Shown: piece after piece, positions 1 through 35,650 of the stretch | Layout: each line of letters starts with the position of its first letter | How positions within the stretch are numbered: the stretch's first letter is position 1 | NCBI GenBank assembly: GCA_903875465.1 | Contig: CAIQWB010000092.1 | Span: forward strand, 1 to 35,650 | Reading direction: 5' to 3' | Source of the DNA: an uncultured Verrucomicrobia subdivision 3 bacterium | GTDB lineage: Bacteria; Verrucomicrobiota; Verrucomicrobiia; Limisphaerales; UBA11358 | Length of the DNA: 35,650 nucleotides | Program-made: the position numbers and the translations under genes | Notes under the pieces: model-generated | Told to the model about the DNA's origin: nothing | The model's database searches: none | What the model saw: the letters and a program-made list of their open reading frames with translations, nothing else

Positions 1-200
1 CCACTGCAGGCGCTGCAAGATCTACTGCCTCCTGCGGGTACACCACCACCACCGGGCTTTCTACCGGCAGCTGGCTCTTCACCGGTAGCGGGCACGCCAC
101 TATTGGATGGCGAATCGCCGCCGAAAACGCATTATTGCCGCATGCTACTCCCAAGCTGAATTGTGGCCTTAATGTCATCCTATTATGCGATTTTCAATAA
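1..200. other. Left-edge segment, coding status undecided
   Basis: Several frames stay open here and none is recognisable. On the plus strand one frame is open from the edge to a TAA at 198-200, and another to a TGA near 160-162. On the minus strand an ATG at 178 opens a frame that runs off the left edge. The segment could be the end or the start of a truncated gene, but with only 200 bases I cannot choose a strand. No product is proposed. Confidence 0.3.
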
Positions 201-602
201 TGGGTGACCTCTTTAACGGGGTGCGAGGCTAGGGGGGCCAAGTCGGAATTTCGAAAGGGCGCGGGCGGCGTGAGGGGTTTTGGTTTGGGGGTGAATGGTA
301 TGGCTGCCGGCTGAAATATTAGAAACTCGTTACCTCGTTTCCTACGAGATGGGATTTTTGGGGTGGCGGTGTGAGGGGCGATGGTTGGGGATGGATGGCA
401 GCATAGATGGCCAGGGGCAAAGAGATAGGAAGCATGATGGGTCAGAACCAAGGCAGGCGTATTCCTGGGTTTCGTGGCCGGGAGTATCGCCTGTCGATGT
501 GCACATTGGCAGCCGTAACAAAGGGATGGGATCAGGCTTTCCAGTCGGGCTGGCGGCCACCGCTGCATTGACACTTTTGAGCAACTGTTCAATGCTGACG
601 GC
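201..602. other. Apparent intergenic region upstream of the CE15 gene
   Basis: No convincing gene is seen. A plus-strand frame of 103 codons (295-606) ends in an ATGA overlap with the CE15 start, but its translation is Trp/Gly-rich, low in complexity and matches no family I know, so I treat it as chance. A GC-rich direct/inverted motif (CTCGTTACCTCGTTTCC then TACGAG) lies at about 327-349. It has the look of a short dispersed repeat, which cannot be confirmed from one copy. Confidence 0.4.
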
Positions 603-1865
603 ATGAACCATTGCTGCTGTTTTCGCCGGGCCACCTGGTGGGTCTGCCTGGGGGTGTTGGGGGTTGGTTTGGGGGCGGTTGGCGCTGATGAGCTGGCGGC
701 TTTTCCGGCGGTGAAGGATTTGCCGGTGCAGACGAACCTGCCGGATCCGTTGGTGCGGGCGGATGGCCAGCCCATCACGACGCCGGCGCAGTGGGCGGAA
801 CACCGGGAGGCGATGCGGCGGACGATTGAGTATTATGCGGTGGGGCAGGCGCCGCCGGCGCCGGGGAATGTTACGGGGCAGGTATTGAAGTCACAGATGG
901 TTTTAGACGGGACGGTGGCTTTTAAGCTGGTGCATCTGGCGTTTGGTCCAGGGAGGAAACTGGGTTTTGACGTGGCGATTTTTACCCCGGAGGAAACGGA
1001 GAATACGAAGGCGCCGTTTCCGACGATTGTAAATCCCTCTTTTGCGCTGACGCCGGGGCAGGATTTGGCGCCGGGCACGAATGCCGCGGGCCGGGGGGTG
1101 GTCCGGCCGCAAGCGCCGGAGGCGGCGGCGACGAATTTTGCCGAGGCACTGGGGCGGGGGTATGCGGTGCTGACGTTTCATTATCAGGAGTGTGGGGCGG
1201 ACAACAAGAATTTCGCGGAGAGCGGCTTTTTTGCGGCGTATCCGGAGGCGGACTGGCACGACATGGCGGCGTGGGCCTGGGGGATGTCGCGGTGCGTGGA
1301 TTATCTGGAGCAACTGCCGTGGGTGGACAAGGGCAAAATCATTGGTTTGGGCCACTCGCGCCTGGGGAAGGCGACCTTGGTGGCGGGCGCGTTTGATGAA
1401 CGGTTTGCGCTGGTGGCCCCGGCGGGTTCGGGTTGCGGGGGCACGGGGGCGTATCGGTTCAATGGCAAGACGCGCGGGGGCAAGGAGGGGTTGGAGGAGG
1501 TGAATTATCATTTTCCGCAATGGTTCATTCCGCGGTTGGGGGAATTTTCGGGGCAGGTGGAACGACTGCCGTTCGACCAGCATTGGTTGATTGCGCTGGT
1601 GGCCCCGCGCTGTTTTATCGCCCCGGACGGTTTGAGTGATGCGGCGGCGAATGAAAATGCCCTGGCCCATGCATGGCTGGGGGCCAAGCCGGTGTATGAT
1701 CTGCTGGGGGTGCCGCAACATCTGGGGATCCATTTTCGTCCGGGCAAACACATGCTGGCACCGGAGGACTGGCGGGCGGTGCTGGATTTTGCGGATCAGC
1801 AATTGCGGGGGATAACGGTGAGTGAACGGTTTGATCAATTGCCGCCGTGGGAAGCGTTGCATTGA
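603..1865 (+). CDS. Secreted glucuronoyl-esterase-like hydrolase (CE15 family)
   Basis: This 420-residue alpha/beta hydrolase probably cleaves ester bonds between 4-O-methyl-glucuronic acid of xylan and lignin alcohols, the reaction of family CE15. An N-terminal signal peptide is visible (basic start, hydrophobic stretch to about residue 27, then Ala-Val-Gly-Ala), so the enzyme should be exported. The nucleophile elbow GHSRLGK carries Ser252, in the form usual for bacterial CE15 members. The segment FDQHWLIALVAPR is typical of the family, and PGKHML near the C-terminus supplies the likely catalytic His383. The length fits a single-domain bacterial CE15. The start at 603 is preferred because it gives a complete signal peptide; no strong ribosome-binding site is seen. 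The next gene lies 153 bases away, so it may be a single-gene transcript. Substrate specificity is inferred, and other uronate or acetyl esters are possible. Confidence 0.85.
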   Translation: MNHCCCFRRATWWVCLGVLGVGLGAVGADELAAFPAVKDLPVQTNLPDPLVRADGQPITTPAQWAEHREAMRRTIEYYAVGQAPPAPGNVTGQVLKSQMVLDGTVAFKLVHLAFGPGRKLGFDVAIFTPEETENTKAPFPTIVNPSFALTPGQDLAPGTNAAGRGVVRPQAPEAAATNFAEALGRGYAVLTFHYQECGADNKNFAESGFFAAYPEADWHDMAAWAWGMSRCVDYLEQLPWVDKGKIIGLGHSRLGKATLVAGAFDERFALVAPAGSGCGGTGAYRFNGKTRGGKEGLEEVNYHFPQWFIPRLGEFSGQVERLPFDQHWLIALVAPRCFIAPDGLSDAAANENALAHAWLGAKPVYDLLGVPQHLGIHFRPGKHMLAPEDWRAVLDFADQQLRGITVSERFDQLPPWEALH

Positions 1866-2018
1866 GACGAGAAAAGGGAAGCGGCAAACTTCCATCAGCA
1901 AAATTCAGAGAACATTCACTATTCCAATCACACGCTGGATAGTCTGGGCTCGTCGCGAATTGGGGGTCCGGGCAATATTTGGCTTTCGCGGGCGGGGTGC
2001 ATTGGCTAAGCTATTGGC

Positions 2019-2423
2019 ATGCCAGAAATTGTGAATTTTGTGAATAATGGGGCGGCGAGCATCACGCCGGCGATTGCGGAAAAAATCCTGCGGCAATTGC
2101 CGCAATGGAAGCTGGAATTCACCCAGATTCAGGCACCGGGCTTTCCGCATTTGGTGGATCAACTGGAATTTTTGGCGGCGGCGGTGGAGGATGCCATTGA
2201 GGGGGCGTACAAGGATTTGCCGTATGTCACGATTGCCCAGGCGTCGTTTGCGCTGCTGTATGCGCACAAAAAGGTGGGGGTGATTCCGGACAGCCTGATT
2301 GATCTGGGACGCGCGGATGATTCGAGTGTGGTGCGTGCGGTGCTGATCCAAAACGAGAAGTATTTGGCGGTTTATGCCCGGGATCACGGCATTGATTTGG
2401 AGAAAATCACCAGCCAGCCGTAA
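2019..2423 (+). CDS. DUF1232 (YkvA-like) family protein
   Basis: A 134-residue protein of unknown function. The C-terminal half carries the DUF1232 signature: a helix rich in Ala/Leu/Tyr followed by VIPDSLIDLGRADDSSVV (about residues 87-104), matching the family pattern of an IPD motif and a later DD pair. Many DUF1232 proteins have a membrane helix at this motif, but here the helix is only weakly hydrophobic and no signal peptide is present, so the protein may be cytosolic or peripheral. It sits 21 bases upstream of tgt on the same strand and is likely co-transcribed. The N-terminal 50 residues are not recognisable. No function is proposed. Confidence 0.65.
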   Translation: MPEIVNFVNNGAASITPAIAEKILRQLPQWKLEFTQIQAPGFPHLVDQLEFLAAAVEDAIEGAYKDLPYVTIAQASFALLYAHKKVGVIPDSLIDLGRADDSSVVRAVLIQNEKYLAVYARDHGIDLEKITSQP

Positions 2424-2444
2424 GTTTACCTTCCCCCGGCACCC

Positions 2445-3593
2445 ATGTTTGAACTCCTGAAAACGGACCCGGCCACGAAGGCCCGGCTGGGCAAACTGAC
2501 CACGGCCCATGGCGTGGTGGACACGCCGGTGTTTATGTCGGTGGGCACCCAGGCCAGTGTGAAAGCACTGGACCCGCGGGAGTTGCGGGAGATGGGGACC
2601 CAGATCATCCTGGGCAACACGTATCACCTGAATCTGCGACCGGGTTTGGATATTATTCGCGCGGCGGGGGGGTTACACCGGTTCATGAATTGGGAGCGCC
2701 CGATTCTGACGGACAGCGGGGGTTTTCAAGTCTTCAGTCTGGCCAAAATTCGCAAGGTCAAGGCGCACGGGGTGGAATTCCGGTCGCATCTGGACGGCTC
2801 GTTGCTATTCATCGGCCCGAAGGAATCCATGGAGATTCAGCGGGTGCTGGGGTCGGACATTGCGATGGTATTTGACGAGTGTCCGCCGCACGACGCCCCG
2901 GCCCGGGAACAAAAGCTGGCGGTGGAGCGGACGATCCGCTGGGCGCGGGAATGCCGGGAACAACCCCGGGCCGAGGGGCAGAAGGTGTTTGGGATTGTGC
3001 AGGGGGGCAGCAATCCGGCTTTGCGGGAGGAATGTGCCAAAGCGCTGGTGGAAATGGATTTTGACGGTTATGCCATTGGCGGGGTGAGCGTGGGGGAGCC
3101 GGAGCCGGAGATGATGAAGGCGATTGAGCTGGCGGAGCCCTTTTTGCCGGCCGGCAAGGCGCGCTATGCGATGGGCCTGGGCACGCCGGCGCAGATGGTG
3201 GAATTGATTGCGCGGGGGGTGGACATGTTCGACTGCGTGCTGCCGACGCGGGTGGCGCGGAATGGCACGGCGTACACCCGCAGCGGGGCCATTGGCCTCA
3301 AGGGCGCGGCGTACAAGACTGATTTTGGACCCGTGGAGGCGGGCTGCGAGTGTTTTGCCTGCCGGAATTTTACCCGGGCTTATTTGCGGCATTTACTGCG
3401 GGCGGATGAAATCCTGGGGTTGCGGATGCTCAGTGTGCATAATTCGCACATGTACTTGAAACTGATGGCGGATGTGCGGGCGGCGATTGCGGCCGGCACG
3501 TTTGGGGACTTTTACCGGGAGTTTATTGCCGGCTTCAAACCGTCGCAAAAGGTCATGGCGCAGCGGACGCAGGCGAAGGTGTCGGAGGGTTAA
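2445..3593 (+). CDS. tgt: Queuine/preQ1 tRNA-ribosyltransferase
   Basis: Exchanges guanine-34 of GUN-anticodon tRNAs (Asp, Asn, His, Tyr) for preQ1 in queuosine synthesis. The 382 residues match the usual bacterial length. Asp90 in LTDSGGFQVFSL is the general acid/base position, GIVQGG and AIGGVSVGEP form the base pocket, and Asp263 in DMFDCVLPTR is the covalent nucleophile. A zinc site is complete with Cys301, Cys303, Cys306 and His332. All catalytic and metal residues are therefore present. No other queuosine gene is visible in the window. It lies 21 bases after the DUF1232 gene and is convergent with rmuC, leaving a 23-base gap with no clear terminator. Confidence 0.97.
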   Translation: MFELLKTDPATKARLGKLTTAHGVVDTPVFMSVGTQASVKALDPRELREMGTQIILGNTYHLNLRPGLDIIRAAGGLHRFMNWERPILTDSGGFQVFSLAKIRKVKAHGVEFRSHLDGSLLFIGPKESMEIQRVLGSDIAMVFDECPPHDAPAREQKLAVERTIRWARECREQPRAEGQKVFGIVQGGSNPALREECAKALVEMDFDGYAIGGVSVGEPEPEMMKAIELAEPFLPAGKARYAMGLGTPAQMVELIARGVDMFDCVLPTRVARNGTAYTRSGAIGLKGAAYKTDFGPVEAGCECFACRNFTRAYLRHLLRADEILGLRMLSVHNSHMYLKLMADVRAAIAAGTFGDFYREFIAGFKPSQKVMAQRTQAKVSEG

Positions 3594-3616
3594 CCCGGGA
3601 GTGGCGGGCCGCCGGG

Positions 3617-4978
3617 TCAGGGCGGCAGGCGCAGGGTGGATTCCAGCGGCTGGAGGTCGGCCATTTCTTTGCCGCCGGTGCCACCGCCGAGTTCGGCGAG
3701 GCGTTCGCCGGCGGGGCGGACGCGGGTTTGAAAACTGGCGGCGGCGTCATTGAAGGCGGAGTTGGCACGGTCCAAGCCACCGCGGATTTTTTCGAAGTGC
3801 TCGGTAAATTTGGTCACACGGGCGTAAAATTCCCGGGCGGCCTCGGCAATTTTCTGAGCGTTCTCGGTCTGGGCATGCTGCTGCCAACTCACACTCACCG
3901 AGCGGAGCAGGGCGATGAGGGAGGCGGGAGTGGCAAGGAGAATGCGCTTTTCAGCGGCCCAGATAATCAAGTCATGGTCCCCTTCCAGCGCCGCACTGAA
4001 GAGGGATTCGGCGGGCACAAACAACACGACATAATCCAGGGCCTGGGGGAACTGGCGGGGATAGTCGCGGTCGGCGAGTTGCTTGATGGTGGCCTTTAAT
4101 TTGGCAGCGTGGGCGCCCAGCAGTTCGGCGCGTTTGGTGGCGTCGGCGGCTTCCAAGGCGCCCAGAAAATCCAGGTCGGGCACCTTGGCATCCACAATGA
4201 TGAAGCGGTCGCCGGGCAGGCGGACGATGAGGTCCGGGCGGTTTTCGGCGGATACGGTCTGCTCGGTAAAATCGCAATGGGCGCTCATGCCGGCGGCTTC
4301 CACCACCCGGCGGAGGGTTTCCTCACCCCAGCGGCCGCGGGCCTGGTTGGATTTCAAAACCATGCGGAATTGCTGGGTTTCGGCGGCGAGTGACTGACTT
4401 TGGACGGCCAGCAAATCGAGTTGTTTTTTCACTTCGCCCAGGGTGGAGGTTTGGGCGCTTTCACTTTGTTGCAAACGTTTTTGGTAGGTTTCCAACTGCT
4501 GCTTCAGGGGTTCGACGAGGGTCTTGATGGCCTCCTGGCGCTGGGCGAGCTCGCCCTTGGCGGTTTCCTGAAATTTACCCAGGCTTTGCTCGGCCAGGCG
4601 GAGGAATTCCGGGGCGGTTTGTTGCAACACTTCGGCACTCAGGGAACGGAAGGCGGTGCGCAGATCGGTGAGCGCCTGTTCCTGGGCGGCTTTGGCCTCG
4701 GTCAAATTGCGCTCATGAATTTGGCGCTGTTCGGCGAGCAATTGTTCGGCCGAACTTTGGCGGGCCTCGGCGGCGGCGCGGGCCTGGCCGGCCTCGGCGA
4801 GTTGGGCGCGCAACTGGGCGACGACCGTCTCGGTGCCGGCCACCTGCCGGCGTAATTCGTCTTCCAATCGGGAATCACTGGCGGCCGGGGTGGGGTTGCG
4901 CTTGAGCAGCCAGCCAATGGCGAAGCCCAGGACGCCACCGAGGAGCAGGGCGATGGCGAGTTGCAAAGCGAGGGGCAT
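3617..4978 (-). CDS. rmuC: RmuC family DNA recombination protein
   Basis: RmuC limits recombination at inverted repeats in E. coli and has a restriction-endonuclease-like fold. The preferred start, ATG at 4978, gives 453 residues beginning with a single hydrophobic helix (about residues 2-22), then a long Gln/Ala/Glu-rich coiled coil (about 30-200), then the RmuC core. The core shows ARGRWGEETLRRVVEAAGM and a PD-(D/E)XK-like pair in RPDLIV and VDAKVPDLD, followed by the family segment YVVLFVPAES. The reading frame extends upstream to 5209, but that part overlaps the neighbouring alkyltransferase-like gene and has a random Arg/Gly-rich composition, so it is rejected. The gene lies 5 bases downstream of that neighbour and is probably in one transcript with it and ridA. 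Confidence 0.92.
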   Translation of the reverse strand: MPLALQLAIALLLGGVLGFAIGWLLKRNPTPAASDSRLEDELRRQVAGTETVVAQLRAQLAEAGQARAAAEARQSSAEQLLAEQRQIHERNLTEAKAAQEQALTDLRTAFRSLSAEVLQQTAPEFLRLAEQSLGKFQETAKGELAQRQEAIKTLVEPLKQQLETYQKRLQQSESAQTSTLGEVKKQLDLLAVQSQSLAAETQQFRMVLKSNQARGRWGEETLRRVVEAAGMSAHCDFTEQTVSAENRPDLIVRLPGDRFIIVDAKVPDLDFLGALEAADATKRAELLGAHAAKLKATIKQLADRDYPRQFPQALDYVVLFVPAESLFSAALEGDHDLIIWAAEKRILLATPASLIALLRSVSVSWQQHAQTENAQKIAEAAREFYARVTKFTEHFEKIRGGLDRANSAFNDAAASFQTRVRPAGERLAELGGGTGGKEMADLQPLESTLRLPP

Positions 4979-4983
4979 TTGAT

Positions 4984-5463
4984 TTATTTGAGCCGGGAGT
5001 AAACTGATGTTTCGTAATCCACTAACACGAGCCGTTTGCCTTTGGCCACCACATGGTGACCCTCGGCCTGCAACCGTGCGGCCCAGGCGGCGGCCCCGCC
5101 GGGATATTTCGGATTGATTTCCCCGCCGTTTTTCAGGGTGCGCCAGTAGGGCGTGATGGGTTTTGCCCCGGCCGCCTCCGCCTCGGCGGCGGCGTGGGCG
5201 GCGATCCAAGAAAAAATCCCGGTGGTCAGGGGACAGGCAAAATTCACGCCGTGCCGGGTGGCGAGGGCGCTGCGCAACTGCTGGATCGTCACCACCCGGC
5301 CTTTGGGCACCTGGCGCATGAGGGCATCCACTTCACACGGGGCGGGAATGACGAAGGGGCCCGCGCCCCAACGCTGGCGCAGCGGGCCGGTGGCCAGCGC
5401 CGTCCGGGGCAACCCCTTGCTATCCGCCAGTTTTTCGCGCCAGGATTTTTTGGGTTTAGCCAC
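4984..5463 (-). CDS. Alkyltransferase-like (MGMT-fold) DNA-binding protein, PYWR variant
   Basis: A protein of about 159 residues related to the DNA-binding domain of O6-alkylguanine-DNA alkyltransferase. The helix-turn-helix-like segment is around MRQVPKGRVVTIQQLRSAL. The active-site loop reads ITPYWRTLKNGG, so the PCHR motif of true methyltransferases is PYWR here (residues 105-108) and the acceptor cysteine is replaced by Tyr106. It therefore cannot act as a suicide methyltransferase. By analogy with ATL proteins (PWHR) it may flag alkylated bases for excision repair, which is inference. The GTG at 5463 is chosen because homologues I recall begin about there (a Lys/Pro-rich stretch then W/FRxKL). 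The upstream ATG at 5598 would overlap ridA by 113 bases. It sits 22 bases after ridA and 5 before rmuC. Confidence 0.75.
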   Translation of the reverse strand: MAKPKKSWREKLADSKGLPRTALATGPLRQRWGAGPFVIPAPCEVDALMRQVPKGRVVTIQQLRSALATRHGVNFACPLTTGIFSWIAAHAAAEAEAAGAKPITPYWRTLKNGGEINPKYPGGAAAWAARLQAEGHHVVAKGKRLVLVDYETSVYSRLK

Positions 5464-5483
5464 GCCCGCAGGCCCTTGCGGGC
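5464..5483 (-). repeat. Perfect 7-bp inverted repeat between ridA and the alkyltransferase-like gene
   Basis: GCCCGCA and TGCGGGC pair perfectly around a 6-base loop. The hairpin fills almost the whole gap between the ridA stop and the chosen GTG start. No T-run follows, so it is not a classic terminator. It could tune translation of the downstream gene or stabilise the ridA message. Confidence 0.5.
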
Positions 5484-5485
5484 GG

Positions 5486-5869
5486 TTAGAAGTGGGCGAC
5501 GACTTCGATTTCGACGCTGGCCGCCTTGGGCAGGCCGGCGACCTGGATGGTGGAGCGGGCGGGGAAATCGCTGGTGAAATACTTCGCGTAAATTTCATTC
5601 ATGCCGGCGAAATTGGCCAGATCCGTGAGGAACACGGTGGATTTCACGACATTGGCAAAGGTCAGGCCCTGGTCTTCCAGAATGGCCTTAACATTTTGCA
5701 ACACGCGATCGGTCTGCACTTTGATGTCGCCCTCCACCAGGTTGCCGGTGGCGGGTTCAATGGGAATCTGCCCGGCGCAGAACAGCAGGTCGCCCACACG
5801 CACGGCGTGGTTATAGGGGCCGACGGCCGTGGGTGACTTCGCGGGTTTGATAATCGTTTTGGTTGCCAT
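5486..5869 (-). CDS. ridA: RidA family reactive imine/enamine deaminase
   Basis: Hydrolyses reactive 2-aminoacrylate and related enamines released by PLP-dependent dehydratases, protecting PLP enzymes in the cytosol. At 127 residues it has the usual length. The family pattern is complete: AVGPYNHAV near the N-terminus, LLFCAGQIP, VVKSTVFLTDLANFAGMNEIYAKYF, and Arg105 in PARSTIQV, the residue that binds the substrate carboxylate in RidA. It is the first gene of the leftward set ridA, alkyltransferase-like, rmuC. The ATG at 5869 fits the family N-terminus. It is divergent from gltB across a 412-base gap. Confidence 0.95.
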   Translation of the reverse strand: MATKTIIKPAKSPTAVGPYNHAVRVGDLLFCAGQIPIEPATGNLVEGDIKVQTDRVLQNVKAILEDQGLTFANVVKSTVFLTDLANFAGMNEIYAKYFTSDFPARSTIQVAGLPKAASVEIEVVAHF

Positions 5870-6281
5870 AAAAGGTGGGGTTATGACTAACGCGTTTGGG
5901 ACCGAAGGTCAAGAACGTCTCGCGCCGAACCGTGCCCGGTGGGTGGTGTGCCCGGCGACCGGGGACAGAATGCCCGCCGTGGGCATATTTGGAGTATTCA
6001 ACGCGGGGGATGCACCGAAACCAGTGCCAGGTGGGCTTGCCTGGGTTGAGGCGGCGGGAACGCCGCGCTCCGACAAGGGGGCGAGTTCCCGGGGGCGGTG
6101 CCCGGGCGGGAGTTGGGGATGCGGGGAAAAAGTTTTCGCCGCATCCACTTTTTCAGCGCGGGCCAACCCTGGGTTAGGCAAATGGGCGAGAATCCAATTT
6201 TTCTAATGAGCGTTGCGGGGGGAGAATTTGATGATTTCTTAAAACAATAGTTGCGCCGACGTGAAAATTAAGTAAAAAATA
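5870..6281. other. Divergent intergenic region between ridA and gltB
   Basis: No gene is supported. Frames of about 90-125 codons occur on both strands, but all are Gly/Arg/Pro-rich and resemble no family. The right third is AT-rich (about 6190-6281) and probably holds the gltB promoter. A short inverted repeat (ATGCCC/GGGCAT) lies at 5970-5986, and a strong palindrome at 6117-6146 is listed separately. Confidence 0.5.
6117..6152 (+). promoter_or_regulatory. 30-bp near-perfect palindrome with T-run upstream of gltB
   Basis: Positions 6117-6146 form GGATGCGG-G-GAAAA, a 2-base centre, then TTTTC-G-CCGCATCC, with one G/G mismatch at 6125/6138. The plus strand continues into ACTTTTTC, so transcripts reading toward gltB would meet a hairpin followed by U residues about 130 bases before the start codon. 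This resembles a terminator or attenuator in the leader. A palindromic protein-binding site is the alternative. Confidence 0.5.
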
Positions 6282-9200
6282 ATGCAACATAAGGCGAAAA
6301 TCGCCGATGCAATGAGCAGCAGCCAAAATAAGCCATCCAAATATTCGGGGCCGACGCAGACAACTGCGCCGGTCAAACAGGGACTTTATGATCCGCAGTT
6401 CGAGCATGACGCCTGCGGGATAGGGTTCGTTGCCCACATGAAGGGCCAGAAGTCGCACCAACTGGTGACCGACGGGCTCCAGATTCTAGTGAATCTGGAC
6501 CATCGCGGGGCCGTGGGTTGCGAACCCAATACAGGCGATGGCGCGGGCATTCTCATTCAGACGCCCCACGAGTTTTTTTTGAAGGTGACGAGCGCGCTGG
6601 GTTTTGCCCTGCCCGCCGTGGGGCAGTATGCCGCGGGCATGTTGTTCATGCCGCAGGATTATGACCAGCGCCAGGCGGTCAAGCAGTCGCTGGCCAAGAT
6701 CATTGCCGACGAAGGTCAGAAACTCCTGGGCTGGCGTGACATTCCGACGGATAATTCTTCGCTGGGCAAAACGGCCCAGGCCGCCGAGCCCTTCATGATG
6801 CAGGTGTTTGTGGGGCGTAATCCCGCCCTGCCGGATGAGGCGGCCTTTGAGCGCAAGCTCTACGTGATTCGCAAGGTGGCCGAACAGCATATTCGCTATG
6901 GCGGCATCATCACGGGAGGCAATTGGTTTTACGTCTCGAGCCTCTCCAGCCGGACGGTGATTTACAAGGGCATGTTGATGCCCGAGCAGGTGGCCCAATA
7001 TTATCCCGATCTGCGGGATGAGGCCATGGTCACAGCCATCGCCCTGGTGCATTCGCGCTTTTCGACGAATACCTTCCCGAGTTGGGATCGGGCGCACCCG
7101 AATCGCTGCATTGCGCACAATGGCGAGATCAACACGCTGCGGGGGAATGTGAACTGGATGAAGGCGCGCCAGGCGCTGTTCACCAGCAAGCTGTTTGGTG
7201 ACGATATCCAAAAGCTGGTGCCGGTGATCAATACCGACGGCAGCGACTCCGCGCAGTTCGATAATTGCGTGGAACTGCTCATGATGGCCGGGCGCGAATT
7301 GCCCCATGCCATGATGATGATGATTCCCGAGCCGTGGGAAAATCACGAGAGCATGGACGTGGACCGCCGGGCCTTTTACGAATTTCATTCCTGCCTCATG
7401 GAACCGTGGGATGGTCCGGCTTCCATGGCGTTCACCAACGGCAAGATGATTGGCGCCTGTTTGGACCGCAATGGTTTGCGGCCCTCGCGCTATTACGTCA
7501 CCAAGGACGACGTGGTCATTATGGCCTCCGAGGCCGGGGTGCTGCCCATCGCGCCGGAACGCGTGGCCATCAAGGGGCGGTTGCAACCGGGCCGCATGTT
7601 CCTGGTGGATTTGGAACAAGGCCGGATCATTGCGGATGAGGAACTGAAAAACCGTTACGCCAAGGCGGAGCCCTACCAAAACTGGTTGGAAACCAACCAT
7701 GTGCTGCTCGGGAAACTGCCTGAACCGCCGCATTATCACAAACCGGACGCGGAAACCATTTTGCAACGGCAGCAGGCATTTGGTTACACCTTTGAAGACT
7801 TGCGCTTCATTGTTGGACCCATGGCGCGGGATGGCATGCAGCCCCTGGGGTCCATGGGCACGGACACGCCGCTGGCGGTGTTGTCCAACAAGCCGCAACT
7901 GCTTTACAATTACTTCAAGCAATTATTCGCGCAGGTCACCAACCCGCCCATCGATCCGATCCGGGAAGAAATCATCACCTCCACCGAAGTGATGGTGGGT
8001 GGCGAGGGCAATATTCTGGAGCCTACGTCGCAAAGCTGCCGGATGATCAAGCTGCATTATCCCATCCTCACCAACGAGGAAATGGAGAAGCTGCGGCACA
8101 TTGACCGGCCCGGGTTTAAATCCATCACCCTGCCGATTCTGTTCCAAGTGTCGGCGGGTGCGGAAGCACTGCAACCGGCCATGGAAAAATTGTTTGCCGC
8201 TGCGGACCATGCGATTCAGGCGGGGGCGAATATTTTAGTGCTGTCGGACCGTGGCATCAGCGCGGCCCTGGCTCCCATCCCGGCCTTGCTGGCGGTGGCG
8301 GGTCTGCACCACCATTTGATTCGCAGCGGCACCCGCACGCAAGTGGGCTTGATCTTGGAATCCGGCGAACCCCGCGAAGTGCATCACTTCTCGGTGTTGA
8401 TTGGTTATGGCTGCACGGCCATTAATCCATATCTGGCCTTTGACACGTTGGACGATCTGATCCGTCAGAAACTGCTGCTGGACATTGATCACAAGACTGC
8501 GGTCAAGAAGTACATCAAGGCGGCCGTCAAGGGCGTGGTCAAGACCATGGCCAAGATGGGTATTTCCACGGTGCAGAGCTATCACGGCGCGCAAATCTTT
8601 GAAGCCGTTGGTCTGGCCACGGACGTGGTACAAAAGTATTTCTCGTGGACGCCGTCGCGCATTCAAGGGATTAGCCTGGAAACCATTGCCGAAGAGGCCC
8701 TCGCCCGGCATAGCCATGCCTTCCCGGACCGCCAGGTCAATGGCGAACTGGATGCGGGCGGCCAGTATCAATGGCGCGATTCCGGTGAGTTTCACCTGTT
8801 TAATCCGCAATCCATTCACAAGTTGCAGCTGGCCTGCCGGTTGGGCAGCTACGCCAAATTCAAGGAATTTGCGGAACTGATTAACAACCAGGCCAAAAAT
8901 CTCTGCACTTTGCGGGGCCTGCTGGATTTCAAATTTGCGGAGCAGCCCATTCCGCTCGAATCCGTCGAGTCCGTGGATTCCATCGTGAAGCGCTTCAAGA
9001 CGGGGGCGATGAGCTACGGCTCGATCAGCAAGGAAGCCCATGAGGCGCTGGCGATTGCCATGAACCGCATCGGTGGCCGTTCCAACACGGGCGAAGGCGG
9101 CGAGGATCCGGCGCGTTATACCTGGACTAATGAGCGCGGGGATTCCAAGAATTCGGCGATCAAGCAGGTCGCTTCCGGCCGGTTTGGCGTGACCAGTCAT

Positions 9201-10937
9201 TACCTCGTGGAAGCCCGCGAGTTGCAAATCAAAATGGCGCAGGGGGCCAAGCCCGGCGAGGGTGGTGAATTGCCCGGCAAGAAAGTGTTTCCGGAAATCG
9301 CCCGCACCCGTGGCACCACCGCGGGCGTGGGGTTGATCTCCCCGCCGCCGCACCATGACATTTACTCCATTGAAGATTTGTCGGAGTTGATCCATGACCT
9401 GAAGAATTCCAACCGGCATGCGCGCGTGAGCGTGAAGCTGGTGGCGGAAGTGGGGGTGGGTACCATTGCGGCAGGGGTTTCCAAAGCCCATGCGGATGTG
9501 GTGCTGATCAGCGGTCATGATGGCGGTACCGGGGCCAGCCCGCTCTCCTCCATCAAGCATGCCGGCGGACCTTGGGAGCTCGGCCTAGCCGAAGCGCACC
9601 AAACCCTGGTGCTGAATAATTTGCGCAGCCGCATCTACGTGGAGGCGGACGGCCAGTTAAAGACTGGCCGGGATGTCGCCATTGCCGCGCTGCTCGGGGC
9701 GGAGGAATTTGGCTTTGCCACCGCGCCGCTCGTGGCCTTGGGCTGTCTCATGATGCGGGTGTGTCATTTGAACACCTGCCCAGTGGGCGTGGCCACCCAA
9801 GACCCCCGGCTCCGCGCCCGGTTCACCGGCGAGGCGGACTACGTGGTCAACTTCATGAAGTTTGTCGCCGAGGAATTGCGCGAAATCATGGCCAAGCTCG
9901 GCATCAAGACCCTGAACGAGATGGTAGGTCGCACCGATTTGCTGGTGCCTTGGAAGGCGATTGATCATTGGAAGGCCAAAGGCGTTGACCTCACGTCGAT
10001 TCTCTACCAGCCCAATGTGGGACCCGAAGTTGGGCGCTACCGGCAGCAGGAGCAGGACCATGGTTTGGACAAATCCCTGGATCTCACGAAGATTCTCGAT
10101 TTGTGCCAGCCGGCCATTCAGAGCGGAGAAAAAGTGCGCATCGATTTGCCGATTATCAATGTGAATCGCGTGGTTGGCACCATCACTGGCAGCGAAGTGA
10201 CCAAAAAATACGGGCCCAAAGGACTGCCCGACGACACCATTTACCTCAAGTTCAAAGGCAGCGCGGGCCAGAGCCTCGGGGCTTTCATGCCGCGCGGCAT
10301 GACGATTGAACTGGAGGGCGATGCCAACGATTACTTCGGCAAGGGCCTGAGTGGTGGCCGCCTGGTGGTTTATCCGCCGGCCGGGTCCAGCTTTGCCGCC
10401 GAGGACAATATCATCATCGGCAACGTGGCCCTCTATGGTGCCACCAGTGGCGAAATCTTTGTCTCCGGCATGGCCGGGGAACGGTTCGGGGTGCGCAACT
10501 CCGGCGTCAGCGCCGTGGTGGAAGCCGTGGGTGACCATGGTTGCGAATACATGACCGGTGGCAAGGTGGTTATCCTGGGCAAGACGGGCCGGAACTTCGC
10601 GGCCGGCATGTCCGGCGGTGTGGCTTACATCCTGGATGAAGCCGGGGATTTTGCGTCCCGCTGCAACATGGAATTGGTCGGCTTGGAAACATTGACGGAT
10701 GCGGATGAAATTGAGGAAGTCTGGAAGTTGATCCAGCGCCATCAGACCTACACCAAGAGCGTTCGGGCCACCGCGGTTCTGGCGGACTGGCTCAACCTGG
10801 TGCCGAAGTTCGTCAAAGTCATGCCGCAAGATTACAAACGCGTGCTGCTCTCGCTCAAAAAAGTACAGTCCCAGGGACTGACCGGTGACGAGGCGGTGAT
10901 GGCGGCCTTTGAGGAAAACGTCAAGGGTGGCCACTAA
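6282..10937 (+). CDS. gltB: Glutamate synthase (NADPH) large subunit
   Basis: Catalyses transfer of the glutamine amide to 2-oxoglutarate in the GOGAT half of ammonium assimilation. The 1551 residues match the family. Domain order: a propeptide and class II glutamine amidotransferase domain with the N-terminal nucleophile Cys45 in [11 protein letters not shown] (about 45-440), a central domain, the FMN-binding synthase barrel (about 860-1230) with [16 protein letters not shown], and a C-terminal GXGXG beta-helix (about 1290-1480). The 3Fe-4S cysteines Cys1155, Cys1161 and Cys1166 keep the family spacing of six and five. The start could be ATG 6282 or ATG 6312; both leave a propeptide before Cys45, as the family requires. 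It is followed 77 bases later by gltD. The protein looks intact and functional. Confidence 0.97.
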
Positions 10938-11014
10938 GAGAACACCAGCGAGGCCGGGGAACTGGTCCTCACGGGGTTGGCAAGTTAATTTTTAATTCAA
11001 TAGCATAAAATCAA

Positions 11015-12499
11015 ATGGGAAAGCCTACCGGATTTTTGGAGTTTAAACGTGAAGAGCCCGCTGACCGCTCAGCGGTGGCGCGCATTGGCGACTGGAAGGA
11101 ATTCCATTTGCACCTGCCGGAGGCGGATCTGCGCAAGCAGGGCGGCCGCTGCATGGACTGCGGGATACCGTTCTGCCACACCGGCCAGTTCGTCAGCGGG
11201 ATGGCCAGCGGCTGCCCCATTCACAATCTCATTCCCGAATGGAATGACCTCGTGTTTCGCGGGCTTTGGCAGGAGGCGCTGGAACGACTCCACAAGACCA
11301 ATAACTTTCCTGAATTCACCGGTCGCGTGTGCCCGGCCCCTTGCGAGGGGTCCTGCGTGCTGGGGATGAATAATCCGGCGGTCACGATCAAGAACATTGA
11401 GTGCGAGATCATTGACCACGGTTGGAACCACGGCTGGGTCAAGCCTGAGCCGCCCACGAAGCGCACCGGCAAAACGGTGGCCATCGTCGGCTCTGGTCCC
11501 GCTGGCTTGAGCGCGGCCGCCCAGTTGAACAAAGCCGGCCACGAGGTCACGGTGTTCGAACGGGCGGATCGTCCCGGCGGCCTGCTCATGTATGGGATTC
11601 CCAACATGAAGCTCGATAAAAACGAAGTCGTGCTGCGCCGCATTCACCTCCTGGAAAAAGAAGGTGTCAAATTTGTCTGCAATACCGAGGTCGGTAAAAA
11701 TTATCCGGCGGAAAAACTCCTGAAGGATTTTGATGCGGTCATACTGGCCACGGGTGCGACCAAGCCGCGCGACCTGACCATTGAAGGCCGGCCTCTGAAA
11801 GGCATCCACTTCGCGATGGACTTTCTCACCGCCAACACCCGCAGCGTGCTCGATGGTCACAAGAATGGCAATTTCATCACCGCTGAAGGCAAGGACGTGG
11901 TCGTTATCGGTGGTGGGGATACCGGCACGGATTGTGTTGGCACCTCCCTGCGCCATGGTTGCAACAGCCTGGTGCAAGTGGAAATTTTGCCCAAGCCCCC
12001 GCTGACACGGGCCAAAGATAATCCCTGGCCCGAATGGCCGAAGGTTTACAAGATGGATTATGGCCAGGAAGAGGCCGCCGCCAAATATGGCGAGGATCCC
12101 CGCGTATATCTGACCACCGCCACCAAGTTTGAGGGTGATGCTGCTGGCCAGGTGAAGGCCGTGCACACCGTGCAGGTGGAATGGACCAAGAACGAGAAGG
12201 GCCAGTTCATCCCCAAAAATGTGCCTGGCACTGAAAAAGTTCTGCCGGCGCAACTGGTGCTGCTGGCCATGGGCTTTCTGGGACCGGAACAGCCCCTGCT
12301 CGAATCTCTGGGCATCGAACGCGATCCCCGCAGCAACGCGAAAGCTGAATTTGAAAAGTACCAGACCAATTTGAAGGGTGTATTTGCCGCCGGCGACTGT
12401 CGCCGTGGGCAGAGCCTGGTGGTCTGGGCTTTCAACGAAGGCCGCGGCGTGGCGCGTGAATGCGACCGCTTTTTGATGGGCCACACCGATTTGCCCTGA
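11015..12499 (+). CDS. gltD: Glutamate synthase (NADPH) small subunit
   Basis: Feeds electrons from NADPH via FAD and 4Fe-4S clusters to GltB. It is 494 residues, the usual length. The N-terminal Fe-S domain shows [12 protein letters not shown] (Cys46, Cys49, Cys54) and [16 protein letters not shown] Rossmann FAD motif [14 protein letters not shown] lies near residue 155, and an NADPH motif [15 protein letters not shown] near 296. The C-terminal FAD motif reads [18 protein letters not shown]. All cofactor motifs are intact. It is in the same orientation as gltB with a 77-base gap and is very probably co-transcribed. A degenerate receiver-like gene follows after 53 bases. Confidence 0.97.
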
Positions 12500-12552
12500 G
12501 CCAGCGGTCAACCTGTTTTGTTTGCCACCCTAAAGCGTTTCCCGCTCATTGC

Positions 12553-12924
12553 ATGACGCAACCACTCGCCATCGTTTTTTACGAAAAACTGATGCCTGGC
12601 TCCCAATTGGTCAACCGTCTACAAGACCTGAATTACCGGGTGCAGGCCATCACCGACGCGGCCACGCTTTTGGGTGCGACCCAGCGGGAAATGCCCATGC
12701 TGGTCATCGCTGACCTGGCTAGCAAATTGGACATCACCCGCATCATCGCTGAGTTAAAGACGGATGCCGTCACCGCACACATTCCGGTGATTGCTTTCGC
12801 CGAGGAGAAAGCCACCGCCCTGCTCAACGCCGCCCAAACTGCCGGTGCGGCCCTGGCGGTGAGTGAAGCGGCCCTCACTAGCTACCTGCCACAGTTGCTG
12901 AATCAGGCTTTGCATATTGATTAA
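12553..12924 (+). CDS. Degenerate response-regulator receiver-like protein
   Basis: A 123-residue single-domain protein with the beta-alpha pattern of a CheY-like receiver. The phospho-acceptor equivalent is probably Asp54 in LVIADLAS, followed by the usual helix and HIPVIAFA (beta-4). The acidic pair that binds Mg2+ is reduced to Tyr10-Glu11, and the conserved Thr and Lys positions read Ala/Val, so phosphorylation looks unlikely or altered. The start at 12553 is chosen because the longer frame from 12460 overlaps gltD and adds sequence with no receiver match. It lies 53 bases after gltD on the same strand and is probably in that transcript. It may act as a docking or pseudo-receiver module, possibly linked to nitrogen metabolism, but that rests on position only. 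Confidence 0.6.
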   Translation: MTQPLAIVFYEKLMPGSQLVNRLQDLNYRVQAITDAATLLGATQREMPMLVIADLASKLDITRIIAELKTDAVTAHIPVIAFAEEKATALLNAAQTAGAALAVSEAALTSYLPQLLNQALHID

Positions 12925-13158
12925 CCCCGCAGACGCTAACCGGAGCCATGCCCTCGTGCTACCAAGCTGTAGCCGTGCATTACAAATCCAGATTTTGCTG
13001 GTTTTTTCACGGGAATTCGTCGTCAAGCGCTGGCAGCCCCATGAAGTTTAGGCTGTGTGCCCCCCGATTGACTCTCACTGGTTTCACACCTGCCCGGGGG
13101 GTCCTATATGTGGCAACCGCCAGGTGATGGATTTTATCAGCTTGGTAGGAGAGGTTGA
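12925..13158. other. Intergenic region after the receiver-like gene
   Basis: No gene is seen. A 7-bp inverted repeat (CCCCCCG at 13060-13066, CGGGGGG at 13095-13101, 28-base loop) is present but has no T-run. The segment lies between two ends (receiver-like gene on plus, toxin remnant on minus). Confidence 0.4.
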
Positions 13159-13649
13159 TTACGGCCAGATTTTCAGCACACTGGCAGCGGGATGCGTTTC
13201 GAAAATCTGGATGTCCAGAATGTTGGAGCGCAACAACCGTTCCACTTCCATGACGGTGGAATTGCCACAGCGCAGCCAAATTACTTTTGGCGGAGATCCG
13301 CGCCAAGCCGGCAAAATCCTTGTCCAAGATTACCACAACGAATTCTTTGGTTTTCGCGTAATCCCAAATGATCGCATCGGCAACGGTGCTTAAACCCGAA
13401 CTCCGAAATTAAAACAGCCGGTCTGCATCCATCGCTTGGGCATAAACGCTTTGGAACATTGGCTTCCCAAGCCGCTGACAAGCAGTTGCCCATTTAAGGG
13501 TGTGCGCTGCGCGCAGAGGCAGTCTCACCAGACCACAGCGGGTAGGCCGGCGATTTTTCCAACGTGTTTCTGCTCCAACATCTTGACACATCCCAGCCAT
13601 TTTTATTTCGGAGTTCGGGTTTAATATTATGGTCGAACAACAGCTTCAC
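13159..13649 (-). pseudogene. Disrupted DUF5615 PIN-like toxin gene
   Basis: Three pieces in different frames match the DUF5615 PIN-like toxin family in the right order. The N-terminus, from GTG 13649, reads KLLFDHNIKPELRNK. The middle (about 13303-13409) reads GLSTVADAIIWDYAKTKEF, then VVVILDKDFAGLA. The C-terminus (13159 to about 13298) reads GSPPKVIWLRCGNSTVMEVE and ends before TAA at 13161. Between the first two pieces lie about 190 bases of unrelated sequence inside an inverted repeat. Between the second and third the frame shifts near 13294-13303. The expected acidic residues (FDHN and DKDF) remain, but no single frame can make the protein. The start overlaps the antitoxin stop by 23 bases, the arrangement of an intact cassette. 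The pieces match family patterns from memory. Confidence 0.75.
13391..13623. mobile_element. 233-bp segment with ~19-bp terminal inverted repeats inside the toxin gene
   Basis: The left arm at 13391-13409 is TAAACCCGAACTCCGAAAT, and the right arm at 13605-13623 is its exact reverse complement. The match continues as an A-run/T-run after a one-base indel. Both ends carry the dinucleotide TA, which would fit an IS630/Tc1-type target duplication and a MITE, since no transposase is encoded. The interior has another inverted pair (GCTTGGG/CCCAAGC, about 13434-13482) and only a 63-codon frame of no recognisable family. Caution: both arms also translate into toxin-like residues, so they may belong to the gene rather than to the element. 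Confidence 0.5.
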
Positions 13650-13875
13650 ACGGGGTAAGCGTAATCATCGTCTGCTGCTCCCGGTCGGCCGCATACGCAA
13701 GGCAGGCGCGGATGTCGTGCTCCGTCAGATGCGGAAAATCCTCCATGATTTCCGACCAGCTCATTCCGGCGGCAATCCCGCTCAGCACATCTCCGACCGT
13801 GATGCGGAGTCCCCGCACACATGGCTTGCCACCGCGCTTGCCAAGCGCCCTTGAGGATTTTATCAGGGAAAGGAA
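13627..13875 (-). pseudogene. DUF433 antitoxin, 5' end lost
   Basis: The frame matches the DUF433 antitoxin family closely: GKRGGKPCVRGLRITVGDVL, then AAGMSWSEIMEDFPHLTEHD and IRACLAYAADREQQ. Family members usually begin 8-12 residues before GKRGG with an ITIEP-like strand. Here the upstream codons read LIKSSRAL and reach a TAG at 13876-13878 without any ATG or GTG; only a CTG (13866) could serve, or an internal GTG at 13818 that would remove the N-terminal strand. The family partner is the DUF5615 toxin that overlaps its 3' end. The simplest reading is a truncated antitoxin left from a decayed toxin-antitoxin pair. Translation from a rare start is not excluded. Confidence 0.7.
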
Positions 13876-13922
13876 CTACTCATCCGCTGGCCATCATTTC
13901 TCAATTCCTTAGCAGCCTCCCC

Positions 13923-16022
13923 TCACTTAAACCTTCCCTCATAAAGTCCCCGCCCAAGCTCGCGGACGATCGCAATTGTTTCTGCATACGGCGTGTCGGC
14001 CACGTCCACCAAACCGATCTGGTAATTCTCCTCATCATAGACCCGGCCGGTGTTCGGTTCGTCCTGCCATTGGAACCAGTGCGTCCCCACAAAGTCTGGA
14101 TTTTTAAACGCCCCCAGAACAAAATCGCGGTAAGCCTCCGCCCGGGCTGGTTGATTTTCCGTGGGCACCAGACCGGTGTGGAACATTCCCCGGTCCAGGG
14201 CGCCAAAATGAAATTCACCCACGATCAACGGCTTGTCGCCGCCGGGGCATTTGAAGTCAGCAATACTGCGGTGGTAGAGGTTGTAGCTGACCACGTCACA
14301 ATATTTGCCGGCGGCGCGGGCCGCCACATCATTCACCCAGGCGAAACGGCAGCCGAGGTACAGTTGGTGGGGTGCCACCGCTTTGATGGCGGCTTGCACG
14401 GTGCAAAAATACGTTTCGGCCAGCCGGCTGCCAAAGGCGACGAGATCCGCCCGGGCTTTTGCCTTGTCCGGCGCGGTGCGGCTGTCCGGTAACGCCTCCC
14501 AGGAAGTGTAACTGGTTCCCCAAACTGAATTGAGTGCGGCAATGTCGGCATACCTGGCCTTGAGGTCGCTCACGAATTCCCGCTTCGCGGCCTGATCTGC
14601 GGGACTTTGGAGGACCCCCAGGGCCAGGGCCGTATCATCCCCCCAGGACATTTCATTGTCGCTAAAATAGCCAAGGCACCAGGGATCATTCGCGCTGGTT
14701 TTGGCTTTGGCAGCCATGCCCCGTCGCAGTGATTTAGCAAAGCTGGGATCAAACACGTCGGGAAACTGGCCCCAGTAACCGGTGCTACCCCCAATCATTT
14801 TGGCCCCGCCCGACCCGATATTATCGGTGTAGGGCGTGTGCCGTAGCGAATAGATGCGGGCATCAGACCAATTTGCGATAGTATTCAATCCCCAGCTCCG
14901 CAGCCGCTGATGCACCGTCACGGGATACTCCTGACGCCATTGGGCACCGTACTTGCGCTGCAAATTGGCCCCGGCAAAGGCGAACGACTTGACGCGGCGC
15001 CCCGCGTAATGCCCCTTGAGGGCAAAACCGGTGGTCAGGAATTCACTGAAACCGGCCTGGTCCCCGGGAAAATCGGCGAACCACTCCGCCCGTTCCTCAA
15101 TGGGTGTTGCGTCCTGCATGCCCACGCAATCCACCCCATGGGACCAAAACAAATGCCCGTCGGGATCCACCAGCCACCATTTGCCCTGCACTTTTTCGGT
15201 GCGGAAGAATCCAGTGGCGGCCAGCTGCGGGCCGTTGCCCCAGCCGCCATAGCGGTCCCAGCCAGTCGGACCAGCGTCCGCCGCGAGTTCCCGGGCTTCC
15301 ATGGTGCGCCGCTCCTGGAGTTCCGCGAGGGAATGGACTTTGCCGGGCCAGTCTTTATGCCGGTACTGGCCAAAGGTATCGATGAAGGGGAAAAACGGTT
15401 GGGCATCCGTGATCCAGGCAGTCGGTGGGGTATGCAGGTCCCTGGCGTTGATCGCGGACAATTCGAACTGGTGATCCGCGGCGGGTTGGTTTACGAAAAC
15501 CGTGAGCTGCGTGACCTTTTTCACATCCAAGTCATCCCCACCTGCACTCGTGACCGGATAACCTCGCATGCCAAAGAGTTTTCCGCCCAGCGTGCTGGCG
15601 GTTTCGTGCGGCAGCCGCACCCGCAGTATATTGGTTTGGCCGGGGCGCAACGTCAGCGAATCGGTGACGCAGTGTTTCTTGCCATCTGCGCCGGGATTAT
15701 CCACGCGGCAAGATACCGTCACCGCGTTGGTGCCGGTGTTGCGCACTTGAAGGCAAACGGACGCAAACATAGATAAATCCCAAGGGCCCCCGCTGGCCGG
15801 CAACACCACTCCGGGCCAGGGCTGAGTGTGCCCGGTGTGGATCTGCAAGGCCGGACCGCTCGGCGAATTCGTTAAAGCGATGCTGGCGTCCCTGCATTGC
15901 ACGGATTTCACGTCGAAGTCGCTGGTGAAATCCACCAATGGACGCCAGGCCGCCCCGGTCAGGAGGAAGGTGAGCAAACCCATGGCTGCCAGCCGGTAAA
16001 TCGGATTCGTGGTTGCCTTCAT
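13923..16022 (-). CDS. Secreted GH50/agarase-like glycoside hydrolase (clan GH-A)
   Basis: A 699-residue exported enzyme. A signal peptide spans roughly residues 1-25 (basic start, then LAAMGLLTFLLTGAA). Residues about 28-210 form a beta-rich carbohydrate-binding-like region, and about 220-695 a TIM barrel. The segment WWLVDPDGHLFWSHGVDCVG is typical of the GH50/GH42-like beta-agarase group in Verrucomicrobia and Planctomycetes. The likely acid/base is Glu457 in FSDNEMSWGDD and the likely nucleophile Glu603 in LIVGEFHFG. The family acts on agarose or related beta-galactans, but many terrestrial members have unknown substrates. It is the second gene of a leftward pair, 77 bases after the six-hairpin glycosidase, and ends next to the toxin-antitoxin relic. 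The ATG at 16022 gives the complete signal peptide. Confidence 0.8.
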   Translation of the reverse strand: MKATTNPIYRLAAMGLLTFLLTGAAWRPLVDFTSDFDVKSVQCRDASIALTNSPSGPALQIHTGHTQPWPGVVLPASGGPWDLSMFASVCLQVRNTGTNAVTVSCRVDNPGADGKKHCVTDSLTLRPGQTNILRVRLPHETASTLGGKLFGMRGYPVTSAGGDDLDVKKVTQLTVFVNQPAADHQFELSAINARDLHTPPTAWITDAQPFFPFIDTFGQYRHKDWPGKVHSLAELQERRTMEARELAADAGPTGWDRYGGWGNGPQLAATGFFRTEKVQGKWWLVDPDGHLFWSHGVDCVGMQDATPIEERAEWFADFPGDQAGFSEFLTTGFALKGHYAGRRVKSFAFAGANLQRKYGAQWRQEYPVTVHQRLRSWGLNTIANWSDARIYSLRHTPYTDNIGSGGAKMIGGSTGYWGQFPDVFDPSFAKSLRRGMAAKAKTSANDPWCLGYFSDNEMSWGDDTALALGVLQSPADQAAKREFVSDLKARYADIAALNSVWGTSYTSWEALPDSRTAPDKAKARADLVAFGSRLAETYFCTVQAAIKAVAPHQLYLGCRFAWVNDVAARAAGKYCDVVSYNLYHRSIADFKCPGGDKPLIVGEFHFGALDRGMFHTGLVPTENQPARAEAYRDFVLGAFKNPDFVGTHWFQWQDEPNTGRVYDEENYQIGLVDVADTPYAETIAIVRELGRGLYEGRFK

Positions 16023-16099
16023 AAAATTTTAATTTTACCCAAGATGTCAAGCCCCCCCATTTGATGTTGTTTTTGGTTTAGCCCCGAACAAGCCCAGAT

Positions 16100-18229
16100 T
16101 CACGGTGCCACCCGTAGATTTTCCCAGCGCACCGACCACGACCCGTCAGTGGGAAACCCCGGAGCATTCCGTTTCGGGGCCCCATCCCAGCCTGCGGCCA
16201 TTAAAGCGGCGGCGTAGAGCAGGCCGCCATTGGCTGGCAGGTAAATCGTCAGCCCGTCCCGTTGGTAGACCTGGCCATTGCGTGCGTAATGATTTTTGGG
16301 TGTGTCCAGCAACAGTGCATCCACCGCCTGCCCGGTCTCGCCCAACCGCGCGGCGCACATGGCCAGCAGCGGATAATCCCAGCCCCAGGTGTCCGGCCAG
16401 TTCCAATTTGCCCATACCCAGTCAAAGGTACGTTGCATGGTGGGCAAATCGATGAGCGGCCCCGGCACAAAGCTGAGCGCGCCCACCACCGCCGGATGAT
16501 CCATGTTCCATTTCGGATTGGTGTAGGAATCGGGGGTGGTTTCGTTGAAGAGATATTTGCCCTCGCCGATGGGTGCTTTGGCCAGATCCTGCAGGACGGC
16601 GTCCCATTGCTGATTGCGGGCCAATCCCTGGCGGACACGCCAGGCTTGGGCGGTCGCCAACCCCCAGTGCCAGTAGGTTAGTTCAAAGGTGGGGTTGAGG
16701 GTGTGGTTTTTCGGGAACCGTTCCTGCGCGCATTGCAAGACCGGGCCGAGCACGTAACGCAGGCGGTTGGAATCCCAGGTGGCATAGCTGGCCATGAACT
16801 CGGCGGTCTGATCCACCATGGTGGCGTATTTTTTTAACGTGGCTGGGTCGGGATGCGCCCGATAGGCCAATTCCGCATAGAAGATCGGATGGGGCTGCTG
16901 CCATACCAGGAACGGACCCACCGGTGAGGGGGATTCCTTGCCACTTGGACTAGTCATTTTGGGCCAGCGTGCTCCGGCGTAGCCCTGCTTTTGCGCCGTG
17001 CCTTGGGCGCGGGCCAGGATATTTTCATAATATCCCAGGCTATTTTCCAGCAATGCCTCCCGGCCCCACAACGCAAAATGCGCCGCGTGCCACCAGTGCA
17101 TTTCCAGGTGGAATTTGCCTTCCCAGGTATTGTAGGTGAGCCCGGTTTCCTGGGGGGGATTTTTGCCGGCATCTTGAATGGCGGTGAGGTATTGCGAGAG
17201 CACGATGCGCCGTTCGAGTTCGAACCATCGCGGGTCTTTGCTGGCGGACAAATCAATGGCCCCGCCCGTGCGCCAAAACTCCTGCCAATGCCGGGCGGTG
17301 GCGTGGCGGATGGTTTGAAAATTTCCGTTCAGGGCAGGAGGCACGGATGGGGAGAAGCCGCAGGTCAATTCCAACGCATCGGTTCCCGGCTGCGGCCACA
17401 GCACATATTCATGGGCGGCGGTGTGGGTGAGGGTGGCGCCGGGCGACCAGCGGGTGGTTACCTGGTAGGCATCGTCATCCAGTTTGCGCAGAAAGGTGCC
17501 ACCCTCCGGACCAGCCGGTTGCCAGACCGTGGTATGGGCGGAGGGTTGGGTCCAGTCGGCGGTGCGCACATCGCCGGTGCCGTAGGGGAAGTGGAATTGG
17601 ATACCCAGCCGGCCGGATTTTGCAAGCGGGGATACGACCCGCACGGCAATCGCATCCTGATCCGAGTCGCAAAGCGTTTCCACCGCCACCGGCGCGCCGG
17701 CAAACGTGAAGTGACTGATGATTTCGCCGTTCCACAAATCGAGCGTCTGGTGAATACCTGACAGATCAGCCGGGGTGGCCGGCTGGCCATTGGTATTTAA
17801 CAGCACAAGCCCGAGCTGCCCCAGGTGCAGGCGGTGGGGGTTGGCGCGGAGCCATTTAATTTCTGGAGTCGTCACATTACCCGGGACATCGGCGTAAGGA
17901 ACCGGGCGTCCGTAGAGGTCGGGGTATTCCTTGAAATTAAAATGATCGATGTCGTAATGTTCCGGGTTGGGGGATGAATGCCAGCCCCAGTCCGAGAGGG
18001 TGCCCAAGGGAGTGGTATTGGTGAACGCATCGGGGAACGTTTGCAGCCCCGTGGCATCCACAGTGAAGGCAAACTGGCCATTGCCCACCGAAAGGGGATT
18101 TTTCGGATCAAACTGCTCCAGCACCACCGTATGGCGGGTGACCAAGGCATGCCGGTCAATGGGAGCAGCCGGGGCTGGGATGGTGGCGGCGCCCGCCAGC
18201 AGCAAGCCCAGAAAGATTTTCATTTGCAT
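16100..18229 (-). CDS. Secreted six-hairpin (GH65-like) glycosidase
   Basis: A 709-residue exported protein with a signal peptide at about 1-22 (IFLGLLLAGAATIPAPAAP). Residues about 25-300 are beta-sandwich-like, and about 310-690 form an (alpha/alpha)6 barrel, the layout of GH65/GH95-type enzymes. Characteristic stretches are NTWEGKFHLEMHWWHAAHFALWG and DTWGWDYPLLAMCAARLGET. The catalytic acid is not certain; a glutamate in FNETTPDSYTN is one candidate. The substrate is unknown. GH65 proteins are cytosolic phosphorylases or secreted hydrolases, and the signal peptide points to hydrolysis outside the cytoplasm. The gene is first in a leftward pair with the GH50-like enzyme and diverges from xylulokinase across 48 bases, suggesting that all three answer to one sugar signal. 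Confidence 0.75.
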   Translation of the reverse strand: MQMKIFLGLLLAGAATIPAPAAPIDRHALVTRHTVVLEQFDPKNPLSVGNGQFAFTVDATGLQTFPDAFTNTTPLGTLSDWGWHSSPNPEHYDIDHFNFKEYPDLYGRPVPYADVPGNVTTPEIKWLRANPHRLHLGQLGLVLLNTNGQPATPADLSGIHQTLDLWNGEIISHFTFAGAPVAVETLCDSDQDAIAVRVVSPLAKSGRLGIQFHFPYGTGDVRTADWTQPSAHTTVWQPAGPEGGTFLRKLDDDAYQVTTRWSPGATLTHTAAHEYVLWPQPGTDALELTCGFSPSVPPALNGNFQTIRHATARHWQEFWRTGGAIDLSASKDPRWFELERRIVLSQYLTAIQDAGKNPPQETGLTYNTWEGKFHLEMHWWHAAHFALWGREALLENSLGYYENILARAQGTAQKQGYAGARWPKMTSPSGKESPSPVGPFLVWQQPHPIFYAELAYRAHPDPATLKKYATMVDQTAEFMASYATWDSNRLRYVLGPVLQCAQERFPKNHTLNPTFELTYWHWGLATAQAWRVRQGLARNQQWDAVLQDLAKAPIGEGKYLFNETTPDSYTNPKWNMDHPAVVGALSFVPGPLIDLPTMQRTFDWVWANWNWPDTWGWDYPLLAMCAARLGETGQAVDALLLDTPKNHYARNGQVYQRDGLTIYLPANGGLLYAAALMAAGWDGAPKRNAPGFPTDGSWSVRWENLRVAP

Positions 18230-18241
18230 GGATGGGATTAA

Positions 18242-18251
18242 TTGTTAACAA
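18242..18251. promoter_or_regulatory. Palindrome TTGTTAACAA in the divergent glycosidase/xylB promoter region
   Basis: A perfect 10-bp palindrome lies in the 48-base gap between the two start codons. The whole gap is AT-rich and must hold both promoters, so a bound protein would affect both directions. The sequence resembles LacI/GntR-type half sites but is too short to assign. No regulator gene is next to it. Confidence 0.45.
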
Positions 18252-18277
18252 ATATGGCGTAAACAACACTCTAATTC

Positions 18278-19864
18278 ATGGCAAAATTATTTTTGGGACT
18301 CGACTCCAGCACGCAAAGCCTCAGTGCCGTCGTTATTGATCTGGACAAACAAAAAGTGATTTACGAAAAATCTCTCAACTTCGACCGGGCCCTGCCGCAG
18401 TTCAAAACCCAGAATGGCGTGCTGCCGCATCGGGATCCGCTGGTGAAACACAGCCGTCCGCAGCTCTGGGCGGCCGCCCTGGACCTGCTGGTTGCCGGCA
18501 TGGTGGAGGACCGGGTGCCGTTGTGCGATGTCCTGGCGGTCAGTGGCAGTGGCCAGCAGCACGGTTCGGTTTACCTCAACGACCGCGCGGCCGCACGTTT
18601 GGCCAAACTGGATCCCCGCAAGTCCCTGGAGGAAAACCTGCGCGGCGTTTTTGCGCGTCCCACGTCGCCCATTTGGATGGACTCCTCGACCACCCAGCAG
18701 TGTGCCCAAATCCGTAAAAAATTAGGTGGCATCCAGGCCACCGCCGAGGCGACGGGTTCGGATGCCTTTGAACGTTTTACCGGTCCGCAAATTCGCAAAT
18801 TTTATCAAACGGAACCGGACGCCTACAAAAAGACGGCGGCCATTGCGCTGGTCAGCTCGTTCATGGCTTCGCTGCTGGCCGGCAAAATTGCGCCGATTGA
18901 TCCGGGTGATGGCGCGGGGATGAATTTGATGGATATTCGCAAGAAGCAGTGGCACCCCGCCGCGCTCAAGGCGACCGCTCCGGGCTTGGCCAAAAAGCTG
19001 CCGCCCATCACCGCCGCCGGCCAGGTGATTGGCCCGGTGAGTTCCTATTTCGTGGAAAAATACGGTTTGAATGCCGAGGCGCTGGCCACGGTGTGGACCG
19101 GGGATAATCCCGCGAGTGTGATCGGTCTGGGGTTGGTGAAGCCCGGCATGGTGGCCATCAGTCTGGGCACCAGCGACACCTTCTTTGGCACCATGGCGAC
19201 CTGCCAGACGGATGCGCAAGGGGAAGGGCATGTGTTCGGTTCCCCCAGCGGAGATTACATGACGTTGATTTGCTTTAAAAACGGCTCGCTCGCCCGTGAG
19301 CAGGTTCGCGAAAGTTATGGGATCAAGGATTGGAAAGCTTTCGGGAAGCTGCTGGCCACGACCAAACCGCAGAAAGATGGCGGTATTCTGCTGCCGTGGT
19401 TTGAAGCGGAAATTGTCCCGCGGGTCAACCAGCCCGGTTTGCACCGGTTTGACTTGGAGGAAACGGATGCAGCGGCCAACTGCCGGGCCATTTTTGAAGC
19501 GCAGATGCTGTCCATGCGCCGGCATTCCCAATGGATGGGGGTGGCGCCGGATTGTATTTATGCCACCGGCGGCGCCGCGAACAACACCGCCTTGCTGCAA
19601 GTGATGGCCAATGTCATGAACTGCACGGTGCGCCGCATTGAAATTGGCAAGAGCGCAGCACTGGGGGCGGCCTTGCAAGCGGCGCATGGCTGGCTGGTGG
19701 CGGCCGGGCAGTCCCCGGCCTGGGCAAAGCTGACCAAGGTTTTCACGGCACCGGTGCCGGGCAGTGAAATTCGTCCGCAAAAAGCCGCGGTGAATGTTTA
19801 TGATCAACTTTTGAAAAAGTTTGCCGTTTGTGAACGCGCGGCTTTGGAATCACTGGCGGATTAA
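18278..19864 (+). CDS. xylB: Xylulokinase, FGGY family (eukaryote-type subgroup)
   Basis: Phosphorylates D-xylulose to xylulose 5-phosphate in the cytosol. The 528 residues fold as two FGGY domains. The N-terminus FLGLDSSTQSLSAVVID holds the phosphate loop; VSGSGQQHGSVY and the PIWMDSST stretch carry the sugar-binding region with the catalytic Asp likely in PIDPGDGAGMNLMDI; the C-terminal ATP region shows VAISLGTSDTFFG and YATGGAANNTALLQ. The DGAGMNL motif and the longer length resemble human/plant XYLB more than the E. coli enzyme. No xylose isomerase is in the window. The gene diverges from the glycosidase pair, which suggests that pentose from those polymers enters here. The ATG at 18278 gives the full N-terminal strand. 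Confidence 0.9.
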   Translation: MAKLFLGLDSSTQSLSAVVIDLDKQKVIYEKSLNFDRALPQFKTQNGVLPHRDPLVKHSRPQLWAAALDLLVAGMVEDRVPLCDVLAVSGSGQQHGSVYLNDRAAARLAKLDPRKSLEENLRGVFARPTSPIWMDSSTTQQCAQIRKKLGGIQATAEATGSDAFERFTGPQIRKFYQTEPDAYKKTAAIALVSSFMASLLAGKIAPIDPGDGAGMNLMDIRKKQWHPAALKATAPGLAKKLPPITAAGQVIGPVSSYFVEKYGLNAEALATVWTGDNPASVIGLGLVKPGMVAISLGTSDTFFGTMATCQTDAQGEGHVFGSPSGDYMTLICFKNGSLAREQVRESYGIKDWKAFGKLLATTKPQKDGGILLPWFEAEIVPRVNQPGLHRFDLEETDAAANCRAIFEAQMLSMRRHSQWMGVAPDCIYATGGAANNTALLQVMANVMNCTVRRIEIGKSAALGAALQAAHGWLVAAGQSPAWAKLTKVFTAPVPGSEIRPQKAAVNVYDQLLKKFAVCERAALESLAD

Positions 19865-19885
19865 AACGCCGCGCGCGGATGGCTT

Positions 19886-21619
19886 TCAGGGCAGGGTGGG
19901 ATCCCAGTGATCCACCCCGCCCAGCACGTTGGCGAGAGTGATTTTTTGGGCTTCGGCATCGTTTAATTGGCGGGTCCATGGGAACCGGCGGGCCGGTGAG
20001 GCGCCGGGGCCGGTGCTGTGGTACTCGGCAAAGCGGGCGGTTAATTCGTTCGTGGGATTGCGCCAGTTATTCCAGCCTTCGGGTTTGATGTGGCCGCCCA
20101 TTTCACAATTCAAATAAGTGACGCTGGCAAAGGGCCGCCAGGGCCGTCCTAAATCGGCCTGGGCAACGGACCCATCCCGGTTGGTGTTCACGGCGACACC
20201 CTGGGGATTAATCCACGGTTGCGGGTCGCCGGTGAGCTGGCAGTTTCGGAAAATGAACCCAAAGGGCTGGGCGGCGGGAGTGTTGGCGGCGGTGATATGA
20301 CCGCCGTTTTTACTGCGCAGCTCGCACCGGTCAAAGATCGCGGTGGCGGAGCCGTAGATGAAATCCACCCGGCCGGCCACGAGGCAGTTGGTAAAATAAT
20401 CGCGGCCACGATTGAGCATGAGGGTGTCCTGCCAGCCCAGCAACTGGCAGTGTTTAAAGACCGCGCGGTCGCCATCCACGCGCAATGCCAGTGCCTGGCC
20501 ATGGTCACCGGACGTGTTTTGAAAGGTGAGGTTTTCCGCCCGAAAGTCATCGCCAAGGACAATCACGCCCGTGCCGCGAAATGCCGTGATGGTGTTGCTG
20601 TCTGACTCGAGGACATTCAAGCGGTAGGTGAGCACGGTGCCAGCCATTTCCTCGCCGATCAGCTGGAGGTGATTTCGATTTTTCGGCACCAGGATTTGCC
20701 CCTCGTAAATGCCGGGTTTGAGCAGGATGCGATAGGGTTTGGGGCCGTTTTCCGGGGCGTCCTGCACGGCGGCCTGAAGGGTGGTGTGCGTGCCGGAACC
20801 ATCGGCGGAGACGACAGCGTCAAAATTTGTTTCGTAGAGGGGAGCGGGCGCCGCCGGCTCAGTCAGTAAAACCGGGGCCAAGGCCGGCACGTTGTGCCGG
20901 AGTTCCGCCACCACCAACCGGGCGAAGAGCACATGGCCGGCAGCATTCAGGTGGGTGCCGTCATGGGTGGTCTGGCCAGCGACGGTTTTGAGGGGGCTAA
21001 ATTCGAGGCACTTCTCTGGTCCCAGAGTTTCGCATAACTCAATGCTGCGGGCCTGGAGGTCCACCAAGGGAACTTGTTTGGACGCGGCAATTTTGCGCAC
21101 TGCCTCGGCATAGGGGGCGAGGCTGGATTTGATTTTGCCCGGATGCGCCTTATCCCATTGCCGGCGGGTCAGTGGGGTGACCAGGATGGGTTTCGCCCCG
21201 ATGGCGAGGGCATCCTCCACATACTGCTCCATATTTGCGACAAACGTGGGCAGGTCGGTGGAGCGCCCAGGCTTGCCGGGTTCGTTGTTGTGGCCGAATT
21301 GAATCAAATAATAGTCGCCTTTGAGCGCGAGGGCATTGGTCCAGCGGCCTTCGCGCAGGAAGCTCTGGGAACTGCGACCGCCTTGCGAGGTGTTAACGCA
21401 CACGGCCTGTTGGGGGTCCAGGAACTGCTTGAAGCCACCGCCCCAGCCCGCATTATCGGTAACCGTGGAATCGCCGACTAAAATGATTTTAAGGGGTTTT
21501 TCGGGGGCATGGCCGGCACCCAACCCCAGCCCGGGGGCAGCCAGGATGGCCAACGCGGCAACCACCAGCCTGAAAAAAGCTCCACGGGTTCGGAGGGGCA
21601 GCGAAGGGGATGATTTCAT
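19886..21619 (-). CDS. Two-domain CE12 (SGNH) acetylesterase - CE8 pectin methylesterase
   Basis: A 577-residue exported fusion that would deacetylate rhamnogalacturonan (CE12) and demethylate homogalacturonan (CE8). A signal peptide covers about residues 1-35. The SGNH domain (about 43-255) has GDST with nucleophile Ser51, an Asn in FGHNNEPG, and Asp220/His223 in DGTHLN. The pectinesterase beta-helix (about 265-570) begins AVVSADGSGTHTTLQAAV and keeps QALALR, Asp398 in GWQDTL, Asp419 in GRVDFIYGSA and Arg492 in GRPWRPF, the catalytic set of CE8. Both domains therefore look active. The gene is convergent with xylB (21-base gap) and divergent from the YmdB-like gene. No pectate lyase or uronate pathway gene is visible nearby. 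The ATG at 21619 gives the full signal peptide. Confidence 0.9.
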   Translation of the reverse strand: MKSSPSLPLRTRGAFFRLVVAALAILAAPGLGLGAGHAPEKPLKIILVGDSTVTDNAGWGGGFKQFLDPQQAVCVNTSQGGRSSQSFLREGRWTNALALKGDYYLIQFGHNNEPGKPGRSTDLPTFVANMEQYVEDALAIGAKPILVTPLTRRQWDKAHPGKIKSSLAPYAEAVRKIAASKQVPLVDLQARSIELCETLGPEKCLEFSPLKTVAGQTTHDGTHLNAAGHVLFARLVVAELRHNVPALAPVLLTEPAAPAPLYETNFDAVVSADGSGTHTTLQAAVQDAPENGPKPYRILLKPGIYEGQILVPKNRNHLQLIGEEMAGTVLTYRLNVLESDSNTITAFRGTGVIVLGDDFRAENLTFQNTSGDHGQALALRVDGDRAVFKHCQLLGWQDTLMLNRGRDYFTNCLVAGRVDFIYGSATAIFDRCELRSKNGGHITAANTPAAQPFGFIFRNCQLTGDPQPWINPQGVAVNTNRDGSVAQADLGRPWRPFASVTYLNCEMGGHIKPEGWNNWRNPTNELTARFAEYHSTGPGASPARRFPWTRQLNDAEAQKITLANVLGGVDHWDPTLP

Positions 21620-21760
21620 GAATGTAATGCGTAGGGAGAACTATAACCAGAAGCCGGGCGGGTGTCCGCACTCAGATTTTGCAAATCAGTATGAAATTTG
21701 GGCCGGACTCGCCCCGCGCGCTAAAAATCTTGCTCCGGGGGACGGTGGCGATAGGCTTGG

Positions 21761-22549
21761 GTGGTGAATTTGCTGTTTATAGGCGATATCGTGGGCGAAC
21801 CAGGGCGGCGGGCAGTGAAACTGCTGCTGCCCGGGTTGCGGGAAAAATACGCGCTGGACTTTGTGGTGGCCAACGGTGAAAACTCGGCGGGCGGCTCGGG
21901 AATTACCCCGCGCACGGCGGCCGACATTTTTGAGGCCGGGGTGAATGTCATCACGAGTGGGGATCATTTGTGGGATCAAAAGGAGGTCGGTGAATTGCTG
22001 GCGAATGAGACCCGGTTTTTGCGTCCGCTCAATTATCCGGAAGGCACGCCGGGGCAGGGGTGCGCGGTGTACCAACTGCCGCACTTGCCGCCGGTGGCGG
22101 TCATGAACGCGCAGGGCCGGACGTTCATGCCGGCGCTGGAAAATCCCTTTTGGATGGCGAAGACCGAGGTGGCGCGGTTGCGCCAGTTGACCAGCATCAT
22201 TTTTGTGGATTTTCACGCGGAGGCGACCTCGGAAAAGATCGCCTTTGCGCGGATGCTGGATGGCGAGGTGAGTGCCGTGGTGGGGACGCATACGCATGTG
22301 CAAACGGCGGATGAGCAAATCTTCCCCGGGGGCACGGCGTTTCTCAGCGACGCGGGATTTACGGGGCCGCAGGAGAGCATTTTGGGCCGGGAAATTGCGC
22401 CCATCGTGAAGCGTTTCCTCTGGAACACGCCGCAACGTTTTGAGGTGGCCAAGAATCGGATTGTCCTGCACGGGACGGTGATTGCCATTGATGACGCCAG
22501 CGGCAAAGCCCTGAAGATTCAGCGCATCGCCGAGCCGTTGCGGGATTAG
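21761..22549 (+). CDS. YmdB-like metallophosphoesterase (TIGR00282 family)
   Basis: A calcineurin-like phosphoesterase of the YmdB group, studied in Bacillus as a 2',3'-cyclic nucleotide phosphodiesterase that affects biofilm and sporulation. At 262 residues it has the family length. Metal-binding motifs are complete: FIGDIVGEPGRRAV near the N-terminus (Asp9), VANGENSAGG, ITSGDHLWDQKE, VDFHAEATSEK and VGTHTHVQTADE. The start is GTG at 21761 or GTG at 21764; both give the family's xNLLFIGD beginning. It heads a rightward set with the YkgJ-like gene (10-base gap) and the MFS transporter (ATGA overlap). The role in this organism is inferred. Confidence 0.92.
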   Translation: MVNLLFIGDIVGEPGRRAVKLLLPGLREKYALDFVVANGENSAGGSGITPRTAADIFEAGVNVITSGDHLWDQKEVGELLANETRFLRPLNYPEGTPGQGCAVYQLPHLPPVAVMNAQGRTFMPALENPFWMAKTEVARLRQLTSIIFVDFHAEATSEKIAFARMLDGEVSAVVGTHTHVQTADEQIFPGGTAFLSDAGFTGPQESILGREIAPIVKRFLWNTPQRFEVAKNRIVLHGTVIAIDDASGKALKIQRIAEPLRD

Positions 22550-22559
22550 CACGCCAGCC

Positions 22560-23042
22560 ATGCCGCCACTCACTGACACACTCTGTCTCCAATGCGGCCT
22601 CTGCTGCAACGGGGTGCTCTTCGCGGATGTGCGACCGGAACCGGGGGAACGCTCGCCGCTGTTTGCCGGGCGGGCCCGGGTGGCGCAGCCGTGCCCGGCG
22701 TTTCAAACCGGGGATTGCACCTGTACGATTTACGCGGAGCGGCCGCAGCGCTGCCGCCAGTTTGAATGCCGGCAATTGCTGGGGGTGGCGGCGGGCGAAA
22801 TCATGGTGCCGCAGGCGCTACGCCGGATTCGCCAGGCCCGCAAGCTGGCGGCGAAGCTGGAATCCGGCCTGGCCGACCTGGGCTTTGACAACCGGAAGCA
22901 GCCGTTGAAACGACGCTTTGAAAAGTGCCAGCGGGCGGCGGAGCAGGGAGGGTTGGCGGAGGCGCAATACGCCGCGCTGGCGGAGTTGCAACTCACCATG
23001 CATCAACTCACCCTGTTATTGGCCAAGGAGTTTTACGGATGA
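22560..23042 (+). CDS. YkgJ family cysteine cluster protein
   Basis: A 160-residue protein of the YkgJ (CxxCxxCC) family, predicted to bind zinc or an iron-sulfur cluster. The cluster reads CLQCGLCC near residue 9-16, followed by CPAF, CTCTIY and CRQFECRQLL, the usual eight-cysteine arrangement. The C-terminal half (about 75-160) is helical and Ala/Arg/Lys-rich with no known motif. The biochemical function of the family is not established. It lies 10 bases after the YmdB-like gene, and its stop overlaps the start of the MFS gene as ATGA, so translation of the two is probably coupled. Confidence 0.85.
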   Translation: MPPLTDTLCLQCGLCCNGVLFADVRPEPGERSPLFAGRARVAQPCPAFQTGDCTCTIYAERPQRCRQFECRQLLGVAAGEIMVPQALRRIRQARKLAAKLESGLADLGFDNRKQPLKRRFEKCQRAAEQGGLAEAQYAALAELQLTMHQLTLLLAKEFYG

Positions 23043-24244
23043 GGGCGGCCTTGCTGGGCGTTTATGCGGAGTACTCCGCCTTGATGTTCATTCAGGCCGC
23101 CGCCATGGCGGCGTGGTTTGTGCCGCTGGGGTCGGTGCTGGACGCCCACGGTCTGGGGGCGATCAAACCCATGGCATTTGCGGCCTCCGCTCTGGCGGCC
23201 TTCATTTCACCCCTCTTTTTTGGGGCGATGGCGGACCGGCATGTTTCGCCGGTCAAAGTCCTGCGCGGGCTGGCCCTGGCGACGGGCATCGCCATGGCGC
23301 TGGCCACGACGGCCATTCAACGGGGCAGTCCGGTGTGGGTGATTTTGGGGCTAATCCAGTTGCATGCGTTTTGCACGGCACCCACCTGGGGCCTGGCCTC
23401 CACGATTGTCTTTGCCCGGTTGAAGGATGCCCGCCAGGAATTTGGACCGATTCGGGCCATGGGCACGCTGGGCTGGATGGCGGGGTGTCTCTTGATCAGC
23501 AGTATGAATGCGGACACGTCGCCGCTGGCGGGTTACAGCGGTGCGGTGATCTGGCTGCTGGTGGCGGCCTTCACTTTTTTCCTGCCGCCCACGGAGCCGC
23601 CGCCGACGGTGCAGGTTGCCTGGCATGAACGCCTGGGGCTGGACGCGCTAACGCTCTTAAAGCATCCACGGCACCGGGTTGTGTTTGTGACGGCGGGGCT
23701 CATGAACATGGCCATTGCGGCCTTTTATCCGTATGCGCCAACCCATTTGCGCGAGTTAGGATTTCAACACACGACGGCCTGGACATCGTTGGGGCAGGTC
23801 ACGGAGGTGGTGGCGATGTTCACCCTGGGCGGATTGTTATTACGGTGGCCAATGAAGTGGCTGGTGGCGGCGGGACTGGGCTTTGGCGTGCTCCGGTTTG
23901 CCTTCAGCGCCTGTGATACGCGGGGCTGGCTTTTGCTGGGGGTGACCTTGCACGGGGCGTCCTTTGTACTGGTGCTGATCCTGGCGCAAATTTATCTCGA
24001 GAAAAATGTCGAGATCGCGTGGCGGGCACGGGCGCAGGCGCTGTTTTCCTTGATGACGAGCGGGGTGGGGAATTTGCTGGGGTACCTGGGATCGGGCTGG
24101 TGGTTTCAGGTTTGCACGCCGGGCGCGGCCACGCACTGGCCGCGGTTCTGGGGCGGGCTGGCGGCCACGGTGGCGGGGGTGCTGGTTTATTTTTTAATGG
24201 CGTACCAGACGGAGGCGGAGGATAAGATAACCCGCGCCGGGTAA
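23039..24244 (+). CDS. NupG-like nucleoside:H+ symporter (MFS)
   Basis: A 401-residue inner-membrane transporter with about 12 hydrophobic segments. It resembles the nucleoside:H+ symporter branch (NupG/XapB): the start EYSALMFIQAAAMAAWFVPLG, the loop GAMADRH after helix 2, HAFCTAPTWGLASTIVFARL and GTLGWMAG are typical. The exact substrate is not shown by the sequence. The start at ATG 23039 overlaps the YkgJ-like stop (ATGA); the longer frame from 22925 adds Gly/Ala/Arg-rich residues and overlaps the upstream gene, so it is rejected. It is the last gene of the YmdB set and converges with purB across 54 bases containing an inverted repeat (24250-24257/24273-24280). Confidence 0.85.
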   Translation: MRAALLGVYAEYSALMFIQAAAMAAWFVPLGSVLDAHGLGAIKPMAFAASALAAFISPLFFGAMADRHVSPVKVLRGLALATGIAMALATTAIQRGSPVWVILGLIQLHAFCTAPTWGLASTIVFARLKDARQEFGPIRAMGTLGWMAGCLLISSMNADTSPLAGYSGAVIWLLVAAFTFFLPPTEPPPTVQVAWHERLGLDALTLLKHPRHRVVFVTAGLMNMAIAAFYPYAPTHLRELGFQHTTAWTSLGQVTEVVAMFTLGGLLLRWPMKWLVAAGLGFGVLRFAFSACDTRGWLLLGVTLHGASFVLVLILAQIYLEKNVEIAWRARAQALFSLMTSGVGNLLGYLGSGWWFQVCTPGAATHWPRFWGGLAATVAGVLVYFLMAYQTEAEDKITRAG

Positions 24245-24249
24245 CCAAG

Positions 24250-24280
24250 CCCGCGCAGCCAATATCCATGGATGCGCGGG
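24250..24280. repeat. Inverted repeat in the convergent MFS/purB gap
   Basis: CCCGCGCA at 24250-24257 pairs with TGCGCGGG at 24273-24280 around a 15-base loop. Placement between convergent stops suggests a bidirectional transcript end, but no T-run follows on either strand. Confidence 0.4.
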
Positions 24281-24298
24281 GCTGGGAGCCGCCAGCGG

Positions 24299-25633
24299 TC
24301 AAAGCCCCAATTTCTTAAAGCGGCTGTTCACTTGCTTGAAGTGAAACTCGAGGGAGCAGAGTTTCTCCAGTTCGCCGGTTTTGAAATGTTTCGCCACTTC
24401 GGGGTCGGCCTGCAGCACGGCGAGGAAATCGGCGTCGTCACGGCCGGCATGTTTGACTTCCCAGGTTTTCATGGCGCCGCGCTGGACGAGGGCATAGGCG
24501 TCCTCCCGGGTGAGGCCTTTGCGAATCAGGGCGAGCAGGACCGTCTGACTGTTCCACATGCCGAGGGAGAGCCCGAGGTTGCGCTTCATGTTCTCGGGAT
24601 ATACTTTGAGTCCATCCATGAGGCGGGTGAGCAGGCCGAACATGTAATCCAGCAAGGTGCAGGAATCGGGGAAAATAATCCGTTCGACGCTGCTGTGGCT
24701 GATATCGCGCTCATGCCAGAGGGCGACGTTTTCGAGGGCGGCCAGGGCGTTGCCGCGAAGCACGCGGGCCAGGCCGGTGAGGCGTTCCCACGTGATGGGG
24801 TTGCGTTTGTGCGGCATGGCACTGCTGCCTTTTTGACCGACGGTGAAGGGTTCCTCCGCTTCCAGCACTTCGGTGCGTTGCAGGTGCCGGAATTCCACGG
24901 CCCAGCGTTCAATGCTGGCGCCCACCAAGGCCAGGGTTAATTGGAAGTCCGCGTGAATGTCGCGCTGCACCACCTGGGTGGCGATGGGGGCGGGTTGGAT
25001 GCCGAGTTTTTTGCAAACGTACGTTTCGACGCGCGGTGACAAATGGGCGCTGGTGCCGACGGCCCCGGAGATTTTACCGACGGCGACGACGTCGCGGATG
25101 CGTTCCAAACGTTCGAGCGCGCGCCCAAATTCATCATACATGAGCGCGAGTTTGAGCCCAAAAGTGGTGGGCTCGGCCTGGATACCGTGGCTCCGGCCAA
25201 TGCAGGGGGTGAACTTGTGTTCTTTGGCACGTTTGGCGATGGCGAGGCGGGCGGTTTTGACATCGGCAATCAGCAATTCGGCGCTCTGCTTCATTTGAAC
25301 CGCGTAGCAAGTATCGCCGACGTCGCTGCTGGTGAGGCCAAAATGAAACCAGCGGCTGGCCTGGTCGTTGATCTTTTCCGCCACGGCGGTGGTGAAACCG
25401 ATGACGTCGTGATTCAGGACTTTTTCCAATTCACGCTGGCGGGCGACCAGGCCGGGCAGATCGGTCAGCCAGGCTTCGCAACCGGTTTTGAGTTTGGCAA
25501 AGTCGGCGGCGGGGACGACGCCCTCTTTGACGAGGGCTTCGCTGGCGAGCAGTTCGATCTGCAGCCAGATGCGCAGTTTATTTTCATCGGTCCAAATGGC
25601 CCGCATTTCGGGGCGTGAATAACGCTGAATCAT
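24299..25633 (-). CDS. purB: Adenylosuccinate lyase
   Basis: Acts twice in purine synthesis, cleaving SAICAR and adenylosuccinate with release of fumarate. The 444 residues match the family. Conserved segments include the N-terminal [25 protein letters not shown] near 95, a His in [10 protein letters not shown], and the fumarase/lyase signature [11 protein letters not shown] (about 266-276) with its flexible-loop serine. The [14 protein letters not shown] segment follows. All catalytic parts are present. The gene stands alone, convergent with the MFS gene and 130 bases from the gp27-like gene. The ATG at 25633 gives the usual family N-terminus. Confidence 0.97.
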
Positions 25634-25763
25634 GGAGCGTAGTTTAGGAATTTAGAGGGTGGGCGTCGAGCAGGTTCGCACGGGGGCAGGGGCCGGGGCG
25701 GGACCGTTGGGTTGGCTTGAAGTTGCTGGGGGGGCAGGAAAATTCAACGCAATTTAGCGTAAT

Positions 25764-26336
25764 TCACCGTAATTCTGCTGCTTGAGCGGCGTCGGGGGCG
25801 GAGGGGGTGGGGGGAGTGTGGGCAGAATTAGCCAGGTTCTGGAGGCGGGTTTGGGCCCGGCGTTCCTGATCCAATTGGAGGCGGCCGGTCAGATATTCCA
25901 CCCGGCGTTGCTGGGTCACGGTGCGGAGGATGGCCCGGATGCGGTGCAGCCGTTCGGCGGGATCGGCAACCTGGCGCAGCACATCGCGGGTGGCCAGAGC
26001 GAAGTCGGCCATGATGACGGTGGAAAAATTCTGGCTGAGAACGGCGGCGAGTTCCGCCACCTCGCTGGGTTCGGCATCCGCGGATAATTGCCGGACGGTG
26101 GCGCAGCGTTCCCGTTCGCGAAGCCAGCATTGATACCCGCCGGTGCGCCAGCGGCTGAGATTGGGTTCGTTGACCGGCTGGCCGGCGAACTGGGCGGCGA
26201 GAACGGACTGGACGGCGGGCAGTGCGTTGAGCCAGGTCAACACGGTGCGGGCGGTTTCGCCGTCCGCGAGACGTTGATTTAATTGGTCCCGAATGTCCTC
26301 GGGGAGGCGTCCGATTTTTCCGTTATGGGCGCTCAT
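25764..26336 (-). CDS. Phage gp27-like (DUF3486-like) small protein
   Basis: A 190-residue protein whose first 80 residues read like the Mu gp27/DUF3486 group often annotated as a small terminase or DNA-packaging protein: GKIGRLPEDIRDQLNQRLAD, then VLTWLNALPAVQSVL and NLSRWRTGGYQCWLRERE. Helix-turn-helix-like placement of the Leu/Trp residues suggests DNA binding. Residues about 95-165 form long helices. The tail is Pro/Ala-rich. The start ATG 26336 is preferred over 26390 because AAAAGG precedes it and the extra 18 residues have no family match. No capsid, portal or terminase large-subunit gene is near, so this is not a prophage. I recall such stand-alone genes as common in Verrucomicrobia, but their role is unknown. 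Confidence 0.6.
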   Translation of the reverse strand: MSAHNGKIGRLPEDIRDQLNQRLADGETARTVLTWLNALPAVQSVLAAQFAGQPVNEPNLSRWRTGGYQCWLRERERCATVRQLSADAEPSEVAELAAVLSQNFSTVIMADFALATRDVLRQVADPAERLHRIRAILRTVTQQRRVEYLTGRLQLDQERRAQTRLQNLANSAHTPPTPSAPDAAQAAELR

Positions 26337-26376
26337 AGCTGTGGCCTTTTCACTTTTCTGGCGGGGATTATTGCAG

Positions 26377-26407
26377 GGGACCCTGGACAAAGGCTGTCCA
26401 GGGTCCC
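26377..26407. promoter_or_regulatory. Perfect 13-bp inverted repeat in the leader of the gp27-like gene
   Basis: GGGACCCTGGACA (26377-26389) and its exact complement (26395-26407) flank a 5-base loop. On the minus strand this places a very stable hairpin about 40 bases before the gp27-like start codon. An A-rich tract (about 26408-26423) follows on the plus strand, which on the minus strand is a T-run before the stem, the wrong side for a terminator of the TAXI transcript. It may be an operator, a translation-control hairpin, or a mobile-element end. Confidence 0.6.
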
Positions 26408-26543
26408 AAAAATTAAAAAATAATTTTCTGGAGCGTGGGACCCACCGGTTTGCCCTATCCCCGCCGCCGGGGCATTGGTGGGTTCCACGGGCAAGGCCGG
26501 GAGAACGGCAGTCACCCGAAGAGAAGGAAGCCCGCCGGTCCGT

Positions 26544-27917
26544 TTACTGGGATGGTTTGGGGGAGGCCAGTTCGCGGACGAGGGTGATGTGGCTGCGCAG
26601 GCTGTAGAATTGGTCGGCGAGAAAGGCAGGGACCTTCAGTTTGTTGACTTCACGTTCAATTTCGTCCAGCCGCTTATGCAGGGTTTGCCGGCGGGCGGCA
26701 TCCGGCTCTTTTAAGAGTTCGCGTTCCAGGGCCAGGAGGGCGCGGTACCATCGGTAAATGCGGGTCTGGTTGCGCCAGCGGTAAAGATGGGGAATGCTGC
26801 GGAGGATCGGAATCAAAATCACCACCATGGGGACAAACGCCACGAGAATGCGGCTGGTCATGCTGGCCAGCCAGAAGGGGAGGTGACGATAGAAAAAGCC
26901 GCTGCCGGATTTGTAAAAGCGGGTGGCGTCGTCGCTCAGGGGGATATCGTGTTCCAGGGGGGCGGGGAATTCGCCTTTGTGCTGGAGGAGGCTGGGCTTG
27001 CCGTGCACCTCGCGGGCGGCTTGCAACAGCAGGTCGGACAGGGCCGGGTGCAAAGCAGGCCGGGCGATCAGCTCCACGGTGGGGCCGATGAGGTAAATGT
27101 CGTGGGCCGGAATATTTTTACCAAAATCAATGCCGCCCTGCGGTAATTTGAGGACGCTCAGGTAGCTGAACCGGCGGGTGTAGGCCTCGGCCTGGGGAAA
27201 ATTGAGCAATTGAATATCTGGTGCCAGCAGGAGTTGCCGCATAATGGCAGCGGAGGCGTCTTCACCCATCAAAAACACGGCGTCCACATTCCCGGCCAGC
27301 AGTCCTTGGGCGGCGGTGGGGGCATCCCAATCCAAGAACCGGTTGGTGCCGCCGGACTGGATGCCATTGGCCTTGAGCAGGGTTAAGACGAGGTTGCGGG
27401 TGCCGCTGCCGGGCGGGCCAATGGCCAATCGCCGGCCGGCCATTCCGGCGAGGGTTTCCACGGTCCCGCCGCGATAAAAGACCAGCAGTGGCTGGTAGGC
27501 GACGCTGCCGAGGGAGACGAGCTGGCTGGCGGTTTCATTGGTGACGCCGCCTTGCACAAAACCCACGTCCACCGGGACGTTCCCATTCGCCAGGCGCTGT
27601 AAATTTTCGAGGGAGCCCCGCGAGGGCAGGATTTTCAAATTCACGCCCTGGGCCCGCAGCAAGGCCGCATACTTGCAGGCGTTGGTGTAGAAGAGACTGC
27701 CCTCCGGGCCGCTGGTGATGGTAATGGTGCCCGGAGGCGCGGAATGCACGAAGAAAAACCCGGCACCCACCAACAGGAGGCTGCAAATGGCCAGGACCGC
27801 CACGGCAAGACCGCGACTCAGGCCAAAACTTTCCGTCAGGCTGGTCACCAGATTTGGTTGGGGAATGGTCAGGATTCCCCGGGCGGGCACCGGTTGGGGT
27901 GGCTCAGGCTGGTTCAT
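26544..27917 (-). CDS. TAXI family TRAP-type solute-binding protein, membrane-anchored
   Basis: A 457-residue receptor of the TAXI (TRAP-associated extracytoplasmic immunogenic) family, which normally captures organic acids for a DctQM-type permease. A hydrophobic helix (about 37-58, VAVLAICSLLLVGAGFFFV) follows a Pro-rich cytosolic start. The binding domain (about 62-330) shows ITITSGPEGSLFYTNA and MAGRRLAIGPPGSGTRNL. A second hydrophobic stretch (about 352-372) is followed by a charged helical tail ending at residue 457. The anchor and tail are uncommon for a simple periplasmic receptor. No DctM-like permease gene is next to it. It starts 15 bases after lutC and is the last gene of the lactate set, so its ligand may be lactate or another carboxylate, which is inference. 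Confidence 0.85.
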   Translation of the reverse strand: MNQPEPPQPVPARGILTIPQPNLVTSLTESFGLSRGLAVAVLAICSLLLVGAGFFFVHSAPPGTITITSGPEGSLFYTNACKYAALLRAQGVNLKILPSRGSLENLQRLANGNVPVDVGFVQGGVTNETASQLVSLGSVAYQPLLVFYRGGTVETLAGMAGRRLAIGPPGSGTRNLVLTLLKANGIQSGGTNRFLDWDAPTAAQGLLAGNVDAVFLMGEDASAAIMRQLLLAPDIQLLNFPQAEAYTRRFSYLSVLKLPQGGIDFGKNIPAHDIYLIGPTVELIARPALHPALSDLLLQAAREVHGKPSLLQHKGEFPAPLEHDIPLSDDATRFYKSGSGFFYRHLPFWLASMTSRILVAFVPMVVILIPILRSIPHLYRWRNQTRIYRWYRALLALERELLKEPDAARRQTLHKRLDEIEREVNKLKVPAFLADQFYSLRSHITLVRELASPKPSQ

Positions 27918-27932
27918 GATCCGGGTTGGGGG

Positions 27933-28658
27933 TCACACGCAAAATATCGTGAGTTTCTTGGGGCCGTGGGCACCGAGGACGAGAATGCGTTCGATGTCGC
28001 CGGTGCGGCTGGGGCCGGTAATAAAGCCCATCATGCTGGGAAATTCCGGGGCGTATTTTTGTTTAAGCAACGCAAAGGCGGCGGGCAGGTCGGCCACGAG
28101 TTGTTCGCGGCGGGCGATGACAACATGGTGCGGGGGCAGCACGGACAAGGCCCGGCCGCCGGCACTGCGGCTGGTCACCAGCACGCTGCCGGTTTGGGCG
28201 ATGAGCGCGTCGCACTCGGTCACGCCGACATCGCATGATTCCATGGCCAGCACATCGTAACCTTGATCGGTCCAGCAGACGGGGCGCTGCAAGGCGGCGC
28301 AGGCCTGGCTGGATAATTCCGACTGATGGCTGGCCACCCGCTGCCAGTTTTCGGTGTCGCGTAATTGAACCAAGGCGGCGCTCAACTCAGTCCAATCAGC
28401 GAAGACTTGAAAATGGGCTTTGAGGTCGGCGGCATTTTGGGCGAACAAGGCCAGTTGTTCCGGGAAACTGGGCCCGACCTTGGGGAGCCAGCGACGGGCC
28501 TCGACCGGGGCGGCGGTGGGGGGCGGCACGCGCAGAGAGGGCAAGCTAGGGACGCCCGGGACGGGTAAATGACTCGCCGGGGCGTGGGTGCCCGGGCGGG
28601 GGGCCGGTACTTTCAAGGCCTCGCGGATGCGCGTCAGGATTTTTTCACGTTCGTTCAT
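27933..28658 (-). CDS. lutC: LutC/YkgG family lactate utilization protein
   Basis: One of three proteins of the LutABC iron-sulfur L-lactate dehydrogenase complex. It is 241 residues from ATG 28658, chosen because it forms an ATGA overlap with the lutB stop; ATG 28673 would add five residues and a longer overlap. The N-terminus is NEREKILTRIREAL, then a Pro-rich linker (about 20-60). The core shows the DUF162 motifs DVGVTECDALIAQTGSVLVT and FMTGPSR-like GFITGPSRTGDIER near the C-terminus, ending GAHGPKKL. Its biochemical part in the complex is not well defined. Order lutA, lutB, lutC, TAXI receptor with short spacing shows an operon. Confidence 0.92.
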   Translation of the reverse strand: MNEREKILTRIREALKVPAPRPGTHAPASHLPVPGVPSLPSLRVPPPTAAPVEARRWLPKVGPSFPEQLALFAQNAADLKAHFQVFADWTELSAALVQLRDTENWQRVASHQSELSSQACAALQRPVCWTDQGYDVLAMESCDVGVTECDALIAQTGSVLVTSRSAGGRALSVLPPHHVVIARREQLVADLPAAFALLKQKYAPEFPSMMGFITGPSRTGDIERILVLGAHGPKKLTIFCV

Positions 28659-30049
28659 GGGCGATGCTTCCACCAGTCTTTGAAAGATTGCTGGGGCAGG
28701 GGGGGCAGGTCGCGGGTTTTGGTCCAGGCGCGGGCCGGGTCCAGCGCGGTGCCCAGGACCAGCTTTTGCAACGGCTGGGTCAGCCAGCCAAATTTCTTGG
28801 CGAGGGACCAGAACAGGGGATCGTTGGCAATGATGCCGAACACCTTGTATCCCATTCTTTCCAAAAAAGCGGGTTTTTCGGTGGCGGCGTTGCGGCGGTT
28901 GTGGAGCAGGTGGTGATGCAGGTCAATCTTCACCGGGCAGGCCTCGGTGCAGGCGCCGCAAAGGGAGGAAGCATTGGAGAGGTGCTTCCAATCCTGCAAG
29001 CCGCGCAGGTGCGGGGTGATGACCGAGCCCACAGGGCCGGAATAGGTGGTGCCATAGGTGTGGCCGCCAACATTGCGAAAGATGGGGCAAACATTCAGGC
29101 AGGCCCCGCAGCGGATGCAGTGCAGGGCGTCGCGCTGTTCGGCGTCGGCCAGCAATTCGGTGCGCAAATTATCCAGGAGCACCACATGCCATTCCTCCGG
29201 ACCATCCGCCTCGCCGGGCTGGCGCGGGCCGCCATACATGGTGTTGTAACAGGTGAGCGGCTGGCCTGCCCCGGCGGTGGCGAGCATGGGCAGAAACAAG
29301 GCCAGGTCTTCGAGCTTGGGCAGCACTTTCTCAATGCCAATCAGCGTCACCATGGTTTTGGGCAGGGCGGCGGTGAGGCGGGCGTTGCCTTCATTTTCGG
29401 TGATGCTGATCATGCCGGTTTCGGCGATGGCGAAGTTGCCGCCGGTGAAGCCGATATCGGCCGTAATATATTTATGCCGCATGACCCGGCGGGCCACCAT
29501 GGTGAGCTCCTCGGGGCTGTCCGAGGAAGTGCTGCCCAATTCTTGAGCAAACAACTCGCGGATCTGGCCACGCGTGAGGTGCATGGAGGGAAAGACGATG
29601 TGATAGGGGGCTTCGCCACGGAGCTGGACGATGAATTCGCCCAAGTCAGATTCCACCACCTCAAAGCCCGCCTTTTCCAGCGCCTCGTTGAGGTGGATTT
29701 CCTCGGAGGTCATGGCCTTGGACTTGATGATCGATTTGGCCTGCTTGGCGGCGAAGATGCCCAGAATGATTTCCCGGGCCTGGGTGCCATTACTGGCCCA
29801 ATGCACCTTGGTGCCGCGGGCTTCGAGTTTGGCCACCAGTTCTTCCAAATGCGTGTCGAGGTGGTTGACGGCCTCCCATTTGGTCAGGGCGGCGGCCTGG
29901 CGGGCGGATTCCCAGCTTTGGAAGGCGGCCTTGCGCTTGTCGCGGGCAATTTCGTAATTGCCCAGGGCAGTGCGAATGAATTGCCGCTGGCGGGTGTCGG
30001 CGGTGACGCGGGCGGCGGCTTCCTGAAATTGGGCGACGTTGGTGCTCAT
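28655..30049 (-). CDS. lutB: LutB family iron-sulfur lactate utilization protein
   Basis: Membrane-associated or cytosolic Fe-S subunit of the LutABC lactate oxidation complex. ATG 30049 is chosen because it forms an ATGA overlap with the lutA stop, giving 464 residues, the family length; the longer frame from 30133 is shadow sequence in lutA. An N-terminal DUF162-like domain (about 55-290) includes KSKAMTSEEIHLNEALEKAG and SMHLTRGQIRELF. Two ferredoxin-type motifs follow: CIRCGACLNVCP (about 309-320) and CGACTEACPVKIDLHHHL (about 358-375). Both clusters are intact. The C-terminal tail ends in Trp/Pro-rich residues. It is the central gene of the leftward operon. Confidence 0.95.
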   Translation of the reverse strand: MSTNVAQFQEAAARVTADTRQRQFIRTALGNYEIARDKRKAAFQSWESARQAAALTKWEAVNHLDTHLEELVAKLEARGTKVHWASNGTQAREIILGIFAAKQAKSIIKSKAMTSEEIHLNEALEKAGFEVVESDLGEFIVQLRGEAPYHIVFPSMHLTRGQIRELFAQELGSTSSDSPEELTMVARRVMRHKYITADIGFTGGNFAIAETGMISITENEGNARLTAALPKTMVTLIGIEKVLPKLEDLALFLPMLATAGAGQPLTCYNTMYGGPRQPGEADGPEEWHVVLLDNLRTELLADAEQRDALHCIRCGACLNVCPIFRNVGGHTYGTTYSGPVGSVITPHLRGLQDWKHLSNASSLCGACTEACPVKIDLHHHLLHNRRNAATEKPAFLERMGYKVFGIIANDPLFWSLAKKFGWLTQPLQKLVLGTALDPARAWTKTRDLPPLPQQSFKDWWKHRP

Positions 30050-30762
30050 GCGTGGTTCAAGACCTCGGCAAGATGGAGGGTTTTGAGCGGCTTGCCCTGG
30101 CGCGACAGCAAGCCCTGGATATGCATCAGGCAACTGGAGTCATTGGAGACAATATATTCGGCCTCCGTTTCCAGGGCCGAATTGCATTTGACCTCGCCCA
30201 TGGCGGTGGAGATGGACGGGAATTTGGCAGCGAAGGTGCCCCCGAAGCCGCAGCAGGTCTCGGCCTCTTTCATCTCGATGAGTTCCAGTCCGCGCACTTG
30301 GCCCAGGAGGGCGCGGGGCGATTGTTTGATGCCCAGTTCGCGCAGACCGTGGCACCCATCGTGAAAGGTCACTTTTGCGGGAAAATGTGCGCCAAGATCC
30401 GTCACCCCCAGTTTGCGCACGAGAAACTCCGATAATTCCCAGGTGCGGTCGGCGACCTGTTGGGCCAATGCCGCCTCGGGCTGGCCGGCGAAGAGTTCGG
30501 GATAAAACTTTTTAACCATGGCCCCGCAGGAGCCCGAGCCGATGACGACGGCTTCGGCATCTTTTAACTGTTGCAGCACCTGGCGGGCAATGGGGCGGGC
30601 CTCGTCCCAATAACCGGAGTTAAAAGGGGGCTGGCCGCAGCAGGCGACCTCAGCCGGGCACACCACCCGGTGGCCCAGGCGTTCGAGGATTTGAACCATG
30701 CTGATGCCTGCGCGCGGAAACAGGGCGTCCACAAAACAGGGGACGAACAAGGTGACGGTCAT
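30046..30762 (-). CDS. lutA: LutA family CCG-domain lactate utilization protein
   Basis: The third LutABC subunit, a CCG-type heterodisulfide-reductase-like protein of 238 residues. Two CCG modules are seen: CFVDALFPRAG with VACCGQPPFNSGY (about 9-50), and FHDGCHGLRELG with ETCCGFGGTFAAKFP (about 135-180). These bind non-cubane iron-sulfur clusters in the family. It is the first gene of lutABC-TAXI; lutB starts inside its stop (ATGA). The ATG at 30762 gives MTVTLFVPCFVD, the usual beginning. No GntR-type LutR regulator gene is visible next to it. Confidence 0.95.
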   Translation of the reverse strand: MTVTLFVPCFVDALFPRAGISMVQILERLGHRVVCPAEVACCGQPPFNSGYWDEARPIARQVLQQLKDAEAVVIGSGSCGAMVKKFYPELFAGQPEAALAQQVADRTWELSEFLVRKLGVTDLGAHFPAKVTFHDGCHGLRELGIKQSPRALLGQVRGLELIEMKEAETCCGFGGTFAAKFPSISTAMGEVKCNSALETEAEYIVSNDSSCLMHIQGLLSRQGKPLKTLHLAEVLNHA

Positions 30763-31055
30763 GGCGCAAAAACCTTTGTCATAAGCACGCGGACATTGTT
30801 CACCCGGCTGGGGGAAGTGTCATTAAAAAAATGCGGGGATCGGCGACCGGGTTGGCGGCGGCCAGCCCGCTGGGCCAGCACTCAATTAGCCCGCCATCCC
30901 AGACCGATGATATCCCCAGGCTAAGTTGGTTGCGGATCCGCTGGCTGGATGTTTGCCGGGGGGGATCCTCGTTCCAGCCGGATCACTATTTCTAGTCATG
31001 ACGTCCATTAATTACCCCTTTTTGCTGGCTCGGTCATTGGTTTTGGCAGCCTTAA

Positions 31056-31072
31056 AAATAGTGTAACTATTT
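31056..31072. promoter_or_regulatory. Palindrome AAATAGT-GTA-ACTATTT, candidate operator
   Basis: Seven-base arms match perfectly around a 3-base centre in AT-rich DNA 230 bases before the large secreted-protein start. Two further ACTATT/AATAGT half sites lie nearby (about 30986-30991 and 31099-31104). This is compatible with a dimeric regulator site. Confidence 0.4.
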
Positions 31073-31215
31073 GTTAGACATAAAGTTGCGATTTTAGTAA
31101 TAGTTTCCAAGATTTCCCCAAAAAATTGCTTGCATGCCCCTACCTGAAATGGTTTATTAGTTCCATAGGGAGAAATTACGGCAGTCCGAAATGCCTAGAA
31201 TTGATTAATAATTAT

Positions 31216-31242
31216 GCAGTCAGCTTTCGGCCAACTGACTGC
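31216..31242 (+). promoter_or_regulatory. Hairpin in the leader of the large secreted-protein gene
   Basis: GCAGTCAG (31216-31223) and CTGACTGC (31235-31242) pair perfectly around an 11-base loop about 60 bases before the start codon. No T-run follows, so it is more likely an mRNA-stability or control hairpin than a terminator. Confidence 0.4.
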
Positions 31243-31301
31243 GCACCAGAAAAAACCAGACAACTGAAACTGTTGGCAGTTATAACTACTCAGGTATTAT
31301 C

Positions 31302-34300
31302 ATGAAACCATTCCCCTGTCTTATGGGCAAACTATCCACTGCGGCGACCGCAGCCATGTTGGGCGTCGCCATGCTGGCGGATATGTCCGCCTCGGCAAAT
31401 CCGTTTGCCTCCTGCATTAGCGTCACCAATATTGGCGGCACTAACTTCGTCAATTTCTACCTCAATGAAAGTGGGGGTAGTGTGGTGGTTACTTACGAGG
31501 ACGGCACCACTAATTCCACGTTCGACGGCGTGCTCACGGGTACGAACGTGACGGCTGGTTTGCAATCGTTTTCCATGAATGGCCATACGGGCTACACGAT
31601 TACCTGCCACAAGGTTGGCACTGGTACTCCCTTCCAGATCAATGCCGCCGGGGGGGCCTACTACGCGTGGGGCACGCCGCGCGGGGTGGATGCCAACAAA
31701 AATCCGAAATTCGCCAACACCTTCGGCCGGGTTTATAACGGTGAAGGGTCTTATGATTCGGCCAATCGCCGCTATCAGGGTATTTACATGCTGTCACCAG
31801 ACTTGAGCACCAATTTAGCTCCGCAAGGTGGCACCAATCCAATGGCGGGTGGCGTGTGGTCGCTGGCGGCGGCGTCCGGTTCCGCTTCCGCGCCCTACCA
31901 CATTACGGTCGGTTCGGACAACAATGTTTACGTGGCTGATTATGCCACGGCGGATGCCACCATTTACCAGTTTGACGCCACTTTTTCCCAGTACACCAAT
32001 GTGGTCTTGGGACCGATTGGGGAAAATCAGGGATACAGTGCCGGCACGCACGGTGACCCGACCGGGGTGTACATCACGGGCTCACTGGCCACCAGCAATC
32101 TGGTGGTTTACACCTTTGACCCTGATTTGCCGATTTCCCAATCTGCGGCCCTTTGGTACGTGGATATTTTTGGTAATAATATTTACCACACGGGCAGTGA
32201 GGGCCAGACCACTCCTGGCTTCTTCAATAACGTATTGCAATATCAAATCGGTGCCGGTTTGACGAATACGAACATCTACGGTGGGCTGACGCTCTGGACC
32301 AACGGGCCGGACAAGGGCGTTTGCCTGGGCTTGCCCACCTTTCAGGATTCCCAGATTGGTGACGTGGCCGTGGAAACCAATGGTTACATCATTGCGGAAT
32401 ATCCGCGGGCCAATTTTTCCGACGGTGATATTCAGGTGTACGACACTAATTTCAACTTGATCTACACCTCCTTGCAGCCGAACGGCACCGATCCTTTCAA
32501 TGCCAGCGGCTCCCGCCAATATGGCGGCATTCGCATTTCTCCGGACAATCAGTATATGCTGGGCGTCACCATTGCCAATCAGATCAACGTCTGCTTTTTG
32601 ACCAATGGCATTCCGGATGTGTCGAGCCTGATCCCGATCAACACCGTTTCCGCCACTGGCAACTCCCGTGGTTGCGGGTTTGATGCGGCGGACAATATCA
32701 TTTTTAACAGCTCCGGCGCGGCCAAGCTGGAGTATTATTCCTTGGGCTATACTTCGACGACCATTTATTCCAATGACATCACCGGCACCAACGGTACGTT
32801 CAGCTTTGCCCTGCCGCCAGTGACGGCTTCGCTGGCGATTTCCCAGCCCACGGCTTCCCAGAACTATATTGCCACGGGTGGAACGCCCACTCCGGCGGTC
32901 TTTAACATTTCGCTCAACACTAATTCTCTCGGCGTGCCGGTGACCGTGAATTACTCCCTGACTGGTCCGGCGACCAACGGTGTGAATTTCACCATTAACA
33001 CCGGAACGAATGTTAATGGCGTGATTATCAAAACGAACTCGGTCACTTTCCCGGCGGCGGCCTACCCTGGAGGTGGCAACTGGACGGCGACGGTCACCGT
33101 CACCCCGACAGCTTTGCCGCTCAGCGGTCCGACCTTTACGGAAAGCCTGATTCTTCGTGGCGGCACGACTTACATTCCGGCGGAGCCGGTCAGTGGCTAC
33201 CTCACCATCTTAAACACCGGCCCGCAACAGCTCGCCTTGAGTGCGGTAACCGCCGGTAACACCATGAACCGGGCCGTGGCGAACGACTACGCCGAATTCA
33301 TCATAACCCGATATGGTGACCTGAGCGTTCCGCAATACACTGTGACCAATTTTAATTATGGTGGTTCGGCGGTGTTCGGCGTTGACTACACGGCCGGTGC
33401 GCAAACGCTGACGACGACGCCGATTGATGGCAGTCCATTTATCACGGTTCCCAGCGGGGCTTCGAGCTTTACGAACATTGTGGGCAATCCGGTTCCCCGG
33501 ACCCCTTCCAGTGTGGCCTCGGGTAACGTTACCATCGCCCTCAGCCTGACCAATGCGCTCACGGGTACCAATCTTACGAGTCAGGAAGGGGTGGCTTACT
33601 CGGTTATTCCGGCGACGGTGATCCTGACAGAGTTGGATAATTCCACCAGCTCGGAAGTGGTGCTCTGGTCCAATCCGCTTACTAATGCGGCGGACAGTTC
33701 CAACTGGACACTGACCTTTGCTTCCACGGCGTTGAATGCCACGCAAACAGTGCTGCCGGTGGTGGTTCCCAATTATTCCGGCTTCTCACCGGATGCCATC
33801 GGGCAGGGTGGCACAAACGATTATCAGGTGACCTTCGGCAAGCCGGTCGCCGCGGATAACATCCCGGTTTCCCCGACCATGGCAGCCAAAGGGTGGACGA
33901 CGGCTTTGAAGGCCACCGTGGAAAATAACCAGGCCGCCCCGGCGGGCGTGAACGTATTTCCGCAGGGGGTTAACTTTGTTGGAAATTATGCCTTCCGCTT
34001 CAGCATGTACTTGCAGCTCTTTGACCGGGCTGTGGCCAATCCCTATTATTCGGGAACCGTCGACCGCCAATACGCGCTGTTTGGCATCGATGCCAAGGGG
34101 ACCAATTGCAGCTGGCGGCCAACCGCCAACGTGGTCCCGGGGACCGGCAGTGGCATGACGAATTCAGACGGCATTTGGTTTGCCATTGACGCCGGCATTG
34201 ATGCGCAGACCCCTGCTGACTTTGATGCCTTCACCACCCCGCCCTTGCCCAATTCCGGTCCCACTCCGCCCGGGAGCACGTCGATTGCGGACTTCGTGAG

Positions 34301-35366
34301 CAACACTGGTGAGGCCAATAGCGGCATCTTCAAGAATCCGCCGTTCGGCGGGGTGATTTCACGCTACGGCACGTTTGGCGGCGAACCCGTTAATCAGTGG
34401 GTGGATGTCAGTGTGGAAACCTCTTCCCAGACGAACATCTCGCTCTACATGAATCACGCTTTGGTCTTGAGCACCTTTGCGATCCCCACGGCGTACTCCA
34501 ATGGGGTGGTCATGCTGGGTTATGAAAATCCGCTGCCCAACGTCAGTGATGGCAGTGCGTTTGTTTATTATTCCAATGCGCGGGTGGTTGAGTTGTCACC
34601 CTTTATCACCAGCCAGCCCGTGGGTAAAATTATCACGGCCGGGCAAAGTGTGACCTTTAACGCGGCCGCCACTTATGCCACCGCGCCCCTAACCAACACT
34701 TGGTATTTGGGCTATACGAATCCGGGCGTGGCCTTGCAGACCACTTCTGTGGCGGGCACCAACATGACCGACACGCTGACCCTGAACAACCTCCTCAGCG
34801 GCACCAATTACTTTGCGGTGTTCGCGGACGCAGCCGGTTCGGTGACCAGTTTGCTGGCCAGTGTTGAAGTCATCACCGGACCCACCAACATCACTGCTCC
34901 GGCGGGTTCCACCGTGACCTTCTCGCTGACCGCTTCAGGGCAGTCCGCCCCGACCTTGTACCATTGGAAATACAATGGGGTTAACGTCAACAACAGCACG
35001 ACTTACGCGGGTGCCACCAATGCCATTCTGACCATCACCAATGTGCTGGTATCTGGCACCTACTCCTGCGGGGTGACCAATGCTTTCGGCTCGGTCACGC
35101 CGTCCGCCATTCTCACAGTCGTGCCGCCGACCCCGCCGGTCATCGCCTCCACGACGGTGGTGGGTACCAACATGGTGTTCGCTTTCACCTCCGCCGATCC
35201 GGTGGGTGCGACCAATAAGTTCAAGTTGCTCAGTTCGCCCGTGGTTAATGGGCCTTACACCACCAATAACTCGGCCATCGTTACGGGCACGGCGGGTAGC
35301 TATCAAATTGTGGTTCCCAAAACCACAAATGCCACCATGTTCTACCGGCTGGAAGACGTAAACTAA
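31302..35366 (+). CDS. Very large secreted beta-rich modular protein
   Basis: A 1354-residue exported protein of unknown function, rich in Thr, Asn, Ser and Gly. A signal peptide covers about residues 1-31 (LSTAATAAMLGVAMLADMSASA). Residues about 85-490 look like a beta-propeller (repeated phrases such as NNVYVADYA and GGIRISPDNQYMLGV). About 500-790 holds Calx-beta-like or fibronectin-like repeats. About 800-1105 resembles a LamG/concanavalin-like domain. Two Ig-like domains (about 1110-1265) carry paired W and C/Y positions such as LYHWKYNGVNV and GTYSCGVTNAFGSV. The C-terminal ~85 residues end NATMFYRLEDVN, like the FYRL-ending tail of many Verrucomicrobia surface proteins. Domain names are fold impressions only. 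No PEP-CTERM or LPXTG signal is seen. It is followed by a strong terminator and is probably transcribed alone. Confidence 0.75.
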   Translation: MKPFPCLMGKLSTAATAAMLGVAMLADMSASANPFASCISVTNIGGTNFVNFYLNESGGSVVVTYEDGTTNSTFDGVLTGTNVTAGLQSFSMNGHTGYTITCHKVGTGTPFQINAAGGAYYAWGTPRGVDANKNPKFANTFGRVYNGEGSYDSANRRYQGIYMLSPDLSTNLAPQGGTNPMAGGVWSLAAASGSASAPYHITVGSDNNVYVADYATADATIYQFDATFSQYTNVVLGPIGENQGYSAGTHGDPTGVYITGSLATSNLVVYTFDPDLPISQSAALWYVDIFGNNIYHTGSEGQTTPGFFNNVLQYQIGAGLTNTNIYGGLTLWTNGPDKGVCLGLPTFQDSQIGDVAVETNGYIIAEYPRANFSDGDIQVYDTNFNLIYTSLQPNGTDPFNASGSRQYGGIRISPDNQYMLGVTIANQINVCFLTNGIPDVSSLIPINTVSATGNSRGCGFDAADNIIFNSSGAAKLEYYSLGYTSTTIYSNDITGTNGTFSFALPPVTASLAISQPTASQNYIATGGTPTPAVFNISLNTNSLGVPVTVNYSLTGPATNGVNFTINTGTNVNGVIIKTNSVTFPAAAYPGGGNWTATVTVTPTALPLSGPTFTESLILRGGTTYIPAEPVSGYLTILNTGPQQLALSAVTAGNTMNRAVANDYAEFIITRYGDLSVPQYTVTNFNYGGSAVFGVDYTAGAQTLTTTPIDGSPFITVPSGASSFTNIVGNPVPRTPSSVASGNVTIALSLTNALTGTNLTSQEGVAYSVIPATVILTELDNSTSSEVVLWSNPLTNAADSSNWTLTFASTALNATQTVLPVVVPNYSGFSPDAIGQGGTNDYQVTFGKPVAADNIPVSPTMAAKGWTTALKATVENNQAAPAGVNVFPQGVNFVGNYAFRFSMYLQLFDRAVANPYYSGTVDRQYALFGIDAKGTNCSWRPTANVVPGTGSGMTNSDGIWFAIDAGIDAQTPADFDAFTTPPLPNSGPTPPGSTSIADFVSNTGEANSGIFKNPPFGGVISRYGTFGGEPVNQWVDVSVETSSQTNISLYMNHALVLSTFAIPTAYSNGVVMLGYENPLPNVSDGSAFVYYSNARVVELSPFITSQPVGKIITAGQSVTFNAAATYATAPLTNTWYLGYTNPGVALQTTSVAGTNMTDTLTLNNLLSGTNYFAVFADAAGSVTSLLASVEVITGPTNITAPAGSTVTFSLTASGQSAPTLYHWKYNGVNVNNSTTYAGATNAILTITNVLVSGTYSCGVTNAFGSVTPSAILTVVPPTPPVIASTTVVGTNMVFAFTSADPVGATNKFKLLSSPVVNGPYTTNNSAIVTGTAGSYQIVVPKTTNATMFYRLEDVN

Positions 35367-35370
35367 ATCC

Positions 35371-35397
35371 GGATTGGCTGGCATGGCCAGCCAGTCC
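35371..35397 (+). repeat. 12-bp stem hairpin just after the large secreted-protein gene
   Basis: Positions 35371-35382 and 35386-35397 pair over 12 bases with one G/T pair and a 3-base loop (centre GGCTGGC-ATG-GCCAGCC). It precedes the T-run terminator and may protect the mRNA 3' end. Confidence 0.55.
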
Positions 35398-35405
35398 GCC
35401 GGGGT

Positions 35406-35442
35406 GCCGGGTGGCGGCGGTTCCGTCACCCGGCCCTTTTTT
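35406..35442 (+). terminator. Rho-independent terminator of the large secreted-protein gene
   Basis: GCCGGGTG (35406-35413) pairs with CACCCGGC (35427-35434), then CC and six T residues (35437-35442). This is the clearest intrinsic terminator in the window. Confidence 0.8.
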
Positions 35443-35557
35443 AAGGCCGGCTGTTCCCTGGTTTTTTCCTATTATTTGATTTTGTTTGGTTCCCAGGGCT
35501 GCCTGAAGGTTGGATAATTGACAATATATTTGGTTTTAGCCGGTTAGGTCAGTTGTT

Positions 35558-35650
35558 ATGAGAATGAATAAGAAAAGTTCGGGTTTTACCCTGATTGAAT
35601 TGCTGGTGGTCATCGCCATCATTGCCATTTTGGCGGCGATGTTGCTCCCG
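35558..35650 (+). CDS. Pseudopilin-like protein, N-terminus only
   Basis: The gene runs off the right edge after 31 codons. The start reads MRMNKKSSGF followed by TLIELLVVIAIIAILAAMLL, the prepilin leader with the Gly-Phe cleavage site (after Gly9), Glu5 of the mature protein, and the hydrophobic stalk helix. Such proteins (type II secretion pseudopilins or DUF1559-like) are numerous in Verrucomicrobia and Planctomycetes. The ATG at 35558 or the one at 35564 could start it. It begins 191 bases after the large secreted protein, beyond a terminator, so it has its own promoter. The subtype cannot be told from this fragment. Confidence 0.85.
   Translation, partial: MRMNKKSSGFTLIELLVVIAIIAILAAMLLP

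Follow-up and report, generated by a model that had tools for sequence, protein, structure and literature searches.

A membrane-spanning TAXI-fold protein encoded beside lutABC in a Verrucomicrobia subdivision 3 bacterium belongs to a mostly stand-alone two-helix family

The window (the whole stretch of 35,650 nucleotides that we analysed, from contig CAIQWB010000092.1 of an uncultured Verrucomicrobia subdivision 3 bacterium) contains lutA, lutB and lutC in that order, followed by a gene for a TAXI-fold protein, with the whole cluster on the reverse strand at 26544..30762. The composition is that of a lutABC operon: LutA has CCG stretches, LutB has LUD and Fe4S domains and LutC has a LUD domain, all in a single cluster, and LutB exceeds the cut-off of the curated LutB/LldF family TIGR00273 (459.4 bits against 444.8). 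By ORF coordinates the TAXI gene starts 15 bases after lutC ends. No terminator-like site lies in this gap in our promoter and terminator scan, which gave 11 such sites where 7.0 were expected and from which we draw no inference. There is no permease gene in the cluster. Open reading frames, Pfam and TIGR00273 therefore bear out the preliminary description, which had proposed lutABC and then, after 15 bases, a TAXI receptor gene in a cluster lacking a permease. The features are as follows.

30046..30762, reverse strand: lutA, two CCG stretches (PF02754)
28655..30052, reverse strand: lutB, LUD and 4Fe-4S domains and LutB_C (TIGR00273; PF11870)
27933..28673, reverse strand: lutC, LUD domain (PF02589)
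27918..27932, reverse strand: gap of 15 bases from lutC stop to TAXI start (ORF coordinates)
26544..27917, reverse strand: two-helix TAXI-fold receptor of 457 amino acids, P0001 (ORF with ATG start; Pfam NMT1_3; model; VcGluP match)
27744..27815, reverse strand: transmembrane helix 1, N-terminal anchor, residues 35-58 (hydropathy, model)
26898..27734, reverse strand: predicted periplasmic TAXI ligand-binding domain, residues 62-340 (model; VIA-align 61-338)
26790..26852, reverse strand: transmembrane helix 2, residues 356-376, inside model helix 348-403 (hydropathy, model, conservation)
26547..26789, reverse strand: predicted cytosolic helical tail, residues 377-457 (model, conservation, K/R content)

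The TAXI protein passes the gathering cut-off of Pfam family NMT1_3 (PF16868; 46.9 bits against 27), and all 53 members of our family alignment A2 match PF16868 at E ≤ 0.001. Its score of 57.5 bits for TIGR02122, the NCBI TAXI family TRAP SBP model, lies below the curated cut-off of 84.35. The AlphaFold2 model (mean pLDDT 82.1) has a helix at residues 35-58, a TAXI domain at approximately 62-340, a single long helix at 348-403 in which helix 2 runs on into the tail, and two further tail helices (407-425 and 431-451). The two most hydrophobic 19-residue windows, 39-57 and 357-375, fall in the first and third of these elements. Helix 2 is hydrophobic in all 53 members and is followed by about six K/R among the next 25 residues, and the positive-inside rule then predicts a cytosolic tail and a periplasmic TAXI domain. 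The N-terminal anchor, second hydrophobic stretch and charged, cytosolic-looking tail of the preliminary description were thus recovered by hydropathy and in the model. Folded on its own the tail reached a pLDDT of only 65.3, which is low confidence, and we therefore make no claim that its fold is new. It contains no output domain scoring above a Pfam cut-off (best match E = 0.0099, 16.4 bits against 26). Against PDB profiles it matched a lectin chain at E = 0.00019, though none of the single stretches passed, along with still weaker coiled-coil matches; we took both as chance.

The closest solved structures (Z 25.1-26.4) are TAXI proteins: an Ehrlichia protein and, with glutamate bound, VcGluP of Vibrio cholerae and a Thermus thermophilus protein. 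VcGluP (8s4j/9ibo) superposes on the two-lobed TAXI fold of the model with Z 26.4 and an rmsd of 2.9-3.0 over 271 residues, and its VIA-align match spans residues 61-338, close to the range of most rows (60-341). The VcGluP residues that matter most are Y45 and Q93, according to PMC11574862. Mapped by eye on a HMMER alignment, Y45 corresponds to F76 (44 F, 6 Y and 3 L across the 53 family members) and Q93 to Q122 (Q in 49 of 53). Together with S102, which is kept in 52 of 53, F76 and Q122 are our candidate pocket residues; position 76 is aromatic in 50 members. Our protein has Phe in place of the glutamate-pocket Tyr, and its pocket differs or varies at three more positions. On these residues the putative pocket looks like those of TAXI proteins that bind glutamate and, because the residues are retained, a glutamate-like ligand seems more likely than lactate.

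The receptor is a member of a conserved, mostly stand-alone two-helix TAXI family, which we found in Verrucomicrobiota, Pseudomonadota, Myxococcota and Thermodesulfobacteriota. The 110 family loci comprise 95 distinct receptor sequences; because our contig scan searched with a single peptide pattern and retained the best 80 of 180 confirmed hits, it under-samples remote members. Alignment A2 takes in 52 of the 80 named loci, with L070 and L076 omitted for an in-frame stop and 26 more omitted, among which close relatives (Caballeronia, Burkholderia, Myxococcaceae) predominate and which also include L096, L109 and the partial L122. Mean pairwise identity in A2 is 0.52 in the binding domain, 0.50 in helix 2, 0.46 in the tail and 0.21 in helix 1. 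Three residues of helix 2 (R356, P363, P370) and three of the tail (Y391, E398, Y438) are identical in 53 of 53. Since conservation in helix 2 and the tail comes close to that of the binding domain, and in helix 1 does not, helix 2 and the tail seem to do more than anchor the protein. The helix 2-tail module occurs in 18 plasmid records, all of them among the 19 with a TAXI match; the PLSDB gene table that we also used is incomplete. Elsewhere, one tail match (G405) lies within an open frame of 203 amino acids. The family is apparently undescribed: the literature that we searched, with most subscription journals outside its coverage, contained no description of a two-helix or orphan TAXI family.

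No neighbouring gene is constant in our recounts of the family loci. Our gene caller picks the longest ORFs, and in G+C-rich DNA shadow ORFs displace true genes; the TAXI ORF itself was lost in 12 of 109 loci, leaving 97 for the cluster count. We recounted neighbours in the 80 named loci with the receptor fixed, and because shadow ORFs persist among them, recurrent neighbours are under-counted. Clusters common to at least 8 loci all reflect Burkholderiaceae synteny in the recount. A six-locus cluster outside that family (L058, L060, L087, L124, L125, L133), with proteins at varying positions and including a receiver/histidine-kinase protein by a Pfam scan of L060 only, is taken as domain-level similarity. 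Among 82 immediate neighbour ORFs scanned with Pfam no family recurs in more than 3; these are 82 of the 98 listed, the other 16 being lutC of L056, near-duplicates and some ORFs of extreme length in either direction. Our polytopic count, which covers 69 of the 80 named loci, scored 12 of 250 neighbour ORFs as polytopic, and the 5 of these scanned with Pfam comprise three transporters of three families, one PspC domain protein and one without a match. Permease neighbours occur at single loci: an L-lactate permease (L077), a nucleoside transporter (L122) and a sugar transporter (L062, where the ORF scanned was antisense to the transporter gene).

Could the protein serve a permease encoded elsewhere? 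TAXI-TRAP systems pair a TAXI protein with a fused DctQM (PMC5812351), and Roden et al. 2023, by its title, deals with transporters that have membrane-anchored TAXI receptors. Yet the receptor's own genome, which is 96% complete so that about 4% may be missing, has no match to DctM (PF06808; matched in 7 of 14 control genomes), and its single PF16868 match at E ≤ 0.001 is this gene. DctM is likewise absent at E ≤ 0.001 from 20 of 31 family-bearing genomes, some of them only 66-86% complete, and from 17 of the 25 with at least 90% completeness and at most 5% contamination. It is strong in 8 of the 31 (above the curated cut-off in 9); in all 8 it lies on a separate contig from the receptor, and in 6 of 6 tested its neighbour is a DctP receptor. 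The proposed orphan status, a receptor without a TRAP permease, is thereby upheld, and the suggestion of a distant permease is not supported in its TRAP sense; we regard this alternative as close to refuted and most improbable. A non-TRAP secondary transporter encoded elsewhere, to which helix 2 and the tail would dock, is a less remote prospect, though still an unlikely one. PMC12344293 proposes that the TAXI protein BP0403 serves GltS and describes GltS-linked TAXI proteins as well as TAXI-GltS fusions; docking could take place on the conserved helix 2, and three single loci do have an adjoining permease. However, GltS (PF03616; 2 of 14 control genomes) is absent from 29 of 31 family-bearing genomes, this one included, 12 of 250 neighbour ORFs scored as polytopic and the three transporters identified among them belong to three families, and a permease recruiter has no obvious need for a conserved cytosolic hairpin. 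We rejected GltS as the partner, and also TctA, which has no match in the same 96% complete genome. An unrelated permease would still be compatible with the lack of DctM, GltS, TctA and the L-lactate permease family.

The lut genes raise a different alternative, that of a lactate receptor or sensor serving lutABC specifically. In its favour are the 15-base gap, the identical lutABC-TAXI order in a sister genome (G043), the divergent L-lactate permease gene that adjoins a family member at the Opitutia locus L077, and the absence of PF02652 L-lactate permeases from the receptor's own genome (96% complete), which leaves the route of lactate uptake open. Against it, that sister genome is the only one of 95 other distinct loci with lut genes in the fetched flanks, by tblastn on all 110 loci, of which only 62 have 3 kb on both sides, so that lut genes farther away or past contig ends are missed. 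Two genomes of the genus have the TAXI gene next to lut, and the 12 other lut loci that we fetched all have lutABC and all lack the receptor. Within the genus lutB is present in 9 of 11 genomes that have the receptor and in 30 of the 38 others (Fisher p = 1), and in 7 of the 9 of its 39 lutB genomes that have the receptor the two are on separate contigs. In two relatives, from Pfam scans of 2 of the 12 fetched loci, lut adjoins an FGGY sugar kinase, in one with microcompartment genes as well, an arrangement suggestive of lactate produced within the cell. We therefore rejected lut linkage as a general feature, and lutB-receptor co-occurrence with it. The repeated lut-TAXI association in relatives that had been set beforehand as a test is close to absent, and the idea of a lactate sensor retains the Opitutia permease in its favour while its lut linkage shrinks to the window and one sister genome; we consider it improbable. 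The place beside lutABC looks like a lineage-specific, local arrangement rather than a rule, and would do no more than place the receptor under lut control. Equally doubtful is the idea that the protein retains the TAXI fold but binds no ligand, and serves the membrane as a structural or assembly factor: the neighbours do vary among loci, but S102, Q122 and the aromatic residue at position 76 are retained, as expected of a working pocket.

The reading that we favour, at about even odds, is a stand-alone membrane-spanning TAXI receptor that is not a TRAP subunit and passes ligand binding to a partner inside the cell. Its parts are an N-terminal tail, helix 1, a TAXI venus-flytrap domain, helix 2 and a conserved, positively charged helical tail, and several phyla share this architecture, with no constant neighbour and, in most of the genomes searched, no DctM. 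Topology and conservation, from hydropathy, the model and alignment A2, agree with a sensor joined to an inside tail. A small carboxylate or amino acid would close the periplasmic TAXI domain, the movement would travel through helix 2 to the tail, and the tail would then act on a partner in the cytosol or membrane whose gene lies elsewhere; it is the conservation that leads us to infer signal transduction. More tentatively, a TAXI protein may have left transport to give a class of two-helix receptors in at least four phyla that signal through a conserved cytosolic tail and that databases label as TRAP subunits. Binding proteins are routinely annotated as parts of transporters, and the ligands and partners of TAXI proteins are poorly known. 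This family offers a testable case, whether of a binding protein that became a receptor or of a transporter class not known so far, and TAXI-GltS indicates that the TAXI fold has probably switched partner before.

Compared with known systems, the receptor shares the periplasmic fold of VcGluP and the Thermus TtGluBP (Z 25.1-26.4), along with the key Gln and an aromatic residue where the key Tyr stands. Proteins of that type have 300-350 amino acids and work with a fused DctQM (PMC12344293 and PMC5812351), whereas our receptor crosses the membrane with two helices, carries an inside tail of 80 residues and comes from a genome without a DctM match. The LutABC lactate oxidation operon has lutA, lutB and lutC in the same order; the TAXI gene is an addition to it, lacking in the 12 other fetched lut loci. 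The proteins of Roden et al. 2023 (Biol Chem) are, by title, also TAXI receptors anchored in the membrane, but they serve secondary transporters, and here we found no TRAP permease. TAXI-GltS of Bordetella (BP0403) is likewise an enlarged, membrane-attached TAXI protein without a TRAP permease. According to PMC12344293, BP0403 is predicted to be a lipoprotein, has additional N-terminal and helical domains and adjoins gltS; in our receptor the extra part, a membrane helix and tail, is C-terminal, and the genome lacks gltS.

The receptor encoded behind the lut genes of the window is one member of a widespread family. Databases name these proteins TRAP receptors, but very probably they have no part in TRAP transport. 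The best reading of the window protein, to which we give about an even chance, is that of a signalling receptor. The lutABC cluster itself is intact by Pfam and NCBIfam profiles and is an ordinary lut operon. As the preliminary description had it, a TAXI gene follows lutC at a spacing of 15 bases, measured from the lutC end to the start of the receptor reading frame:

30046..30762, minus strand, lutA
28655..30052, minus strand, lutB
27933..28673, minus strand, lutC
26544..27917, minus strand, receptor gene downstream of lutC, 457-residue product

On the 3' side of the receptor gene, a perfect 13-base inverted repeat (26377-26407; GGGACCCTGGACA / TGTCCAGGGTCCC), spotted by eye, lies beside an A-rich stretch. 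At the other end, a gene whose large product looks secreted and has an Ig domain (31302-35366, plus strand) is divergent from lutA, and the sister genome G043 has an ORF with a similar start in the same position (L018:11597). In G043, lutABC and the receptor gene are followed, with a 4-base overlap, by a gene for an FAD-binding oxidoreductase (L018:5695-6858, minus strand), which does not follow the window receptor.

The receptor passed the cut-off of Pfam NMT1_3 (46.9 bits against 27) and scored below that of NCBI TIGR02122 (TAXI; 57.5 bits against 84.35). An AlphaFold2 model, made from an alignment of 53 family sequences (mean pLDDT 82.1), has these parts:

Residues 35-58, helix 1
Residues 62-340, TAXI domain
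Residues 348-403, long helix of 56 residues
Residues 407-425 and 431-451, two shorter tail helices

The solved structures closest to the model are TAXI proteins, all matching within residues 57-341: VcGluP (9ibo and 8s4j, Z 26.4), an Ehrlichia protein (4ddd, Z 26.3) and a Thermus thermophilus protein (8u79, Z 25.6; 1us4, Z 25.1). By hydropathy, helix 2 is found in all 53 members and helix 1 in 48, the remaining five rows having late-starting ranges. The 25 residues past helix 2 hold on average 6 Lys/Arg and 1.8 Asp/Glu across the 53 members. The positively charged flank of a membrane helix is its cytosolic side (the positive-inside rule), so the tail is predicted to be cytosolic. Hydropathy, model and charge count thus bear out the N-terminal anchor, second hydrophobic stretch and charged cytosolic-looking tail described earlier.

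Mean pairwise identity is 0.52 in the TAXI domain, 0.50 in helix 2, 0.46 in the tail, 0.21 in helix 1 and 0.27 in the N-tail (66 pairs only), and A351, R356, P363, P370, Y391, E398 and Y438 are invariant in all 53 members. Such conservation of helix 2 and the tail would exceed the need of a mere anchor and would fit a transducer or docking element, either of which would need it. Used alone as a query, helix 2 plus tail matched 18 plasmid records, each of which the full-length query had matched too, and nothing among phage records. The module occurs in 16 of 288 genomes of the phylum, in single copy each, within open frames of 446-512 residues except in G062 (770) and G405 (203).

Two residues of VcGluP, Y45 and Q93, are given in PMC11574862 as those whose loss lowered affinity most. 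With the family aligned to VcGluP by HMMER and positions assigned by eye, Y45 corresponds to F76 (F 44, Y 6, L 3 among the 53 members), S75 to S102 (S in 52), Q93 to Q122 (Q in 49), E125 to Q142 (Q 24, E 18, V 11), Y200 to L216 (mostly L) and M201 to M217 (M in 32). These residues make a functional pocket likely, one that takes a small carboxylate or an amino acid, and give no indication of lactate as its ligand.

By tblastn, 19 plasmid records match the receptor, and in 18 of them a single place accounts for at least 80% of the query. The records are from Caballeronia, Burkholderia, Pseudomonas, Cupriavidus and Roseovarius, and the copies are named TAXI family SBP wherever a feature is given. 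Five plasmid neighbourhoods were fetched, one without genes in its table; in the four annotated ones, neither a TRAP membrane subunit nor GltS is annotated within 9 kb. The Pseudomonas copy has an SLC13 permease at a distance of about 7 kb. The 80 named loci of the genome scan (the best 80 of 180 confirmed matches) come from Verrucomicrobiota, Pseudomonadota, Myxococcota, Thermodesulfobacteriota, Lentisphaerota and one Phycisphaerales bin. Within the class the receptor is matched in 34 of 286 genomes, in 22 of them by one match spanning from residue 43 or earlier to residue 445 or later, and within the genus 11 of 49 carry the receptor. In the tree, the window and G043 proteins group together (100/100) among Verrucomicrobiota sequences, and Pseudomonadota, Myxococcota and Thermodesulfobacteriota each occupy at least two branches; transfer is not proven, since many of the records are bins. 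Diverged second copies (G272:C19 and G195:C88; 33% and 32% identity) mean that the family has paralogues. Receptor copies interrupted by one in-frame stop, L025/L070 (TAG, genome G047) and L076, are pseudogenes or reflect assembly errors. Among the papers listed by literature searches, none describes such a two-helix TAXI family; Roden et al. 2023 may touch on it.

The proposal of a lactate sensor has some points in its favour. In an Opitutia bin (L077), the receptor gene (6977-8329, plus strand) is divergent from a full L-lactate permease gene (5146-6750, minus strand; PF02652, E = 2e-154), which was seen in none of the other 109 of 110 receptor loci, and the window's genome itself has no such permease. 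Against the proposal, tblastn on these 110 loci (95 distinct sequences) found lut genes in L018 and L056 only, both the same G043 contig. Within the genus, 39 of 49 genomes have lutB (9/11 with the receptor, 30/38 without; Fisher P = 1); lut and receptor are adjacent only in the window and G043, and lie on separate contigs in the other seven genomes with both. In the suggested survey of lutABC neighbourhoods, the association recurred in G043 only: lutABC stands without the receptor in all 12 further lut loci that were fetched. In both of the two relatives' loci examined with Pfam (L173 and L176:1261-4785), lut adjoins an FGGY sugar kinase gene, L173 also having BMC shell, PduL-type and RnfC-like genes nearby; on another contig, the window's genome has three microcompartment shell genes. 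PMC8857213 describes how fucose and rhamnose are broken down in microcompartments of this kind, and a pathway figure there names L-lactate. The proximity in L173 and L176 suggests that the lactate oxidised by lut comes from deoxysugars degraded in a microcompartment. Since lut in the genus may burn internally made lactate, a periplasmic lactate receptor may be needless.

The distant permease also proposed earlier did not turn up as a TRAP permease. The window's genome (96% complete, 2.3% contaminated) has a single PF16868 match, the receptor gene itself, and profile searches for DctM, GltS, TctA and Lactate_perm gave no match there. Among 31 family-bearing Verrucomicrobiota genomes (11 of the genus and 20 more of the class), 20 lack a DctM match and 29 a GltS; of the 11 with DctM, nine score above the curated cut-off, eight of them strongly. 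In all eight, DctM and receptor are on separate contigs, and the gene adjoining DctM is a DctP receptor in the six tested. The main rival to a signalling role, a binding protein for a permease of non-TRAP kind, we regard as rather unlikely. Among 82 of 98 first-neighbour ORFs (named loci outside Burkholderiaceae, shadow ORFs included), no Pfam family recurs in more than three; Response_reg has three and the next two. Surroundings differ even within one genus, the receptor following a sulfatase gene in L023, a sulfatase homologue in L022 and a polyphosphate kinase gene in L019. As for signalling, the receptor ORF of L060 has a 4-base overlap with that of a 1369-residue hybrid histidine kinase (L060:2865-6971), which contains four receiver stretches as well as GAF, PAS and Hpt domains; this is a lead and no more.

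Orphan TRAP receptors exist, according to PMC12344293, which also describes TAXI paired with GltS, another departure from TRAP pairing. The receptor's genome, matching neither DctM nor GltS, differs from both arrangements, and its lack of DctM is a real departure because TAXI-TRAP systems, according to PMC5812351, were always found with fused DctQM.
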